Source: Olsenella massiliensis (GTDB lineage: Bacteria; Actinomycetota; Coriobacteriia; Coriobacteriales; Atopobiaceae). From it: DNA of 64,000 nucleotides. This document shows, piece by piece, positions 1-64,000 of this stretch. The stretch's first letter is position 1. Every line of letters starts with the position of its first letter. The stretch covers positions 248,001 to 312,000 of the forward strand of contig NZ_LN898211.1 of assembly GCF_001457795.1 (NCBI RefSeq). The letters run 5' to 3'. The notes beneath the pieces are model-generated. The model ran no database searches and was not told the origin of the DNA. It saw only the letters and a program-made list of their open reading frames with translations. A program made the translations under genes and the position numbers.

Positions 1-277
1 GCTTCTTCCACGTCTCTCCCAGGATGGACTCGCACAAATCATCACGAACGAACTCGACGACAAGCTCCATGCCGTTCACGAAGATTCCCTGTGGGACGAG
101 GCTCTTTGCCTGCATCTTCTTGAACAGGAACACGGTGATGACAAGCAGCGCCAGCGCGACGCACATCCAAAAGATGTAGTTGGTCAGGCCGACGGTGGTG
201 TCTCCGACGACCGTCTGAGTCATGAAGCCGTCGAGCAGCTCTTCCATTTCGCCTGAGAGCTTGTCAAGCGGGTTCAC
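1..277 (-). CDS. atpB: ATP synthase F0 subunit a (N-terminal part, cut by window edge)
   Basis: Reading right to left from a GTG at 277, the protein begins VNPLDKLSGEMEELLDGFM and continues through a hydrophobic helix (NYIFWMCVALALLVITVFLF) into the segment containing VPQGIFVNGMELVVEFVRDDL. This matches the N-terminus of the membrane-embedded F0 a subunit, which forms the proton half-channels against the c-ring. An AGGGAG ribosome binding site lies about 10 bases upstream of the GTG; an in-frame ATG eleven codons later lacks one, so GTG is chosen. Only the first 92 codons are present. The AtpI-like gene just upstream supports the start of an atp operon continuing beyond base 1. Confidence 0.88.
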   Translation of the reverse strand, partial: MNPLDKLSGEMEELLDGFMTQTVVGDTTVGLTNYIFWMCVALALLVITVFLFKKMQAKSLVPQGIFVNGMELVVEFVRDDLCESILGETWKK

Positions 278-389
278 TAGAAATCATCTCCCTCTAACGC
301 CGTCAGTAGCTCATGCGTACCGGCGGGCGCAGTCCACTGTTGCCCTTAGCATCATACGGCTGCCACCCCCGCGGGCGCACACGAATCCC

Positions 390-704
390 CTATGCGTCTT
401 CATCGCAAATGGTAGCGCTTACAAAAAGAAAAGCTAGCAAATTCGAGACGGCCGTCGCGACGCCAAAAGGGACAACCCCTGCCCTCTGCCAGAGAAACAC
501 CAGGTACACACCTGTTTGCATCAGGAGGAACAAGGCGAGGGTCATGGCGAGAAGAACACCGATCCCGCCCGCGCGCCTCGCCAGAATCACTCGTCTAAGT
601 ACGAAAATCACAGGTAGGGCACACAAAACGCCAAACAGGGCACCACCTGCGACAAAACACAAAGACAACACGCACCCCCCATGAACTCGTCTCCCGAAGC
701 GCAC
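390..704 (-). CDS. small membrane protein, AtpI-like ATP synthase accessory subunit
   Basis: A 104-residue very hydrophobic protein with about four membrane segments (near residues 12-34, 45-65 and 75-100, the first possibly a hairpin). It lies directly upstream of atpB on the same strand, where small AtpI/subunit I proteins normally sit; these help assemble the c-ring or its ion supply. Sequence similarity within AtpI is weak, so the call rests on size, topology and position. The start is uncertain: GTG at 704 follows an in-frame stop without a good RBS, while the better RBS precedes an out-of-frame ATG at 682 that soon stops. An internal GTG after the GGGGGG run is another option. Confidence 0.6.
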   Translation of the reverse strand: MRFGRRVHGGCVLSLCFVAGGALFGVLCALPVIFVLRRVILARRAGGIGVLLAMTLALFLLMQTGVYLVFLWQRAGVVPFGVATAVSNLLAFLFVSATICDEDA

Positions 705-889
705 GCATTATTCATGTTAGCCAAGTTTGGCGGCTTGTGCCCTTCCGCGGAACGCATGGCTCCCTGCTGAAGGGAGTCAGGAGCATCGATCCTGCTGGGC
801 GGGGCGCAACGTCAGGGCCTCGTCCCGGCGACCTGGAAGGGCGTGCGCCCGTGGCGGTCAGACGCGGGTCCTTTAGGAATTCGGGGGGC

Positions 890-917
890 GCGGGCCCCGC
901 CAGACGGCGGGGCCCGC
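890..917 (-). terminator. GC-rich hairpin downstream of the amidohydrolase gene
   Basis: A perfect 12-bp inverted repeat (GCGGGCCCCGCC, 890-901, pairing with 906-917) around the loop AGAC sits just past the amidohydrolase stop codon. The minus-strand side downstream lacks a clear T-run, so this may be a weak terminator or 3'-end stabiliser. The rest of 705-936 shows no gene. Confidence 0.6.
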
Positions 918-936
918 AGGGGGGATGGGGGTCTGC

Positions 937-2214
937 TTACTCGGCCAGCGGGGAGTAGATGTCGTACCCGTCGACCTTCTGGCGGGCGATGTCGCCCTCC
1001 TTCATGATGAGCTCCATGTTGTCCACGGTGAGATCATGGATGTTGCTCGCGACGTCGCCGTTGACGACGATGAGGTCTGCGAGCTTGCCCTCCTCGAGCG
1101 AGCCGAACTCCTGCTCCTTGTGGACCATCTTCGCGCCGTTGATGGTGGCAGCCTTGATGGTGTCCATGATGGAGATGCCCGCCTTGTCAACGAAGTCGTA
1201 CATCTCGTCGATGGTGACGTAGCCGTAGGGGGTGGCGTTGGCGAAGCAGTCGGAGCCGGTGGTGATGGTGACGCCCATCTCGTTTGCCTTGCGCAGGTTT
1301 GCGTAGGTGCGCTGGAGCTCCTTCTCGGTGACCGTGTCGCCCTCGAACTGGTCGAGGACGGGCGAGTACTCGGGCGGATACGTGGCGTACCAGATGGGCA
1401 GGAAGCCGATCGTGGGCGTGAAGAAGGTCCCCTGCTCGGCCATGAGGTCCATGGTCTTCTCGTCAAGCTCGAAGCCGTGAATCATCTGCTCGCAGCCGAA
1501 GCGCACGGAGTCGTAGGCGGCGGACACCGAGTTGTAGGAGTGGGACCACAGAGGGATGCCCGTCTCCTTGCACTCGTCGGCGACGGCCTTGATCTCCTCG
1601 GTGCTCATGAGCTGCTTGCGACCGGAGTCCCAGCGCCAGATACCGCCGCCGGTAGCCCAGATCTTGATGGCGTCGGGGTTCTCGCGCAGGCGAAGGCGGA
1701 CGGCGTGACGCAGCGCCCAGGGACCATCCACCTGGTCGCCCCAGGGGTGGCTGTTCTTGGAGATCTCGGGCGGAAGCTTGTGGGAGTCGCCATGGCCCGC
1801 CGTGCGGCAGAAGCCCAGGCCCGTCGCAAAGATGCGAGGCCCGCGGAACTCGCCCATGTTAATCAGGTCGCGGATGGCGATGCCGTTACGACCGATCTCG
1901 CACACGGTCGTGAGACCGTGCATGAGGCACTGGTATGACTGCTTGACGGCCTCGGCCTGCTTCTGGGCCACGCTCTCGATGACCCAGTCGTTGTCGTCGT
2001 CGGTCAGGTTGCCGGAGAAGTGCAGGTGCGTGTCGATCAGGCCCGGCATGATGGTCTTGCCGGAGATGTCGCGAACCTCGTAGCCCTCGGGAAGCTCCGT
2101 GCGGGGGCCGGCGTAGGTGATCTTCGTGTCATCGACCAGGACGAGGGAGTCGTTGACCGGGGCGGCACCGGTGCCGTCCACGAGCTTTCCACCTACAAAT
2201 GCGTACTTGCCCAT
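937..2214 (-). CDS. metal-dependent amidohydrolase (imidazolonepropionase/prolidase-like)
   Basis: A 425-residue amidohydrolase-superfamily enzyme, expected to hydrolyse an amide or peptide-like bond in the cytoplasm. Visible metal-site elements are DTHLH (residues 61-65), K184 in DAIKIWATGGG as the likely carboxylated lysine, H225 in SHS, H246 in IHGFELD and D322 in TGSDC. The C-terminal EFGSLEEGKLADLIVVNGD segment is the typical return to the small beta domain. The start is the ATG at 2214, with GGAGG five bases upstream; an in-frame TTG four codons earlier overlaps that RBS and is rejected. It follows an APC permease on the same strand, so the permease may import its substrate. The substrate cannot be told from sequence. 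Confidence 0.85.
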   Translation of the reverse strand: MGKYAFVGGKLVDGTGAAPVNDSLVLVDDTKITYAGPRTELPEGYEVRDISGKTIMPGLIDTHLHFSGNLTDDDNDWVIESVAQKQAEAVKQSYQCLMHGLTTVCEIGRNGIAIRDLINMGEFRGPRIFATGLGFCRTAGHGDSHKLPPEISKNSHPWGDQVDGPWALRHAVRLRLRENPDAIKIWATGGGIWRWDSGRKQLMSTEEIKAVADECKETGIPLWSHSYNSVSAAYDSVRFGCEQMIHGFELDEKTMDLMAEQGTFFTPTIGFLPIWYATYPPEYSPVLDQFEGDTVTEKELQRTYANLRKANEMGVTITTGSDCFANATPYGYVTIDEMYDFVDKAGISIMDTIKAATINGAKMVHKEQEFGSLEEGKLADLIVVNGDVASNIHDLTVDNMELIMKEGDIARQKVDGYDIYSPLAE

Positions 2215-2313
2215 TTCTTCCTCCAATTCGTGCGTTCTAGACGTGCGTGCTGACAGTGTCTGGTGCTTACGCCCCCAAGGGGACGGTGGTGCCCATGCGT
2301 GCCCTCGACGGTC

Positions 2314-3795
2314 CTAGTCCTCCGCCTCGGCCAGCTCCTGGTCCTGTGCCTGAACCAGCGCCCTTGCTCCGCCAAAGGCGAAGAAGATGAGGAAGCCCAC
2401 GGCGACCCACGCGACGGTGATCGTCCACTCGATGCTGTTGAGGGCGGCGGGGCTGAAGGGCAGAACCATCAGGCCGATGATGATGAGGCCTGCGAGGATC
2501 GCGGCGCAGATGCCGGCGATGCCGCCGTTGACCTTGTAGGGCCTGGGGAGCTCGGGCTCGGTCTTGCGCAGCCTGAGGCAGGCGAAGGCGGCCATCGTGC
2601 AGGCGAAGATGAAGCCGAGCGAGGCGACGTTGGTCAGGGGGACCAGCATGTTGCGCCCGAGGAAGGGGCCGACGAGCGTGAGGCCCGCAAGAACGATGTT
2701 GGCGGTCTTGGGCGCGCCCGTGGCGGAGTCGATCTCGGCGAAGGCCTCAGGCAGCATCCTCTTGCGCCCCAGGGCGAGCATGAGGCGGCTCGACGCCCCA
2801 AAGAAGGCGTTCATGGGTCCCAGGGGTCCGAGCGTGGCGATGATGAGCATCGCGACGTAGAAGAACACGTTTATGCGCTCGAGCACCGCGAGGGCGGGGA
2901 CGGCGGGAACGACGAACTCGTGCCAGTCGATGATGGAGCCGAAGGCGTAGATGCAGATGACGTAGAAGCCGCCGGCGGCAAGCAGGGCGAGCGCGGGAAT
3001 GATGCCGAACTTCTTCCAGTCGAGCCCCTCGGAGGCCTCCTCGGCCTGCTGGGGGATGGTGTCGAAGCCCGCATAGAAGAACGGCGTCATGACCAGGACG
3101 GCGAGGATGCCGCCCAGGAGGCTGGTGGCCTCGGTGTCGCCCCCGGCGGTGTTGGAGACCTGCGAGAACACGGGCATGGCGTTGTCCGGGGAGCCCGTCA
3201 TGAACGAGATGATCATGGCAAGGATCATGCCCGCGAGCAGGGCCTTGGTCAGGAAGCCTGACAGCTTGGCGGCCGCTCCGGCGCCCTTGAAGTTAAGGAA
3301 GATCACCAGCACCGCAAAGCCCAGGGCGATGACCGTCGGCCAGAGGTAGACGTCGGCTCCCAGGATCGTGTAGAGCTTGACCGACGTGAGCCAGTTAAGG
3401 GCGGGGAACTTGGCAAAGCGGTCCGTGAGCAGGGTTGATATCGCGATGGCCTCCCAGGGGCACAGGGGCGCGTTGCCGAGCAGGAGCATCCAACCCGTCA
3501 GGAAGCCGAGCTTGCGCCCATACGTGCGGTCGACATACTCGATGATGCCGCCCGAGATGGGTATCGCGGCCGTGAGCTCGCCAAAGACGCAACCGATGGG
3601 AACCAGGAAGATGGCGCCGAGCACGAAGGCGATTATCGCCGGAAACGGACCTCCTCCCATCACCATCCAGTTGCCCACGAGAAGAACCCAGCCGGTTCCG
3701 ATGATGGCCCCGAACCCGATGGTAAAGAAGTTGAAGAGCGTCAGCTCCTTCTTCATACCACCGGCACCGGCGGGTGTTATCTCCTTTTCTGACAT
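2314..3795 (-). CDS. APC-family amino acid/amine permease (copy 1)
   Basis: A 493-residue polytopic transporter of the amino acid-polyamine-organocation superfamily with about twelve membrane helices. The first helix carries the GFGAIIGTGW backbone-binding motif, and ELTAAIPISGGIIEY is the conserved helix 2-3 region. It should import an amino acid or derivative in symport or exchange. ATG at 3795 has an AGGGAGGG RBS. It lies 99 bases upstream of the amidohydrolase and probably shares its transcript. It is head-to-head with a paralogue at 4088-5614, with which it shares a nearly identical 162-base stretch in inverted orientation. Substrate unknown. Confidence 0.88.
   Translation of the reverse strand: MSEKEITPAGAGGMKKELTLFNFFTIGFGAIIGTGWVLLVGNWMVMGGGPFPAIIAFVLGAIFLVPIGCVFGELTAAIPISGGIIEYVDRTYGRKLGFLTGWMLLLGNAPLCPWEAIAISTLLTDRFAKFPALNWLTSVKLYTILGADVYLWPTVIALGFAVLVIFLNFKGAGAAAKLSGFLTKALLAGMILAMIISFMTGSPDNAMPVFSQVSNTAGGDTEATSLLGGILAVLVMTPFFYAGFDTIPQQAEEASEGLDWKKFGIIPALALLAAGGFYVICIYAFGSIIDWHEFVVPAVPALAVLERINVFFYVAMLIIATLGPLGPMNAFFGASSRLMLALGRKRMLPEAFAEIDSATGAPKTANIVLAGLTLVGPFLGRNMLVPLTNVASLGFIFACTMAAFACLRLRKTEPELPRPYKVNGGIAGICAAILAGLIIIGLMVLPFSPAALNSIEWTITVAWVAVGFLIFFAFGGARALVQAQDQELAEAED
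3023..3184. repeat. 162-bp inverted repeat, copy A (within permease 1)
   Basis: Read on the opposite strand, this segment matches 4699-4860 at 160 of 162 positions; the two differences are adjacent, in one codon (TAT versus TTC). It encodes the NAMPVFSQVSNTAGG to EEASEGL region of both permeases. The identity stops abruptly at both ends, although the two proteins diverge substantially outside it. Confidence 0.95.
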
Positions 3796-4087
3796 ACATC
3801 CCTCCCTATCCGTAAGTGAGCCGACGTTGCGCAGGCCCCTTGTGCGGCGTGCGCACGTAGGAGAGAGTAAGAAGTTTTTTTCCGGGCGCGCGTCGCAGGC
3901 CCACAGGCGCCGTGTCTCGCAAGACCATCGGGCACAAAGTCCCGAGCAACGGACGGTGAGTGACAGAAAACCTTAAGTTATATTTAACTAACTTTTCCCT
4001 GCGTCCCGCATCATTCGCGTCTGAGATACCCTATGCGAGGGCCGCCTCATGTTCGCAGTGGCGGGTGACGCGCCAAGGGGAGGCGGC
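3796..4087. promoter_or_regulatory. divergent regulatory region between the two permease genes
   Basis: These 292 bases separate two head-to-head permease genes and must hold promoters for both. The most AT-rich part is 3966-4000 (TTAAGTTATATTTAACTAAC), a plausible -10 region for either direction. A TGACA at 3961-3965 could be part of a plus-strand -35, but its spacing to TATATT is short. I cannot pick out a LytTR-type direct repeat with confidence, although the adjacent LytTR regulator makes this the obvious target. Confidence 0.5.
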
Positions 4088-5614
4088 ATGGATGACGACA
4101 GGCGGGACGGGGCGATGGGGCAGGGCATGCGCAAGAGCCTCTCGCTCTGGAACTTCTTTACCATGGGCTTCGGGGCCATCATCGGAACCGGCTGGGTTCT
4201 TCTCGTAGGCAACTGGATGGTGGTGGGCGGCGGCCCCATGCCGGCCATCATCGCCTTTCTGATTGCCATGGTGCTGCTCGTCCCCGTAGGGGCGGTGTTT
4301 GGCGAGCTCACGGCCGCGATACCCATCTCGGGCGGCATTGTGGAGTACGTGGACAGGAGCTTTGGCCCAACCCTGTCGTTTTTTACGGGATGGATGCTGA
4401 CCCTGAGCAACTGCATCATCTGTCCTTGGGAGGCCATCGCGATATCGACCCTGCTGACGGAGCACTTCTCGCACATGCCCAACCTGGCATGGCTCACGTC
4501 CGTCAGGCTCTACACGATCCTGGGCGCCGACGTCTACCTCTGGCCGACGGTCATCGCGGTGGGTCTGTCGCTTTTGGTCGTGCGGCTCAACTTTCTGGGG
4601 TCTGGCAGCTCCGCGCGATTGTCCGTCTCGCTTGCCAAGGTCCTGCTCGCGGGCATGGCACTGACCATGGTCGTGGCGCTCGCCACCGGGTCATCCAGCA
4701 ACGCCATGCCCGTGTTCTCGCAGGTCTCCAACACCGCCGGGGGCGACACCGAGGCCACCAGCCTCCTGGGCGGCATCCTCGCCGTCCTGGTCATGACGCC
4801 GTTCTTCTTCGCGGGCTTCGACACCATCCCCCAGCAGGCCGAGGAGGCCTCCGAGGGGCTTAACTGGAGCACGTTCGGCAAGATCATTCCGCTTACGCTC
4901 ATCGCGTCGGGAGGATTCTACGTCGTCTGCATCTACTCCTTTGGGACCATCCTGCCATGGGTCGACTTCGTGAAGTCTCCCACCCCCGCCCTGGCCGCCC
5001 TGGAGAGCATCGACGTTCTGCTGTATGCCGTCATCCTGGTGATAGCAACCCTGGGAACCCTGGGGCCCATGAACGCCTTCTTTGGCGCCTCCACGCGCCT
5101 GATCCTTGCCATGGCACGCAAGGATCAGCTCCCGTCGTGCCTGGGAACCCTTGACGAGGAGCATGGGGTCCCGCGCATCGCCTGCATCGTCATGACGGTC
5201 CTGACCCTCGCGGGGCCCCTCCTTGGCCCCAACACGCTCGTGGCGATCACCAACGTGTCGGCACGGGCCATCGTGCTGGCATCGACGATACTGTCCCTCT
5301 CCTGCCTCCGGCTGCGCAGGACCGAGCCCGACCTTCCGCGCCCCTATCGCGTCCCCGGCGGACGTCCCGCCATCATCTGGGCCTGTCTCTCGGGCTGCGT
5401 GATCACGGCGTTCATGTTCCTGCCCATGAGCCCCCAGGGTCCCAGCGCCGGCGAGTGGCTCGTCATGGTTGCGTGGGTCATTCTGGGCCTGGCAATACGC
5501 GGGGCGCACCGGATGCTGACGCGCCCCGCGAATGCGGGCGGGAGGACGTCTCCCCCGCCGCCCCTTCGCCCAGGGGACGACAGGAAGAACCCCGGCTTCC
5601 AGGGACCTCGCTAG
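4088..5614 (+). CDS. APC-family amino acid/amine permease (copy 2)
   Basis: A 508-residue paralogue of the permease at 2314-3795, with the same about twelve-helix plan and GFGAIIGTGW motif in helix 1. I place the start at ATG 4088, which has GGGGAGG four bases upstream and gives an N-terminus of the same length as copy 1; ATG 4049 would add 13 residues and has a poorer RBS. Its stop codon overlaps that of the convergent LytTR regulator by four bases. It probably imports a related amino acid or derivative. Its location between copy 1 and the two-component genes suggests LytS/LytTR control. Confidence 0.86.
   Translation: MDDDRRDGAMGQGMRKSLSLWNFFTMGFGAIIGTGWVLLVGNWMVVGGGPMPAIIAFLIAMVLLVPVGAVFGELTAAIPISGGIVEYVDRSFGPTLSFFTGWMLTLSNCIICPWEAIAISTLLTEHFSHMPNLAWLTSVRLYTILGADVYLWPTVIAVGLSLLVVRLNFLGSGSSARLSVSLAKVLLAGMALTMVVALATGSSSNAMPVFSQVSNTAGGDTEATSLLGGILAVLVMTPFFFAGFDTIPQQAEEASEGLNWSTFGKIIPLTLIASGGFYVVCIYSFGTILPWVDFVKSPTPALAALESIDVLLYAVILVIATLGTLGPMNAFFGASTRLILAMARKDQLPSCLGTLDEEHGVPRIACIVMTVLTLAGPLLGPNTLVAITNVSARAIVLASTILSLSCLRLRRTEPDLPRPYRVPGGRPAIIWACLSGCVITAFMFLPMSPQGPSAGEWLVMVAWVILGLAIRGAHRMLTRPANAGGRTSPPPPLRPGDDRKNPGFQGPR
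4699..4860. repeat. 162-bp inverted repeat, copy B (within permease 2)
   Basis: Partner of 3023-3184, in opposite orientation, with two adjacent mismatches. A further short stretch of near identity encodes the first helix in both permeases (around 3665-3730 and 4147-4222), so the paralogues show patchy homogenisation. Confidence 0.95.
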
Positions 5615-6339
5615 CCTATGCTCAGTGCCGCCTTTAGCTGGGAGGCCCGGCGGCGAGAGACTGGTATGACACGATCCTCGCCCGTCAACGTGAGCTCCAT
5701 CAGCCCCTGGCCCAAGGCCCTCACGTCCTCGACGCGCGCCAGATTGACGACGAAGCTCTTGTGGACTCGCAAAAAACCTTCCTCGGCGAGGGATTCCTCG
5801 AGGGAGCTCAGCGAGGTCTTGGCCAGATAGAGCCTGCCGCGCGCATGGACGTCCGCATTGTCGCCGCACGCTTCGACGTAGGTGATCTCTCGCGCGAGCA
5901 AGAACATCCTGCTTCCGTCCCCCTCGACGGCGATGCGCAAGTCACGCCCCGACGACTCGCTGTCGCGCTGCCTGATGACGCTCTCAACCTTGGAGAGGGC
6001 CTGCTCAAGGCGGGACGCCTCGACAGGCTTGAGCACGTAATCGGCGGCGTTGAGGTCAAAGGCGTGGGCGGCGTGCTCGGCGTACGCGGTAACGAACACG
6101 ACGACCGGCGGCGACTTGAAGTCACGCAGAAACTCCGCGAGCCTCACGCCGCTGGGTCCGGGCATCGATATGTCGAGGAACACCACGTCCACGCCGCCCG
6201 CCATGATCAGCTCGACGGCGCGAGTCACCCCTCCGGCCTCGTATATCTGATCCACCCGTCCGTCCTGGGAGAGCAGCCAGCGCAGCTCCTCCCGGATGGG
6301 GGGCTCGTCGTCCACGATGAGAATGTTCCAGCCTGCCAT
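5611..6339 (-). CDS. LytTR-family response regulator
   Basis: A 242-residue two-component regulator. Residues 4-120 form a receiver domain with acidic pocket D10/D11, phospho-acceptor D56 in VVFLDISMPGPSG, T84 and K104. Residues about 130-240 form a LytTR DNA-binding domain (FLRVHKSFVVNLARV is characteristic). ATG at 6339 follows AGAGGTGA. It lies 78 bases after the LytS-like kinase gene on the same strand and ends convergently on permease 2 with a four-base stop-codon overlap. It likely acts on the permease promoters, by analogy with LytTR systems controlling a neighbouring transporter; this is inference. Confidence 0.92.
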   Translation of the reverse strand: MAGWNILIVDDEPPIREELRWLLSQDGRVDQIYEAGGVTRAVELIMAGGVDVVFLDISMPGPSGVRLAEFLRDFKSPPVVVFVTAYAEHAAHAFDLNAADYVLKPVEASRLEQALSKVESVIRQRDSESSGRDLRIAVEGDGSRMFLLAREITYVEACGDNADVHARGRLYLAKTSLSSLEESLAEEGFLRVHKSFVVNLARVEDVRALGQGLMELTLTGEDRVIPVSRRRASQLKAALSIG

Positions 6340-6417
6340 GCGTCACCTCTGATTGCAAAATCGGACCAGGGTCATGTGCGTCCAGCAGCCATCCTAGCGC
6401 AGCGCGCGCAGACGCAC

Positions 6418-7794
6418 TCAGGAGGCCTGCCCAAGAGGGCGTGCCGTCCCCTCGGATGGGGTGGGGCTTCCGACAAGAAAAATGGTCACGCGCGTGCCCC
6501 GGCCCTCCTGCGACTCCACCTCTATGCCGGAATCCGCCCCGTAGGACAGCCTGACCCTGGCAAGGACGTTGCACAGGGCAAGTCCGCAGCCCTGATGGTG
6601 CTGCCCCACCTCACCGCCCTCCGGGCGGCGCTCCGGGTCAAAGAGCGAGGCGCGGACGTCCTCGGACATGCCGATGCCGTCGTCCTCCACGCAGATGGTC
6701 AGCCTGTCTTCCTGCACCTTGCTCGTCACGACGACGTGCAGGGGCTCCTCCTCGCGCATGCCGTGCTTGACGGAGTTTTCCAGGATGGGCTGAACGATGA
6801 AGGGGGGCACGAGCAGGTCGCGCGTCGCGTCGTCGATGTGCATGGAGACCTTCAGACGCTCGGCCCCATACCGTGCCTGCATGAGGTTTATGTAGCGTGC
6901 CCCCTGCTCCACCTCCTGGCTCACCTTCACCAGCTCGTCGGAGTCTCCCAGGGTCTGTCGATAGTAGTTGGAGAAGTCTATGAGCAGGGAGCGGGCGCGG
7001 TCGGGTGAAACGCGCACTATCGACACGATGGCGCTGATGGTGTTGAAGAGGAAGTGGGGATCGACTTGCGACTGCAGGGCGCTGAGCTCCATGCGCATCG
7101 AGCGCTTGGCCTGCTGCTCGAGCTCGAAGGAGACGAGCTGGGACGAGAGAAGCTCGCCAAAGCCCGTGCTGAGCGCAATCTGACGCTGGTCTATCTGGTT
7201 GACGCGCGTGTAGTACAGCTCGATGGTGCCCACCACGTGCGTGTGGACCGAGAGCGGCACGACGATGCCCGCCCTCAGCGGAAAGACGTCTGAGGGGGGC
7301 AGGTCGTCCCGCTGAAAGATGCTGGCGCTGCCGCTCTCGAGCGCCCTGGTGGTGGCCTCGCTCACCGGACTTCCCAGCGGATAGTGGTCAGCGTTCTTGC
7401 CGGCGCTCGCCAGCATCTGTCGGCCGTCCGTTATGCAGATGGCCGAGGCGAAGGTCTCCGGCAGGATCGTCTCGCAGATGCCTTGGGCCATCTCGGGGGT
7501 AAGGCCATGCTGCGCATAGGCCAAGAGGTGCGAGGCAATCTGAAGGGTGCGGTCCGTCGCCGTGAGCGTGAGGTCGTCCGGCATGACGAGAACGTATGCG
7601 TAGAAGAAGCAGAGCGGCACGATCGCGGAGACTATGATGACGGCGGGCGCGGGGTCGGGCTCTCCCACGAAGAACTCAATGAGCAGGATGAGCAGGACGA
7701 CGGAGCAGAGCACCAGCGCCCCGCCGACCCAGCGGCGCATGACGTGCGCCCAGCGCGTCTGGTTCTTCTGTGCCGACCACCACCCAAAATCCAC
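6418..7794 (-). CDS. LytS-type membrane sensor histidine kinase
   Basis: A sensor kinase of about 458 residues. Two N-terminal membrane helices (roughly 23-43 and 50-70) are followed by a GAF-like region (about 85-220). The His_kinase domain has phospho-acceptor H247 in QVDPHFLFNTI, the N-box around N340 in ILENSVKHG, and a later DDGIGM motif. This is the LytS/YehU kinase class that partners LytTR regulators such as the one immediately downstream. GTG at 7794 has GGGGAG five bases upstream and is preferred to a TTG at 7848; ATG 7740 is a further option. The ligand is unknown; a GAF-like region suggests a small intracellular signal. Confidence 0.87.
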   Translation of the reverse strand: MDFGWWSAQKNQTRWAHVMRRWVGGALVLCSVVLLILLIEFFVGEPDPAPAVIIVSAIVPLCFFYAYVLVMPDDLTLTATDRTLQIASHLLAYAQHGLTPEMAQGICETILPETFASAICITDGRQMLASAGKNADHYPLGSPVSEATTRALESGSASIFQRDDLPPSDVFPLRAGIVVPLSVHTHVVGTIELYYTRVNQIDQRQIALSTGFGELLSSQLVSFELEQQAKRSMRMELSALQSQVDPHFLFNTISAIVSIVRVSPDRARSLLIDFSNYYRQTLGDSDELVKVSQEVEQGARYINLMQARYGAERLKVSMHIDDATRDLLVPPFIVQPILENSVKHGMREEEPLHVVVTSKVQEDRLTICVEDDGIGMSEDVRASLFDPERRPEGGEVGQHHQGCGLALCNVLARVRLSYGADSGIEVESQEGRGTRVTIFLVGSPTPSEGTARPLGQAS

Positions 7795-7865
7795 AAGGAC
7801 TCCCCATCCGGCGCTTGCCACGCAAGCGCCTTGAGCCGCGATGCCCAAAGGCGCGCTTTTCCCGC

Positions 7866-8507
7866 CTAGAGCGTCCCGTAGATGCGGTCGCCCGCGTCGC
7901 CCAGACCAGGCAGGATGTAGGCGGACTCATTGAGCTCGCGGTCGAGGGCGCAGGTGTACAGACGCACGTCATGGTCAAAGTCGAGCACCGCCTTGACGCC
8001 CTCGGGGGCGCTCACCAGGGTGAGGGCGCGCACGTCCCTGACGCCCGCCTCACGTAGGAACTGGATCGCGGCCGTGAGCGAGCCGCCCGTGGCGAGCATC
8101 GGGTCGACGACGAGGCAGGTGCGACTCTCGATGTCGGGGGGAAACTTGCAGTAGTACTGATGGGGCTCGTGCGTGACGGGGTCACGATACATCCCCACAT
8201 GCCCGACGCGCGCCGCCGGCACGAGGGAGAGCAGGCCGTCAACCATGCCAAGGCCGGCGCGCAGAATCGGGATGATGGCAACCTTCTTGCCCGCGATGCG
8301 CTTGCAGACCGTGGTCTCGAGGGGCGTCTGGACCTCGACGTCCTCGAGCGGGAAGTCACGCATGGCCTCGTAGCCCTCGAAGATGGCCAGCTCGCTCACC
8401 AGCTCGCGAAACTGCTTGGTGGACGTGCCCTTGTCCCTGAGGATGTGCAGCTTGTGCTGGACAAGGGGGTGGTCGATGATCGTCAGGCGACTCGTGTCAA
8501 AATCCAT
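7866..8507 (-). CDS. upp: uracil phosphoribosyltransferase
   Basis: A 213-residue type I PRTase converting uracil and PRPP to UMP in pyrimidine salvage. Diagnostic parts are the N-terminal [22 protein letters not shown] segment, [12 protein letters not shown], the PRPP loop [12 protein letters not shown] and the C-terminal uracil-binding PGLGDAGDR. Length is normal for Upp. ATG at 8507 has GAGAGGA eight to nine bases upstream. It lies between glyA upstream and the sensor kinase downstream on the same strand; the 71-base gap to the kinase gives no clear evidence of linkage. Confidence 0.97.
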
Positions 8508-8593
8508 GCGCGAAGTCCTCTCTTCTCATGTGGGCGCCCGGACGCGCGTGACGTGCCGCAGAGCGCCGGGGCGTCAGGTGCGCCGAGGAGATT

Positions 8594-9862
8594 CTAGCCC
8601 AGCTCGGGATACAGGGGGTGCGGGGCGAGAAGCTCCTTGACCTCGGCCTCCGCGCGGTCGAGCACCCGCTCGTCATCGATGTGTGCGACGACGTCGCCGA
8701 TGAGCTCGCCGATGCGCTCACAGTCCTGCTCGCCGAAGCCGCGGGTCGTGGCGGCCGCCGAGCCCACGCGGATGCCGCTCGTGACAAACGGCGAGCGGCG
8801 CTCGCCCGGGATGGTGTTCTTGTTGACGGTGATGCCCACGCGCTCGAGGGCCTGCTCGGCATCCTTGCCGCTGACCTGACCGTCCGCGACCTTCGTGAGG
8901 TCGGCGAGGACCAGGTGGTTGTCCGTGCCGCCCGTGACCAGACGAATGCCGCGAGACTCCATGCCGCGCCCCAGGGCCTTGGCGTTGATGAGCACCTGCC
9001 CTATGTAGGTCTTGAACTCAGGCCGGAGCGCCTCGGCAAAGGCGACGGCCTTGCCGGCGATGACGTGCTCGAGCGGGCCGCCCTGCGAGCCGGGGAAGAC
9101 GGCGGAGTTGAGGCGTCGGGAGTATGCGGGGTCGTTCCACAGGATGATGCCCCCGCGGGTGCCGCGCAGGGTCTTGTGGGTCGTGGAGGTCACGACGTCG
9201 GCAAAGGGGATGGGGCTGGGGTGCAGGCCCACGGCGACGATGCCGGCTATGTGGGCCATGTCGACCATGAGGATCGCGCCGCTGTCATGGGCGATCTTGG
9301 CAAAGCGCTCAAAGTCGATCAGGCGCGGGTAGGCGGAGGCGCCAGCGATGATGACGGCGGGATGGCAGCGCTGCGCCCTCTCTGCCACCTCGTCGTAGTT
9401 GATGCGCTCGGTGTCGGGGTCGAGTCCATAGCTCTGGACGTCAAACAGCTTGCCCGAGAAGTTGGCCGGCGACCCGTGGGTCAGGTGACCGCCGTTCGAG
9501 AGGTCCATGCCCATGATGGCGTCGCCGGGCTTGGCAAAGGCGGACTCGGCCGCATAGTTGGCCTGGGCTCCCGAGTGAGGCTGGACGTTGGCAAAGTTGC
9601 AGCCAAAGAGCTGCTTGACGCGGTCGATGGCAAGGTTCTCGACCTTGTCCACCGCCCAGCAGCCGCCGTAGTAGCGCTTGCCGGGCAGCCCCTCGGCATA
9701 CTTGTTGGTAAGAGGGGTCCCCACGGCCTGCATGACGGCCAGCGAGACGAAGTTCTCGGAAGCGATGAGCTCGATGGAGTCGCGCTGGCGAGCGAGCTCC
9801 TCGCCGACGAGCTCCGCGACCGCAGGGTCCTGGGCGCGAAGGCCCGCGAGATAGTCTGTCAT
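8594..9862 (-). CDS. glyA: serine hydroxymethyltransferase
   Basis: A 422-residue PLP enzyme interconverting serine and glycine while charging tetrahydrofolate with a one-carbon unit. It shows the N-terminal IELIASENFVS motif, the pyridoxal lysine in VVTSTTHKTLRGTRGG, and the SGIRVGSAAATTRGF segment near the C-terminus. Length is standard. ATG at 9862 follows AAAGGAAC. It is flanked on the same strand by rpiB upstream and upp downstream, all central carbon or nucleotide functions. Confidence 0.98.
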   Translation of the reverse strand: MTDYLAGLRAQDPAVAELVGEELARQRDSIELIASENFVSLAVMQAVGTPLTNKYAEGLPGKRYYGGCWAVDKVENLAIDRVKQLFGCNFANVQPHSGAQANYAAESAFAKPGDAIMGMDLSNGGHLTHGSPANFSGKLFDVQSYGLDPDTERINYDEVAERAQRCHPAVIIAGASAYPRLIDFERFAKIAHDSGAILMVDMAHIAGIVAVGLHPSPIPFADVVTSTTHKTLRGTRGGIILWNDPAYSRRLNSAVFPGSQGGPLEHVIAGKAVAFAEALRPEFKTYIGQVLINAKALGRGMESRGIRLVTGGTDNHLVLADLTKVADGQVSGKDAEQALERVGITVNKNTIPGERRSPFVTSGIRVGSAAATTRGFGEQDCERIGELIGDVVAHIDDERVLDRAEAEVKELLAPHPLYPELG

Positions 9863-9929
9863 CCATGTTCCTTTCCGACGGGGACACGCAGCACCACCTA
9901 TGGTACGGGCGAGCCGGGCCCCTCAAGCA

Positions 9930-10409
9930 TTAGTTCTCTGCCTGGAAATCCTCTCCCACGCCATGGAAGTCGGGGTCGTTCTCGCGCATGGCCTTCTCGA
10001 CGCGGACGGCATGACGACCGCCCTCCCACTCCTGCGTCAGGAAGATGCGAACGATCTCCTTGTTGACGTCGAGCTCCGTGAAGCGCCCCGAGATGCAGAG
10101 CACGTTGCCGTCATTATGCTCGCGGAAGAGCTGGGCAAACTGAGGGGTCTGGATGACGGCGGCGCGGATGCCGGGCACCTTGTCGGCCGTGATGGCCATC
10201 CCGATGCCCGTCCCGCAGATGAGGATGCCGCGGTCGGCCTTGCCGGCAGCGACGTAGCGAGCGACCTTGTCGGCATAGTCGGGATAGTCGCAACGGCCCC
10301 CGGTCGCGGGGCCCATGTCAATGACCTCGTGGCCCAGCGAGCGCGCGTATGCGGCGAGAGGCTCCTTCTGGTCGAATCCACCGTGGTCAGACCCAATGGC
10401 TATTCTCAT
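9930..10409 (-). CDS. rpiB: ribose 5-phosphate isomerase B
   Basis: A 159-residue RpiB/LacAB-family isomerase (ribose 5-P to ribulose 5-P, pentose phosphate pathway). The N-terminus MRIAIGSDHGGFDQKE, the GILICGTGIGMAITADK active-site segment with its cysteine, and the HNDGNVLCISGR segment are typical. I set the start at ATG 10409, which has AAGGAAG upstream; the longer open frame to 10964 is antisense to tsaC coding and has no similarity. The product links to the two split transketolases elsewhere in the window. An alternative lactose/allose isomerase role is less likely but not excluded. Confidence 0.93.
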   Translation of the reverse strand: MRIAIGSDHGGFDQKEPLAAYARSLGHEVIDMGPATGGRCDYPDYADKVARYVAAGKADRGILICGTGIGMAITADKVPGIRAAVIQTPQFAQLFREHNDGNVLCISGRFTELDVNKEIVRIFLTQEWEGGRHAVRVEKAMRENDPDFHGVGEDFQAEN

Positions 10410-10564
10410 GACGTCTTCCTTCGCTACGACGGCGGGCACCCTGCCCAGATTGGGCATTCCTATGGGCAGTGTAGCGCATGGCACCTGCCCGCCAGGACGT
10501 CCGTCAGGGCATCGGTCAGGCGTGACGGATTCCGGGGGGCGTCCTGACGACGAGGCAGAGACCG

Positions 10565-12169
10565 TCACAGGCCCAGCAAGTGAAAGATTCGATCCCGTGA
10601 GATGGCGCCCTCCCGCAGGATGCGAGGCTCCGTCCCCGTGCAGTCGACAATCGTCGAGGCCACCGCCAGCGGCGCCGGGCCCGCGTCCAGGGTGAGGTCG
10701 GCCATCCGCACGAGCCGCTCCTCGACCTCGGCGCCCGACGTAGCCGAGGCCTCCCCATGGGTGTTGGCGCTCGTGGTGGCCAGGGGCACGCCCAGCTCCC
10801 GCGCGACGCCGCGCACGAGCGCGGAGGCGGGGCAGCGCAGGGCGATGGTGGGCTCGCCACCGTCCGGTGAGGCGAGCGCATACTCCTGGGGAACGAGTCG
10901 GCTCGCCTTGACGACGAGCGTGAGCGCGCCCGGCCAAAGCTCCCGGGCGAGGACCTGGGCCCACGCGGGAACGTCGTCGCCATAGATGGACAGGTCGCGA
11001 ACGTCCGCGACGAGCCAGGGCAGCGTCTGGGCCGGGTCGCGGCGCTTGATCGTGAAGATGCGCCCGAGGGCGGGGTTATGGGGAATGGCGGCGCAGCCGA
11101 TGCCATAGACGGAGTCGGTGGGCATGACGACCACGCCCCCCTCCAAGAGCACGTGCGCCACGTCCCGCACGAGCACGGGGCTGGGGTCGTCCTGGTTGAC
11201 GCCGAGCACCTTGGTGCGCTCCACCATGGTTCCTCCCTCTTTCAGGCTTCCCTCCCGCAGGGCGGCGAGCACGCGGGGGCGGCGCGTGAGGTCCTGGCGC
11301 ACCTCGACCGACGCCCAGCCGCCCTGCGCGCGCGTGAGCTCGGCCGCCGCGGCCACGTTGCCCTCAAAGAGCTCCACGCACATGAGGCCGCCCGGCCGCA
11401 GCGCCGCGGGGGCCAGCGCGAGGATGCGACGAAACACGTCCAAGCCATCCCTCCCGCCGTCCAGGGCAAGCGTCGGCTCAAAGGCGGACACCTCGGCGGG
11501 CAGGGTGGGAACCAGGGCGCTGGGAATGTAGGGCGGGTTTGAGACGAGCACGTCAAAGGTTCCCATGAGAGACGCGTCCACGTCCTCGGCCAGGTCGCAG
11601 CCGATGACGTCTATCGAGCGCGCGAGGCCCAGGGCGTCTCGGTTGCGGCTGGTCAGACTCACGGCATGGGGCGAGAGGTCCGTGGCAACCACCCTGGTGC
11701 CCGGGCGCTCACAGGCCACGGAGCAGGCGATGCAGCCCGAGCCGCAGCCCAGCTCGAGCACGTGGGCCGCGTGGCCGGCCGCCCGCGCCGCGTCCACGCC
11801 CGCAAGCGCCGCGTCCACCAGGACCTCGGTCTCGGGGCGCGGGATGAGCACGTCCTGCTCGCAGCGCACCACGATGTGCCTGAAGGGCATCTCGCCCGTG
11901 ACGTACTGCAGGGGCTCCCCCCGGCCGCGCCTGAGGACGCCGGAGCGCATGGCGTCGAGCTCCGCCGACGTCAGCACGTGGTCAAACTTCGTGTAGATCT
12001 CGATGCGCGACAGGCCGCAGGCGTCACTGATGAGCCACTCCGCCGAGAGGCGGGGATGGTCGTCCCCCCTCGCCTCAAGGTAGTCGCGAGTCCAGTCGAG
12101 CATGCGCTTGACGGTCCACGCCTCGTCGGCCCGGGGACGCGCGCCGGCCCCCCTCTCCTGCCCGTCCAT
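10565..12169 (-). CDS. prmC-tsaC: fused release-factor glutamine methyltransferase and TsaC/Sua5 (PrmC-TsaC)
   Basis: A 534-residue two-domain protein. Residues about 20-310 are PrmC/HemK, which methylates the GGQ glutamine of release factors: an N-terminal helical domain, SAM loop LELGCGSGCIA (138-148) and NPPY (211-214). Residues about 326-534 are TsaC/Sua5/YrdC, which makes threonylcarbamoyl-AMP for tRNA t6A37, with MPTDSVYGIGC and the TIKRRDPAQ nucleotide-binding segment. No stop separates them, but an RBS (AGGGAGGAACC) precedes an in-frame ATG at 11227, so free TsaC of 220 residues could also be made. It follows prfA by 15 bases, matching the usual prfA-prmC-tsaC order. The first start (12169) has only a weak RBS. 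Confidence 0.93.
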   Translation of the reverse strand: MDGQERGAGARPRADEAWTVKRMLDWTRDYLEARGDDHPRLSAEWLISDACGLSRIEIYTKFDHVLTSAELDAMRSGVLRRGRGEPLQYVTGEMPFRHIVVRCEQDVLIPRPETEVLVDAALAGVDAARAAGHAAHVLELGCGSGCIACSVACERPGTRVVATDLSPHAVSLTSRNRDALGLARSIDVIGCDLAEDVDASLMGTFDVLVSNPPYIPSALVPTLPAEVSAFEPTLALDGGRDGLDVFRRILALAPAALRPGGLMCVELFEGNVAAAAELTRAQGGWASVEVRQDLTRRPRVLAALREGSLKEGGTMVERTKVLGVNQDDPSPVLVRDVAHVLLEGGVVVMPTDSVYGIGCAAIPHNPALGRIFTIKRRDPAQTLPWLVADVRDLSIYGDDVPAWAQVLARELWPGALTLVVKASRLVPQEYALASPDGGEPTIALRCPASALVRGVARELGVPLATTSANTHGEASATSGAEVEERLVRMADLTLDAGPAPLAVASTIVDCTGTEPRILREGAISRDRIFHLLGL

Positions 12170-12184
12170 GCCCGAGCGCCCTGC

Positions 12185-13252
12185 CTAGACTGCCTGTGCG
12201 AGCTTCTCGGCGCGGTCGGCGGCCGCGAGGGCCTCGATCACGGAGGGAAGCGTGTCGCCCAACAGGACGCCGTTATAGGTGCCGTTGAAGCCGATGCGAT
12301 GGTCGGTCACGCGGTCCTGAGGCTGGTTGTAGGTGCGAATCTTCTCGGAGCGGTTGCCATGGCCGATCTGCGCAAGGCGGCTGGCGCCCTGCTCGGCCTG
12401 CTGGCGCTCAAGCTCCACCTCGTACAGGCGGGCGCGGAGCATCTGCATGCAGACCTCGCGGTTCTGGATCTGCGAGCGCTGGTCCTGCGACTGCACCACG
12501 GTGTTGGTCGGCAGGTGCGTAATCCGCACGGCCGAGTAGGTCGTGTTGACGCCCTGGCCGCCGGGTCCCGAGGCGCAGTAGGTGTCAATGCGCAGGTCCT
12601 CGTCCTTGATGTCGATGTCGATGTCATCGGCCTCGGGAAGCACGGCGACGGTGGCCGTGGAGGTCTGGATGCGACCCTGGCTCTCGGTCTTGGGGACGCG
12701 CTGGACGCGATGGACGCCGCTCTCGTACTTCATCACGGAGTAGACCTTGTCGCCCAGGACCTTGAACTCGATGGTCTTGTAGCCGCCGGCCTCGGACGGG
12801 CTGGCGGAGAGGACCTCGACCTTCCACCTGCGCGAGGCGGCGAAGCGCTCGTACATGGCAAAGAGGTCGCCGGCAAAGATGCCCGCCTCGTCGCCCCCGA
12901 CGCCAGCCCTGATCTCGACGATGGTGTCCTTCTCGTCGTTGGGGTCGCCGGGGATGAGCATGACCTTGATGGTGTCCTCGAGCCCCGGAAGCTTCGCCTC
13001 GTTCTCGGAGATGTCCGCCTGGAGCATCTCCTTCTCATCGGTCTCGGAGGTCTCGCGCAGCATCTCCTTGGCCGCGTCGATGTCGTCGAGCGCGCCCAGG
13101 TACTCGCGGGCCTTCTCCACGAGCTCGGACTGGTTGGCATGCTCCTTGGCGATGCGCGCGTATTCCTTGGGGTCCGACACGACGGCCGGATCCATCATCC
13201 TCTTCTCGAGCTCCTCGTAGGCCTCGATGAGCTTTTTCAGCTTGTCACGCAT
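12185..13252 (-). CDS. prfA: peptide chain release factor 1
   Basis: A 355-residue class I release factor that terminates translation at UAA and UAG. The domain 2 anticodon-like tripeptide is PKT in RVQRVPKTESQGR, consistent with RF1's PxT rather than RF2's SPF. The peptidyl-hydrolysis loop is SGPGGQGVNTT. ATG at 13252 has GAGGAGA six to seven bases upstream; ten codons of upstream open frame are rejected because MRDKLKKLIEAYEEL is the usual RF1 start. PrmC, its modifying enzyme, is encoded immediately downstream. Confidence 0.98.
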   Translation of the reverse strand: MRDKLKKLIEAYEELEKRMMDPAVVSDPKEYARIAKEHANQSELVEKAREYLGALDDIDAAKEMLRETSETDEKEMLQADISENEAKLPGLEDTIKVMLIPGDPNDEKDTIVEIRAGVGGDEAGIFAGDLFAMYERFAASRRWKVEVLSASPSEAGGYKTIEFKVLGDKVYSVMKYESGVHRVQRVPKTESQGRIQTSTATVAVLPEADDIDIDIKDEDLRIDTYCASGPGGQGVNTTYSAVRITHLPTNTVVQSQDQRSQIQNREVCMQMLRARLYEVELERQQAEQGASRLAQIGHGNRSEKIRTYNQPQDRVTDHRIGFNGTYNGVLLGDTLPSVIEALAAADRAEKLAQAV

Positions 13253-13576
13253 GACACGTCTCCTCAGGTCGTCAGCGCTCAAAGTCTACCACGGCGGCGA
13301 GGCGTCACCCGGCATGCTTGCTCTCTAATATGGCTGCGCTGGCAAAGAGGGGCCGCCCATGTACGGTTGCAGAGGGATGGGCTGCCGGCCGCAGTGCAAA
13401 GTAAGCGGCCACGAACGGCTATACGGGGCTGAGTCACCCCAGTCGTCCACTGCTAACGTTCGACAGGTAGAGCTGGCCAAAACAGCATGAGATGCGTGAG
13501 GCATGGATCGACTCGCGCAATTGACGTAGCTTGCTCAGGTCGGAGACGATGCTCATGCCCAGCTTGTGCCCAAGAT
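13253..13576. other. intergenic stretch upstream of prfA
   Basis: About 320 bases between prfA and the tRNA-Pro terminator. It should hold the prfA promoter. I see no credible gene, repeat or riboswitch, and the short open frames here lack RBS and coding character. Confidence 0.5.
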
Positions 13577-13605
13577 AAAAAAGCCAGGGGCTTTATGCCT
13601 CTGGC
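13577..13605 (-). terminator. rho-independent terminator after tRNA-Pro
   Basis: On the minus strand a 9-bp stem (GCCAGAGGC with GCCCCTGGC, one G-U type mismatch) with loop ATAAA is followed by TTTTTT. It ends the ispE/tRNA-Pro transcript. Confidence 0.9.
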
Positions 13606-13615
13606 CTGTTGTTTC

Positions 13616-13692
13616 TGGTCGGGACGACTGGATTCGAACCAGCGACCTCACGGTCCCGAACCGTGCGCGCTACCAAACTGCGCTACGTCCCG
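13616..13692 (-). tRNA. tRNA-Pro (anticodon CGG)
   Basis: A complete cloverleaf on the minus strand: acceptor CGGGACG/CGTCCCG, anticodon loop TTCGGGA reading CGG, T-loop TTCGAAT and a genomically encoded CCA (13616-13618). It starts 14 bases downstream of the ispE stop codon and is followed by a strong terminator, so it may be co-transcribed with veg-ispE. Confidence 0.96.
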
Positions 13693-13705
13693 TAACGGAG
13701 CCACT

Positions 13706-14638
13706 CTAGCAGAACTGCGTGCCAGATCCAACTGTCTCGCACGAGATTGCCCACCAGCCGGGGCGCCAGACGCGCGCGGCGCGCACGATGCGCCGAGCGG
13801 CGGGCGTTCCGTCCACGATTGCGAACGCGCAGCTGCCCGATCCGGTGAGCTGCGCGCCCATCACGCCCCTCTGGCCCCGCAGCCAGGACAGCGCCTCGCC
13901 GCAGGCGGGAACCAGGCGCTCGGCGGCGGGCGCCAGGTTGTTGTGCAGCGACGTCGCCACGCGCACGACGTCACCGCGCTCGAGCGCCTCCTCGAGGGGC
14001 CCCGGGTCCTGCGGCGTGCTCGGCTCCTCGTCATACGCCCGGTACGCCTCGGGCGTCCTCACGCCGCACGGGGGCCGCAGCAGCACGACGGGCACGCCCG
14101 CGAGGCTCGGGAACGACCGCGCGGGGACGTCGCCCCTCCCCACAAGCAGCGTGGGGTCGGGCCTCAGGAAGAACGGCACGTCGGCGCCGACGGAACGAGC
14201 AACCCTCACCACGCGCGCGTCGCCCGCCGCCTGCGCTGGGCTCATGCCCCAGAGCCGGCAGAGTCCCAGGATGGTTCCGGCCGCGTCTGAGGAGGAGCCG
14301 CCCAGGCCGCTGCGCGGCGGAATGCGCTTCGTCAGGCGCACGGCATAGCGCGGGCTTCGCCCAAAGGCCTCGCACAGACAGCGGGCGGCCACCCAGGCCG
14401 TGTTCCGCGAGGCGGGCACCCCCACGTCCTCGCTCAGTGTGAGTCGGGGGAGCAGGTCGTCGGCGGCAGCATCGCCATCGTCGGCGTTATCGAGCTCGCT
14501 CACCCGAACCTCGTCGGCCACGCTGAGCGCGACCATTATCGAGTCCGCGCGATGGTAGCCCCGCTCGTCCCGTCCCGGATAGATGCCCAGGTGCAGGTTG
14601 GCCTTCGCAGGTGCGCGCAGCACGACGGAGCGGGCCAC
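13706..14638 (-). CDS. ispE: 4-diphosphocytidyl-2-C-methyl-D-erythritol kinase
   Basis: A 310-residue GHMP kinase of the MEP isoprenoid pathway, phosphorylating the 2-hydroxyl of CDP-ME. The N-terminus APAKANLHLGI, the ATP-binding loop PPRSGLGGSSSDAA (about 107-120), the GADVPFFL active-site aspartate segment and the C-terminal LTGSGSCAFAI glycine motif are all present. GTG at 14638 has GGAG eight bases upstream and lies five bases after the veg stop, so the two genes are coupled. Length is normal. Confidence 0.95.
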   Translation of the reverse strand: MARSVVLRAPAKANLHLGIYPGRDERGYHRADSIMVALSVADEVRVSELDNADDGDAAADDLLPRLTLSEDVGVPASRNTAWVAARCLCEAFGRSPRYAVRLTKRIPPRSGLGGSSSDAAGTILGLCRLWGMSPAQAAGDARVVRVARSVGADVPFFLRPDPTLLVGRGDVPARSFPSLAGVPVVLLRPPCGVRTPEAYRAYDEEPSTPQDPGPLEEALERGDVVRVATSLHNNLAPAAERLVPACGEALSWLRGQRGVMGAQLTGSGSCAFAIVDGTPAARRIVRAARVWRPGWWAISCETVGSGTQFC

Positions 14639-14643
14639 GTCGC

Positions 14644-14934
14644 CTACTCCAGGCCGGTGAAGTCCAGCAGGCGCTCACCCGTGTCCGGATCGTAGAGCTC
14701 GACCGTCGAGGTGAGGACGTCGACGTACTGGTACGACTGGCGAGAGGTACGTCCGCGGCGCTCCTCGACCTCAATGATGAACAGCGCGTCATAGGTGCCG
14801 ATGAGCGTTCCCGTGCGCTCCACGATGCGCGAGCGGCCCAGGTTGGCGCGAACTCGCAGCGCATTGCCCCGCAGTTCCGTGAGCTCGTCGCGAATCCGGT
14901 CGACCCTGTTGGCCGGTGATGCCTCTGAATCCAT
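14644..14934 (-). CDS. veg: Veg-family protein
   Basis: A 96-residue protein with the Veg family core: IRDELTELRGNALRVRANLGR, then VERTGTLIGTYDALFIIEVEE and a C-terminal YQYVDVLTSTVEL. In Bacillus subtilis Veg stimulates biofilm gene expression and its gene lies near ispE, the same context as here. The start is ATG 14934 with GGAGG five bases upstream; an open frame extending to 15165 runs antisense into pepP and is rejected. The biochemical function is not established. Confidence 0.9.
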   Translation of the reverse strand: MDSEASPANRVDRIRDELTELRGNALRVRANLGRSRIVERTGTLIGTYDALFIIEVEERRGRTSRQSYQYVDVLTSTVELYDPDTGERLLDFTGLE

Positions 14935-15067
14935 GCGGTCCTCCAAAGCGAGCGCCAAAATGCCCAAAATGGCGCCAGAATAGGTGCAAGGATATAGTTT
15001 AGGCCATGGACGATGGGTCGTCGTGCCCGTCGCCAATCGTTCATGAAAGGGATAGGAGCCTGCATAT

Positions 15068-16162
15068 ATGGACACCTCACGCGCAGATGCCGTGCTGCGA
15101 GGACTCGCGGATCTCGGACTCTCCCAGATGCTCGTCTGCGACCCTCTCTCCATCTGGTGGCTCACGGGCTATCACACCGAACCCTTTGAGCGCTTCCTCG
15201 GCCTGCTCGTCACGAGGGACCCTGCGAGCGGGGCGGCGCGGGGCACCCTCTTTGCCAACCGCCTCTTTCCCGACCCTGAGGGCGCGGCCGACGAGGTCGT
15301 GACCTTTTCCGACACGGACGACCCCGTGCCGCTCGTGGCCTCCCGCGTTGACGCCGACGCGCGCCTGGGCGTGGACAAGGCCCTTGAGGCGCGCTGGCTG
15401 CTCCCCCTCATGGAGGCCGGGGCCGGCAACGGCTGGGCGCTGGCGTCACGGGCGGTGGACGAGGCGCGCTCCATCAAGTCGCCCCGGGAGCAGAAGCTCA
15501 TGCGCGCCGCGAGCTTGGTGAACGACGAGGCGATGGGCTGGCTTGCCTCGCAGGTCAGGGTGGGCGTGAGCGAGCGCGAGATCGCCGAGGGCCTGCTGGC
15601 GCAGTATCGTCGCCTGGGCGCCGAGGGCCATTCCTTCTCGCCCATCGTGAGCTTTGGGGCCAACGCCGCGGACCCCCATCACGAGCCGGACGACACGACC
15701 CTGCGGCCCGGGGACATGGTCCTCTTTGACGTGGGCTGCAGGCGCCGGCGGTACTGCTCGGACATGACGAGGACCTTCTTCACGGCAGCGCCCACAAGAC
15801 GGCAGCTGACCGTCTATGACGCGGTCCGCCGGGCAAACGAGGCGGCCGAGGCGCTTGTCGCCCCCGGCGTGACCTTTGCCCACATAGATCGCTGCGCCCG
15901 CGCCGTCATCGAGGAGGCGGGGTTTGGGCCCAACTTCACGCATAGGCTGGGGCATCAGATCGGCCTGGTTGACCACGAGCCGGGAGACGTGTCCGCGACC
16001 CATGACGAGCCCGTTAGGCCCGGCCAGTGCTTTTCCATAGAGCCGGGCGTCTATCTTCCGGGCGAGATGGGCGTGCGCATCGAGGACCTCGTCATCGTCA
16101 CAAAGGACGGCTGCGAGGTCATCAACAGCTATCCCAAGTCCCCGCTGGTGCTGGACGTGTGA
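15068..16162 (+). CDS. Xaa-Pro aminopeptidase/dipeptidase, M24B family
   Basis: A 364-residue cytoplasmic metallopeptidase with the creatinase N-terminal domain (1-130) and pita-bread catalytic domain (about 140-360). All five metal ligands are visible: D221 (LFDVG), D232 (SDMTR), H296 (RLGHQIGL), E325 (SIEPGVYL) and E339 (VRIEDLV). It removes residues N-terminal to proline or cleaves X-Pro dipeptides. ATG at 15068 follows AGGAG nine bases upstream. It is divergent from veg and convergent with nagB. Confidence 0.93.
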   Translation: MDTSRADAVLRGLADLGLSQMLVCDPLSIWWLTGYHTEPFERFLGLLVTRDPASGAARGTLFANRLFPDPEGAADEVVTFSDTDDPVPLVASRVDADARLGVDKALEARWLLPLMEAGAGNGWALASRAVDEARSIKSPREQKLMRAASLVNDEAMGWLASQVRVGVSEREIAEGLLAQYRRLGAEGHSFSPIVSFGANAADPHHEPDDTTLRPGDMVLFDVGCRRRRYCSDMTRTFFTAAPTRRQLTVYDAVRRANEAAEALVAPGVTFAHIDRCARAVIEEAGFGPNFTHRLGHQIGLVDHEPGDVSATHDEPVRPGQCFSIEPGVYLPGEMGVRIEDLVIVTKDGCEVINSYPKSPLVLDV

Positions 16163-16186
16163 CCTGCCCCCTCACCTGAGGCTGAC

Positions 16187-16212
16187 GCGCCCCGGACGGC
16201 CGTCCGGGGCGC
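16187..16212. terminator. palindrome between convergent pepP-like and nagB genes
   Basis: A 12-bp perfect stem GCGCCCCGGACG/CGTCCGGGGCGC around GC, located between two convergent stop codons. It could act in both directions, though neither side has a T-run. Confidence 0.6.
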
Positions 16213-16270
16213 TGCGGGCATGAGTCAAGACCAGGGGCGTGCCTGCGCCCTCGCGACGTCGCGCCTGGCG

Positions 16271-17002
16271 TCAGGCGGGCATCTTGCAGAGCGCCGCCTC
16301 GTCCGCGATGACGGTGCAGGCAGCATGCAGCTGCAGGATGGAGGCGGGGCACTGGGGGTCGACGGGACCCAGGCACATGGCGCGCACGGCGTCGGCCTTC
16401 TCCTCGCCGCTGGCGACCACCAGGACGCTGCGGGCGAACATGATGGTCTGGACGCCCATCGTATAGGCCTGGCGCGGAACGTCCTCGACCCGGTCAAACA
16501 GGCGGCTGTTGGCCTCGATGGTGCTGGGCGTGAGGTCCACGCAATAGGTTCCCTTCGAGAAGACCGCGCCCGGCTCGTTAAAGCCCACGTGCCCGTTGCG
16601 CCCGATGCCCAAAAGCTGCAGGTCGGGGTAGCCGGCATCGGCCACGCTGCGGTCATAGGCGGCGCAGACCCCCTCGGCGTCGAGGTTGGAACCGTCCGGC
16701 ACGTGCGTGTTGGCGGGATCGATGTTGATGCGGTCAAAGAAGTTGGCGCGCATGAAGTGATGGTAGCTCTGGGGGTCGTCGTGGGCGAGCCCGCGATACT
16801 CGTCCAGGTTGAAGGTGGAGACCTGCGAGAAGTCCAGGTCGCCCTTCTCATACCACTCGATGAGCTGGGCGTAGATGCCCAGGGGGGTGGATCCCGTGGC
16901 AAGCCCCAGGACGCTGTCGGGCTTGAGTGTCACCTGCGCGGAGATGATGTTGGCCGCCTTGCGACTCATGTCGTCGTAATCATGTGCCCTGACGATTCTC
17001 AT
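16271..17002 (-). CDS. nagB: glucosamine-6-phosphate deaminase
   Basis: A 243-residue enzyme converting glucosamine-6-P to fructose-6-P and ammonia in amino-sugar catabolism. Recognised from MRIVRAHDYDDMSRKAA, GLATGSTPLGIYAQL, the FNLDEYRGL active-site region and GIGRNGHVGFNEPG. ATG at 17002 has AGGAAGGA about eight bases upstream; the earlier ATG at 17011 sits on that RBS. Length fits the shorter NagB proteins without the long allosteric C-terminal part. It follows rdgB by 70 bases. Confidence 0.96.
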   Translation of the reverse strand: MRIVRAHDYDDMSRKAANIISAQVTLKPDSVLGLATGSTPLGIYAQLIEWYEKGDLDFSQVSTFNLDEYRGLAHDDPQSYHHFMRANFFDRINIDPANTHVPDGSNLDAEGVCAAYDRSVADAGYPDLQLLGIGRNGHVGFNEPGAVFSKGTYCVDLTPSTIEANSRLFDRVEDVPRQAYTMGVQTIMFARSVLVVASGEEKADAVRAMCLGPVDPQCPASILQLHAACTVIADEAALCKMPA

Positions 17003-17072
17003 TGCGTGCATCCTTCCTGCTCGAACGGTATGGCATGACGTCATCGCTGACGATGGTGCCTATGGGGGCCAC

Positions 17073-17708
17073 TCACAGCTTGGCGGCAAGGTCGGCCAGC
17101 GCGCGATACCGGTGCGAGATCTGGTTCTTCTGCCCGGCGTCCAGCTCGGCCATCGTGACGCCCGGCCTGTCGTCGAGCACGAAGAGCGGATCGTAGCCAA
17201 ACCCGTGACTCCCCCGCCGCGCGAGACCGATGCTGCCGGGGCAGTCCCCCTCGCCCGAGATGACCTCCTCGCCGTCCTCGTCACGCCTCACGAACACGAC
17301 GGACGAGTGAAAGTGGGCGGTCCGCTCCCCCTCTGGGACGTCGGCCATCTCGCGCAGGAGCTTGTCGTTGTTGGCGTCGTCGTTGCCGTGTTCGCCGGCC
17401 CAGCGCGCCGAGAAGATGCCGGGCGCCCCTCCCAGCGCGTCAACGCAGAGGCCGGAGTCGTCGGCCACGGCCATGGTGAGGCCCGTCTCGTCCAGGGCGG
17501 CGCGGGCCTTGATGAGCGCGTTGTCATGAAAGGTCGCGCCGTCCTCCACGGGGTCCGGATAGGAGCCCAGGTCGCCCAGGGCGACAAAGCGCGCGTCCGT
17601 GAGCCTTGGGGAGAGGATGGCCGTGATCTCGCCCACCTTGTGGGCGTTGCCCGTCGCGACGACCACCGTCGTGGCCCGGTCAAGCGTCGAGAGGTCGAGG
17701 TCTGTCAT
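17073..17708 (-). CDS. rdgB: XTP/dITP diphosphatase (RdgB/HAM1)
   Basis: A 211-residue house-cleaning pyrophosphatase removing dITP and XTP from nucleotide pools. Family motifs are VVVATGNAHKVGEI, VADDSGLCVDALGGAPGIFSAR and GSHGFGYDPLFV. I choose ATG 17708 with AAGGAGA seven to eight bases upstream over the first in-frame ATG at 17729. The gene follows rph by 42 bases, a pairing common in actinobacteria and firmicutes. Confidence 0.96.
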   Translation of the reverse strand: MTDLDLSTLDRATTVVVATGNAHKVGEITAILSPRLTDARFVALGDLGSYPDPVEDGATFHDNALIKARAALDETGLTMAVADDSGLCVDALGGAPGIFSARWAGEHGNDDANNDKLLREMADVPEGERTAHFHSSVVFVRRDEDGEEVISGEGDCPGSIGLARRGSHGFGYDPLFVLDDRPGVTMAELDAGQKNQISHRYRALADLAAKL

Positions 17709-17750
17709 GGGGAGGTCTCCTTGCGTCATGCCGCGTCGCGGCCCAGATGT

Positions 17751-18506
17751 CTATGAAAAACGCTCGAAGCCCGTCACGTCCCTCTGCAGGCGGACGAGCT
17801 GCGCCACGCCCGCCTGACACAGGTCGATAAGGACGTCAAGCTGGTCGCGCCCCATGGTCGCGCCCTCGCCGGTGCCCTGCACCTCGACGATGCCGCCGCA
17901 GTCCGTTCCCACGAGATTGAGGTCCACCTGGGCGTGGCTGTCCTCGGGATAGTCCAAGTCGAGCAGGGCCTGGCCCCCGACGAGCCCCGCGCTGACGGCC
18001 GCCACCTGGCCCGTGAGCGGCAGGCGCTTGATCCTGTCAGAGCGCACCCAGCTCATGAGGGCGTCATGCAGGGCGACCCAGGCTCCGGTTATCGACGCGG
18101 TCCTCGTCCCCCCATCAGCCTGGATGACGTCGCAGTCGCAGGTCACCGTGAGCTCGCCCAGGCGCCTGAGGTCCACGGCGGCGCGCAGGCTCCTGCCCAC
18201 GAGCCGCTCGATCTCCATCGACCGGCCCTTCCTGCCGCGGTACTCGCGCTTGCCGCGCGTGTTGGTGGCGGCGGGGAGCATGGCGTACTCCGCGGTGACC
18301 CAACCCTGCCGCGACGCCCTGCGCCAGGGCGGCACGCCCTCCTCGATGACGGCGGTGCAGATGACGCGCGTGTCCCCGAACTCCGCCAGGCAGGAGCCGT
18401 CCGCGTGCTTCATGACGCCCGGCGTGAGCTTGACGGGCCTCATCTGGTCGGGACGTCGGTCGTGGGAGCGCCCGCATGACAGCGGGGCGCCAGGGTTCTG
18501 GGGCAT
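17751..18506 (-). CDS. rph: ribonuclease PH
   Basis: A 251-residue phosphorolytic 3'-5' exoribonuclease that trims tRNA 3' ends. It shows RRPDQMRPVKLTPGVMKHADGS at the N-terminus, EYAMLPAATNTR, the phosphate-binding GRKGRSMEIERLVGRSLRAAVDL segment and CDVIQADGGTRTASITG. The start at ATG 18506 (AAGAGG upstream) gives an N-terminus slightly longer than usual. The neighbouring tRNA-Val gene lies just upstream on the same strand. Confidence 0.96.
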   Translation of the reverse strand: MPQNPGAPLSCGRSHDRRPDQMRPVKLTPGVMKHADGSCLAEFGDTRVICTAVIEEGVPPWRRASRQGWVTAEYAMLPAATNTRGKREYRGRKGRSMEIERLVGRSLRAAVDLRRLGELTVTCDCDVIQADGGTRTASITGAWVALHDALMSWVRSDRIKRLPLTGQVAAVSAGLVGGQALLDLDYPEDSHAQVDLNLVGTDCGGIVEVQGTGEGATMGRDQLDVLIDLCQAGVAQLVRLQRDVTGFERFS

Positions 18507-18560
18507 GGCACCTCTTCTCGACGACGCCAAGCGGGCCTCATGCGAGGCCCGGGGCGTTCG

Positions 18561-18636
18561 TGGTGGGCGATGAGGGATTCGAACCCCCGACCTTGTGCGT
18601 GTAAAGCACCTGCGCTAGCCACTGCGCCAATCGCCC
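18561..18636 (-). tRNA. tRNA-Val (anticodon TAC)
   Basis: Minus-strand cloverleaf with acceptor GGGCGAT/ATCGCCC, D-arm GCGCAGTGGCTAGCGC, anticodon loop TTTACAC reading TAC, T-loop TTCGAAT and encoded CCA (18561-18563). One end pair of the anticodon stem is mismatched (G-A). Confidence 0.95.
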
Positions 18637-18785
18637 GTGCGCACCAGGAGTGTAGCACAGCGCGACAGGCGCCCCCGGCCGTCACGGGGCTGCGTCAGGC
18701 AGCCAGGCGCCGCACAAGGACGCGCGAGGCCACCCGTGGCGGGCGCAGGCGCGAGACGAGCCGGTCTTGCGACGCCCGCGCGGGC

Positions 18786-18791
18786 TATACT
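18786..18791 (+). promoter_or_regulatory. -10 element of a probable leaderless murE promoter
   Basis: TATACT lies only six bases before the murE ATG at 18798, which puts the expected transcription start at or within a base of the start codon. There is no Shine-Dalgarno sequence in front of the ATG. No good -35 is visible at 17 bp; TTGCGA at 18767 is too close. Confidence 0.7.
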
Positions 18792-18797
18792 AGCCCC

Positions 18798-20366
18798 ATG
18801 AAGACGAACACCACACTGACCGCCTTGGCCGACCTGCTTCGCGAGGAGGGCATCGACGCCCGGCTCGCGCGCTGCCCGCAGGGAGACGACGAGGGCGTCT
18901 GCGGCGTGGATTGCGACTCGCGCCGCGCGGGGGCGGGCCGCCTCTTCGTCTGCAAGGGAGCCGCGTTCAGGCCCTCCTATCTTGCCGACGCGCTCGCGGC
19001 GGGTTGCGGCGCATACCTCTGCGCCGAGAGCCGCGCCGCCGAGCTTGCGGTTGTCGCCCCCGACGCCTGCGCCCTCGTGGTGCCTGACAAGGAGCTGCGA
19101 CGGGCGATGGCCCTCGTCTCCGCTGAGGCCTGGGGGCACCCCGAGCGTCACCTCCGCATCATCGGCGTCACGGGCACCAAGGGCAAGTCCACCTGCACCT
19201 ACATGATTCGCTCCATATTGGACGCGGGCGCGACGGACGGAGGGGCGCGCGCCGCCATCCTGGGGTCCATCGAGACCTTTGACGGCGTGGAGCGCTTTGA
19301 GAGCGTCAACACCACGCCCGAGGCCCCCGACCTCTGGCGCCACCTTGCCAACGCGGTCGCCGCGGGCCTTCCCTATCTGGTCATGGAGGTCTCGAGCCAG
19401 GCGCTCAAGTATGAGCGCGTCGTGGGGCTTGGCCTGAGCGTGGGCTGCTTCCTCAACATTGGTCGCGACCACATCTCGCCGGCCGAGCACCCCAGCTTCG
19501 AGGACTACTTCAACAGCAAGCTGCGCATCTTTGACCAGTCGCGCACAGCGGTGGTCAATCTTGACATGGACCATGCCGCCAGGGTCGAGCGCGCGGCGAG
19601 GGCGGCGGCCTGCGAGCGCGTGACGCGCTTCTCGGCCGGGACCCATGCGGCGCCTGGCTTTGCCGAGGTCTGGGCGCGCGACGTGACCTCCACCGGGGAC
19701 GGGTTGCGCTTTGTGGCGCACACCCCTCGATGGGAGCGCGAGCTCACGCTGCCCATGCCCGGGAGCTTCAACGTCGAGAACGCCCTGTGCGCCATCGCGG
19801 CCTGCGAGGACGTGGGCGCAAGTCCCGACCAGATCGCCCGGGGGCTGGCGCGCGCCGTGGTCCCCGGCAGGATGGAGCTGCTCCCCACCGCTGACCCCCG
19901 GGTGACGGGCATCGTGGACTACGCCCACAACAAGCTTTCGTACCAGCGCTTCTTTGCGTCCATGAGCGAGGAGTTCGCCGGCAGGGCCATCATCGCGGTG
20001 CTTGGGGCCCCGGGCGGCAAGGCCTTCGAGCGGCGCGTCGAGCTGCCCCGGGAGGCGGCGCGCTGGGCCGACCACCTCATCTACACGGAGGAGGACCCCG
20101 CCTGCGAGGACGTGGCGAGCATCTGCGCCCAGCTGTCCCAGGCGACGCCCCCCGACACGCCCCACGACATCGTCCTCGACCGCGAGGCGGCCATACGTCG
20201 TGCCGTTGACCTGGCGTTCTCCAGCCCGACGGGCGCCCTGGTCTGCCTGCTGGCAAAGGGGGACGAGACCCTTCAGCACGAGGGGGACGCGTTTGTGCCC
20301 TGCGAGACGGACGCCACGCTCTTCAGGCGGGCGGTCGCGGACCACCTGGCGACGACGTCGTCCTGA
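18798..20366 (+). CDS. murE: UDP-N-acetylmuramyl-tripeptide synthetase, Lys/Orn-type
   Basis: A 522-residue Mur ligase adding the third amino acid to UDP-MurNAc-L-Ala-D-Glu. It has the ATP loop GVTGTKGKST, the SVNTTPEAPDLWR and VMEVSSQALKY central-domain motifs, and a C-terminal ligase domain. The acceptor site reads EEDPAC, not the DNPR typical of meso-DAP enzymes, and the C-terminal domain has YAHNKLSYQRFF and GAPGGKA. This resembles lysine/ornithine-type MurE, so an A4-type cell wall is likely; that is inference. ATG 18798 has no RBS but a -10 box six bases upstream, suggesting a leaderless mRNA. Confidence 0.9.
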   Translation: MKTNTTLTALADLLREEGIDARLARCPQGDDEGVCGVDCDSRRAGAGRLFVCKGAAFRPSYLADALAAGCGAYLCAESRAAELAVVAPDACALVVPDKELRRAMALVSAEAWGHPERHLRIIGVTGTKGKSTCTYMIRSILDAGATDGGARAAILGSIETFDGVERFESVNTTPEAPDLWRHLANAVAAGLPYLVMEVSSQALKYERVVGLGLSVGCFLNIGRDHISPAEHPSFEDYFNSKLRIFDQSRTAVVNLDMDHAARVERAARAAACERVTRFSAGTHAAPGFAEVWARDVTSTGDGLRFVAHTPRWERELTLPMPGSFNVENALCAIAACEDVGASPDQIARGLARAVVPGRMELLPTADPRVTGIVDYAHNKLSYQRFFASMSEEFAGRAIIAVLGAPGGKAFERRVELPREAARWADHLIYTEEDPACEDVASICAQLSQATPPDTPHDIVLDREAAIRRAVDLAFSSPTGALVCLLAKGDETLQHEGDAFVPCETDATLFRRAVADHLATTSS

Positions 20367-20421
20367 CCCAGAGGAGCCTGCCGCGCCCGCCCGGACGCAC
20401 GGCCCAGCGAAAGGAGGGCAC

Positions 20422-21351
20422 ATGCCCGCCCTGTCACTTCCCACCTTCCCCACCGACGCCTCGTCTCTTCCCGAGGACCTGGCGGATCGTCTCTCGCGCG
20501 TCAGGCACGTGTTCTCGGACACCGACGGCACCATGCTGAGCTCGAGCTGCGCCCTCGTCGCCAGCGACGGGACTCCCTCCTTTGAGCTTGCCCGCACGCT
20601 CGTGGACGCGCGGCGGGCGGGCCTTGACGTCATCACCTGCACCGGGCGCAACCGCGCCATGGCCCGCGAGGACGCACGTCTGCTGGGCATGGACGGATGG
20701 ATCGGCGAGATGGGCGGCATCCTCTGCCTGAGCGAGGCGGGGGCGGGCACCTGGCACTACTTCACGGCCGACATGCCCTACGACGAGGCCTCCGGCAAGA
20801 CGCCCCACGACGTCATCACCGAGACCGGCGTCATCGACCGCATGCTCGAGCGCTGGTATGACTGCCTTGAGACCTACCACGACAACAACATCGGCTATCA
20901 GTACCGCGAGGTCACCGTCGCGCTCAGGGGCGCCGTCGTCGAGGACGAGGCGCAGGCCATGCTAGACGAGACGGGGCTCCCCCTCTACCTGGCCGACAAC
21001 GGCTTCGTGAGTCGCATAACGGGGGCGACGATCCTGCCCTCCTTCGAGGGCGGCAAGGTCGAGGATGTCCACACCTACCACGTCATGCCTCGCGGCCTCG
21101 ACAAGGGCTCGGCAGTGAGACGCTACATCGAGCTCAAGGGATGGGACCCCGACGAGTGCCTGGCCTGCGGCGACTCGCCGGCCGACTGCCGCATGGCCCG
21201 CGAGGTGGGCACCTTCATGCTCATGCGCAACGGCATCGACAACCCCAAGGCACAGGCGGCGCTCGCGGGCGTCGGTAGCGCGTTCGTCTCGGCGGCAGGC
21301 TCCACCGACGGCTTCTGCCAGGCCCTGCGCACGCTCCTCGCCCTGCGCTAG
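20422..21351 (+). CDS. HAD-superfamily (Cof/IIB-like) sugar-phosphate phosphatase
   Basis: A 309-residue hydrolase with motif I FSDTDGTML (nucleophile Asp), motif II TCTGRN and motif III/IV GLDKGSAVRRYIELKGWDPDECLACGDSPADCRMA. The cap insert between II and III marks the IIB (Cof) subclass, which usually dephosphorylates sugar or cofactor phosphates. ATG at 20422 has AAGGAGGG close upstream. It lies 55 bases after murE and may be co-transcribed. The substrate cannot be assigned. Confidence 0.85.
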   Translation: MPALSLPTFPTDASSLPEDLADRLSRVRHVFSDTDGTMLSSSCALVASDGTPSFELARTLVDARRAGLDVITCTGRNRAMAREDARLLGMDGWIGEMGGILCLSEAGAGTWHYFTADMPYDEASGKTPHDVITETGVIDRMLERWYDCLETYHDNNIGYQYREVTVALRGAVVEDEAQAMLDETGLPLYLADNGFVSRITGATILPSFEGGKVEDVHTYHVMPRGLDKGSAVRRYIELKGWDPDECLACGDSPADCRMAREVGTFMLMRNGIDNPKAQAALAGVGSAFVSAAGSTDGFCQALRTLLALR

Positions 21352-21452
21352 CGCCCGGCTCCTGAGCCTGGCCATCGTTCGCGGGTCTCGCTACGCGCGC
21401 GGTCGGCTGCCCGCGCTCGCGGCCTTGTGGGCGGCGTCCCCTCGCATGACGA

Positions 21453-21482
21453 GGGGCGCCCCGGCATCACCCGGGGCGCCCC
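21453..21482. terminator. bidirectional terminator-like hairpin
   Basis: A 12-bp perfect stem GGGGCGCCCCGG/CCGGGGCGCCCC with a six-base loop, between the convergent HAD and alcohol dehydrogenase genes. No strong T-run on either side. Confidence 0.65.
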
Positions 21483-21516
21483 CTGCAAAACCATGCGTAT
21501 CTTCGTCCGTGCGACC

Positions 21517-22743
21517 CTAGAAGTTGACCGGCTCGTCAAAGTAGCAGCACTTGAGAATCTTCTCGAAGTCCTCCGGCTTGGTCTCGCGGGGGTTCTCGGG
21601 CGTGCAGGCGTCAAGCGCCGCGTTGGCGGCGACGGAGGGAAGCTTCTCGAGGAACTCCTTCTCGGGCACCATCACGGGCTCGCCGGTCTCGTCGGCCTTG
21701 ATGCCGCCGTTGGCGTAGTTGCTGATGGACTGCGGAATCTTGAGCGCGTCGTTCATGCCGCGGATGTACTGGACGAGGTTCTCGACGAGCTGGTCGTTGG
21801 TGCTGCCCTCAAGATGCAGGATGTCCTTGGCGACAAAGGCATAGCGCTCGTTCGCGCGGGCGTCCTTGGCGTTCCACTGGATGACCTTGCCCAGATACAT
21901 GGCGTTGGCGGCACCGTGGATGATGTGCCCGCCCTCAAAGGCGGCGCCGGTCTTGTGGGCCATGGAGTGCACGATGCCCAGAAGGCCTGACGAGAACGCG
22001 ATGCCCGCGATGCACTGCGCCTCGTGCATGTGCTGGCGCGCCTCCTTCTGCCCCTCGAAGGACGCGGGCAGCCACTGGGTGATCTCGCGGATGGCGTGCA
22101 GGGCGTTGGCGTCGGTGAACATCGAGGCGGCCGTGGAGACGTAGGCCTCCAGGGAGTGCGTCAGCGCGTCCATGCCTGTGTGAGCGCAGAGCTTGGCGGG
22201 CATGGTGTAGGTGAGCTCGGGATCGACGATGGCGATGTCCGGCGTGATCTCAAAGTCGGCGAGAGGGTACTTGATGCCCTTCTCGTAGTCGGTGATGACC
22301 GAGAAGGCCGTCACCTCGGTCGCCGTGCCCGACGTCGAGGAGATGGCGCAGAAGTGGGCCTTGGTGCGGAGCTTGGGCAGGCCGAAGACCTTGCACATGT
22401 CCTCGAACGTGGTCTCGGGGTACTCATACTTGATCCACATGGCCTTGGCGGCGTCGATGGGGCTGCCTCCGCCGATGGCGACGATCCAGTCGGGGCCGAA
22501 CTCCTGCATGAAGGCGGCGCCGCGCATGACCGTGTCAACGGAGGGGTCCGGCTCGACGCCCTCGAAGAGCTTGACCTCCATGCCTGCGGCCTCAAGGTCC
22601 GCCTGCACGTCCTGCAAAAAGCCGCCGCGCCGCATGCTGCTGCCGCCCGAGACGATGACCGCCTTGCTGCCCTTGAGGTTCTTCACCTCGTGTCGGGCAC
22701 CCTCGCCAAAGTACAGGTCACGCGGATTGGTAAAGCGTCCCAT
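21517..22743 (-). CDS. iron-containing (group III) alcohol dehydrogenase
   Basis: A 408-residue NAD(P)H-dependent dehydrogenase of the Fe-ADH family, reducing an aldehyde or ketone during fermentation. Seen: GGGSPIDAAKAMWI for the dinucleotide, SSTSGTATEVTAFSVITD, and the metal-site segments HTGMDALTHSLEAY and HSMAHKTGAAFEGGHIIHG. The start is ATG 22743 with GAGGGGA five bases upstream; an upstream open frame of 33 codons covers the promoter and is rejected. A perfect inverted repeat overlaps the likely -10, implying regulation. It resembles butanol or 1,3-propanediol dehydrogenases; the substrate is not determinable. Confidence 0.92.
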   Translation of the reverse strand: MGRFTNPRDLYFGEGARHEVKNLKGSKAVIVSGGSSMRRGGFLQDVQADLEAAGMEVKLFEGVEPDPSVDTVMRGAAFMQEFGPDWIVAIGGGSPIDAAKAMWIKYEYPETTFEDMCKVFGLPKLRTKAHFCAISSTSGTATEVTAFSVITDYEKGIKYPLADFEITPDIAIVDPELTYTMPAKLCAHTGMDALTHSLEAYVSTAASMFTDANALHAIREITQWLPASFEGQKEARQHMHEAQCIAGIAFSSGLLGIVHSMAHKTGAAFEGGHIIHGAANAMYLGKVIQWNAKDARANERYAFVAKDILHLEGSTNDQLVENLVQYIRGMNDALKIPQSISNYANGGIKADETGEPVMVPEKEFLEKLPSVAANAALDACTPENPRETKPEDFEKILKCCYFDEPVNF

Positions 22744-22820
22744 GTAAATCCCCCTCACGTTGCGAACGGTCCGACGTCCCGGCCTAAGGCCCGGACGCAT
22801 GGCAAACATGTCATCTGCCA

Positions 22821-22837
22821 TACAATTACCTATTGTA
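22821..22837 (-). promoter_or_regulatory. operator-like palindrome over the alcohol dehydrogenase promoter
   Basis: TACAAT-N5-ATTGTA is a perfect 6-bp inverted repeat. On the minus strand its distal half coincides with a -10 (TACAAT) placed 16 bp after TTGCGT, a good -35 match. A repressor or MerR-like regulator bound here would control transcription of the alcohol dehydrogenase. Confidence 0.55.
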
Positions 22838-22980
22838 ACCAACTTGTTTCACCACGCAAAATCGAGCTTGCGCCGTGGATGTGTCATCGAGCCGCGGCGC
22901 GCGTGTCGACGAGGCAAGTCGGGTAGGATGTGGGGGCATACGAGCGGCAGCCACTCACGTCTTCAAGGGGGCACGGGCAC

Positions 22981-24075
22981 ATGGCGTTTGACCCTCATAG
23001 GGAGGACTATCAGAGGATGGCCCTGCGCTTTGTCCGAACCTTGGACGGACAGGAGGCGGATGACGCGCTGCGCGCCTTCGCTCGCTTTGGGCGTCTCTAC
23101 AACCAGGAGAGCGACCTGCTTCCCCAGAGCGACGAGGAGCGCTCCTTCCATCTGATGGCGGATGCCGCCCACCTCATAGACTATGAGCTCCCCTTTGCCG
23201 ACGACGCTGACGCCGAGGGCATCGTCTCAAGGGCCCACACCCTCCTCGAGGAGGCGCTGTCCCTGGACCCCGCCAACGCCGACGCCCGACGCATGAGGCA
23301 GGCCGCCCTGATCGTGGGCTTTGAGCCCTTCTACGCCTTCCTCCTCGAGGGGCAGGAGCAGGTGAGGCTCCAGTGCGAGGAGCGCCGCGAGCGGGCCCTC
23401 TGTGAGGGGAACCATGAGCGCTCGTCGTTCGGGGCCTTCCTTGCCCTTGCCCCGTACCTGCGATGGCTGGCGTCCCTGGCGTCCAAGGCCCTGATCTGCG
23501 GCCACAATCACGCCGCCGTCGACGCCTGCGAGAGGCTGTTGGCGCTTGACCCCTCGGACGCGGCGGACGCCCGCTTTACGCAGGCCCTCGCCCTCGCCAA
23601 GCTGGAGGATGCGACGGGGCTCGACGAGCTCGAGCGGCGCGTCGGCGCGATGGACCTGGACCGTCCCCGCCGGCCGCAGGACGCCTGGCTCCAGCTCTCC
23701 CGCTGCGCGCTCGCCTACAAGCAGGACGACCTCGCCCGCGCGCGTTCATGGCTGCACGGCGTCTGCGAGGGATACCCCCAGGCGCGCGCGACGCTCTATC
23801 TGCAGAAGGAGCTGCCCGACGGCGTCTTCGCACGGCTGGCCCTGCCCCCTTTGAGCGAGGACGAGCTCATCGTTGCGGTCTCCGAGGCAACCGTGCTGCT
23901 GCAAGAGGGGCGCGACCGACGTGGCAGGGGCAGCTTTGGCGCGTGGGTCATGGACGAGGTCGCCAAGGAGCTCTCGCCCCGCGAACGTCGGGAGCTCGAC
24001 GAGTTCAGGGACGCCCAGGCCCAGGACGGACGTGACGAGGGCGGCTCGGCCCCCTCAAAGGAGCGGGGCGCCTGA
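22981..24075 (+). CDS. unknown helical-repeat protein A
   Basis: A 364-residue soluble protein with no recognised enzymatic motif. It is Ala/Leu/Arg/Asp-rich and helical. ALLEEALSLDPANADARRMRQ-like segments and VDACERLLALDPSDAADARFTQALALAKLED resemble TPR units around residues 85-105 and 180-210, so a scaffold or interaction role is plausible. ATG 22981 is nine bases after AAGGGGG. Its stop overlaps the start of the next gene (TGATG), so the two are translationally coupled and probably act together. No signal peptide or membrane helix. I do not recognise a named family. Confidence 0.7.
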   Translation: MAFDPHREDYQRMALRFVRTLDGQEADDALRAFARFGRLYNQESDLLPQSDEERSFHLMADAAHLIDYELPFADDADAEGIVSRAHTLLEEALSLDPANADARRMRQAALIVGFEPFYAFLLEGQEQVRLQCEERRERALCEGNHERSSFGAFLALAPYLRWLASLASKALICGHNHAAVDACERLLALDPSDAADARFTQALALAKLEDATGLDELERRVGAMDLDRPRRPQDAWLQLSRCALAYKQDDLARARSWLHGVCEGYPQARATLYLQKELPDGVFARLALPPLSEDELIVAVSEATVLLQEGRDRRGRGSFGAWVMDEVAKELSPRERRELDEFRDAQAQDGRDEGGSAPSKERGA

Positions 24076-25046
24076 TGGACGCGAGGGAGGAATACGTCCT
24101 GCGCATCGCGCAGCGACAGAGGAGGGGGCGGGGCCTGTCCGACGCCGCCTATGCCGAGCTGCTCCTTGCGGTGCGCCATGACCCAGAGCGCTTCGCGGGC
24201 GCCCCCCAAGATGAGTCCATGGCCCTGCTGGGACGCGCCCTTGACCGTTACGCCGCGTCGGTCGGCGCGGATGAGTCACGTGACGACGAGGAGTATCTGC
24301 GCGCCCGCCAGGTCCGCCTCTCGACGCTGCAGGAGGCGTGCGCCGCCATCCTGCGCCAGGACCCCTCCTGCGTTGACGCGCGGCTCTGCGCGCTCATCGC
24401 GCGCGACCTCGACCCCGACGACCTCCTGTGGCAGCTCAAGGGGCTCGAGCGGGACGCCCTGCCGTCCCTCGAGACCGCCGACGGCGGGCGGGGCGCAGAC
24501 CCGTGGTCCGACGTGCTCTGTCGTCCCGCGCTGCGCGTGAAGGCCGCAATCTGTCGGACGTACCTCGAGTCGGCCCGATACGACCGGGCGCGCAAGAGCG
24601 CCCTGGAGCTCTTGCGGCTCTCGCCCCTTGACTGCCTGGGCGCCCGTCACACCGCCGCGCTCGCATGCGCGCGCCTGGAGGACGAGCCCGGCTTTGAGGC
24701 GCTCGTCGCCCGCTTCGGGGGGCGAGGCGACGCATGGCAGGGCCTCGCACGGCTGATACTCCTGTTCAAGCTGGCGCGGCCCGCAGCGGCCCGGCGGGCG
24801 CTCGCCGGCTACGACCGCCTCTGCGAGGGCGGCGTCTTTGCCTTGCTTCGCCCCGTCTACGTGGAGCCCTACATGCCCGACCGCCCCGCCACCGCACCCT
24901 ACGGCTTTGACGAGGCGACGCTCGCCGTCCACGAGGCCGACGCCATCATCGTGGACGTGCCCGACCTCGTGAGCTGGGTTGAGTCGGTGCCGGGGATGAC
25001 CGAGTCCGCCGCCGCCTTCGCACGGAGGTCGGGGTTTGAGTTCTAG
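24075..25046 (+). CDS. unknown helical-repeat protein B, coupled to protein A
   Basis: A 323-residue soluble, charged, helix-rich protein, coupled to the preceding gene through a TGATG overlap. It shares the style of protein A: a mid-protein TPR-like stretch (YDRARKSALELLRLSPLDCLGARHTAALACARLEDEPGFEALVARFG, about 178-220) and a similar C-terminal segment (EATLAVHEADAIIVDV here, DELIVAVSEATVLL there). This suggests distant paralogues from a tandem duplication. No catalytic motif is recognised. Its stop codon is part of a hairpin shared with the convergent transketolase gene. Confidence 0.7.
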   Translation: MDAREEYVLRIAQRQRRGRGLSDAAYAELLLAVRHDPERFAGAPQDESMALLGRALDRYAASVGADESRDDEEYLRARQVRLSTLQEACAAILRQDPSCVDARLCALIARDLDPDDLLWQLKGLERDALPSLETADGGRGADPWSDVLCRPALRVKAAICRTYLESARYDRARKSALELLRLSPLDCLGARHTAALACARLEDEPGFEALVARFGGRGDAWQGLARLILLFKLARPAAARRALAGYDRLCEGGVFALLRPVYVEPYMPDRPATAPYGFDEATLAVHEADAIIVDVPDLVSWVESVPGMTESAAAFARRSGFEF

Positions 25047-25071
25047 CGCCCCGCGCCGCAGAGGGCGCTAG
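25043..25071. terminator. convergent hairpin containing both stop codons
   Basis: CTAGCGCC (25043-25050) pairs perfectly with GGCGCTAG (25064-25071). Each arm contains the TAG stop of one of the two convergent genes, so it probably serves as a compact two-way 3'-end structure. Confidence 0.55.
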
Positions 25072-26090
25072 CGCACCCTCCTGTAGCCGTCACGCACCTG
25101 CGCGGCGATGCCCGCAGGGTCAAGGCCGGCGCGCGCAAGCACCGCGTCGCGGGCGTCGGCCTCAAGATAGCGGTCGGGAAGCCCCAGCCTCAGCAGGGCG
25201 GTCCCCCTGCCGTGTTCGGCGAGGACCTCGGCGAGGGCGGACCCCAGCCCACCCACGACGCTATGCTCCTCGACGCTCGCCAGCAGGGCGGGCGCCCCCA
25301 GTGCGTCGATCGCCCCCGCGTCGAGGGGCTTGACGGTGGGCAGGGCGAGGACGCTCGCCTCGATGCCCTCGGCGGCCAAGAGCTCGGCCGCCCTCAAGGC
25401 GCGACAGCTGATGGTGCCCGTGCTCACCAGGGCCACGCGGGCGCCCGCGGCTCGGCGCAGGAGGTGCGGGCGACCGGGCGCGCGACCCACGCCCCCGGGA
25501 TGAAGGTTGGCCCCCCAGGCCTCGTTCATGCGCACGTAGGCGGGACGCGGTGCGCGCCCCAGCTCAAGGAGGGTCGCGGCGAACTCCGCGTTGTCACAGG
25601 GGCTCACGACCGTCATGCCGGGAATCTGCCGCATGACGCCCAGGTCCTCGAGGGCCATGTGGCTGGCTCCCAGGATGGCGGCGTCGCAGCCGCATCCCAC
25701 TCCCACGAGCGTCACCGGGGACGCCATGATGCCCAGGTTGACCCTCACCTGGTCGAGCACGCGCGAGGTGATGAACGTGGCGTACGAGGGCGCGAAGGTG
25801 GTGAGGCCCTCGTTGGCGAGGGCCGAGGCGACCTCGACCTGGTTCTGCTCGGCGATGCCGCACTGCACGAAGCCCTCCGGGCAGAGCTCCCGAAACCGTG
25901 ACAGGTTGAGTCTGCGGCCGTAGTCCGAGACGACGACGGACAGGCTCGCGTCGGTCGTCGCCAGGCGCCCCATGACCTCCCCGAAGACGTCCTTGTGGGA
26001 GAGCGTCGCCAGACGCCGCGCGTCCTCGGCGGACACCAGCAGGTCCGACGCCGCCGCCCGCCTCGTGGTTTGACCCTTAGCCTCTGCCAT
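25068..26090 (-). CDS. transketolase, C-terminal subunit (locus 1)
   Basis: A 340-residue protein holding the pyrimidine-binding and C-terminal domains of a split transketolase or transketolase-like enzyme. Features: YVVSDYGRR-like start of the PYR domain, the glutamate in FVQCGIAEQNQVEVASALA that activates TPP, and a Rossmann-like C-terminal domain ending RDGYRRVR. ATG 26090 lies within the end of the upstream gene, a 14-base overlap, implying tight coupling. Its partner, carrying the TPP-binding domain, is that upstream gene, which also bears a GntR regulator. Locus 2 at 61613-63425 is a separate, more ordinary pair. Confidence 0.92.
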   Translation of the reverse strand: MAEAKGQTTRRAAASDLLVSAEDARRLATLSHKDVFGEVMGRLATTDASLSVVVSDYGRRLNLSRFRELCPEGFVQCGIAEQNQVEVASALANEGLTTFAPSYATFITSRVLDQVRVNLGIMASPVTLVGVGCGCDAAILGASHMALEDLGVMRQIPGMTVVSPCDNAEFAATLLELGRAPRPAYVRMNEAWGANLHPGGVGRAPGRPHLLRRAAGARVALVSTGTISCRALRAAELLAAEGIEASVLALPTVKPLDAGAIDALGAPALLASVEEHSVVGGLGSALAEVLAEHGRGTALLRLGLPDRYLEADARDAVLARAGLDPAGIAAQVRDGYRRVR

Positions 26091-27789
26091 GACGGACGGC
26101 CTCCTCCCGGGCGTCAAGCTCGCCCATGGCACGCTCGTAGTCGTCCCGCGACAGGGCGTTGTCGTGCCAGATGACGTTGTTCTCGGCAAACGAGACGCCC
26201 TTGCCCTTGATCGTGCGGGCGACGATGGCGCGCGGGCGGTCCGTCCGCAGCGACAGCGCCCGGACGAGCGCCATGACGTCGTGGCCGTCCACCTCCTGGG
26301 TCTCAAAGCCAAAGGCGGCAAACTTCCGCTGGATGGGACCGTTGTCCATGATCTCTGACGTGGGCCCGTCAAGCTGCATGCCGTTGGCGTCGACGATCAC
26401 CGTGAGGTTTTCCAGGCGCTTGAAGCCCGCGAAGGCGGCGGACTCCCAGACGGAGCCCTCCTCGCACTCGCCGTCCCCGACGATGCAGAACGTCCGCGCG
26501 CCCGGATGGGTGCGTCGCAGCGCAAGGGCGAGGCCCGCCGCGTAGCCCAGGCCCATCCCCAGGCTTCCGCCCGAGGTCTCGATGCCGCGCGAGGGGTCGC
26601 GCTGGGGGTGCTTGAACAGCACCGCCCCCTCACCGAACAGGCCGCGGTCAAGGTCGTCCTGGCTGATGAGGCCCGCCCTGAGCAGCGCGGGATAGAGGGC
26701 CACGGAGGCGTGCGCCTTGGAGAGCACGAGCCGGTCGCGCTCCTCCCACGGCGTCGAGTCCTTGCCCGTCCTCATGACCCGCAGGAGCAGGGCCACCACG
26801 ATCTCGACCATGGAGAGGGCTCCCCCCAGGTGAAAGGGGACGCCCTCATAGCGATGGGCCAGGGACACGACGTCACGACGCACCTGCAGCGCCTGAAGCT
26901 CAAGCCGTCGCCTGAGGGCCGCCTCTTTGCCCGGGCCTCCCTGCAGCCGATCGCCGCCCCGGACGATGGCGTCCGTCTCCAGGTGACCTCGGGTGACGTC
27001 GTCCGGCAGGGCGCTCGCCACGATCGAGGTCCCGGGCCTCAGGCTGGTGAGGCTCCACTCGACGACGGAACCGTCATCCAAACTAATGACCTGCTCAAGC
27101 CCCAGCAGGGCGTCAGAGGGGGCGCAGGACAGGAGCGCCGCATGTCCCGGCCCCGCCTCAAAGGAGAGATACCGGACGTTTGACGCGGCGACCCTCTTTC
27201 CGGAGCAGCGCTGCACGGCGTCAAAGAGCGACTCGCGCTCAAAGTCCGCCTCGTCGAGCCGGGGGCATACCTCCAAGTTTGACCAGCTCTCCTGACACAC
27301 GATCGCATCGCCGCCCACGCTGCGGACGCGACGCATGAACAGCGCGGGCGCACCGACAAGAACGCCCAGGTGAGCGGCGATCGATCGGGGGGCGCCGACG
27401 ACCTCGCGCGTGACCACCCGCGTCGTGAACTGTATGCCGCGCTCGTGAAGGAGCGTGGCGAACGAGAGCGGAACATGGGCCGCGGGACGGGGCAGCCCCC
27501 CCTGCGCCACGAAGCTTCCGCTGCCCTTCTTGGTGATGATGTAGCCCTCCAGGGCGAGCTCTCTCAACGCGTGTCGTATGGTTCCCCGGCTCACCTGAAA
27601 CTGCGCGCAAAGCTCGGCCTCCGACGGGATCGCCTCGCCCGCCCTCCACGTGCGCGCGTCAATCTTGTCGCGCATCATGAGCTTGATCTGCAGATAGAGG
27701 GGGCTCGCGGGGACGTCGCCCGCAGCCGTGCCGCCCGCATGGCCCGTCACGCCCTCCGGCATGGGAAAGAACGGCCTCTGACGCGACAT
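26077..27789 (-). CDS. GntR/UTRA transcription regulator fused to transketolase N-terminal (TPP-binding) subunit
   Basis: A single uninterrupted 570-residue frame with three parts. Residues 30-95: GntR winged helix (SPLYLQIKLMMRDKI, IPSEAELCAQFQVSRGTIRHALREL, GYIITKKGSGSFV). Residues about 105-255: UTRA ligand-binding domain (LLHERGIQFTTRVV, ALFMRRVRSV, LEQVISLDDGSVVEWSLTSLRP). Residues about 295-570: transketolase N-terminal subunit, with VLSKAHASVALY, GGSLGMGLGYAAGLALA and the TPP/Mg motif GDG (438-440) to N469. No RBS plus start codon lies in the linker, so a separate enzyme is not expected. ATG 27789 has GGAGGGAGG upstream. The catalytic complex needs the downstream C-terminal subunit. 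Joining regulator to enzyme is unusual and suggests metabolite-sensing autoregulation; that is inference. Confidence 0.93.
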   Translation of the reverse strand: MSRQRPFFPMPEGVTGHAGGTAAGDVPASPLYLQIKLMMRDKIDARTWRAGEAIPSEAELCAQFQVSRGTIRHALRELALEGYIITKKGSGSFVAQGGLPRPAAHVPLSFATLLHERGIQFTTRVVTREVVGAPRSIAAHLGVLVGAPALFMRRVRSVGGDAIVCQESWSNLEVCPRLDEADFERESLFDAVQRCSGKRVAASNVRYLSFEAGPGHAALLSCAPSDALLGLEQVISLDDGSVVEWSLTSLRPGTSIVASALPDDVTRGHLETDAIVRGGDRLQGGPGKEAALRRRLELQALQVRRDVVSLAHRYEGVPFHLGGALSMVEIVVALLLRVMRTGKDSTPWEERDRLVLSKAHASVALYPALLRAGLISQDDLDRGLFGEGAVLFKHPQRDPSRGIETSGGSLGMGLGYAAGLALALRRTHPGARTFCIVGDGECEEGSVWESAAFAGFKRLENLTVIVDANGMQLDGPTSEIMDNGPIQRKFAAFGFETQEVDGHDVMALVRALSLRTDRPRAIVARTIKGKGVSFAENNVIWHDNALSRDDYERAMGELDAREEAVRHGRG

Positions 27790-27804
27790 CGTTCCTCCCT
27801 CCTT

Positions 27805-27880
27805 CTTGTCCAGGAGTCAACGGGCCCGTCCGCTGGAGTCCATAAGCTGGACAAGTGATATACAAGATAGACTATACAAG
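27805..27880 (-). promoter_or_regulatory. leader with inverted and direct repeats upstream of the GntR-transketolase gene
   Basis: CTTGTCCAG (27805-27813) is the exact reverse complement of CTGGACAAG (27847-27855), with the palindrome ACGGGCCCGT between. Next to it TATACAAG occurs twice with a 14-bp period (27859-27866, 27873-27880). Short AT-rich repeats of this type are expected for GntR/HutC operators, so they are candidate sites for the gene's own product. Confidence 0.5.
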
Positions 27881-28030
27881 CCTGATACATGATACGTACC
27901 GAAGGACCTGGGCCGCATCGGGCGTCGCGAGAAGAAGAGAATCAACACATCGCCTTGGCAGGATGGCGAGAGCCGCCTGACGCCGCGTCCTGGCGAAGGA
28001 TGGCAGGGATCTCCTAAGGCCGCGCTCTGA

Positions 28031-28036
28031 TATACT
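28031..28036 (+). promoter_or_regulatory. -10 element of the tRNA-Glu promoter
   Basis: TATACT preceded by TGA (TGATATACT) lies 9 bases before the tRNA-Glu 5' end. The -35 region is weak. Confidence 0.6.
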
Positions 28037-28045
28037 AAGCGCCGC

Positions 28046-28120
28046 GTCCCCATCGTCTAGTGGTTAGGACATCGCCCTTTCAAGGCGACGACACGAGTTC
28101 GAGTCTCGTTGGGGGCACCA
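28046..28120 (+). tRNA. tRNA-Glu (anticodon TTC)
   Basis: Cloverleaf with acceptor GTCCCCA/TGGGGGC, anticodon stem TCGCC/GGCGA around loop CTTTCAA (anticodon TTC), T-loop TTCGAGT and encoded CCA (28118-28120). Confidence 0.96.
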
Positions 28121-28133
28121 ACCGTCAAATGTG

Positions 28134-28166
28134 CGAACCCGCGCGATGCTCAGTCGTGCGGGTTCG
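28134..28166 (+). terminator. hairpin downstream of tRNA-Glu
   Basis: A 13-bp stem (CGAACCCGCGCGA with TCGTGCGGGTTCG, one G-U pair) and a seven-base loop, followed by TGCTTCTCGTC. The tail is only moderately T-rich. Confidence 0.6.
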
Positions 28167-28217
28167 TGCTTCTCGTCGTCGCTGCGAACCCGCGGCACCT
28201 CACTGCCAGAGTGCGCA

Positions 28218-28302
28218 TGGTAGGGGCGGTGGGACTCGAACCCACAATCCTTGCGGCGAGAGATTTTAAGTCTCCTGCGTATGCCAATTCCGCCACGCCC
28301 CC
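28218..28302 (-). tRNA. tRNA-Leu (anticodon TAA)
   Basis: Minus-strand class II tRNA with a long variable arm. Acceptor GGGGGCG/CGCCCCT (one G-U), anticodon loop CTTAAAA reading TAA, T-loop TTCGAGT and encoded CCA (28218-28220). Confidence 0.95.
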
Positions 28303-29064
28303 GCGCGTCGGCAACCGTCGCACTGGCAGCTTAGCACGACCAGGCGCTAGAGCCTGGTGAGGCTGGGCGTCCATCCCACGGGCGTCCCCCTGCCCTCCTG
28401 CGCCCGCCCCGCGCAGATGGCGAGCCCAAAGAGCAGATCGCTCTCGCTGACGGTCAGCTCATCAAAGCCGGTCGTCTCCATGAGCGCCGCCAGGGCGACG
28501 GCCCCCGCCACGATGACCGAGGCCCGCTGCGGCTGCAGGCCGGGAAGCTCGGCGCGACGCGCGACGCTGAGGCCCGCCAGCTGGTCGAGAAGCGCCTCAA
28601 GGTCGCGCGCGGTGAGCGCGGCAAGGTGCACGCGCGTCGCGTCATACGGCACGAGGCGCTCCTTGACGGCGACGAGGCTCGTCGCGGTGCCCCCTGTCGC
28701 CACCAGCCGCTGCGGCCTCGTGCGCAGGTAGTCGCCCTCGTTGAGCGCCTTGGCGAAGACCCGCGCCGCGTGGGCGCGGGCGGCGGCGACGTCCTGCGAG
28801 GCGGGTGGGTCCTCCCGCAGCAGAAAACGCTCCGTCATGCGACGACAGCCGACGCTCGTGGAGCACACGCGCTCGACGTCCGGGATTCCCGCCTCGTCAA
28901 GGCGTCCCAGGGCAAGCTCGGTCGAGCCTCCCCCGCTGTCGGCGACGAGCAGGCGCTCGCCCGGAAGGTCCTGGGCGACGCCGAGAAAGGTGAGGAGGCC
29001 CTCGATCTCGCCCGGGATGACCTCGGGGTCAAGGCCACGACCCCGCAGGGCGCCCAGCAGCTCG

Positions 29065-29102
29065 CTGTCTCTTATACACATCTAGATGTGGATAAGAGAC
29101 AG
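29065..29102. other. Tn5/Nextera transposase adapter pair (artefact), junction 1
   Basis: CTGTCTCTTATACACATCT directly followed by its reverse complement (one T-to-G change at 29091). This is the 19-bp Tn5 mosaic end used in tagmentation libraries, head to head, inside a conserved coding region. Confidence 0.97.
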
Positions 29103-29186
29103 AACCTGCCTCCCTCGCTTCTGAACGTGACGGCGCCCCGCCCCCACCTAGGCCACAGAGGTCCTTGGGGTTGGACAGGTGAAGCG

Positions 29187-29220
29187 CTGTCTCTTATACA
29201 CATCTAGATGTGTATAAGAG
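29187..29220. other. Tn5/Nextera transposase adapter pair (artefact), junction 2
   Basis: A second head-to-head mosaic-end pair; the right half is truncated after AGATGTGTATAAGAG. Read through, it gives the peptide SYTHLDVYKRQ, a familiar signature of adapter translation. Confidence 0.97.
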
Positions 29221-29446
29221 CCGGGCGTGCAGCAGACGTGCGCGGCGCCCGCCGATCGCGCCGCCCGAAGATACCCGTCGACGCAGGCGCTCACCCGACG
29301 CCGAGCAGCCGACGAGATGCGGCCCGAGGCGGCAAGCCCCTCGCCCAAGTTGCAGATCGTCGAGCTCTTGGCAAGACGACGGACGATGCCGCCCTCGAGG
29401 TCTGCCACGGCAAGGCGAGCCGTCACCGTGCCCACGTCAATGCAGG

Positions 29447-30247
29447 CTACGCGTTCCATGTTGCCTCCGGGTCATAGCAAAACACCAGGTCTAGCGCCTG
29501 GACATACCAGCTGCGGTCGTCGGGGTACGTCATGGGCGCCGAGGGGTCGGCCGTCTGCGGCGGGACGTCCTGCCCGGTGGAGCCGTCGGCATGCTCGCCC
29601 GAGTCGTCGGCGTCGGAGCCTTTGGACGTGTAGCCGAGCCTGCGTGCCTCCTCCTCGATCCCCTCACGCGTCTGCAGGCGGTTGACGTCGCTGGCAAGCG
29701 CCTCGTTCTTCGAGAGGATTCGGTCATACTTGAGCTGGAGCACCTCGCCCGTCCTGCGGGCCACGTAGTAGTCGCGCGTAGGTCCGTATAGCGCGACGAG
29801 GGCGATCATCAGCGCGACGAGGGCGACGCAGCGGCGGGGATGCGCCCCAACCCAGGTGCGAAGATGCTCCGCGCGACGCTTGAGCGAGGGCGTGGGAGGT
29901 GCGGCTCCGGGACCGTTCGCCTTCGCATGGTCCCGCGCGTCGGCGCGTGCGCGAGCGGCCGTCGGCGCAGGGTGGCCAGGCGTCTTCTCCCGCGCGACGA
30001 AGGGGGCCGTGCCGGGTCTGGGCACGGTGGCCGTACGGCGGCTTCGAGGCTGCCGGTAGTCGAGATCGTCAAAGTCCCCCCTGGTCTTGAGGGGCTTGTT
30101 GTCGATCTTTCCTCGCACGCGCCTGGTCCCGCGATGAGGGCGTTCGAGCCCGCTGGACGCGCCGGCAGCGGCAGGCTCGGTCGGCATGGGCGACGACGAC
30201 GTCGCTGACGCCCGCTCCTCCGGATTGTGCCGCTCGTCAGTGCTCAT
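29447..30247 (-). CDS. septum formation initiator family protein (DivIC/FtsB-like)
   Basis: A 266-residue membrane protein: a long, basic and proline-rich cytoplasmic N-terminus (1-138), one membrane helix (139-154, RCVALVALMIALVALY), then a coiled coil (about 165-192) ending in the family signature REGIEEEARRLGY, and an acidic, disordered tail. DivIC/FtsB proteins form the FtsL-FtsB-FtsQ divisome complex at the septum. The N-terminal extension is longer than in E. coli FtsB but common in actinobacteria. RBS weak. A TATAAC -10 lies on the minus strand at 30357-30362. Confidence 0.85.
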   Translation of the reverse strand: MSTDERHNPEERASATSSSPMPTEPAAAGASSGLERPHRGTRRVRGKIDNKPLKTRGDFDDLDYRQPRSRRTATVPRPGTAPFVAREKTPGHPAPTAARARADARDHAKANGPGAAPPTPSLKRRAEHLRTWVGAHPRRCVALVALMIALVALYGPTRDYYVARRTGEVLQLKYDRILSKNEALASDVNRLQTREGIEEEARRLGYTSKGSDADDSGEHADGSTGQDVPPQTADPSAPMTYPDDRSWYVQALDLVFCYDPEATWNA

Positions 30248-30356
30248 GCCACTCTGCTTCGTCTCATCGTCGGTTGGGCAGGAACGCGTCTTTCCTCCCC
30301 GACGGGCGAACCCGACGGGAGAGGTGCCAACATGGCCTGCGGGCGCCCGTGTCCTA

Positions 30357-30362
30357 GTTATA
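30357..30362 (-). promoter_or_regulatory. -10 element upstream of divIC
   Basis: TATAAC on the minus strand, in the 218-base gap between mazG and divIC and about 110 bases from the divIC ATG. No clear -35. Confidence 0.4.
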
Positions 30363-30399
30363 CCAAAGCCGCAGAGGGACGAGGGCCAGCCGGCACGAA

Positions 30400-30455
30400 C
30401 TCCGTAGGACCGACAGCTCTCCGTGAGGCCGACGGCTCCCCGTGGGCGGGCGGCT
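30400..30455. repeat. three degenerate 18-19-bp tandem repeats
   Basis: CTCCGTAGGACCGACAGCT, CTCCGTGAGGCCGACGGCT and CCCCGTGGGCGGGCGGCT follow each other just downstream of the mazG stop codon. They could be a regulatory or slippage-derived element. Confidence 0.5.
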
Positions 30456-30465
30456 CCCGGCGAGC

Positions 30466-31251
30466 CTAGGCGCCGCGCTCCTGCCGCTTGGCCTCGTCCC
30501 AGAGCTGGTTGAGCTCCCGTACGGACAGCTCGTCCAGGCAGACCTGCCGCTCGCGGGCCTGCCGCTCCATGAACGCCCAGCGACGGCGAAACTTGCGGTT
30601 ACTCCTGGCGAGCGCGCCCTCGGCGTCGATGCCCTCGTGTCGGGCGACGTTGACCAGCGCAAAGAGCAGGTCGCCAAACTCCTCCGCCGCCGCCTCGCTG
30701 CCTGGCGCCTCCGCCTCGAACTCCCTGCGCTCGCTCTGCACCTGGGACCATACCGCCCGGACGTCCTCCCACTCGAAGCCCGCCGCGGCGGCGCGCTTTG
30801 ATATCTTCTGGCACTGCAGCAGCGCCGGGAGCGAGACGGGAATGCTATCCAGGAGACCTGACGTCTCGCCGTCGTCGGATGCGCCCTTGGCCTCGCGCTC
30901 CTGACGCTTCACGTCGTCCCAGATGTCAAGCACCGCGTCGGCGGATGTAGCCGTCATGTCCTGGGCTCGCGCGCCAAAGACGTGGGGATGTCGTCTCACG
31001 AGCTTCTCGTTGAGGTCGTGGCAGACGTCGTCCACGGTGAAGGCGCCCTCGTCGGCGGCCACCTGCGCATGGAGCAGCACCTGCTCCAGCACGTCGCCCA
31101 GCTCCTCGCGCAGATGGGCGACGTCGCCGTCCGCGATGGCCTCGACGGCCTCATAGGCCTCCTCCACCAGGTGCGCAGAGAGGCTCGCATGGGTCTGCTC
31201 CCTGTCCCAGGGGCAGCCGTCTGGCTGCCGCAGCCGCCATATCGTGCGCAC
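30466..31251 (-). CDS. mazG: nucleoside triphosphate pyrophosphohydrolase MazG
   Basis: A 261-residue protein with two MazG domains. Domain 1 has LRQPDGCPWDREQTHASL and EEAYEAVEAIADGDVAHLREELGDVLEQVLLHA, giving the EEXXE-12-28-EXXD metal motif. Domain 2 has ERREFEAEAPGSEAAAEEFGDLLFALVNVARHEG. It hydrolyses NTPs and dNTPs to monophosphates. The start is problematic: family members usually continue N-terminally with FDRLV, and here AEFDRLV is encoded upstream of the GTG at 31251 but no ATG/GTG/TTG precedes it before an in-frame TAG at 31303. The gene follows mfd. Confidence 0.92.
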   Translation of the reverse strand: MRTIWRLRQPDGCPWDREQTHASLSAHLVEEAYEAVEAIADGDVAHLREELGDVLEQVLLHAQVAADEGAFTVDDVCHDLNEKLVRRHPHVFGARAQDMTATSADAVLDIWDDVKRQEREAKGASDDGETSGLLDSIPVSLPALLQCQKISKRAAAAGFEWEDVRAVWSQVQSERREFEAEAPGSEAAAEEFGDLLFALVNVARHEGIDAEGALARSNRKFRRRWAFMERQARERQVCLDELSVRELNQLWDEAKRQERGA

Positions 31252-31302
31252 CAGCCGGTCAAACTCCGCGTGCGTCCCCGGGCAGCCCGCGCGCCCCCTC
31301 GT

Positions 31303-31389
31303 CTACTCGTCGGCCTCCTGGGCCTGCCGGTCCAGGGACCCCGCGCAGAGGCCCGCGTCCCGCGACGCCGCCTGCGATCCGTCTGCCAT
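31303..31389 (-). CDS. 28-codon ORF with strong RBS upstream of mazG
   Basis: ATG at 31389 is preceded by GAGGAGGA, one of the best RBSs locally. The peptide MADGSQAASRDAGLCAGS continues to QAQEADE and stops at TAG, in the same frame as mazG, 51 bases upstream of the mazG GTG. It may be the true mazG N-terminus interrupted by a nonsense change or error, or a short leader that allows reinitiation. Confidence 0.4.
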   Translation of the reverse strand: MADGSQAASRDAGLCAGSLDRQAQEADE

Positions 31390-31413
31390 GCGTCCTCCTC
31401 GCCTCGCTCGCGC

Positions 31414-34400
31414 CTACTCGTCCGCCTCGTCGGCGCCGCCTATCTCCTCCAAGACGCCCAGGGCCGCCGGCAGCAGCTCCTCCTTGCCGGCGTGATACGG
31501 GTACGAGAGGCGCCTGCTCTTTGTCTGATATATGCCCCGGCGCTGCTTGAGCCTGACGGCCTGAGGTCGGGTGAGGTCAAGTCCCTGGTAGATGAGCCTG
31601 CCTGCCGACACGGACACGCTCGTGACGCCCAGGCGCTCTCCCCGTATGCGAATGCGGGCCCTGTCAAAGAGGTTCTTGCCCGCAAGAGGCAGGGCGCCGC
31701 GCTCCTTCTCGAGCGACGCTTGCAGCTCGTCCACCGTCTTGAGCTCCGTGGCGGCGGCCAGGCGACGGTAGGCGAGCACGCGCTGGTCCACCTCGGGCAG
31801 GTATTCCTCCGCGAGGAAGAAGTCGGCTGGTAGGTTGATGATAACCTCGGAAAGCTCCACCGCGCCCCCTTCGCCGCGGGCCTCGGCGACGGCCTCTCCC
31901 AGCATCTGCGTGAAGAGGTCAAAGCCCACGCTCGAGAGGTTGCCGTGCTGCTCCGCGCCAACCAGGGACCCCGCGCCGCGAATCTCGAGGTCGCGCATCG
32001 CGATGCGCATGCCGCTGCCCAGGTCCTGATACTCGTCAATGGCAAGGAGGCGGTCGGTGGCCTCGGGCGTGAGCGCGCCGTCGGCGGGGAACATGAAGTA
32101 GGCGTAGGCCTGCTGACGACCTCGACCCACCCTGCCCTTGAGCTGGTAGAGCTGGGCGAGGCCCAGCCGCTGCGAGTCCTCGATGACAAGCGTGTTCGTG
32201 TGGGGGTTGTCGATGCCGCTCTCGATGATGGTCGTCGCCACGAGCACGTCGATCTCGTGCTCCTGGAACTGAAGCATCACGTCCTCCACGGCGTCGGCGC
32301 TCATCTTGCCGTGCGCCACGCCCACGCGCGCCTCGGGGGCCGCCTCCATCACGCGCTGGACGGCGTCCTCGATGGTGGTCACGCGGTTGCTCACGTAATA
32401 GACCTGCCCCTTGCGCCCCAGCTCCGTCCGGATGGCATCCGATACCACGTCGGGATCCCACTCCCCCACGCTCACCTTCACGGGGAGCCGGCCGGGGGGA
32501 GGCGTCATGATGAGGCTCATGTCGCGCACGCCGCTCATGGCCATCTGCATCGTGCGGGGGATGGGCGTGGCCGAGAGCGTCAGGACGTCCACCTGCTCGC
32601 GCATGTTCTTGAGCTGCTCCTTGTGCTGGACGCCGAAGCGCTGCTCCTCGTCGATGATGACCAGCCCCAGGTCATGGGGACTCACGTCGGCGGAGAGGAG
32701 GCGGTGCGTGCCGATGAGCACGCTCACGCTGCCGTCGCCAAAGCCGCTGAGGGCGCGGCGCTGCCGGGCGGGGCTCACAAAGCGCGAGAGGACCGCCACC
32801 TTGAGGTCGAAGGGCGCAAAGCGCGCGAAGAAGGTCTCGAAGTGCTGCTGGGCGAGGATGGTCGTGGGACACAGGACCATGACCTGCTTGCCGTCCTGGC
32901 AGCATTTGAAGGCGGCGCGCAGCGCCACCTCCGTCTTGCCAAAGCCCACGTCGCCGCAGAGCAGGCGGTCCATGGGGCGGCTCGCCTCCATGTCGGCCTT
33001 GACGTCGGCGATGGCGGAGGCCTGGTCGGGCGTCATCGCGTAAGGGAAGCTGGCCTCCATGTCGGCCTGGGCGGGCGTGTCGGCCGAGAAGCCGAAGCCC
33101 GCCACGGCCGATCGCCTCGTGTAGAGGTCCACGAGGTCGAAGGCGAGCTTCTTGGCGCTCGAGCGGGCCTTGCCCGTGGCGCGCGACCAGTCCGCGGTGT
33201 TGAGGCGCGTGAGCCGCGGCTGCGCGCCGTCGGGCCCCACGTAGCGCGTGAGGCGGTCCACCTGCTCGAGCGGGACGTAGAGCTTGTCGCCCGCCGCATA
33301 TTCGAGCAGGAAGTAGTCGCGCTCCCTGCCCGCGACCTCCTGGCGCACGATCTGGGTGAACAGGGCGATGCCATGCGTGGCGTGGACCACGTAGTCGCCG
33401 GGCTTGAAGGGAAAGGTGACGGCCGTGGGATCGACCCGCCTGGCCTTGCGCCGGGAGGCCAGACGCGAGCTGAGGTCGCTGACGGACAGCACGGCAAGGT
33501 GCGCGGGGGGCACCACGACGCCGGCGGGCACCGGGGCGTCCACGACGGTGACCACGCCCCCCGTAAGCGGGCCCGCGTCTGGCGACGCGCCGGTCGAGAG
33601 CCGCTCCTCGAAGGGAATCGACTCGTCCACCAGGGTGAGCTTGACGCTCTCGCGGGCGGCGCGGTCGGGCACCGCGAACACGACGGCGTCGCGCTTCTGC
33701 ACGAGCTGACGCAGGCGGCCGACGAGCTTGGCGTTGCCGCCCGCGATGTGGGGCTGCTCCACCATGAGCCCCGAGGTCGCGGCGGTCTTGGCCCTCGCGA
33801 GCGAGGAGAGCGAGAGGCGCTGCTGACTGCCGAAGTCGAGGTCGCGCGGGCTCGTGTAGAGCCCCTCCAGCGACTCGTGGGCGCCCTGCGCCGCCCCGGC
33901 CACGTCATCGAAGCCGCGCTGGCAGTCGTCGATGAGGGCTCGGGGCTCCGAGAGGATGACGAGCGCGCGCGAGGACATGTGCTCAAGGGGGCTGGCGGAG
34001 CTCCCGTACAGGTCGGGAAGGTACTTGTCGAGCTGAGGCGCGCGGGCGCCCCTCTCGATGAGCTCGAGGTCGGCGGCGATGCGCGTCGAGTTCTTGGCGC
34101 GGGCCGCAAGCGACTCTTGTGCGGCGGCGACGGTCGCCGGCGTGAGCGCGATCTCGCGGCAGGGCCTGATGGCCACCTCCTCGAGCTCGCCGATCGTCTG
34201 TCCCGTGGAGGGAACCATGCGCCGCACGCGGTCAACCTCGTCGCCAAAGAACTCCACGCGCACGGGAGCCGTCGCCTGGGCGGCAAACACGTCGAGCGCG
34301 TCGCCGTGCAGGTGGAAGCTGCCCGGCGCGCTCACGTCCTTGCTCGAGCCCGCGTCGGCATAGCCCATGCCCACGAGAAGCGCCGCCGCCTCGTCCGTCT

Positions 34401-34845
34401 CGAGCTGGTCTCCCACGGCGAAGGTGCAGGAGGCGAAGAAGCCCGACCCCACGGGCGGCACCCTCCTGAGAAGGGAGCGTCCGCTCGCCACCACGACGCA
34501 GTCGTCGCCGGCAGAGAGGCGTGCGAGCGCCTGCGCACGAGCGCCGATGACGGCGTCATCGGGGTCGCGCTCCGACCAGGGAAGGTCCGTGCGCTCGGGG
34601 TAGCGAAGGACGTCCTTGGCCCCCACCCAGGCGGCGATCGCACGGGCCATGCGGTCCGCCGCCTCCTCGCCCGAGACGACGACCAGGGTCGGGCGGGGGC
34701 GGACGGCCCAGGCGCAGGCGACGACCAGGGGCCTGGCGCTCTGCGCGACGGAGAGGTTGGCGTCGCGGCCCGCCTCGAGGTCTGCCTTGACGGACGCGAG
34801 CTCCCGCGCCGAGAAGAGCAGTTCTGAAACACGATTGATAAGCAT
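31414..34845 (-). CDS. mfd: transcription-repair coupling factor
   Basis: A 1143-residue SF2 translocase that removes RNA polymerase stalled at lesions and recruits UvrA. In order: UvrB-like N-terminal modules, the RNAP-interacting domain beginning [22 protein letters not shown], helicase motifs [20 protein letters not shown] (Walker A), IIDEEQRFG (DEEQ box) and [13 protein letters not shown], then [14 protein letters not shown] and the TRCF C-terminal domain. Length is normal. ATG 34845 has a weak RBS (TTGGAAC). It follows the glycogen operon by 97 bases and is followed by mazG. Confidence 0.97.
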   Translation of the reverse strand: [1143 protein letters not shown]

Positions 34846-34942
34846 TACGTTCCAACCAAACGAAAGGAAAGTGTCCTAGCTTGCCCTCACATGCGCCCGT
34901 CCTGCCGACCCCCGTCTGCGAGCGACCCTGTGGGCGTGGCTC

Positions 34943-37900
34943 CTACCTCCCGCTCTCGCTCACGAGCTCGTGGAGCACCTCGCGGGCCGCGTCAAGCGAG
35001 CCCACCTCTGCCTGCCACTGCCAGTTGCCGCAGGCCACGCCCGGCACGTTCATGCGCGCGCCCTCGCCCAAGAGCAGCAGGTCCTGCAAGGGCAGGATGA
35101 CCACATCGGACGGCGCGTCTGCGCAGGCGCTCAGCAGTCTGCGGGCCACGTCCAGGGCCGCGTGACGGTCGTCAGAATCGGTCATGTGAAGGCCGTAGCG
35201 CCGCACCACCCACCCCAGGAGGGTGTTGGTGTCGTGCGTGGAGCTGTAGGCCACGGAGCCGGCGGCGGGATGGTAGCCCTCGCGCACGTCCGCGTCCTGG
35301 AACTGGATGATGTCCATGCCCGGGAACCCCGTCAGGGCCGTGAGCGCCCGCACCGCCGGCGTCACGGAGCCCAGGTCCTCCGCCACCACCGGCAGGGCGC
35401 CCAGGCGCTCGTGGGCCGTCTTGAAGAGCTCAAGCCCAGGAGCGTAGTTCCAACGGCCCTCGGAGGCGCTTGCGCCCGCCGGGATGCTGAAGTACGACGA
35501 GAAGCCCAGGAAGTGGTCGAGACGCACGTAGTCATAGAGCTCGAAGGCGCGCGCAAGACGCCGGAGCCACCATGAGAACCCGTCCTTCCGATGACGCTCC
35601 CAGTCATAGGTGGGGTTGCCCCACACCTGCCCCGCCGCCGCGAAGGCGTCAGGCGGACATCCTGCCACCTCGGCGGGCCGCCCGTCCTCTCCCAGCGAGA
35701 ACAGCTCGCGCTCGGCCCATACGTCCGAGGAGTCGGCCGAGACGTACATGGGCATGTCACCGATTATGGCGACGCCCCGTTCATGGGCGTAGCGACGCAG
35801 CTCGCCCCACTGCCGCATGAAGGCAAACTGCAGTCCCAGGACGCGTCGGACGCCCCTCTTGAGCTCCCGCCTGGCGGGCAGGCCCGCATGCCAGCTGCGA
35901 TAGCGGCTGGGCCACTCCTGCCAGGGGGCGTCGCCCATGCGGTCCTTGATGGCGCGGAAGGTGGCGTACGGCAAAAGCCAGCGCTCGTTGCTCTCGACGA
36001 AGCGACGGAACTCCGAGGTCCCCTCAAAGTCCGTGGGCAGGACGGAGGGGCCGTCATCGTCGTCGATGCCCCACATGAGCGAGACGTTGCCGGCAAAGGC
36101 CGAGAGGCCGGCGTAGGGCGAGCCAAACTCGTCCGTCGGGTTGACGGGCAGCACCTGCCAGTACCGTGCGCCCGCGCGGGCGAGCGTGTCGATGAAGCGT
36201 CGGGCGGGCTCGCCGAGCGTGCCCGCATGCCCGGGGCGCTCCAGGTTGGGCAGCGACGTGATGTGGCACATCACGCCGAGCCCGCGCTCGAGGGGCCTCT
36301 GGAGACGAACCTCCTCGTGCGGGTGGATGACGGCGGTCCCCAGCGGCCAGAGGCGAACCTCCACCTGGCCGTCACGCACCTCTTGGCGCGCGCCACTCAC
36401 CACGTCGTCCGCAATGGGGGCGTCCACCCGGATGCGGACGACGTGCGACTCCGTGAGCGAGGCGTTCACGAGCACGCAGACTGAGCCCCCCTCGCCGCGG
36501 CGCCAGAACCCAAAGACGTCATCCCCCTGCGAGAAGGGCTCAAAGCTCCCGTCCGTGAGGGGCGGCAGCGCCCGCCGCAGGGCGATGGCGTTGCGATAGA
36601 TGGCAAAGCAGTCCTCGTCGACGTGGCCCCAGGGGAAGGTGGCGCGGCAGTAGGGGTCGGCGTAGCCCTCAAGGCCCGCCTCGTCGCCGTAATAGACGCT
36701 CGGGACGCCCGGCAGGCACATCTGGAGGAGCGCGGCCACCCAGAGCCTGCTCACGGCCCGGGAGCGTTCGTCCGGGCCCAGGCGAAAGACGCGGCGCTCG
36801 TCGTCGGTCAGCTCGTCCGCCTGGGGGGCGTCGCCCAGCACCGTGAGCAGGCGTCTGCGATCATGGCTGCCCAGGAGGTTGAGCTCGCCGGCAAAGCTCT
36901 GGGGAGGGTAGTTCTCGTGAAGCGACTGGAGCGTTGCCGCAAGCTCGCCCGCCGTGCGGTTGTTGGTGACAAAGCCCAGCAGGGCGCTGCGCAGGGGGTA
37001 ATTCATGGTGCCGTCAAGCTCCGAGCCCTGGAAGTAGTGGCGGAGCCTGCCGTAGGACACCTTGTGGGAGGCGTCCTCCCACACCTCGCCGATGACGACG
37101 ACGTCGGGCCTCTCGGCGAGGGCGGCGCTCTTGATGTCCTCGATGAACTCGTCCGAAAGCTCGTCAGCCACGTCAAGGCGCCATCCACGGGCGCCCAGGC
37201 GCAGCCACGTGCGCACCACCCCGTTATAGCCGCAGATGAGCTCACGGAACTCGGGGCTGTCATCGCGCACGGCGGGGAGGTCCTCGACGCCCCACCAGGC
37301 GTCGTAGCTGCCGTCGTCCCTGAACGTGAACCAGCTGCGATACGGCGAGGCGTCGCCCTGGAAGGCACCGGGCTCCGCAAACACGCCAGCTCGGTTGAAG
37401 TACTTGGAGTCGGCGCCCACGTGGTTGAACACGCCGTCCAGGATGATGGAGATGCCCCGCGCCTCGGCGTCCGCGCACAGGCGGCAAAAGTCCTCCTTGG
37501 TTCCCAGGGCTCCGTCTATGCGCAGGTAGTCAACCGTGTCATAGCGATGGTTGGAGCTTGCCGCAAAGATGGGGTTGAGGTAGAGGACCGAGACGCCCAG
37601 GCCCCGGAGATAGTCAAGGCGCTCGCGGATGCCCTCGAGCGTGCCCCCGTAGAAGTCCCAGGCGGCGATGCTGCCGTCGGCGTTGCGCTCATAGCTCGGG
37701 TAGGTGTCCCATCGTTCGACGAGACGCCGCTCGGGCCCGCGATACGGCGTCGCAAGGTCGCCCTCCACCTGCTCGCGCCAGCCCGCGCCCCGCGCGAAGC
37801 GGTCGGGAAAGATCTGGTAGACGACGCCCTGAGCGTACCAGGCGGGCAGCCGCCCGCGTCCCGCGTCGTATACGGTCAGCTGGAACGAGGGTGGCTCCCC

Positions 37901-38227
37901 GTAGGCGAAGGCCCCCTCCCCGCAGGCGTGCTCGCGAGCCGCCCCGTAGCGCCACACCGCCCCGTCGGCCGCCTGCACCTGAAAGCTGTACCACACGACC
38001 TCGGGGCGGTCGGGCACGAAGGTCACCGAGAAGCGCAGGTGGTCACCCTCGACCCTACCCCGCATGTCAAGCAGGCGCTCGCCCCGCTCGTCCACCCAGA
38101 GACGCAGGCGGGCGGTCGCCGCCGGCTCGTCCCACACGTCCAGCGACAGCGAAACGGCGCCCCCCGACTGGACGGCGCCGAAAGGATTCCTATAACAAAG
38201 CTCTGACGTTACGTGCTTGGCCCTCAC
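34943..38227 (-). CDS. bifunctional GH13 amylase/neopullulanase fused to GH77 4-alpha-glucanotransferase
   Basis: A 1094-residue fusion. Residues 1-120 are a CBM34-like N domain. Residues 130-640 are GH13 with DGVFNH (264-269), nucleophile D352 (GWRLDVADEL), acid/base E381 (VIGEVWED) and D456 (LLGSHDRRR). Residues about 645-1094 are GH77 (MalQ) with D904 (VRLDHFLGF), E950 (VVAEDLGSVT) and D999 (THDTN). Together they would hydrolyse and re-join alpha-1,4-glucans from glycogen or imported maltodextrin. GTG 38227 has GAGG upstream and lies two bases after the glgA stop (TAGgcGTG). No signal peptide, so cytoplasmic. No RBS-start pair lies at the domain junction, so the fusion appears genuine. Confidence 0.93.
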   Translation of the reverse strand: MRAKHVTSELCYRNPFGAVQSGGAVSLSLDVWDEPAATARLRLWVDERGERLLDMRGRVEGDHLRFSVTFVPDRPEVVWYSFQVQAADGAVWRYGAAREHACGEGAFAYGEPPSFQLTVYDAGRGRLPAWYAQGVVYQIFPDRFARGAGWREQVEGDLATPYRGPERRLVERWDTYPSYERNADGSIAAWDFYGGTLEGIRERLDYLRGLGVSVLYLNPIFAASSNHRYDTVDYLRIDGALGTKEDFCRLCADAEARGISIILDGVFNHVGADSKYFNRAGVFAEPGAFQGDASPYRSWFTFRDDGSYDAWWGVEDLPAVRDDSPEFRELICGYNGVVRTWLRLGARGWRLDVADELSDEFIEDIKSAALAERPDVVVIGEVWEDASHKVSYGRLRHYFQGSELDGTMNYPLRSALLGFVTNNRTAGELAATLQSLHENYPPQSFAGELNLLGSHDRRRLLTVLGDAPQADELTDDERRVFRLGPDERSRAVSRLWVAALLQMCLPGVPSVYYGDEAGLEGYADPYCRATFPWGHVDEDCFAIYRNAIALRRALPPLTDGSFEPFSQGDDVFGFWRRGEGGSVCVLVNASLTESHVVRIRVDAPIADDVVSGARQEVRDGQVEVRLWPLGTAVIHPHEEVRLQRPLERGLGVMCHITSLPNLERPGHAGTLGEPARRFIDTLARAGARYWQVLPVNPTDEFGSPYAGLSAFAGNVSLMWGIDDDDGPSVLPTDFEGTSEFRRFVESNERWLLPYATFRAIKDRMGDAPWQEWPSRYRSWHAGLPARRELKRGVRRVLGLQFAFMRQWGELRRYAHERGVAIIGDMPMYVSADSSDVWAERELFSLGEDGRPAEVAGCPPDAFAAAGQVWGNPTYDWERHRKDGFSWWLRRLARAFELYDYVRLDHFLGFSSYFSIPAGASASEGRWNYAPGLELFKTAHERLGALPVVAEDLGSVTPAVRALTALTGFPGMDIIQFQDADVREGYHPAAGSVAYSSTHDTNTLLGWVVRRYGLHMTDSDDRHAALDVARRLLSACADAPSDVVILPLQDLLLLGEGARMNVPGVACGNWQWQAEVGSLDAAREVLHELVSESGR

Positions 38228-38229
38228 GC

Positions 38230-39720
38230 CTACCTCTTTTGGTCGTACCTGATGATTTCCGGGTGCAGGCCGTGATAGATGCCAAGGTACTCGTCGGCCG
38301 CGCGGCTCCAGGAGAAGTCGGTGCCCATCGCCTGCCGTTGTAGCTTAGTCCAAGCCTCCTTATCCGTCCAGAAGACTTCGCAGGCGCCCAGCAGGCAATC
38401 GGCCATCTCGTCGGCGTTCATGTTGGTAAAGCGGAAGCCCGTGCCTGCCCCCGTGAACTTGTTGTAGGGCTCGACGGAGTCCTGGAGGCCGCCGGTCTCG
38501 CGCACGACCGGCAGGGTGCCGTAGCGCATGGCGATCATCTGGGAGAGGCCGCAGGGCTCGAACTCGGACGGCATGAGCAGGATGTCACCGCCGGCGTACA
38601 TGCGATGGCTGAGCGCGTTGTCAAAGGCGATGCGGGCGCTCATCATGTCGCCGTAGGTCCAGTCAAAGTACTTGAACGCCTCCTCCTGGTCCTTGTCGCC
38701 CGTGCCGAGGACGGCCACCTGGACGCCTCGTTCCATGAGGCGGTTCATGGCGTAGCGCACGAGCCCCAGGCCCTTCTGGTTGGTAAGGCGCCCCACCATG
38801 ACCACGAGCGGGCGCTCGGGGTCCTCGCGCAGGCCAAGCTCCCGCTGGAGCGCCTGCTTGTTCTGGGCCTTGAGCTCGAGGGAGTCGGCGTCATACTTCA
38901 GGGGGATGAGCTCGTCGGTGGCGGGGTTCCAGGCGTCCTGGTCGATGCCGTTGAGAATGCCCTTGAGCACGTTGGAGCGGCGCCGGAAGATGTCGTCCAT
39001 GCCCTCGCCGAAGAAGGGCATCTGAAGCTCGCTGGCGTAGCTGGGACTCACCGTCGTGATGACGTCCGTATAGCAGAGCGCGCCCTTCATGTAGTTGATG
39101 GAGTCGCGGTCACAGTACAGCTGGCCCGCCGCGGTGGGGTTGTCGGCGAGGCCCAGGATGTCCGCGAGGACCTTGTCGGAGTACTGTCCCTGGAACTTGA
39201 CGTTATGGACCGTGAAGACGGTCTTCACGTTGCGGCAGGCTTCCGACGCCTGGTAGAACTCCCGCAGGAACACGGGGGCAAGGGCCGTCTGCCAGTCGTT
39301 GCAGTGAAGGACGTCAACCTGAAGCTCGGGAAGGAGCTCTATGGCCTCGCAGACGGCCTTCGAGAAGAACGCGAAGCGCTCCCCGTCGTCAAAGTAGCCG
39401 TAGGCGCTCTCGCGCTTGAAGTAGGCCTCGTTGTCGACGAAGTAGACGTCGATGCCGTCGAGCGTGAGCTTCTCGATGCCGCAGTAGACGCTGCGCCAGG
39501 AGAGGGGCACGTAGAAGTCGGCGATGTGCCTCATCCGCCCCTGGTACTCCTCGGGAATGAAGGAGTACTTGGGGAGGATGACCGACACCTTGGCCCCCTT
39601 GGCCCTGAGTGCGGCGGGCAGGGAGCCGGCGACGTCGCCCAGGCCGCCCGTCTTCACGAACGGGACGGCCTCCGAGGCGGCGAAGAGTATCTTGATCCTG
39701 CGTCTGACGCTGGTTGCCAT
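38230..39720 (-). CDS. glgA: glycogen synthase (ADP-glucose dependent, GT5)
   Basis: A 496-residue GT5 enzyme extending alpha-1,4-glucan from ADP-glucose. The N-terminal VKTGGLGDVAGSLPAAL motif (acceptor and ADP-glucose binding), VDVLHCNDWQTAL, and the C-terminal DILLMPSEFEPCGLSQMIAMRYGTLPVVRETGGLQDSV donor-site segment are all intact. ATG 39720 has AAGGAAGA upstream. It lies between glgD and the GH13-GH77 fusion in one continuous operon. Confidence 0.98.
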   Translation of the reverse strand: MATSVRRRIKILFAASEAVPFVKTGGLGDVAGSLPAALRAKGAKVSVILPKYSFIPEEYQGRMRHIADFYVPLSWRSVYCGIEKLTLDGIDVYFVDNEAYFKRESAYGYFDDGERFAFFSKAVCEAIELLPELQVDVLHCNDWQTALAPVFLREFYQASEACRNVKTVFTVHNVKFQGQYSDKVLADILGLADNPTAAGQLYCDRDSINYMKGALCYTDVITTVSPSYASELQMPFFGEGMDDIFRRRSNVLKGILNGIDQDAWNPATDELIPLKYDADSLELKAQNKQALQRELGLREDPERPLVVMVGRLTNQKGLGLVRYAMNRLMERGVQVAVLGTGDKDQEEAFKYFDWTYGDMMSARIAFDNALSHRMYAGGDILLMPSEFEPCGLSQMIAMRYGTLPVVRETGGLQDSVEPYNKFTGAGTGFRFTNMNADEMADCLLGACEVFWTDKEAWTKLQRQAMGTDFSWSRAADEYLGIYHGLHPEIIRYDQKR

Positions 39721-39747
39721 GAGTCTTCCTTCTGCGGGTGGCGTGAG

Positions 39748-40842
39748 CTATGCCTCCGCCTTGTCCTTGATGAAGAGGGCGTCGGGGGTGCCGCGCAGCT
39801 CGGTATGGGCGGGGACCACGTTGTTACGGTCAACGATCGCGTATTCCACGCGCGCGCCCGTCTCGATGACGCAGCCCTGCATGACGATGGAGTTGCTGAC
39901 GCTCGCGCCCGTCTCGACGGTGACGCCGCGACCCAGGATCGAGTTGGTGACCGACCCCAGGATCCGCGCGCTGCCCGAGATGCGGGAGTTGGACACGTGG
40001 GAACCCGCCTCGAACTTTGCGGGCGCGTTGTCATGCGCCTTCGTGCGGACGGCCCGCCCCTCCGGGAAGAGCTCGGCGGAGATCTTGGGGTCAAGCAGGT
40101 CCATGTTGGCGCGGAAGTAGGCATCCTTGTCGAAGATGGCCGCGGCATACCCCTCGTAGTCATAGGTCTGAACCTTGACCCTGCCGTAGTCGGGCGCGAG
40201 GGCCTCAAAGAGGTCGAGGTAATCGGTCTGCGCATACCACTCGAGCATCTGAAGCAGCAGCTTGCGGTCAACCACGAAGCAGTCCAAGAAGGCGGTGTCG
40301 CCAAACTTGACGCCGTGCTTGACGCCCGTGACGCGCCCGTCCTCAACGGCAAAGCCGCACACGTCCACGTCCTTGCCGGAGGCCTTCTTGGTGAGCACCG
40401 TGATGTCGGCCCCGGACGCGCGATGGGCCGCGACGAGGTCGCGGTAGTCCATGTTGTAGACGAAGCTCGCCGTGGTGATGATGCAGAGGTCCGAGCTGCC
40501 GCGCTGCATGTACACCTTGTTGTGGGCCAGGTCGCGCAACAGGAAGCGCGAGCCGGTGCGCGAGGTGCCGAAGGCGGAGCCGGGCAGGATGAACAGGCCG
40601 CCCTTCTTGCGATTGAGGTCCCAGTCGCGGCCCGACCCCACATGGTCGATCAGGGAGCGGTAATTGTAGGGCATGATCATGCCGACGGTGCGGATGCCGC
40701 AGTTGACCATGTTGGAGAGGGCAAAGTCGACGACGCGGTAGCGACCCAGGAAGGGGAGGGACGCCACCGGGCGCACCTCGGAGAGAACGCTCGGATACTT
40801 TGTGGAGTAGTTAGCCGTGATGATGCCGAGAATCTTCTCCAT
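39748..40842 (-). CDS. glgD: glucose-1-phosphate adenylyltransferase, GlgD subunit
   Basis: A 364-residue GlgD protein: nucleotidyltransferase-like domain (MEKILGIITANYSTKYPSVLSEVRPVASLPFLGRYRVVDFALSN) and C-terminal left-handed beta-helix repeats. GlgD lacks the GGGQGSRL-type loop of GlgC and acts as a regulatory partner in the GlgCD heterotetramer making ADP-glucose. ATG 40842 is two bases after the glgC stop, with GGGGGAGGAG upstream. A 219-bp piece of this gene (coding for DGRVTGVKHGVKF to AAIFDK) is found again inside dnaX at 53390-53608. Confidence 0.95.
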   Translation of the reverse strand: MEKILGIITANYSTKYPSVLSEVRPVASLPFLGRYRVVDFALSNMVNCGIRTVGMIMPYNYRSLIDHVGSGRDWDLNRKKGGLFILPGSAFGTSRTGSRFLLRDLAHNKVYMQRGSSDLCIITTASFVYNMDYRDLVAAHRASGADITVLTKKASGKDVDVCGFAVEDGRVTGVKHGVKFGDTAFLDCFVVDRKLLLQMLEWYAQTDYLDLFEALAPDYGRVKVQTYDYEGYAAAIFDKDAYFRANMDLLDPKISAELFPEGRAVRTKAHDNAPAKFEAGSHVSNSRISGSARILGSVTNSILGRGVTVETGASVSNSIVMQGCVIETGARVEYAIVDRNNVVPAHTELRGTPDALFIKDKAEA

Positions 40843-40844
40843 GA

Positions 40845-41993
40845 CTACTCCTCCCCCTTTCCGACGACGACGTTGTTGCCGATGACCGCCGTATCCCTGG
40901 TCTGGTCCACGCTGCCGAGCACGACGTCCTCCTCGACGGTCGAGTGCTCGCCCAGGATCGCGCGAACCACATGGGCGCCGTCCTTCACGCAGGCGCCGGG
41001 CAAAAGCACCGACGCCTCGACGATGGCGCGCTCGCCGATGCAGGCGTCGGTCGAGATGATGGAGTGCACGGCCTTGCCAAAGATGCGGGCGCCGTTGCCC
41101 ACGAGGCAGTCGTCAATCTCGCCGTGGGGCCCAACGTAGGCCGGCGGCCTTGTCGAGGCGTTGCTCATGATGGGCGCGCCGGCGTCAAACAGGTCGAACG
41201 CAGGATGGCTGCCCAAGAGGTCCATGCTCGTCTCGTGATACGACGAGATGGTGCCGACGTCGCGCCAGAAGCCGTTGAACTCATGGGTGTAGAGCCGCTT
41301 GCCGTCGGCAAGGAGCTTGGGGATGATGTCGTTGCCAAAGTCGTGCTCGGAGGACTGGTCGACGGCGTCCGCCTTGAGGGTGTCAACCAGCAGTTTGGCG
41401 TCAAAGATGTAAATGCCCATGGACGCCAGGTTCGAGTCGGGCTTGTTGGGCTTCTCGGTGAACTTGACGATCCGGGCGTCGGCATCCTGCGTGATGATGC
41501 CAAAGCGGGAGGCCTCCTCCCAGGGTACCGGCATGACGGCGACGGTGAGGTCCGCCTCGTGACGCTTGTGGTTGGCGAGCATCTCCTGATAGTCCATGCG
41601 ATAGAGCTGGTCGCCCGAGAGGATGAGCACGTACTCGGGGTCGTTCTGCTCGATGAAGCCGATGTTCTGCGTCACGGCGTCCGCCGTGCCCGCATACCAG
41701 GCGCCGCCCGACTGCGTGGCGTAGGGTGGCAGGATGGAGACGCCCCCGTCGCTTTCGTCGAGGTTCCACGCGCCACCGGTGCCGAGGTACGAGTGGAGGA
41801 GGTACGGACGATACTGGGTGAGCACTCCCACCGTCTTGATGCCCGAGTTGGCGCAGTTGGACAGCGCAAAGTCGATGATGCGGTACTTGCCGCCAAAAGA
41901 GACGGCGGGCTTGGCGACATCCTTGGTGAGCACCCCAAGCCTGCTTCCCTGTCCGCCGGCAAGAAGCATGGCGACGCATTCCTTCTTGCTCAT
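40845..41993 (-). CDS. glgC: glucose-1-phosphate adenylyltransferase, catalytic subunit
   Basis: A 382-residue enzyme making ADP-glucose from ATP and glucose-1-P, the committed step of glycogen synthesis. Seen: [64 protein letters not shown] and KFTEKPNKP (glucose-1-P site). Beta-helix repeats follow in the C-terminal half. ATG 41993 has GGGGGAG five bases upstream; 18 in-frame codons before it are rejected. It lies 35 bases after glgP. Confidence 0.97.
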
Positions 41994-42028
41994 GACCACT
42001 CCCCCTTCATACCTTTCTGGACTGGTTC

Positions 42029-44467
<2,439 letters not shown>

Positions 44468-44497
44468 CGTCACCTCTCCTTGTGTCACCAGTCAGCA

Positions 44498-44531
44498 GGC
44501 AGGCGAGCCCCCCTCGGGCAACTCGCCTGCC
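44498..44531 (-). promoter_or_regulatory. 10-bp stem-loop in the glgB-glgP intergenic leader
   Basis: GGCAGGCGAG pairs perfectly with CTCGCCTGCC around a 14-base loop, ending about 30 bases before the glgP ATG. No T-run follows. It could attenuate, process or stabilise the operon mRNA between glgB and glgP. Confidence 0.45.
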
Positions 44532-44638
44532 ACAACGACCCTATTGTTACATCTTTCAGCCCCGTTTGGCCCAGGGCGCGACGGTCTTTTTCATCCCGAC
44601 ACCTTGCCCCGGGCGCAGGGTCGCCTGGCCGGGGGCGG

Positions 44639-46759
44639 CTACTTGCCCTTCTTGGCGGTCGCCTTCTTGGCGGTCGCCTTCTTGGTCGCCGCCTTCTTGG
44701 CGGGCGCGGCCTTCTTGGCCGCCGCCTTAGACGCCCCGGACGCCGCTGACGACGGGCGGCCCTTGGACGTTGCGGACGTCTTGGACTTGAGCTTCGCCGG
44801 GGCCTTGGGCTTGGGAAGCGGCCCGTCAAAGGCCAGGATGAGGCCCGCGAGCGGCGGCACCCTCAGCACGAGCGAGCTCTCGCGCCGGTTCCAGCTGACG
44901 TCCTCGGAGGCAAAGCGCACGCCCTCGTTGGTGACGCCCGAACCGCCAAAGGCGACGTCATCGGTGTTGAAGACCTCGCGCCAGTAGCCGGGCCGGGGCA
45001 GGCCAAGGCGGAACTCCTCGTGCGGGTTCACGTCAAAGTTGATGAGGATGACCAGGTCGTCCTTGGACTCGTCCCCCTTGCGGACGAAGGTGATGATGTC
45101 CTGGTCGGCGTTGTCGGCGTCGATCCACTCGAAGCCCTCGGCGGTGAAGGAGTTCTGCCACAGTGCCGGATGCTCCAGGTAGAAGTGGTTGAGCGCCGCG
45201 ACGTACCTTTGATGGCGGGCATGGCTGTCGTACTGCTCGGTAAGGAAGTACTCGATGCCTTCGTAGTAGCGCCACTCGATGAACTGGGCAATCTCGTTGC
45301 CCATGAAGTTGAGCTTGCCGCCCGTGTGCGTCATCTGGTAGAGGGCGAGCGAGCGCATGCCCGCGAACTGCCGCCAGTAGTCGCCGGGCTGGCGTGTGAT
45401 GAGCGAGCACTTGCCGTGCACGACCTCGTCATGCGAGAGGGGCAGCACGAAGTTCTCGTTGAACTGATACATCGTCGAGAAGGTCAGGAGCTTGTGGTTG
45501 CCCGGCCTCCAGGGAAAGTCGGTCTGCATGTAGTGCAGCGTGTCGTTCATCCATCCCATGTCCCACTTGAAGTGGAAGCCCAGGCCGCCGTCGGAGCTCG
45601 GATAGGTCACGAGCGGCCAGGCCGTGGACTCCTCGGCGATCATCATGACGCCAGGGTAATAGGCGCCCACGGCGTCGTTGCACGCGCGCACGAACTGGAT
45701 GGCGGCAAGGTCCTCCTCCGTCCCCTTCTCGTTGAAGCGCTTGAGGTGGGCGTCGTCGATGCCAAAGTTGAGGTAGAGCATCGACGTGACGCCGTCCATG
45801 CGTATGCCGTCAATGTGGTACTCGCCGATCCAGTACAGGAGGTTTGACACCAAAAAGCTGCAGACCTCCGGTCGGGTGAAGTCGAACTTGTAGGTGCCCC
45901 AGTCGGGATGCTCCTCCTCCTCGTAGAGCTTGTGGCCGTTAAAGTGCACGAGCCCGTGCTCGTCGCGGCAGAACCCGCCGGGCACCCAGTCCAGGATGAC
46001 GCCGATGCCCGCCTGGTGGCAGGCGTCGACGAAGTGCTTGAACTGCCGCGGGGTCCCGTAGCGGCTCGTGGGCGCAAAGTAGCCCGTCACCTGGTACCCC
46101 CAGGACCCGTCAAAGGGGTGCTCCATGACGGGGAGCAGCTCGATGTGGGAGTAGCCCATCTTCTTGACATACGAGACGAGGTCCTCGGACAGCTCGTCAT
46201 AGCTCAGGTAGGAGCCGGCGTGGTCGTCGGCGTCCGCGTCGCCGTTGCCCGCGAGGCCGTCGTCGTGCCGCCTCCAGCTGCCCAGGTGCACCTCGAAGAT
46301 GTTGAGCGGCGCCTTCATCATGCGGCGGTCCCGACGTGACGCGAGATAGGCGTCGTCGGCCCATTCGTAGCCGGTGATGTCCGTGGTGCGCGAGGCGGTG
46401 CCGGGAGGGCACTCGGCGAAGTTGGCGTAGGGGTCCGCCTTGTAGAGCAGGTCGCCCTCGGGCGTCTCGATGAGATACTTATAGAGCTGTCCCTCGCGCA
46501 CGCCCTCGACGAACCCGCGCCAGATGGCCCCCGTCTTCGTGGGCTCCAGATAGGTGGCCTCCTGGTCCCAGTCGTTGAAATCGCCGATCACGCGGACGCT
46601 CCTGGCGTCGGGGGCCCAGACGGCAAAGTAGTATCCCTCGACGCCCAGCGTCTCGGCCGGGTGGCTTCCCAGCTTCTCGTAGCTGCGATACCATCGGCCC
46701 TCTCCCATCATGTACAGGTCATCGTTGGTGATGAGCAGATCTTCGATGGGCGTGCCCAT
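44639..46759 (-). CDS. glgB: 1,4-alpha-glucan branching enzyme with histone H1-like C-terminal tail
   Basis: A 706-residue GH13 enzyme that makes alpha-1,6 branches. A CBM48 domain (about 35-115) precedes the barrel with nucleophile D322 (GIRMDGVTSMLY), acid/base E376 (MMIAEESTAWP) and PLSHDEVVHGK. Region I reads DWVPGGF (257-263), where branching enzymes normally have a histidine after PG or PA. Residues about 649-706 are a low-complexity Lys/Ala/Thr/Ser tail with repeated AAKKA, TKKAT and AKKAT units, like histone H1 or bacterial H1-like proteins. ATG 46759 has GGGGAGG five bases upstream. It is the first gene of the glycogen operon. Confidence 0.95.
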   Translation of the reverse strand: MGTPIEDLLITNDDLYMMGEGRWYRSYEKLGSHPAETLGVEGYYFAVWAPDARSVRVIGDFNDWDQEATYLEPTKTGAIWRGFVEGVREGQLYKYLIETPEGDLLYKADPYANFAECPPGTASRTTDITGYEWADDAYLASRRDRRMMKAPLNIFEVHLGSWRRHDDGLAGNGDADADDHAGSYLSYDELSEDLVSYVKKMGYSHIELLPVMEHPFDGSWGYQVTGYFAPTSRYGTPRQFKHFVDACHQAGIGVILDWVPGGFCRDEHGLVHFNGHKLYEEEEHPDWGTYKFDFTRPEVCSFLVSNLLYWIGEYHIDGIRMDGVTSMLYLNFGIDDAHLKRFNEKGTEEDLAAIQFVRACNDAVGAYYPGVMMIAEESTAWPLVTYPSSDGGLGFHFKWDMGWMNDTLHYMQTDFPWRPGNHKLLTFSTMYQFNENFVLPLSHDEVVHGKCSLITRQPGDYWRQFAGMRSLALYQMTHTGGKLNFMGNEIAQFIEWRYYEGIEYFLTEQYDSHARHQRYVAALNHFYLEHPALWQNSFTAEGFEWIDADNADQDIITFVRKGDESKDDLVILINFDVNPHEEFRLGLPRPGYWREVFNTDDVAFGGSGVTNEGVRFASEDVSWNRRESSLVLRVPPLAGLILAFDGPLPKPKAPAKLKSKTSATSKGRPSSAASGASKAAAKKAAPAKKAATKKATAKKATAKKGK

Positions 46760-46810
46760 GGGTGCCTCCCCGGATGGTTGACGTCTGCCGAAATCGTGCA
46801 GGTGCATCTG

Positions 46811-46838
46811 ATTCTATTTCATGGGCGAGGCGGGCCAA
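46811..46838 (-). promoter_or_regulatory. promoter of the glycogen operon
   Basis: On the minus strand, TTGGCC (46833-46838) and TAGAAT (46811-46816) are separated by 16 bp. The expected start would leave a 5' leader of about 45 bases before the glgB ATG. No other good promoter is seen in the 215-base gap to nth. Confidence 0.6.
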
Positions 46839-46974
46839 AGGGCATTCTCGGCAGCGGCGACATTTGCCGGGCCACCCGCACGACAGGCTCGCGCCTTGCC
46901 ACGCGAGAAGGCGAGCTGCTACAGTCTCTGGCAGAGACCAGGCAGTCGAGGCAAGAGGGATGCGAGGGGGCGCC

Positions 46975-47703
46975 ATGCCACGCGAGTCAAGGGTTGCCCG
47001 GCGCGAGCGGGCCATGGAGTTCTGCAGGCGCATGGGCGAGGCCTATCCCGACGTGCAGAGCGCCCTCGCCTTCTCCAACCCCTTTGAGATGCTCATCTGC
47101 GTGATGCTCTCGGCGCAGACCACCGACGCGGCCGTCAACAAGGTGACGCCCGAGCTGTTCCGTCGCTGGCCCGACGCGCCCGCCATGGCCGGCGCGGACG
47201 TTGCGGAGCTGGGCGAGGTCATCCGCACGATCGGCTTCTGGCGCTCGAAGGCGTCCCACTGCGTCAGCGCCTCGCAGATGATCGTGGCGGACTTCGGCGG
47301 CGCGGTGCCCGCCTCCATGGAGCAGCTCGTCCGCCTTCCGGGCGTGGGCAGGAAGACGGCAAACATCGTGCTCAACAAGGCCTTTGGCATCGTGGACGGC
47401 ATAGCCGTCGACACGCACGTGTTCCGCATCGCCACCAGGCTCAAGTTCACGAGCGCCCCCACCCCCCTCCAGGCCGAGCAGGACCTGCTGGCGCTGCTTC
47501 CCCATGAGCTCTGGGCGCCCGTCAACGAGCAGTGGATTCACTTTGGCCGGGAGGTCTGCTCCGCCCAGAGCCCCCGCTGCGACGCCTGCCGCTGCGTGGA
47601 CATCTGCCCGGTCGCCTTCAAGGCAAACGGAAACCCCCGGCCCCGGACGTCACGCGCGTCACGGACGACCGGGGGCGCACGCCGGCGCGGGAAGGGGGCC
47701 TAG
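46975..47703 (+). CDS. nth: endonuclease III
   Basis: A 242-residue DNA glycosylase/AP lyase excising oxidised pyrimidines. The HhH motif LPGVGRKTANIV contains catalytic K127, and D146 lies in AVDTHVFRIATR. The 4Fe-4S cysteines are C195, C202, C205 and C211 (C-x6-C-x2-C-x5-C). A basic tail follows. ATG 46975 has GAGGGGG upstream and is preferred to ATG 46960, which is too close to its own RBS. It is followed after one base by a Cys-rich small gene. Confidence 0.97.
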   Translation: MPRESRVARRERAMEFCRRMGEAYPDVQSALAFSNPFEMLICVMLSAQTTDAAVNKVTPELFRRWPDAPAMAGADVAELGEVIRTIGFWRSKASHCVSASQMIVADFGGAVPASMEQLVRLPGVGRKTANIVLNKAFGIVDGIAVDTHVFRIATRLKFTSAPTPLQAEQDLLALLPHELWAPVNEQWIHFGREVCSAQSPRCDACRCVDICPVAFKANGNPRPRTSRASRTTGGARRRGKGA

Positions 47704-47704
47704 C

Positions 47705-47995
47705 GTGAGCGACTCAAGGCATTTCTGCAGCTGCGACGACGTCTCCTGCCCCCTCAACCCCAACAACCCCAACAACCTGGCGAAGGGGCTGGGCTGCGAC
47801 GGCTGCATACGCAAGAACCTCTCGCTGGGCGAGGTCCCAAGCTGCATCTTCAAGGCGCTGGGCGACATCGAGAGGTGGGACGACTTCTCGGTCGAGGGCT
47901 TTGCGCGCTTTGTGGCCGAGCATCCCCGCGGCGCAGACGAGCGGGAGCGCTGCCGCATGGCGGCGGCCGCCTTCGAGGAGGGCCACGCGACCTAG
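47705..47995 (+). CDS. Cys-rich small protein, putative metal binding
   Basis: A 96-residue protein starting VSDSRHFCSCDDVSCPLNPNNP, with cysteines at C8, C10, C15, then GCDGCIRKNLSLGEVPSCIF. This C-x-C-x4-C ... C-x2-C ... C arrangement suggests a zinc or Fe-S site. The C-terminal half (FSVEGFARFVAEH) is helical. GTG 47705 begins one base after the nth stop with GAAGGGGG upstream, so translation is coupled to nth. I do not recognise a named function. Confidence 0.7.
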   Translation: MSDSRHFCSCDDVSCPLNPNNPNNLAKGLGCDGCIRKNLSLGEVPSCIFKALGDIERWDDFSVEGFARFVAEHPRGADERERCRMAAAAFEEGHAT

Positions 47996-48035
47996 CCCGT
48001 CACGGGACGTGCGCACCGCGCAGGGCCGCGCATGC

Positions 48036-48956
48036 CTACGCCAACCAGCCCGACGCCTCCCGCCTGCAGAGGCCCTCGGCGGCAAGCTCCCCAAGCAGGC
48101 CCTCCACCTGCCCCACGTCCAGCTCGGCACGACCGGCGGCCCGCTCGACCTCGTTGAGCCGGCGCGCGAGCGTCGTGGTGGCAAGCGCCCCCTCGTCGCG
48201 CCCCGCCAGCAGCAGTCGCACGAGCTCCGCGCGCTTCTGGCGACGCGAGCCCTCGAAGGCCGACTGACGCCCATGGCCCGCCGAGCGCCTCGACGGGTTC
48301 GTGGTCGTGCGCTTGAGGTGCGCGCCGTAGTCGAGCAGGGCGTAATACCAGCTGCGCGGGTCGTCGGACGGGTCCGCGTCGTCGGGCGGGCAGGTGGCCC
48401 CGACCAGCGGGGCGAGCTCGCGGTCGCTCACCGACTGGACGCCGGGAAAGAGCTCGTGCAGAAAGACCGACCTCACATTGGTCTCAAGATAGGTTCCGGG
48501 CAGATCAAAGGCGAAGGCGCGAATGCCGGCCGCCGTGGCCGGCCCCACGCCCGGCAGCTCAAGCAGACGCTCCGTCTCGCGCGGGAAGACGCCGCCGGCG
48601 GCCATGACCTGCCGAGCGGCCCTCCCAAGCGCGATGGCGCGCCGATTGTAGCCCAGGCCCTGCCACAGGGCGAGGACGTCGGCGCTCTGGGCGGCGGCCA
48701 GGTCCTCGACGCGCGGGAAGCGCGCGAGCCAGGCCTCCCAGCGACCCTCGACGCGCGACACCTGCGTCTGCTGAAGCATGACCTCGCTCAGCCAGATGCC
48801 GTAGGGGTCACGCGTGCGTCTCCAGGGAAGGTCCCGATACAGCCTGCGCCCCTCCTCGCGCACCCGGGCGCGAAAGGCCGTGAGGGAGGGGCCCAGCGAG
48901 GCCGACCAGGCGGCACGGTCGAACGGCGCTCGCCGCGCATCGGAGACGACGGCCAT
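48036..48956 (-). CDS. MutY-like adenine glycosylase lacking the iron-sulphur cluster
   Basis: A 306-residue HhH-GPD DNA glycosylase, probably removing adenine opposite 8-oxoguanine. It keeps the MutY hallmark WLSEVMLQQTQVSRV with E58, and the HhH motif LELPGVGPATAAGI (133-144). The expected catalytic Asp position reads LETNVRSVF, with Glu (158). After WYYALLDYGAHLK the usual four-cysteine cluster loop is replaced by NPSRRSAGHGRQSAFEGSRRQ with no cysteine. The C-terminus looks like a winged helix rather than the NUDIX-like domain. ATG 48956 lies eight bases after the rrf2 gene. Confidence 0.83.
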   Translation of the reverse strand: MAVVSDARRAPFDRAAWSASLGPSLTAFRARVREEGRRLYRDLPWRRTRDPYGIWLSEVMLQQTQVSRVEGRWEAWLARFPRVEDLAAAQSADVLALWQGLGYNRRAIALGRAARQVMAAGGVFPRETERLLELPGVGPATAAGIRAFAFDLPGTYLETNVRSVFLHELFPGVQSVSDRELAPLVGATCPPDDADPSDDPRSWYYALLDYGAHLKRTTTNPSRRSAGHGRQSAFEGSRRQKRAELVRLLLAGRDEGALATTTLARRLNEVERAAGRAELDVGQVEGLLGELAAEGLCRREASGWLA

Positions 48957-48964
48957 GCGGGACC

Positions 48965-49435
48965 CTACTTCTGCCCCTGCGGGCTCACCAGCTCAAAGCG
49001 GTTGCCCTTGCTGAGCACCGGATGCTTGTGCTCAATGATGACGTCGTGCAGGGTCATGGCGTCAAAGTACGACCGCAGGATGTTCTCCGCCTCGCACCAG
49101 ACCGGGTTGAAGTGGCATTCGGCCGCAAAGGGACAGTAGCCGCCGTCGGGGCCGGCGTGGTCGCACACCGACACCTTGATGGGCCCCTGGAGCGACTCGA
49201 GGATGGAGCGAATCGTGGTGGTCCGAGGGTCCACCAGCAGGCGCATGCCGCCCCGCGAGCCACGACTGCTCTCGATGATGCCCCCGCGCGCGAGGTCGCG
49301 CTGGATGGAGCGGGCAAAGGTGTAGGGCACACTGCGATTCTCGGCGGCGACGCGCACCGAGATGGTCTCCCCCTCGTTCTCCACCAGCTCGGCGACCATG
49401 CGCATCGCATAGTCAAGCTTCTTTGAGAGTTCCAC
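48965..49435 (-). CDS. Rrf2-family transcriptional regulator with four conserved cysteines
   Basis: A 156-residue winged-helix regulator. The N-terminal MELSKKLDYAMRMVAELVENEG and ISVRVAAENRSVPYTFARSIQRDLARGGIIESSRGSRGGMRL segments are typical Rrf2 DNA-binding features. C91, C101, C107 and C114 resemble the cluster-binding cysteines of NsrR/IscR/RsrR sensors, so an Fe-S redox or NO sensor is likely. GTG 49435 has GGAGGGA upstream. It lies 48 bases after the HAD-IB gene and eight before the MutY-like gene, forming one operon, whose promoter region has a tandem repeat. Confidence 0.88.
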   Translation of the reverse strand: MELSKKLDYAMRMVAELVENEGETISVRVAAENRSVPYTFARSIQRDLARGGIIESSRGSRGGMRLLVDPRTTTIRSILESLQGPIKVSVCDHAGPDGGYCPFAAECHFNPVWCEAENILRSYFDAMTLHDVIIEHKHPVLSKGNRFELVSPQGQK

Positions 49436-49483
49436 CTCGTGCTCCCTCCTTCGCGAGGCGCAAGACGCCCTCGCGAGCGAACG

Positions 49484-50218
49484 CTATTTCCAGTCCAGCA
49501 CGTCCCAGTTGCGGCGACTTGCCACGTGCTTGAGCGTCTTGCCCGGACAGACGGCGTAGGCCTTCTCGGACGCAGTCATGAGGTCCTGGTCGGAGTGGTG
49601 ATCGCCATACGAGTAGGCGATGGTCCACCTGCCCTTGCCAACATGCTCGTCGGCCCACGCCGCGACCGCCCTCGTCTTCTCGGGACCGGCCACCACCGTG
49701 CCGCTGACGTTTCCCGTGTAGTTGCCGTCCGCGTCCTGCTCCATGTCGGTGGCGACGAAGCCGTCCACGCCCAGGACCCGCGCGGCCGCGCGTGCGATGT
49801 CGAGGAACGTGGCCGAGACCAGCAGGGTGACGCAGCCCTCCTCCCTGCGTCTGCGCACCTCGTCGATGGCCTCCTGGCGATACCGCTTGAGCAGCACCGC
49901 GTCATGGAACTCACGCATGATCCGACGTATCTCCTGGGGCGTGCGATCCGACAGCGCCCCGAAGATCTGCTCGCGCGCCTCGTCCTGTCGGTAGGGCAGA
50001 TGCAGAAAGTAGCGAGCGCCCCACCATCCCAGGCGCAGGGCGCGCAGGGGGCTCAGCATGCCTCGAGCGATGAGCCAGCGCGACAGGAGGGCGCCCGACT
50101 GGCCGCTGATCATGGTGCCGTCGTAGTCAAACACGGCAAGGCGCACGAGTGCCGACGGCGCGTCGTCATGACCGTGCGGAACGCGCGCGGCCGTGCCTTG
50201 GTCGGCAGCTGATGCCAT
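49484..50218 (-). CDS. HAD-IB family phosphatase (SerB-like)
   Basis: A 244-residue HAD phosphatase. Motif I is VFDYDGTMISGQSG (nucleophile Asp), motif II LLVSATFLDIARAAARVLGVDGFVATDM and motif IV YSYGDHHSDQDLM. The helical C1 cap lies between I and II. This subclass includes phosphoserine phosphatase and lysophosphatidate-type phosphatases; LGWWGARYFLHLPY in the cap is hydrophobic and may favour a lipid-like substrate. ATG 50218 has GAGGGAG upstream. First gene of an operon with rrf2 and the MutY-like gene. Confidence 0.86.
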   Translation of the reverse strand: MASAADQGTAARVPHGHDDAPSALVRLAVFDYDGTMISGQSGALLSRWLIARGMLSPLRALRLGWWGARYFLHLPYRQDEAREQIFGALSDRTPQEIRRIMREFHDAVLLKRYRQEAIDEVRRRREEGCVTLLVSATFLDIARAAARVLGVDGFVATDMEQDADGNYTGNVSGTVVAGPEKTRAVAAWADEHVGKGRWTIAYSYGDHHSDQDLMTASEKAYAVCPGKTLKHVASRRNWDVLDWK

Positions 50219-50288
50219 GAGTCTCCCTCGCGGTCCCCGTGGGGCGGCGGGCCCCTCGTCACATAGATGTAAAGAGTATTACATAAGT

Positions 50289-50326
50289 ATCATTTTACCG
50301 TGGCGCAATCATTTTACCGTGGCGCA
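50289..50326. repeat. perfect 19-bp tandem repeat upstream of the HAD-IB/rrf2 operon
   Basis: ATCATTTTACCGTGGCGCA occurs twice head to tail with no spacer. On the minus strand the repeat contains TTGCGC, which is 17 bp from TATGTA and may be the operon's -35. The repeated unit thus overlaps and extends upstream of the likely promoter, as expected for an activator or repressor site. Confidence 0.85.
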
Positions 50327-50421
50327 ATTGACCTGTTTTTTGCAATGTAACGAATGGGCGCATATGCCCCGCATTCTTTGTCGAAGGTCGCAGGTCGCCA
50401 GCAAGCGGCAGGTCTCGCGAC

Positions 50422-50449
50422 AAAAAAGAGGGCCCCGACGGGACCCTCT
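50422..50449 (-). terminator. rho-independent terminator after tRNA-Asp
   Basis: On the minus strand GAGGG-T-CCC GTC GGG-G-CCCTC folds as a 9-bp stem with one mismatch, followed by TTTTTT. Confidence 0.88.
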
Positions 50450-50458
50450 GATCAGGCA

Positions 50459-50535
50459 TGGCGGGATGTAAGGGACTTGAACCCTCGACCTCCGACGTGA
50501 CAGGCCGGCGCTCTAACCAGCTGAGCTAACACCCC
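50459..50535 (-). tRNA. tRNA-Asp (anticodon GTC)
   Basis: Minus-strand cloverleaf: acceptor GGGGTGT/ACATCCC (one G-U), D-arm GCTCAGCTGGTTAGAGC, anticodon loop CTGTCAC (GTC), T-loop TTCAAGT, discriminator G and encoded CCA (50459-50461). Confidence 0.96.
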
Positions 50536-50626
50536 GTTCATTTGGTGCGGAAGCTATTCTACCCAGAAGCCCTCCCCACTGTCTAGGGCAAAGCATGAAA
50601 AAGTTTCGTCCATCCGCGCTCCATAA

Positions 50627-51475
50627 CTACGCGAGCGACACGGCGGTCGTGGTGCCGGCGTCATCCGTGACCAGCAGGTCCGACCCCGAGAGCTCGACCT
50701 TGACGATCTGGCCCTGGCCGCCCACCGGACGCTCGTCGGCATCGACCACCTGCGCGCCCACCGAGCCCGTGCCCACGGTGTAGGCGAGCACGTCCCAGCT
50801 TCCGTCAAGGTTCTCCGGAATGATGATCGCGCCGTTGTAGAGCACGAGCTGGACGGGCGTGCCCGACAGCTGCATGTAGGTCTCGCCGGACTGGGCGTCT
50901 GGCGTCTGGCCCACGAGGGCGTACGTGCCGTCGTCCTGCCGCCTCAGCGAGAAGGTCGTGCCCTGGTAGGTCAGGGTGCCGTCTGCGGCGGTCTGGGTCT
51001 GCTGGGTCCCCTGCTGGGGGTCCGGCTCGGCGGGCGGCGCGACGAGACAGCTGCGCAGGAAGAGGAGGCCCAGCACGATCATGAGGCCCGCCGCCACCAT
51101 GATGAGCCAGTGCTTGCGCAGCTGCGCCATGAGGGAGGGCGCGTCGTCGGGCCCTCCCTGCGAGCGACCCGACACCCGCGGGCGGTTACGGCCGGTCAGG
51201 CGCATGTCGTCTCCCAGCCCCGTCCGCCTCCATGACGACGTGGAGTCGGGGGATATCCTCCCGATGTTGTCCCTCGTCTCCACCGTGGCGCCCTCCCCCG
51301 ACGCGATGCGGCTGAACGCCCCCGTCGATTGGGGGTCGACGCCGATGGGGCGCGGGGCGCCCTGCTCGTCCAGGGGGCCGACCGTGGGCAGGCTGGAAGA
51401 GAGCCGTGCCCTGTCCGTTTTTGCGTGGGCGGCGTGCTTCCCCCTTCGGGGGGCGGCGTTGACGTCTTGGGCCAT
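50627..51475 (-). CDS. single-pass membrane protein of unknown function
   Basis: A 282-residue protein with a polar, disordered N-terminus (1-115), one membrane helix (about 123-140, HWLIMVAAGLMIVLGLLFL) and an extracellular domain of about 140 residues. The outer part begins AEPDPQQGTQQTQTAADGTLTYQGTTFSLRRQDDGTYAL and is beta-rich. No catalytic motif is seen. ATG 51475 has AAGGAGG upstream. Same strand as recR, 47 bases downstream of its stop, so possibly co-transcribed. Function unknown. Confidence 0.75.
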   Translation of the reverse strand: MAQDVNAAPRRGKHAAHAKTDRARLSSSLPTVGPLDEQGAPRPIGVDPQSTGAFSRIASGEGATVETRDNIGRISPDSTSSWRRTGLGDDMRLTGRNRPRVSGRSQGGPDDAPSLMAQLRKHWLIMVAAGLMIVLGLLFLRSCLVAPPAEPDPQQGTQQTQTAADGTLTYQGTTFSLRRQDDGTYALVGQTPDAQSGETYMQLSGTPVQLVLYNGAIIIPENLDGSWDVLAYTVGTGSVGAQVVDADERPVGGQGQIVKVELSGSDLLVTDDAGTTTAVSLA

Positions 51476-51522
51476 TGCCAGACCTCCTTGCGCGTTGGCG
51501 CCGGGCTGGCCCGGCGTGTTGC

Positions 51523-52155
51523 CTATATAGTACGCCGCTCCTCGATGGCGCGGCCCAGGGTCACCTCGTCTGCGTATTCAAGATCCCCGCCGACCGGCAG
51601 GCCGCTGGCGAGGCGTGACACCCTGACGCCCAGAGGGGCGATGACCCGCGCGAGGTAGGTGGCGGTCGTCTCGCCCTCGACGTCGGGGTTGGTTGCCAGG
51701 ATGACCTCGTCGACGCCGCCGTCGGCCAGACGGGCGAGCAGCTCGCGCACGTGGAGCTGGTCGGGGCCAACCTTGTCCATGGGCGAGATGACGCCGCCCA
51801 GCACGTGGTAGAGGCCGTGATAGCTCCCCGTGCGCTCGATGGCCGAGACGTCGCGGGGCTCCGAGACCACGCAGATGGCGGAGCGCTCGCGCGACGCGTC
51901 GGCGCAGATGTCACAGGTGTCGCGCACCGCGTAGGAAAAGCAGACGGGGCAAAAGTGCACCTGCTGCTTGACCTGCATGATCGCGGACGAGAGCCGGCGG
52001 GCCGTCTCGACGTCCGACTCGAGGAGCCAGTAGGCGATGCGCTGGGCGGACTTGGGGCCGATGCCGGGAAGGCGCCCCAGCTCGTCCAGCAGGCGCTGAA
52101 GCGCACGGGCGTCCTCGGACGGGCGCAGCCCGCCCGCATCTCCTAGCAGCGACAC
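51523..52155 (-). CDS. recR: recombination mediator RecR
   Basis: A 210-residue RecFOR-pathway protein that helps load RecA. HhH segment [23 protein letters not shown], four-cysteine zinc finger [18 protein letters not shown] and Toprim domain [21 protein letters not shown] are all present. The start is GTG 52155, overlapping the ybaB stop by one base (TAGTG); a longer open frame runs antisense-like through ybaB and is rejected. The N-terminus is about ten residues longer than usual. Confidence 0.95.
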
Positions 52156-52463
52156 TAGAAGAGCCCCGGCATGCTCATGCCGCCGGTGACGGCGCCCAGC
52201 TGCCTGTTTGCCGCCTCCTTGGCGCTCGAGAGGCACTCGTTGACCGCCGCGACGACCGTGTCCTGCAGCAGGTCGACGTCCTCGGGGTCAAGGGCGTCAG
52301 GGTCGATGGTAACGGACGTGATGCGCATGTCGGCCGTGCCGGTGACCTTGACCAGGCCGCCGCCGGCAGACGCGGAGACCTCGATCTGGCCGAGCTTGTC
52401 CTGGGCGTCGGCGAGCTGCCTCTGCATCTTCTGCGCCTGCTTCATCATCTGCTGCATGTTCAT
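52155..52463 (-). CDS. YbaB/EbfC nucleoid-associated protein
   Basis: A 102-residue DNA-binding protein: Met/Gln-rich N-terminal helix [17 protein letters not shown], then [48 protein letters not shown], the YbaB core. In most bacteria it lies between dnaX and recR, as here. ATG 52463 has GAGGAGGAC upstream. It is coupled to recR by a one-base stop-start overlap. Confidence 0.96.
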
Positions 52464-52515
52464 GGGAGTCCTCCTCGGACGCTGGTTCTGACGCGTGTGA
52501 GAGCCTCAGCTTACC

Positions 52516-53389
52516 TCACTCGCGACGAGTCCGCCCCATGGCGCCGTCGTCGCCGCCGGGCTTCTCCACGCTCACCGTGACGCCCTCGCCAAACACCTCC
52601 GTGAGCATCGCGAGCAATCCCTCCATGCCTTCAGGCGTCGATGACGTCGCCTGCGGCGCGGGGGCGGGGGCGCCGGCCGCCGGCTGGCTCGAAGACGACG
52701 GGGTCCCGGCCGCCCGAGAGGGGGCGGGGGCGAAAGAGGTGGGGGGCGACGGCTCGCGGGGCGGCTCCTCCTCAAAGGGAACCTCCCCATAGCTCTCCAG
52801 GGGCACCTCCTCATAGGCGGGGGCCTGGGTCTGCCCGACAGAGGCGGAGGCCGTCCGCGCGGGAGTCACCGGACCGGCGGGGGTGGAGGGAGCCAGCGGA
52901 GGCACACCCGGCGCGTCCGTGACGGGGCGCGTTGCGTCGGGGCGGGGTCGGTCGTCGCCCGCCGGGGCTGGACGCGCGGACGGAGACGACGCACCCCGCG
53001 CCGTCGGGGCGAGGCCGAGGCCCGTGGAGTGTGCCTCGACATACGCAAGCTGCCGCGCGCCAAAGACGGATGCCACCGCCTCGTCGACGCCTTGACGCAC
53101 GTCAGTGCGCTCGAGCATGTTCATGACGAACGAGGAGCCCTTGGGAAGCTGGATCAGGAGCCTGCCGCCGGTGTCCTCGCGGGCGACGGACGCCCTCAGC
53201 AGCGAGGCGCGCGAGGGGTTGGTCCTCAGCAGGACGTCCACCACCTGCCGCCATCTGCGCTGAAGCTCGCCCGCATCCGTCACGGCGGCCCTCTCAGGCG
53301 ACGCGGCGGGCGAGGGCGAGACGGGCGAGGCTGGCACGTCGGGACGGTCCGTCGGGACGGGCGAGGCTGGCACGTCAGGAGGGTCCGTC
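52516..53389 (-). pseudogene. dnaX: dnaX, 3' part (tau-type C-terminal region), separated from its start
   Basis: About 290 codons continue dnaX downstream of an inserted glgD fragment. They encode a proline-rich linker with two 12-residue repeats (PV-TD-PDVPAS), then ELQRRWRQVVDVLLRTNPSRASLLRASVARED, a folded tau C-terminal-like region, and another Pro/Ala-rich segment ending EGLLAMLTEVFGEGVTVSVEKPGGDD. The frame differs from that of the 5' part, so a fused product cannot be made without a correction. It has no start codon with an RBS of its own at the junction. Confidence 0.8.
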
Positions 53390-53608
53390 AGGACGGGCGC
53401 GTCACGGGCGTCAAGCACGGCGTCAAGTTTGGCGACACCGCCTTCTTGGACTGCTCCGTGGTTGACCGCAAGCTGCTGCTTCAGATGCTCGAGTGGCATG
53501 CGCAGACCGATTACCTCGCCCTCTTTGAGGCCCTCGCGCCCGACTACGGCCGGGTCCAGGTTCAGACCTATGACTACGAGGGGTATGCCGCGTCCATCTT
53601 CGACAAGG
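53390..53608 (+). repeat. 219-bp fragment of glgD inserted in dnaX
   Basis: On the plus strand this segment matches glgD coding sequence for DGRVTGVKHGVKF to the IFDK segment, with 6 mismatches in 219 bases; five change the amino acid (F-S, Y-H, D-A, K-Q, A-S). It is in reverse orientation relative to dnaX. At the left junction AGGACGGG is shared by dnaX linker repeats and glgD, so microhomology-driven joining, in the cell or in assembly, is plausible. Confidence 0.93.
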
Positions 53609-54781
53609 CTGGCCGCGAAGGCGTGCCGAGAGGGCCACGACAGTCCCCTCGAGCTGGGCAAGCTGATCCGCAAGGGCCTCGAGCGTCAGGTCCGCCCGGG
53701 GGCGGGCGATGCGGGTGAGCGCCACCTCTAGGGTCAGACGCTGGTTGGTGGCCACGCGCATCTCGTTTGAGGCGTCATTCAGGACGGCGAGGGCATGGGC
53801 GACGCGGTCGGGAGAGCCAAAGGCGAGCGCCTCGTCACTCCTTTGCGCACGCCCCTCGTCGTCAAGGTCGAGCGCCAGGGCGTCCGGGCCCGCGACGCTG
53901 ACGACGTACACGTCCCTCAGGTGGGCGGCGAGCTCGCGGGAGAACTGCAGCAGGTCGCGCCCGTCGTCCACGAGCCTGGAGACCTTGTCGAATATGCCCG
54001 GCACGTCCCGGCGCGCGATGGCGCAGGAGAGCTCCACGAGCTGCGAGGTGGTCACCTCGCCCAAAAGGTCGCGGGCGGCGTCGAGCGAGACGTTGCCCCC
54101 GCCAAAGGTGGAGAGCTGCTCCAGCGTGGAGAGCGCGTCGCGCATGCCGCCGCGAGCATGACGAACCACCAGGTCGAGGGCCGCCTCGTCATAATCGAAC
54201 CCCTCGCTGCCGCACACCTCCTTAAGATGGGCGAGGATGGCGTCGTGGCCAATGGGGCGAAAGTCAAAGCGCTGCACGCGCGAGAGGATGGTCTCGGGCA
54301 CCTTCTGGGGGTCGGTGGTGCACAGCACGAAGACCACGTGGGGAGGCGGCTCCTCAAGGGTCTTGAGCAGCGCGTTAAACGCCGCCGTCGTGAGCATGTG
54401 CACCTCGTCGATGACGTACGCCTTGTAACGGCCGCGGACGGGCGCGAAGGCGACGCGGTTGATGATCTCCTCGCGCACGTTGTCGACACCCGTGCGGCTC
54501 GCGGCGTCAAGCTCCAGCACATCCGGATGCTCGCCCGCCGCTATGAGGCGGCACTGCTCGCAGCTGCCGTCGGGAAGGTGCCCCGCGCCCCGCTCGCAGA
54601 TGAGGGCCTTGGCGAGGATGCGCGCCATGGTGGTCTTGCCCGTGCCGCGAGGGCCGCAGAACAGGTAGGCGTGGCTGATACGCCCCTCGAGCACCGCATG
54701 CTCGAGGGTGGACACGACATGCTGCTGGCCCACCACGTCCGCAAAGGTCTGCGGACGGTACTTCCGATAGAGAGATTCCAT
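53423..54781 (-). CDS. dnaX: DNA polymerase III clamp loader subunit DnaX, 5' part (gamma-like), ending in inserted DNA
   Basis: From ATG 54781 the frame gives 452 residues. The first 391 are genuine DnaX: MESLYRKYRPQTFADVVGQQHVV, Walker A CGPRGTGKTTMARILAKAL, zinc module cysteines (CERG...CEQC), Walker B YVIDEVHML, and SRC-type segment CTTDPQKVPETILSRVQRFDF, through domain III (LEALADQLAQLEGTVVALSARL). The last 61 residues are antisense glgD sequence and meaningless. The product would be gamma-like, lacking the tau domains that bind DnaB and the polymerase core. Because tau is normally essential, this is probably an assembly fault. Confidence 0.9.
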   Translation of the reverse strand: MESLYRKYRPQTFADVVGQQHVVSTLEHAVLEGRISHAYLFCGPRGTGKTTMARILAKALICERGAGHLPDGSCEQCRLIAAGEHPDVLELDAASRTGVDNVREEIINRVAFAPVRGRYKAYVIDEVHMLTTAAFNALLKTLEEPPPHVVFVLCTTDPQKVPETILSRVQRFDFRPIGHDAILAHLKEVCGSEGFDYDEAALDLVVRHARGGMRDALSTLEQLSTFGGGNVSLDAARDLLGEVTTSQLVELSCAIARRDVPGIFDKVSRLVDDGRDLLQFSRELAAHLRDVYVVSVAGPDALALDLDDEGRAQRSDEALAFGSPDRVAHALAVLNDASNEMRVATNQRLTLEVALTRIARPRADLTLEALADQLAQLEGTVVALSARLRGQPCRRWTRHTPRSHRSEPGPGRSRARGPQRGRGNRSAHATRASEAAACGQPRSSPRRRCRQT

Positions 54782-54915
54782 GGCACCTCCGGCTCGCCAT
54801 ACTCGGATTACCAGTATAGCGATGAGCCAAAGGGCGGCGCGCGGCAGGCACGCATGGCAGCAGGTGCACGGGCAAGATGACGCCGTGCGGACGCGACGGG
54901 CGATAGGCTCGCGCC

Positions 54916-55581
54916 TTATTCCCCCATCCGCCTCTTGAGCCTCAGGGCCGCCTCATGCGGGTCCTCTGCGCTTACGATGGCGCGGCCGACGAGAATGACG
55001 CTGGGCCTCTCGGCGACGACCCTGTCGATGGTGTCGGCGTTGACGTTTCCAACGACCCCCACCTCCGCCTGGGGCAGCAACTCCCTCAGGTCGTGCAGGT
55101 CGCTCAGGGGGGCGGCGTCGCCGCCCTCCCCCCGATCCGACACCAGGCTCCTCTCGTCGGCGACGCGGCTCAGCCCCGAGGGGACCACGAACGCGTTGAT
55201 GCCCAGGGCGACGAGCTCACGCGCACGGGCAGCCACCTTGCCGGCGCCCGCGAGGTCGGCGATGACCGTGCCGCCACAGGCGTCCGCGACGCGGCGCACC
55301 GCCCGGAAGGCCTCGTCCGAGGCGACCCCCAGCACCGACACCGCATCGGCCCCATATGAGAAGCAGGTGCGCGCCACGTAGCCGCCGCTGTGAAAGATCT
55401 TGGCGTCGGCCAGCACCAGCTTGTCGGGAAAGGCGTGCTTGACGTGGCGCACGAGCGACAGCCCCTCCTCCACGAGCAGCGGGTAGCCCACCTCGACGAC
55501 GTCAACGACGTCCTGCGTCGCGTAGACCAAATCGAGGCAGTCCTCCACGTTGGGGACGTCGAGCGTCAGCTGCAACCTCAT
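54916..55581 (-). CDS. 3-hexulose-6-phosphate synthase / 3-keto-L-gulonate-6-P decarboxylase family enzyme
   Basis: A 221-residue TIM-barrel protein of the OMP decarboxylase superfamily. Segments MRLQLTLDVPNVEDCLDL, VVEVGYPLLVEEG, LVLADAKIFHSGGYVA (metal-binding acidic residues), VIADLAGAGK, VVGNVNADTID and LVGRAIVSAEDP (phosphate loop) fit HPS/KGPDC. Possible roles are formaldehyde fixation on ribulose-5-P, its reversal to feed pentoses, or decarboxylation in ascorbate catabolism; no phosphohexulose isomerase is adjacent. ATG 55581 has AAGGAGA upstream. A pentose link fits rpiB and the two transketolases. Confidence 0.82.
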   Translation of the reverse strand: MRLQLTLDVPNVEDCLDLVYATQDVVDVVEVGYPLLVEEGLSLVRHVKHAFPDKLVLADAKIFHSGGYVARTCFSYGADAVSVLGVASDEAFRAVRRVADACGGTVIADLAGAGKVAARARELVALGINAFVVPSGLSRVADERSLVSDRGEGGDAAPLSDLHDLRELLPQAEVGVVGNVNADTIDRVVAERPSVILVGRAIVSAEDPHEAALRLKRRMGE

Positions 55582-55727
55582 CGTTTGTCTCCTTCTCGCG
55601 AGAGCGGTCGAACCGCCCTGGGAACCATCAGTCAGTCACATTCACTATTGCGCAGGTTAGCTGGCGAATCGAGCTTTTGCTCGGGTGACGGCTGCGCGAC
55701 GGGCGCAAATGGGTGATACTGATGGGC

Positions 55728-57395
55728 ATGGATACCACATTTGCCGAGCTCGGGCTAAACGAGCAGATACTTGAGGGCGTCGCCGCGCTGGGGTTTGCGA
55801 CGCCAACCCCCGTGCAGCGGGAGTCCATCCCCCACATCCTGGCAGGCCGCGACGTCGTCGCATCCGCGCAGACCGGCACGGGCAAGACCGCTGCCTTTGC
55901 CCTGCCCATCCTCCAGGTGATCGCCGACGCCTCACGCCGCGCGCGCCTTGAGCGCGAGGGAGAGAGGGACACAGGCGACACCCCGCCATCCGGGGCCTCA
56001 CCTGCCCCGGACGACATCGCCGCGGGCCCGACGCCTGCCGGGGCCGGCGAGGGCGGTCCGGACGTGCTGGCCGACGCCGTCAAGGGTCCCGGATCCGTCT
56101 CGATTCGCGTGGACGACGAGGGCAGGCTGCCGCGTCGTCGGCGCAGGCACCATCGGCGCCGGTCCACGGCGAGTGACGGGGAGGGCGGCGAGGGGACCTC
56201 TCGGCCGCAGCGCACGGCCGATGCCGCGAACCCGACCGAGAAGGCGCCCTCACGACCCGCCGACAGGCGCAAGGCTCGCCGGCGGCGCTCGTCCTCACGC
56301 AAGGGGGCGCCGTCTCGCGACGCTTGCGCCGCCGACCCCAACGCGCGGCCCTTTGGCCCCTTTGCGCTGGTCGTCACCCCCACCAGGGAGCTCGCCTCGC
56401 AGATCGAGCGGGTCGTCTCGGTGGTCTGTGAGAAGACGGGGCAGAAGGCCGTCGTCGTCATGGGCGGCACCAAGTTTGACCGTCAGATTCGCGAGCTTGA
56501 GGCCGGCTGCGACCTGCTCGTGGCCACGCCGGGTCGTCTCATCGACCTGTTCGAGCATCAGCACGTGCGCCTTGACGAGGTCCGCTGCCTGGTGCTGGAC
56601 GAGGCCGACCGCATGCTCGACATGGGCTTCTGGCCCAGCGTGAGGCGCATCGTCGCCGCCTGCCCGCGCGAGCGGCAGACCCTGCTCTTTTCGGCCACCA
56701 TCCCGCCGTCCATCAAGGGCACCGTGGACGCCATGCTCAACGACCCCGTGAGGATCGAGATCGCCCGCGTGGGAGAGACCGCCGACACCGTTGACGAGCA
56801 CCTGTGCTGCGTGACGCAGGGACAGAAGCTGCCGCTGCTCGAGGCTCTCGTGGCAAGGGGCGGCGCGTCGGGGCAGGTGCCCGAGCGCGTTCTGGTATTC
56901 TGCCGCACCAAGATGCGCGCCGACATGCTTGAGACGCAGCTCAAGGCCAACGGCAGGCGCGTGGGCGTCATGCACGCCGACCGGCCGCAGCGCGCGCGCG
57001 AGCGCGCCCTGAGCGAGTTTCGCTCCGGCAAGCTCCAGGTGCTCGTGGCAACGGACGTCATGAGCCGCGGCATCGACGTGAGCGGCATCGACGCCGTCGT
57101 GAACTTTGACGTGCCCATGGACCCCGAGGACTACGTCCATCGCATCGGCAGGACCGGGCGCGCCGGGGCGACGGGCCACGCGTACACGTTCGTGGCGCCC
57201 GACGAGATAAGCCCCCTGCGCGAGATCGAGTACTTTACCAAGAAGCTCGTGCCCCTATGGGACCTCGAGGGCTTCTCGTACGACGAGGGGCGCATCCTGC
57301 CCAATCCCACGCGCTCGACCGAAAAGCCCACGCGCAGGCTCTTCAGCGGCTCGCGCGGGCGAAGCCGCGGCGGCAGGTACGGGAGGCACTACTAG
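55728..57395 (+). CDS. DEAD-box RNA helicase with a long insert between motifs I and Ia
   Basis: A 555-residue ATP-dependent RNA helicase. Q-motif [12 protein letters not shown], motif I AQTGTGKT (47-54), motif Ia PTRELA (218-223), motif II DEAD (291-294), SAT (322-324), and motif [10 protein letters not shown] are intact. Between I and Ia lies an insert of about 140 residues (69-208), acidic/Gly-rich first and then with Arg runs ([21 protein letters not shown]). Most family members have about 25-30 residues here. A short basic RGG-like tail ends the protein. Start chosen at ATG 55728; no RBS, but GATACT lies seven bases upstream. Confidence 0.9.
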
Positions 57396-57469
57396 CCCCC
57401 GGCCCCGGCGGGGCAGGCCGCGCGACAGGCCGGGCGGCCCATCACCTACGGCGGAAGGCAGCTCCCATC

Positions 57470-58792
57470 ATGAAGCAGGCACGGCAGTTCCCGCGCGTCA
57501 TCGTCACCAAGAAGGCAGCCCGCGCGCTCAAGGGCGGCCACCTGTGGGTATACGCTGGCGAGGTCATGCGCCTGGAGCCGGCGGCGGACGGGAGGCTGGC
57601 CGTCGGCGGCGACGTCGTGGACGTGCTGGAGGAAAACGGCACCTGGCAGGGGGCGGGCCTCTTCTCGCCCGCCTCGACGCTGCGGGTCAGGATCGTGAGC
57701 AGAAACGCCAACGACCGCTTTGACGACGCCTTCTGGAGGCGGCGCCTCCGGTGGTCGTGGGAGCACCGAAAGACGACGATGGGTCGTCGCCTCCTGCCGG
57801 GCGCCGAGCCTGACACCAACTGCTGCCGCATCGTGTTCTCCGAGGCGGACGGACTGCCGGGCCTGGTGGTCGATCGCTATGAGGACGTGCTGGTGACGCA
57901 GGTAGGCACCGTGGGCATGGAGCGTCTGAGGCCCGTCATCTACCCCCTGCTGCTGGACGTCCTCGCCGACGACGGCGTGCGCATCCGCGGCATATTCGAG
58001 CGCAACGACGCCCCCTCCCGGGCCAAGGAGGGCCTTGGGGCCTATAAGGGCTGGTACGAGGGAATTCCCGGCATCGCAGGCGGGGCATCGGCGGCTGCGG
58101 GCGCGCACGTTCTCGCGCACGAGAACGGCATCGCCTACGACATCGACCTCGAGAACAGTCAGAAGACGGGCTTCTTCCTGGACCAGAAGTACAACCGTCG
58201 GGCGGTGCGCCAGATCGCGGATGGCAGGCGCGTGCTCGACTGCTTTTGCCACGTGGGGCCCTTTGGCCTGAACGCGCTTGCCGGCGGGGCGTCCTACGTG
58301 CGCTTCGTGGACGTGAGTCAGACGGCGCTTGACCTGGCACGCCAGAACGCCCGCAGGAACGGCTGGCTGGAAGACGGCCGGGGCGCAAACAAGAACGTGG
58401 GTTTTACCTGCGCAAACGTCCTGGAGTATTTGCCTCGCATGGTGGGGGACCCCACGCTGTCGAGCGCGGAGGGAGGCCCCTTTGACCTCATCGTGCTCGA
58501 CCCGCCCGCCTTCACCAAGAGCCGGCGCACCATCAGGCACGCCGCGCGCGGCTATCGCGAGGTCAACGAGGCCGCCCTGCGCCTGCTGCCGCGCGGGGGC
58601 TATCTCGCCACCTGCAGCTGCAGCCACTTCATGACCCGCGACGGCCTGGCCCAGGCCGTCGCCGAGGCGGCTCACGGGGCGCAGGTCCAGCTCAAGCAGG
58701 TCGAGGAGCGACAGCAAGCTCCTGACCACCCCATCCTGTGGGGCATGCCCGAGACGCACTACCTGGACTTCTTCGTCTTTCAGGTCGTCTAG
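57470..58792 (+). CDS. rlmI: 23S rRNA (cytosine-C5)-methyltransferase, RlmI-like
   Basis: A 440-residue class I SAM methyltransferase. A PUA-like N-terminal domain (about 8-95, VTKKAARALKGGHLWVYAGEV) is followed by an EEHEE domain and the Rossmann core: VLDCFCHVGPFGLNAL (SAM loop), VRFVDVSQTALDLARQNA, VLDPPAFTK (catalytic motif) and YLATCSCSHFMT with its cysteine pair. RlmI methylates C1962 of 23S rRNA in E. coli. ATG 57470 follows GAAGG at a rather long spacing of about 11 bases. It follows the helicase gene by 74 bases; both act on RNA. Confidence 0.88.
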   Translation: MKQARQFPRVIVTKKAARALKGGHLWVYAGEVMRLEPAADGRLAVGGDVVDVLEENGTWQGAGLFSPASTLRVRIVSRNANDRFDDAFWRRRLRWSWEHRKTTMGRRLLPGAEPDTNCCRIVFSEADGLPGLVVDRYEDVLVTQVGTVGMERLRPVIYPLLLDVLADDGVRIRGIFERNDAPSRAKEGLGAYKGWYEGIPGIAGGASAAAGAHVLAHENGIAYDIDLENSQKTGFFLDQKYNRRAVRQIADGRRVLDCFCHVGPFGLNALAGGASYVRFVDVSQTALDLARQNARRNGWLEDGRGANKNVGFTCANVLEYLPRMVGDPTLSSAEGGPFDLIVLDPPAFTKSRRTIRHAARGYREVNEAALRLLPRGGYLATCSCSHFMTRDGLAQAVAEAAHGAQVQLKQVEERQQAPDHPILWGMPETHYLDFFVFQVV

Positions 58793-58803
58793 GCGCCGAC
58801 GGG

Positions 58804-59796
58804 CTAACGATACTCCAGCTCGCCGAAGTCCTCCGCGAGGATGGTCGTGAGCGTGCCGACGTCAAGGTTGCCGCCGCTCACCACCAGGGCCACGTTGCGG
58901 CCGCCGACCTTCTCGGGATGGTCGTGCACGGCGGCGACCACCATCGCGCTGCCCGCCTCGAGGGAGAGCTGCTCGCGCTCGATCATGTACTTGAAGGCGG
59001 CGCGGATGGAGCGCTCCGTCACGAGGACGAGCTCGTCCATGAGCGCGGGCAGCATGTCAAAGGCGATCTGCCCCACGCCGCCGACGATGGCCTCGCACAC
59101 AGTGTCGCCCGCGGTCGGGTAGCGGCCGTAGCAGACGCCGTCTTTGAGCGACTGGTACATGGCTGGACACGCCGCCGTCTGCACGCCCACGATGCGCACG
59201 TCGGGCCGTATGCTCTTGGCGGCCAGGGCGATGCCCGTGATGAGGCCTCCCCCGCCGACGGGCACGACGATGGTGTCTATGTCGGGGTTCTGCTCAAGTA
59301 TCTCGATGCCGATGGTCCCCTGACCGCAATAGACGCGCGGCTCGAACTCGTAGGGGTCCACGAAGAACATCTCGTTGCGGTCGATGTAGTTGATGCCGAG
59401 CGTGATGGAGTCGTCGTAGTCGCAGCCCAGGGCCATGGAGCGAGCGCCGTAGTAGCGTATGCGGTCGGTCTTTGAGCTGGGCGTTCCCACGGGGACGACC
59501 ACCAGGCAGTCAGGGATTCCCAGCTCGCGCGCCGCATAGGCCACGGCGACGCCATGGTTGCCCGTGGACACGGTGCCCACCCCGCGCCCGCGCTCGAGCT
59601 CGGTGAGCTGCGCCATGGTGTTGAGGGCGCCGCGGACCTTGAAGCTCTTGCCCAGCTGCTGGCTCTCGAGCTTGAAGAAGTAGCGCCGCTCCTCGGTGTT
59701 CAGGTAGACGGACTCCTCAAGGGGCGTGCGCCTGACGCGGTCCCTGATGCGCGCGTACGCGTCCGAAACGTCACCCGCCGTGAACCATGAGCGCAT
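58804..59796 (-). CDS. threonine/serine dehydratase (catabolic type, PLP)
   Basis: A 330-residue fold-type II PLP enzyme deaminating threonine to 2-oxobutyrate or serine to pyruvate. PLP lysine K53 lies in GKSFKVRGA, the phosphate-binding loop is VPVGGGGLITG, and TVSTGNHGVAVAYAA is the substrate loop. No ACT regulatory domain is present, so it belongs with the short catabolic (TdcB-like) or generic enzymes. ATG 59796 has GGAGAGG four bases upstream. Convergent with the RlmI-like gene, 11 bases apart. Confidence 0.9.
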   Translation of the reverse strand: MRSWFTAGDVSDAYARIRDRVRRTPLEESVYLNTEERRYFFKLESQQLGKSFKVRGALNTMAQLTELERGRGVGTVSTGNHGVAVAYAARELGIPDCLVVVPVGTPSSKTDRIRYYGARSMALGCDYDDSITLGINYIDRNEMFFVDPYEFEPRVYCGQGTIGIEILEQNPDIDTIVVPVGGGGLITGIALAAKSIRPDVRIVGVQTAACPAMYQSLKDGVCYGRYPTAGDTVCEAIVGGVGQIAFDMLPALMDELVLVTERSIRAAFKYMIEREQLSLEAGSAMVVAAVHDHPEKVGGRNVALVVSGGNLDVGTLTTILAEDFGELEYR

Positions 59797-60027
59797 CGAA
59801 CCTCTCCGCCACCCTTTCATGTCTGCCGAGCGCCGTCCTCACGAGCGTGACCAAGGCGGCGTCACGGGGCGCTTTGACCTCATGCCATGCATCACGCGTG
59901 CGGGCGACATGGGAGGATTGTCGCACAGTTACCAATGCGTGCGCCGGACGATTTGGCGAGCAAGGCCATCGGCCTGACGGGTCGAGACCGTCCGCTCGCA
60001 GCGCGCCCGGGCGTCGTGTGGGCATGC

Positions 60028-60594
60028 CTAGGGGCGGCGGCCCTCCCCCCGCCCCGAGCGCGCTTCCCGGCGCCGTTCGCGAAAGAAGTCCCTCAGCAGG
60101 TCCGACGCCTCGTCCGCCAGCACGCCGCCGGTCGCGTCGAAGCGATGGTTGAGGCGCTCGTCGCGGCTCAGGTCATAGAGCGACCCCAACGCCCCGCCCT
60201 TGGGGTCCGGCGCGCCAAACACGCAGCGGTCGATGCGAGCGTTGACCATGAGGCCCGCGCACATGAGGCAGGGCTCCAGCGTCACATACACGGTGCATCC
60301 CGAGAGGCGCCAGTGGCCCAGCTCGCGGGCCGCCCCCACCATGGCGAGGAACTCCGCGTGGGCCGAGGGGTCCTCGTCCCGCTCGCGACGGTTGTGGCCG
60401 CGCGAGACCACGACGGGCTCGGGCGCCTCGTCCCAGGAGGCGGCGGGCCGCTCCGGGCTGACGTAGGAGGGGCTGGCAGGGTCCTTGGCCGCCTCGTACA
60501 CCACGACGGCCCCTATGGGCACCTCGCCGTCGCGGGCGGCCAGGCGCGCCTCGGCAAGCGCCTGGCGCATGTAGCGCTCGTCATCCAGAGGCAC
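60028..60594 (-). CDS. tadA: tRNA-specific adenosine deaminase
   Basis: A 188-residue zinc deaminase making inosine at the wobble base of tRNA-Arg(ACG). H79 and E81 (SAHAEF) with C109 and C112 (PCLMC) form the active site; MRQALAEARLAARDGEVPIGAVVV is the typical N-terminus. A 26-residue insert (about 35-60, PASPSYVSPERPAASWDEAPEP) lengthens the first beta hairpin. GTG 60594 has AAGGA nine bases upstream; the longer open frame crosses tRNA-Ser and is rejected. Confidence 0.94.
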   Translation of the reverse strand: MPLDDERYMRQALAEARLAARDGEVPIGAVVVYEAAKDPASPSYVSPERPAASWDEAPEPVVVSRGHNRRERDEDPSAHAEFLAMVGAARELGHWRLSGCTVYVTLEPCLMCAGLMVNARIDRCVFGAPDPKGGALGSLYDLSRDERLNHRFDATGGVLADEASDLLRDFFRERRREARSGRGEGRRP

Positions 60595-60655
60595 CGCGAT
60601 TCGTCCTTTCTCGGGGGCAGGGCGTATATGTTGTAGGATATATCCGTCGCCCGTC

Positions 60656-60746
60656 GGAGGGGTGGCAGAGTGGTCGATTGCAGCGGTCTTGAAAACCGTC
60701 GAGCGGCATCCCCGTTCCGAGGGTTCGAATCCCTCCCCCTCCGCCA
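60656..60746 (+). tRNA. tRNA-Ser (anticodon TGA)
   Basis: Class II cloverleaf: acceptor GGAGGGG/CCCCTCC, anticodon stem GCGGT/ACCGT with loop CTTGAAA (TGA), long variable arm, T-loop TTCGAAT, discriminator G and encoded CCA (60744-60746). Confidence 0.96.
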
Positions 60747-60833
60747 TCTGCGCCTTCTTTCTGCCTCCGCACGTCCCTAAGGGCCTGCGCCCGAACGTCC
60801 TGGGGTCCTGGGCCGGCGCGCGGGCGCCGATGC

Positions 60834-60839
60834 TATAAT
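60834..60839 (+). promoter_or_regulatory. extended -10 promoter of lemA
   Basis: A consensus TATAAT preceded by TGC (TGCTATAAT) lies 64 bases before the lemA ATG. No good -35; extended -10 recognition is likely. Confidence 0.7.
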
Positions 60840-60902
60840 GGGCCGTAACCATTGATTGGATGCCGGGCCAGCCATATCCCGGCCAACGAGATGGAGGTCG
60901 CC

Positions 60903-61457
60903 ATGCCCCTCGTCATCATTGCCCTGCTTGCCGTCGCCGCGGTTCTGGTCATGTGGTTCATCAACATCTACAACGGCATCGTCACCAAGGACAACCGCTG
61001 CGACAACGCCTGGCAGACCATCGACGCGCAGCTCCAGCGTCGTAACGACCTCATCCCCAACCTCGTCGAGACGGTCAAGGGGTACGCGGCGCACGAGTCC
61101 GGCACCTTCGAGGCGGTCACCAGGGCCCGCTCGGCGGTCATGTCCGCCACCTCGCCCGAGGAGAAGATGGAGGCGTCCAACGTCCTCTCCGGAACGCTCA
61201 AGAGCCTGTTCGCCGTGGCCGAGAGCTACCCCGAGCTCAAGGCGAACACCAACTTCCAGCAGCTTCAGACGGACCTCACCGACACCGAGAACCGCATCGT
61301 CTATGCCCGCCAGAGCTTCAACGACTGCGTCCTCGAGTACAACAACGCCATCGAGACCTTCCCCGGCAACATCGTCGCCGGCAGCAAGTTCAAGATGCGT
61401 CAGGGCTTTGAGGTCACCGATGCCGCGGCGCGGCAGTCCCCGCAGGTCAAGTTCTAG
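60903..61457 (+). CDS. lemA: LemA family membrane protein
   Basis: A 184-residue protein with an N-terminal membrane helix (about 3-22) and a long helical domain containing the family core NRCDNAWQTIDAQLQRRNDLIPNLVETVKGYAAHE and the conserved TDTENRIVYARQSFNDCVLEYNNAIETFPGNIVAG. LemA proteins face the cytoplasm or periplasm and their function is unclear. ATG 60903 has GGAGGT four bases upstream. A monocistronic unit with its own promoter and a strong terminator. Confidence 0.95.
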   Translation: MPLVIIALLAVAAVLVMWFINIYNGIVTKDNRCDNAWQTIDAQLQRRNDLIPNLVETVKGYAAHESGTFEAVTRARSAVMSATSPEEKMEASNVLSGTLKSLFAVAESYPELKANTNFQQLQTDLTDTENRIVYARQSFNDCVLEYNNAIETFPGNIVAGSKFKMRQGFEVTDAAARQSPQVKF

Positions 61458-61482
61458 CCCGCACGCCCCCAAGGGCACGTCT

Positions 61483-61515
61483 GGCCCCGCACCCTCGTGG
61501 TGCGGGGCCTTTCTT
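61483..61515 (+). terminator. terminator of lemA
   Basis: An 11-bp perfect stem GGCCCCGCACC/GGTGCGGGGCC with loop CTCGT, then TTTCTTG. Confidence 0.85.
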
Positions 61516-61544
61516 GTCGTGCGTCGTCAAGCGAGGCCCTTGAT

Positions 61545-61572
61545 GGAAAGGCCGCCCGCGGGCGGCCTTTCC
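61545..61572. terminator. bidirectional terminator between lemA and transketolase locus 2
   Basis: A 13-bp perfect stem GGAAAGGCCGCCC/GGGCGGCCTTTCC around GC. The A and T ends make it work in both directions, mainly for the minus-strand transketolase operon. Confidence 0.8.
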
Positions 61573-61612
61573 GGACGTGCCGTTTCACGACGTTTTTGCG
61601 ATGGCGCGGATG

Positions 61613-62572
61613 CTACCCGAGCAGCGCGCGCACCGTGCCGACGAGGTCGGCCGCAGTCAGGCCGTACTCCTCCTGAAGGTAGCCGGGAGTCCCCACGGAC
61701 CCAAAGCGCTCGACGACCCCGTGACGCCTGAACGGCGGCGTGACTCCGGCCTCGAGCAGCGCGGACGCGACGGCCTCGCCCAGGCCGCCTATGACGCCGT
61801 GGTTCTCGAAGGTCACCACGGCCCGCTTGCCCGCAGCCTCGGCGACGAGCAGGTCGACGTCAAGCGGCTTGATGCAGAACATGTCAATGACCTCGCAGGA
61901 GACGCCCGCGTCGTCAAGCGCGTCCGCCGCGGCGAGCGCGTCCTTGAGCAGCTGTCCCGCGCTCACCACCAGGACGTCCTCGCCCGGACGGACGACGTTG
62001 CCCCTCCCCAGCTCAAACGTCGATCCCTCCGCATACAGCTGGAACGACTCCTTTCTGCCCGTGCGCAGGTAGTTGATGCCGCCGCGCGCCGCGAACGCCT
62101 TGAGCGTCCAGGCCATCTGGACGGCGTCGGCGGCGTCGGCGACCACGGCGCCCGGAATGGTCCTCATGAGGGCGACGTCCTCGTAGGTGGTGTGCGTGCC
62201 GCCGTTGGCGCCCGCCGTGAACCCGGGGTCGGAGCCCCAGATGTTTATCGTGTTGTGCGCGTAGCCGCCCGCCATGAATATCTGGTCAAACGCGCGGCGC
62301 GTCGCGAAGGGGCCAAAGCTGTGCACAAACGGCACGAGACCCTCCGAGCTGAGGCCCGCCGCCATGCCCATCATGTTGGCCTCGGCAATGCCAACCTGGA
62401 CGTAGCGCTCGGGGTGTGCATCCCGAATCTTGGTGGAGAGCGACGCGCCGCCGAGGTCCGCCTCGAACATCACCACGCGCTCGTCCTCGCGCATGAGGTC
62501 GATGAGCGTGTCCGCGAACGTGTCGCGATAGGGCTTGCCTGCGGCGCCCACCTGTCGTGAGAGCTCAAACAT
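61613..62572 (-). CDS. transketolase, C-terminal subunit (locus 2)
   Basis: A 319-residue split-transketolase subunit with PYR and C-terminal domains. ADLGGASLS opens the PYR domain, YVQVGIAEANMMGMAAGLSSEGLVPFVHSF contains the TPP-activating glutamate, and GGTHTTYEDVALMRTIPGAVV is typical. Its start overlaps the upstream N-terminal subunit by eight bases. With PTS IIB further upstream it likely handles a pentose or ketose taken up by this PTS. Sequence is well diverged from locus 1. Confidence 0.93.
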   Translation of the reverse strand: MFELSRQVGAAGKPYRDTFADTLIDLMREDERVVMFEADLGGASLSTKIRDAHPERYVQVGIAEANMMGMAAGLSSEGLVPFVHSFGPFATRRAFDQIFMAGGYAHNTINIWGSDPGFTAGANGGTHTTYEDVALMRTIPGAVVADAADAVQMAWTLKAFAARGGINYLRTGRKESFQLYAEGSTFELGRGNVVRPGEDVLVVSAGQLLKDALAAADALDDAGVSCEVIDMFCIKPLDVDLLVAEAAGKRAVVTFENHGVIGGLGEAVASALLEAGVTPPFRRHGVVERFGSVGTPGYLQEEYGLTAADLVGTVRALLG

Positions 62573-63425
62573 CCTGCTCGCCCCCCTTGATCTGAGCCTC
62601 GAGCGCGAGGACGGCCTCGTCGGTCGCCCGTCGTATCTCGTCGTTGTTCCATTTCATGGAGTGGTTGTCGGCCGCCCGCTCAAAATAGGCGACGCCGGCG
62701 CCCTTGGTCGTGTCGAGCACGATGCAGTTGGCGCTCGCGTCGTTTGCCTTGGCGGCGTCTATGGCGGCGTCTATGGCGCGTATGTCCTGGCCGTCGACGC
62801 GCTGCGTCATGAAGCCGAACGCGCTCATCTTCTGCGCGAGGTCAAAGCCCGGCAGCACCGCGGCCGTAGGACCGTCCAGCTGCTTCTTGTTGTCGTCGAT
62901 GAAGACGATGCAACGCGACAGCCGGCGCCCGGCGATGAACTGGAACGCCTCCCAGCACTGGCCCTCGTTGAGCTCGCCGTCCCCCACGATGAGATAGGTG
63001 TACGCCGCCGACTCCTTCATCTTGAGCGCCAGCGCGATGCCCGCCGCCTCGGACGTGCCCTGTCCGAGCGACCCGGTGGTGGCGTCGACGCCCGGCGTCT
63101 TGAGTCGATCGGTGTGCGAGGGAAGGCGCGTCCCGCCGTCGTTGAGGGTGAGAAGCCACTCTCGAGGAAAGAAGCCCCTCTCGGCCAGCACCGAGTACAT
63201 GACCGGCCCGGCGTGTCCCTTGGAGAGGACGATGCGGTCGCGTCCCTGCCAGGTCGGATCGGCGGGGTCATGCCTCAGGTGGTGGGCGTAGAGGTCCGCC
63301 ATCAGCTCGACGAGCGACAACGAGCCTCCCACGTGCCCGTAGCCGCGGTGTCGGAGCATGACGAGCACGTCCTTGCGCAGCTTGGCGGCAAGAAGCGTCG
63401 CCGCCCGCTCGGTCTGTTCGTTCAC
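62565..63425 (-). CDS. transketolase, N-terminal (TPP-binding) subunit (locus 2)
   Basis: A 286-residue protein matching the enzyme part of the GntR fusion at locus 1, but without a regulatory extension. Seen: RHRGYGHVGGSLSLVELMADLY, RIVLSKGHAGPVMYSVLA, TGSLGQGTSEAAGIALA and the TPP motif GDGELNEGQ to the asparagine in DDNKKQ. GTG 63425 has GGGAGG upstream, giving VNEQTERAATLLAAKL; upstream codons are rejected. It pairs with the next gene and follows ulaB-like by 157 bases. Confidence 0.93.
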   Translation of the reverse strand: MNEQTERAATLLAAKLRKDVLVMLRHRGYGHVGGSLSLVELMADLYAHHLRHDPADPTWQGRDRIVLSKGHAGPVMYSVLAERGFFPREWLLTLNDGGTRLPSHTDRLKTPGVDATTGSLGQGTSEAAGIALALKMKESAAYTYLIVGDGELNEGQCWEAFQFIAGRRLSRCIVFIDDNKKQLDGPTAAVLPGFDLAQKMSAFGFMTQRVDGQDIRAIDAAIDAAKANDASANCIVLDTTKGAGVAYFERAADNHSMKWNNDEIRRATDEAVLALEAQIKGGEQDV

Positions 63426-63582
63426 GATTCCTCCCCTCTGGCGTCCGCACGCGCGTGCACGCCCCCGTTTCGCGCAAGCGTGGGCCGGCCCTGCCGACGA
63501 GGCAGGACAAACCCATGAAAACGGGACCGTAGGCAAAGAGCCGCTGCGGGCCAGGCGAATCTATCGTCTATTGTTGCGAGGG
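63426..63582. other. leader between PTS IIB and transketolase locus 2
   Basis: No gene is seen. GCGCGTGCACGC-type and GGCCGGCCCTGCC self-complementary stretches could fold, but no clear terminator or riboswitch is recognised. Confidence 0.35.
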
Positions 63583-63864
63583 CTAGGCCAGGTGCGCCTT
63601 GAGCTTCTCCTCGAGCTCGGCCTTGTCAACGATGTTCTTGAGGACGACCTTCTTCTCGTCGGGAATGCTCGACACGAAGTCGGCGAGGTCGCCGCCCACG
63701 ATGAAGAGGTCGGCGGCAGTGGGGTTGATGTCCGAGATGGTGGTGTGGTCAACCTCGATGTCCCCGTGGCCGAGCTTCTTGAGGACCTCCTCGGTGTTCA
63801 TGTGAACCATGAGGCTCGATCCCAGGCCCGACCCGCAGGCGCACATGATCCTCCTGATTGCCAT
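63583..63864 (-). CDS. PTS sugar transporter subunit IIB (ascorbate/SgaB type)
   Basis: A 93-residue cytoplasmic IIB protein. The N-terminal IMCACGSGLGSSLMVHMN contains the phospho-accepting cysteine in C-x-SGLG form of the lactose/ascorbate IIB fold; IEVDHTTISDINPTAADLFIVGGDLAD is the second half. It passes phosphate from IIA to the incoming sugar at IIC. ATG 63864 has AGGAGAACG upstream. The IIC gene is expected upstream, past the window edge. The sugar could be ascorbate or a pentitol-like substrate, given the downstream transketolase. Confidence 0.9.
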   Translation of the reverse strand: MAIRRIMCACGSGLGSSLMVHMNTEEVLKKLGHGDIEVDHTTISDINPTAADLFIVGGDLADFVSSIPDEKKVVLKNIVDKAELEEKLKAHLA

Positions 63865-63883
63865 GACGTTCTCCTTTGGTCAG

Positions 63884-63910
63884 GTGGCGCCGGGGTGCGA
63901 CCGGCGCCAC
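63884..63910 (-). promoter_or_regulatory. stem-loop in the leader of the PTS IIB gene
   Basis: GTGGCGCCGG pairs with CCGGCGCCAC (10 bp, seven-base loop) just ahead of the IIB RBS. A second 9-bp hairpin (GGGGGCGGG/CCCGCCCCC, 63947-63970) lies between it and the upstream stop. Together they may set IIC:IIB ratios. Confidence 0.5.
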
Positions 63911-63981
63911 AGGCGATCCATGACGTGAGTCTACCCACGCGCGGAAGGGGGCGGGACCAGGCCCGCCCCCAACGACGACGT

Positions 63982-64000
63982 CTACTCGCCAGCCGCGTCC
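63982..64000 (-). CDS. last codons of an upstream gene, possibly PTS IIC
   Basis: Only the C-terminal DAAGE and stop are inside the window. Position upstream of a IIB gene makes a UlaA/SgaT-type IIC the likely identity, but nothing in the sequence shown proves it. Confidence 0.4.

Follow-up and report, generated by a model that had tools for sequence, protein, structure and literature searches.

Enzyme-regulator fusions form a known class of proteins. PutA is an autoregulatory enzyme in which a ribbon-helix-helix domain is joined to proline dehydrogenase, the MocR/PdxR proteins join a GntR winged helix-turn-helix (wHTH) to an aminotransferase fold, with MocR generally acting as a regulator rather than as a metabolic subunit, and BzdR combines a helix-turn-helix with a shikimate-kinase-like domain. 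The protein described here is encoded in a 64,000-nucleotide stretch of the Olsenella massiliensis genome (hereafter the window). It belongs to this class, and its combination of a GntR wHTH, a UTRA domain and the N-terminal (TPP) half of a split transketolase (TK) appears to be new. The initial annotation knew of no described example of this domain order, and searches on transketolase with GntR/UTRA, fusion or Olsenella, on split transketolase and on UTRA-enzyme architectures also found no description of such a fusion in the portions of the literature that were accessible. Like PutA, the fused protein carries a DNA-binding domain and an enzyme domain in one chain, as judged from domains and motifs, and repression of its own operon is predicted; it differs in that its regulator is a full ligand-sensing GntR/UTRA unit and its enzyme needs a second subunit. 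With MocR/PdxR it shares a GntR wHTH and an enzyme-fold domain, but MocR lacks UTRA and has another enzyme fold, and the NCBIfam MocR/PdxR models match the fused protein at about residues 29-98 only. BzdR offers the comparison of a regulator that arose when an enzyme was attached to a DNA-binding domain; whereas its enzyme part became a regulator, 22 of 23 fusion members keep the main TK motifs. The order of wHTH and then UTRA in the Pfam matches is that of the GntR/HutC regulators NagR and DasR, to which the fusion adds a C-terminal TK half. That half finds its best solved-structure match in the split-gene alpha2beta2 transketolase (PDB 6yak), with which it shares the N-subunit fold, the TPP motif and an adjoining separate gene for the PYR/C subunit; here, in contrast, the N subunit carries a regulator, and its C subunit lacks the acceptor-site GEDGATHQ of a paralogue in a housekeeping-like context.

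The features of the locus are collected in Table 1. The GntR, UTRA and Transketolase_N matches of the fused ORF all exceed Pfam gathering cut-offs, the last spanning residues 320-553 (E 2.6e-31). Pfam and the sequence agree with the initial annotation in placing all three domains, complete and with the GDG...N motif, in one frame, and the 14-nt overlap with the C-subunit ORF that it noted was confirmed at 26077-26090. A structure model of the fused protein (mean pLDDT 67.4) is informative for the TK half only, its UTRA part being of low confidence.

Table 1. Features of the fused locus (positions in the window).
Feature	Position	Strand	Details
Predicted operator TCTTGTATATCACTTGTCCAGC	27846..27867	-	two TGT boxes 11 bp apart; motif match
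Shine-Dalgarno AAGGAGGGAGG	27794..27804	-	5' of the ATG of the fused ORF; sequence
Fused ORF GntR-UTRA-Transketolase_N	26077..27789	-	570 aa, one uninterrupted frame
GntR winged helix	27508..27699	-	residues 31-94; Pfam GntR E 1.3e-17
UTRA effector domain	27037..27441	-	residues 117-251; Pfam UTRA E 2.7e-22
Variable linker	26908..27036	-	residues 252-294; no conserved internal start
Transketolase N-terminal (TPP) domain	26104..26907	-	residues 295-562; best solved match 6yak
TPP/Mg motif GDGE(438-441)...N469	26383..26478	-	sequence
Transketolase C-terminal subunit	25068..26090	-	340 aa; Pfam Transket_pyr and Transketolase_C

The fusion is present in 25 of 140 genomes of the Atopobiaceae, its own genome counted, and in 9 of 35 genera, a distribution that led to rejection of a one-assembly accident. 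In 24 of the 25 (its own and 23 others) a single match covers the full length, and in G003 the match to one ORF is split in two; beyond the family, the class and phylum samples yielded no match over the full length. A C-subunit gene lies directly 3' of the fused gene on the same strand at all 23 loci examined, and of the other 22 fused loci, 19 include a Ppx/GppA gene cluster. At four g8 loci and in G015 the corresponding position is taken by an unfused TK pair, and in G028 the fused gene is broken, its GntR-UTRA and TK pieces lying in overlapping different frames and separated by a gap of about 110 residues. The assembly of the window contains two adapter-junction artefacts, 1.3 kb upstream of the fused gene, and these raise the concern that a frameshift, a mis-assembly or read-through fused two genes in that assembly alone. 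However, the gene itself contains no adapter match and 22 other genomes carry the fusion as an uninterrupted frame; an artefact, the chance of which is negligible, was ruled out on these grounds. The same open frame in those 22 genomes makes a stop or frameshift between residues 255 and 295, which the initial annotation had named as the finding that would overturn the fusion, very unlikely.

The linker had also been described as free of an internal ribosome-binding site or start. As worded this is not quite exact for the window, where GTG codons occur in frame at 257, 303 and 308, although no start is conserved. Between residue 256 and about 315, GTG308 of the window is preceded by AGGTG, in-frame ATG, GTG and TTG codons are absent from three of the 23 fused genes compared (L082, L084, L085), and three others (L079, L083, L086) have TTG only, with no Shine-Dalgarno match. 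Internal translation yielding separate halves was rejected, there being no conserved start among the 23 genes; GTG308 might still serve as a start in the window's species alone.

The motif acTTGTaCAnnAcnTGTCC, with its TGT boxes in direct orientation, stands 5' of 21 of the 23 fused genes at sites above 15 bits; at the G001 and G004 fused promoters no site above the threshold was found. The start codons of 12 of the 23 genes were shifted by hand to the aligned N-terminus, and the motif was built from 17 promoters after exclusion of six near-duplicates. Its log-likelihood on these 17 was 199.4, versus 67.4-69.2 in four shuffles (30 search starts for the real set, 15 for the shuffles), a comparison in which the training promoters are related and shuffling leaves their relatedness in place. 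Exact matches numbered 13 in the 24 genomes with a fused or broken gene, all at the fused promoter, and zero in 24 family genomes without the fusion, picked by hand. The predicted operator holds the sole exact match of the IUPAC motif in the window's genome and falls within 27790-27900, the stretch earlier proposed as the DNA target. When one mismatch was allowed, the motif was no more frequent than its reversed control (72 vs 66 in the genomes with a fused or broken gene, 65 vs 57 in those without the fusion), so weight is placed only on exact or high-scoring sites. The motif is absent from all five unfused syntenic TK loci examined, and scanning by consensus revealed no sigma-70-like promoter that the operator might overlap.

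Stand-alone GntR-UTRA relatives, none of them used in building the motif, served as a test: 8 of 17 carry it at their promoters, while the 400 bp preceding each of the other nine contain no site. Eight sites fall in the 6.8 kb upstream of these genes, versus two in the 280 kb elsewhere in the same loci and one in the 47 control loci (521 kb). Since the motif occurs both at fused promoters and at these independent promoters, the DNA-binding half is, to judge from sequence comparison, very probably functional and autoregulatory. A regulon beyond the own operon was rejected in G000, where 13 further matches with two mismatches were fewer than the 19 of a reversed-pattern control. Separately, a one-mismatch site in G018, identical to the operator of G045, adjoins a DegV-like/PyrE-like gene pair, names that were assigned by eye from sequence.

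In NagR, R48 and G69 contact bases and R133, R135, S165 and Thr90 bind the phosphate, according to PMC4333415. The recognition-helix Arg and wing Gly of GntR/HutC regulators are found in the fused proteins as R68 and G89, which align with NagR R48 and G69 and are invariant in 23 of 23, and the position of NagR R38 is occupied by A, S or H. R154 and R156, aligned with R133 and R135, are also invariant (23/23), S187 aligns with NagR S165, and the Thr90 position holds A or G. With regard to the GlcN-6-P pocket, 22 proteins have Q and one has H at the position of NagR E145, all 23 have Q at that of R211, and E222 is kept. The fused proteins thus depart from the NagR/DasR amino-sugar repressors, which combine the GlcN-6-P pocket with a palindromic dre operator, a site that the directly oriented TGT boxes do not resemble. 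It is probable that the UTRA domain senses a phosphorylated compound; the two retained arginines speak for this, with the replaced Thr90 as a caveat.

The preferred reading, given a probability of roughly 0.7, takes the protein for an enzyme subunit that regulates its own operon: a repressor of the GntR/HutC type with the TPP half of a split transketolase-like enzyme appended to its UTRA domain. The ligand-free dimer would occupy the pair of TGT boxes in front of the fused gene and repress the operon of fused gene and C-subunit gene, a phosphorylated sugar on the UTRA arginines would release it and allow expression, and the TK half would pair with the C subunit to form an alpha2beta2 enzyme. 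With repressor and enzyme subunit in a single chain, the two would be made at a fixed 1:1 ratio, giving a simple homeostatic loop. Of the self-contained regulator-enzyme that the initial annotation envisaged, the genuine one-frame fusion, the C-subunit gene downstream and a predicted operator just 5' of its start have stood.

Of the 23 fused proteins, 22 retain SK[A/G]H, KHP, GDGE with the motif Asn, and the His of [W/F]H. At the acceptor-site position of the C subunit, where we take GxDGxTHQ to be the canonical motif, the window has AILGASHM, and the eight clade members compared, out of 32 C subunits found, are similar; elsewhere GEDGATHQ (paralogue L097) and GPDGGSHQ (L100) occur. Transketolase activity of the fusion with its C subunit is uncertain because this canonical motif is lacking. 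The window's genome encodes another split TK, in housekeeping-like surroundings, the TK half of the fusion has the look of a non-housekeeping paralogue whose acceptor site is altered, and in G003 regulator and operator persist beside degenerate TK subunits; for these reasons the proposal that the enzyme's own substrate or product tunes DNA binding as the UTRA signal is a conjecture. The acceptor-site change (8/8 clade C subunits) and the degenerate TK subunits of G003 could indicate a pure regulator whose TK half is a ligand-binding pseudo-enzyme, inactive as transketolase in every member; with the catalytic motifs intact in 22 of 23 and a TK-half dN/dS of 0.03-0.23 in pairs without G003, this is improbable.

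In G003 both TK subunits lack the catalytic motifs and the enzyme half is relaxed (dN/dS 0.29 and 0.59, versus 0.20 and 0.35 in the regulator half), yet the frames have stayed uninterrupted, the N half showing a third-position excess. The regulator half and the operator are kept, which would fit a complex with a role other than catalysis. Together with the constant C-subunit gene downstream (23/23), this would suit an enzyme half that is itself the sensor, TPP or substrate occupancy or C-subunit assembly altering the DNA-binding half through steric release or titration, and a UTRA domain that is mainly a dimerisation platform. Such an arrangement is unlikely, however, as invariant phosphate-binding arginines (23/23) would not be expected of a bare platform and the stand-alone relatives share the motif with no TK half.

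Among 11 chosen pairs on which dN/dS was computed, the five at dS 0.2-0.95 gave low ratios in both halves, 0.01-0.17 (regulator) and 0.03-0.13 (enzyme), and pseudogene decay is unsupported in the pairs tested. Four of 36 related loci are absent from the alignment (L036, L054 and L063 not included, L055 dropped). The TK-half tree, of 36 of 76 rows (clade and near outgroups) without the long-branch L094 and without L166, identical to L088, implies two changes, with one fusion clade in 4% of 200 bootstrap trees (AU p 0.243). The regulator-half tree, without L083, whose regulator half is identical to that of L086, implies three changes, at least two of them forced by its starred branches, with one fusion clade in 0% of 200 bootstrap trees (AU p 0.145). 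A single fusion origin is thus neither shown nor rejected by these sequences. A linker that varies in length and evolves fast, and the unfused TK pairs at the same locus, would be expected if a repressor gene and tktN had simply been joined, their domains remaining independent and 1:1 co-expression being the sole benefit. This account, which is compatible with the autorepression part of the preferred reading and not exclusive of it, is possible though somewhat unlikely: the fusion spans nine genera, and the three changes counted for the regulator half may mean that fusion happened repeatedly, which would hint at an advantage of joining. More speculatively, the fusion might be a two-sensor molecule whose binding to one operator depends both on a sugar phosphate held in UTRA and on the state of the split TPP enzyme, including its ligand, its cofactor and its assembly with the C subunit. 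The joining would perhaps have occurred more than once, and the G003 complex would be a catalytically dead regulatory module; this is a tentative and rather doubtful proposal.

As an autoregulatory enzyme subunit, the fusion would be an example from nature of a repressor that senses sugars and is covalently linked to a transketolase-type subunit, with a conserved predicted operator, and it may find use as a compact part for metabolite-feedback circuits. The unfused pairs, the operator-sharing stand-alone relatives and the one degenerate-enzyme relative make the merging of regulator and enzyme testable with one operon, and that operon could show whether such loops regulate by enzyme state.

The gene that the initial annotation had read as a single-frame fusion of a GntR/UTRA regulator with an N-terminal transketolase subunit consists of a single uninterrupted 570-codon frame carrying three Pfam domains, and the 14-nt overlap with the partner (C subunit) gene was likewise upheld by ORF coordinates and Pfam. 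Of 140 genomes of the family, 24, the window's genome among them, match the protein over its full length with the frame unbroken. Genome G003 encodes the same architecture in a single ORF whose enzyme half has diverged, bringing the total to 25 genomes from 9 of 35 genera; in G028 the pieces are present but in different frames. No full-length match from outside the family occurred among the matches listed for 396 genomes of the class (three candidates scored per genome, sorted by E-value) or for 396 genomes of the phylum (E up to 1e-70). An alignment was built from 23 extracted fused ORFs, which share 47-66% identity with the ORF of the window, and in all 23 loci the C subunit gene lies downstream on the same strand. 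Of the 22 other fused loci, 19 have a Ppx/GppA gene cluster, which DivIC and Mfd clusters frequently accompany (names taken from locus L067). In eight close pairs dN/dS ranged from 0.00 to 0.17 in the regulator half and from 0.03 to 0.19 in the enzyme half, with the linker less constrained. The fusion, of one family, is real, conserved and selected, a stronger case than the first reading had seen.

Features of the fused locus and of related transketolase loci (window coordinates unless a locus is named)
Feature	Position	Strand	Basis or remark
Fused ORF, 570 codons, single open frame	26077-27789	-	Sequence; strong Shine-Dalgarno upstream
GntR, residues 31-94; UTRA, 117-251; Transketolase_N, 320-553	within 26077-27789	-	Pfam, each above curated cut-off
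Pyrimidine-binding/C-terminal transketolase subunit	25068-26090	-	Pfam; 14-nt overlap with fused ORF
Further split transketolase pair	61613-63536		Next to ORF resembling PTS IIB by eye (region 61613-63864); N half on very long branch
Fused ORF and C subunit of G003	L094, 7952-9754 and 9744-10733		GntR-UTRA and predicted operator intact
Two tandem convergent ORFs, 381 and 323 aa	22930-25046		No Pfam match
Two head-to-head adapter pairs	29065-29102 and 29187-29224		CTGTCTCTTATACACATCT and inverse, some with 1-2 mismatches
Transketolase-like pair	L031, 3907-5738		By SDR gene
Transketolase-like pair	L032, 5010-6770		By phosphonopyruvate decarboxylase gene

Sixteen of the 22 other fused loci also contain the cluster of the two tandem ORFs, mainly paired. 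The adapter pairs are Nextera mosaic ends; these assembly artefacts fall outside the fused gene and interrupt the window's Ppx/GppA gene, a single ORF in L067.

The closest solved structure to the enzyme half is 6yak, the N component of a split transketolase (E 1.8e-57). It is also the top structural match of the AlphaFold model of this half, whose mean pLDDT is at least 90 in 16 of 28 ten-residue blocks and dips at residues 381-410; the UTRA region of the model, covered by three alignment rows only, is poor. Of the 23 fused proteins, 22 preserve SK[A/G]H, KHP, GDGE and the motif Asn, together with KG.G and the histidine of the late [W/F]H motif (F replaces W in L078/L079). The remaining protein, from G003, has SKAY and GASD, lacks WH, and has lost the motifs of the other 22; its C subunit is altered at SDYGRRL. 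Reading frames in G003 are uninterrupted, the third codon position is the most variable, and regulator half and predicted operator are retained. With TPP and active-site motifs degenerate across both subunits, the two proteins could possibly form a natural pseudo-transketolase, the degeneration being provisional in this draft genome (40 contigs, 91% complete).

At least two further split transketolase pairs are present in the window's genome, and the fused pair occupies a different branch of the tree. The pair at L097 adjoins FtsE, FtsX and RNase R; the same surroundings recur in two family f2 genomes (L099, L100), and this pair is thus likely the housekeeping transketolase. Compared with L097, the C subunit of the fused pair has SDYGRRL for ADLAAAT and AILGASHM for GEDGATHQ; the Asp-Gly of the latter is absent from all 8 clade C subunits compared and from the pair at 61613. 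By yeast transketolase, we take these stretches to be substrate contacts, and their alteration makes a changed substrate likely. Outside the family, the pairs at L031 and L032 are the nearest to the fused-pair clade, on long branches; their contexts suggest a role in special metabolism for this transketolase branch.

A transketolase pair without the regulator half occupies the equivalent locus beside the Ppx gene in four g8 loci (L088-L091) and in G015 (L092). In the enzyme-half tree, fused and syntenic unfused forms make one clade (SH-aLRT 99), and the fused/unfused state needs two changes, though the fused forms may still be a single clade (AU p 0.243). In the regulator-half tree, the main fused clade holds 18 rows (100/98), six g29 sequences group with stand-alone regulators (96/85) and G008 is separate; three changes are needed, and a single fused clade appears in 0 of 200 bootstrap trees, with a single origin not rejected (AU p 0.145). 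In G032 a fused form coexists with a stand-alone one.

A motif search covering the 200 bp ahead of each of 17 non-redundant fused genes, after start codons of 12 of the 23 had been shifted by hand to the aligned N-terminus, returned actTGTaCAcaAc.TGTCCtgt, two TGT boxes 11 bp apart. Its log-likelihood was 199.4 vs 67.4-69.2 in four dinucleotide shuffles, which leave the relatedness of these promoters in place. Of the 23 fused genes, 21 (all but L068/L069) are preceded by sites scoring above 15 bits, which also occur at the broken gene of G028 and in none of the five unfused syntenic loci. Because the motif was trained on fused promoters, three checks weigh more. First, the IUPAC motif has a single exact match in the window's genome (27849-27865); at two mismatches, 13 further matches vs 19 for a reversed control show no excess. 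Second, 24 genomes with a fused or broken gene contain 13 exact matches, every one at a fused promoter, and 24 chosen family genomes without the gene contain none; with one mismatch, counts approximate background (72 vs 66 for the reversed control with the gene, 65 vs 57 without). Third, among 17 loci with stand-alone GntR-UTRA homologues (41-50% identity; L144-L159 and L096), none of which entered training, 8 carry sites scoring above 15 bits in the 400 bp before the regulator gene: 8 sites in 6.8 kb of such sequence, vs 2 in the other 280 kb of those loci and 1 across 521 kb from 47 control loci. The 2 outside these upstream stretches precede the presumed first gene of an adjacent operon, going by gene order and by where the sequences start. 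These checks argue that the fused protein most likely still recognises the same DNA as its stand-alone relatives. As a consensus scan found no sigma-70-like promoter, we infer from the regulator family that the operator would act in repression rather than activation.

Fused proteins were aligned to the repressor NagR, with residue roles from PMC4333415. R48 and G69 on the DNA side are retained, and R38 is replaced in every fused protein, which would fit T for the first G of the NagR TGGT half-site. Phosphate-binding residues of NagR include R133 and R135 (PMC4333415); both positions are R, and the S165 position S/T, in all 23 fused proteins, with the T90 position A/G and not conserved. E222 is retained; Q replaces R211 in all 23 and E145 in 22. 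The kept arginines make a phosphorylated ligand likely, and the replacements at E145 and R211 indicate that it is probably other than glucosamine-6-phosphate. Downstream of the stand-alone regulator in L149 lie triose-phosphate isomerase-like and YjbQ-like genes, both above NCBIfam cut-offs, and resemblances to galactitol-type PTS IIB, IIC and IIA, AraD/FucA and class II aldolase, all below them. Comparable gene-size patterns in several other stand-alone loci, together with this gene content, point to sugar phosphates as the signals of the regulator group. The fusion is probably autoregulatory, and in the window's genome the fused protein probably controls its own operon only.
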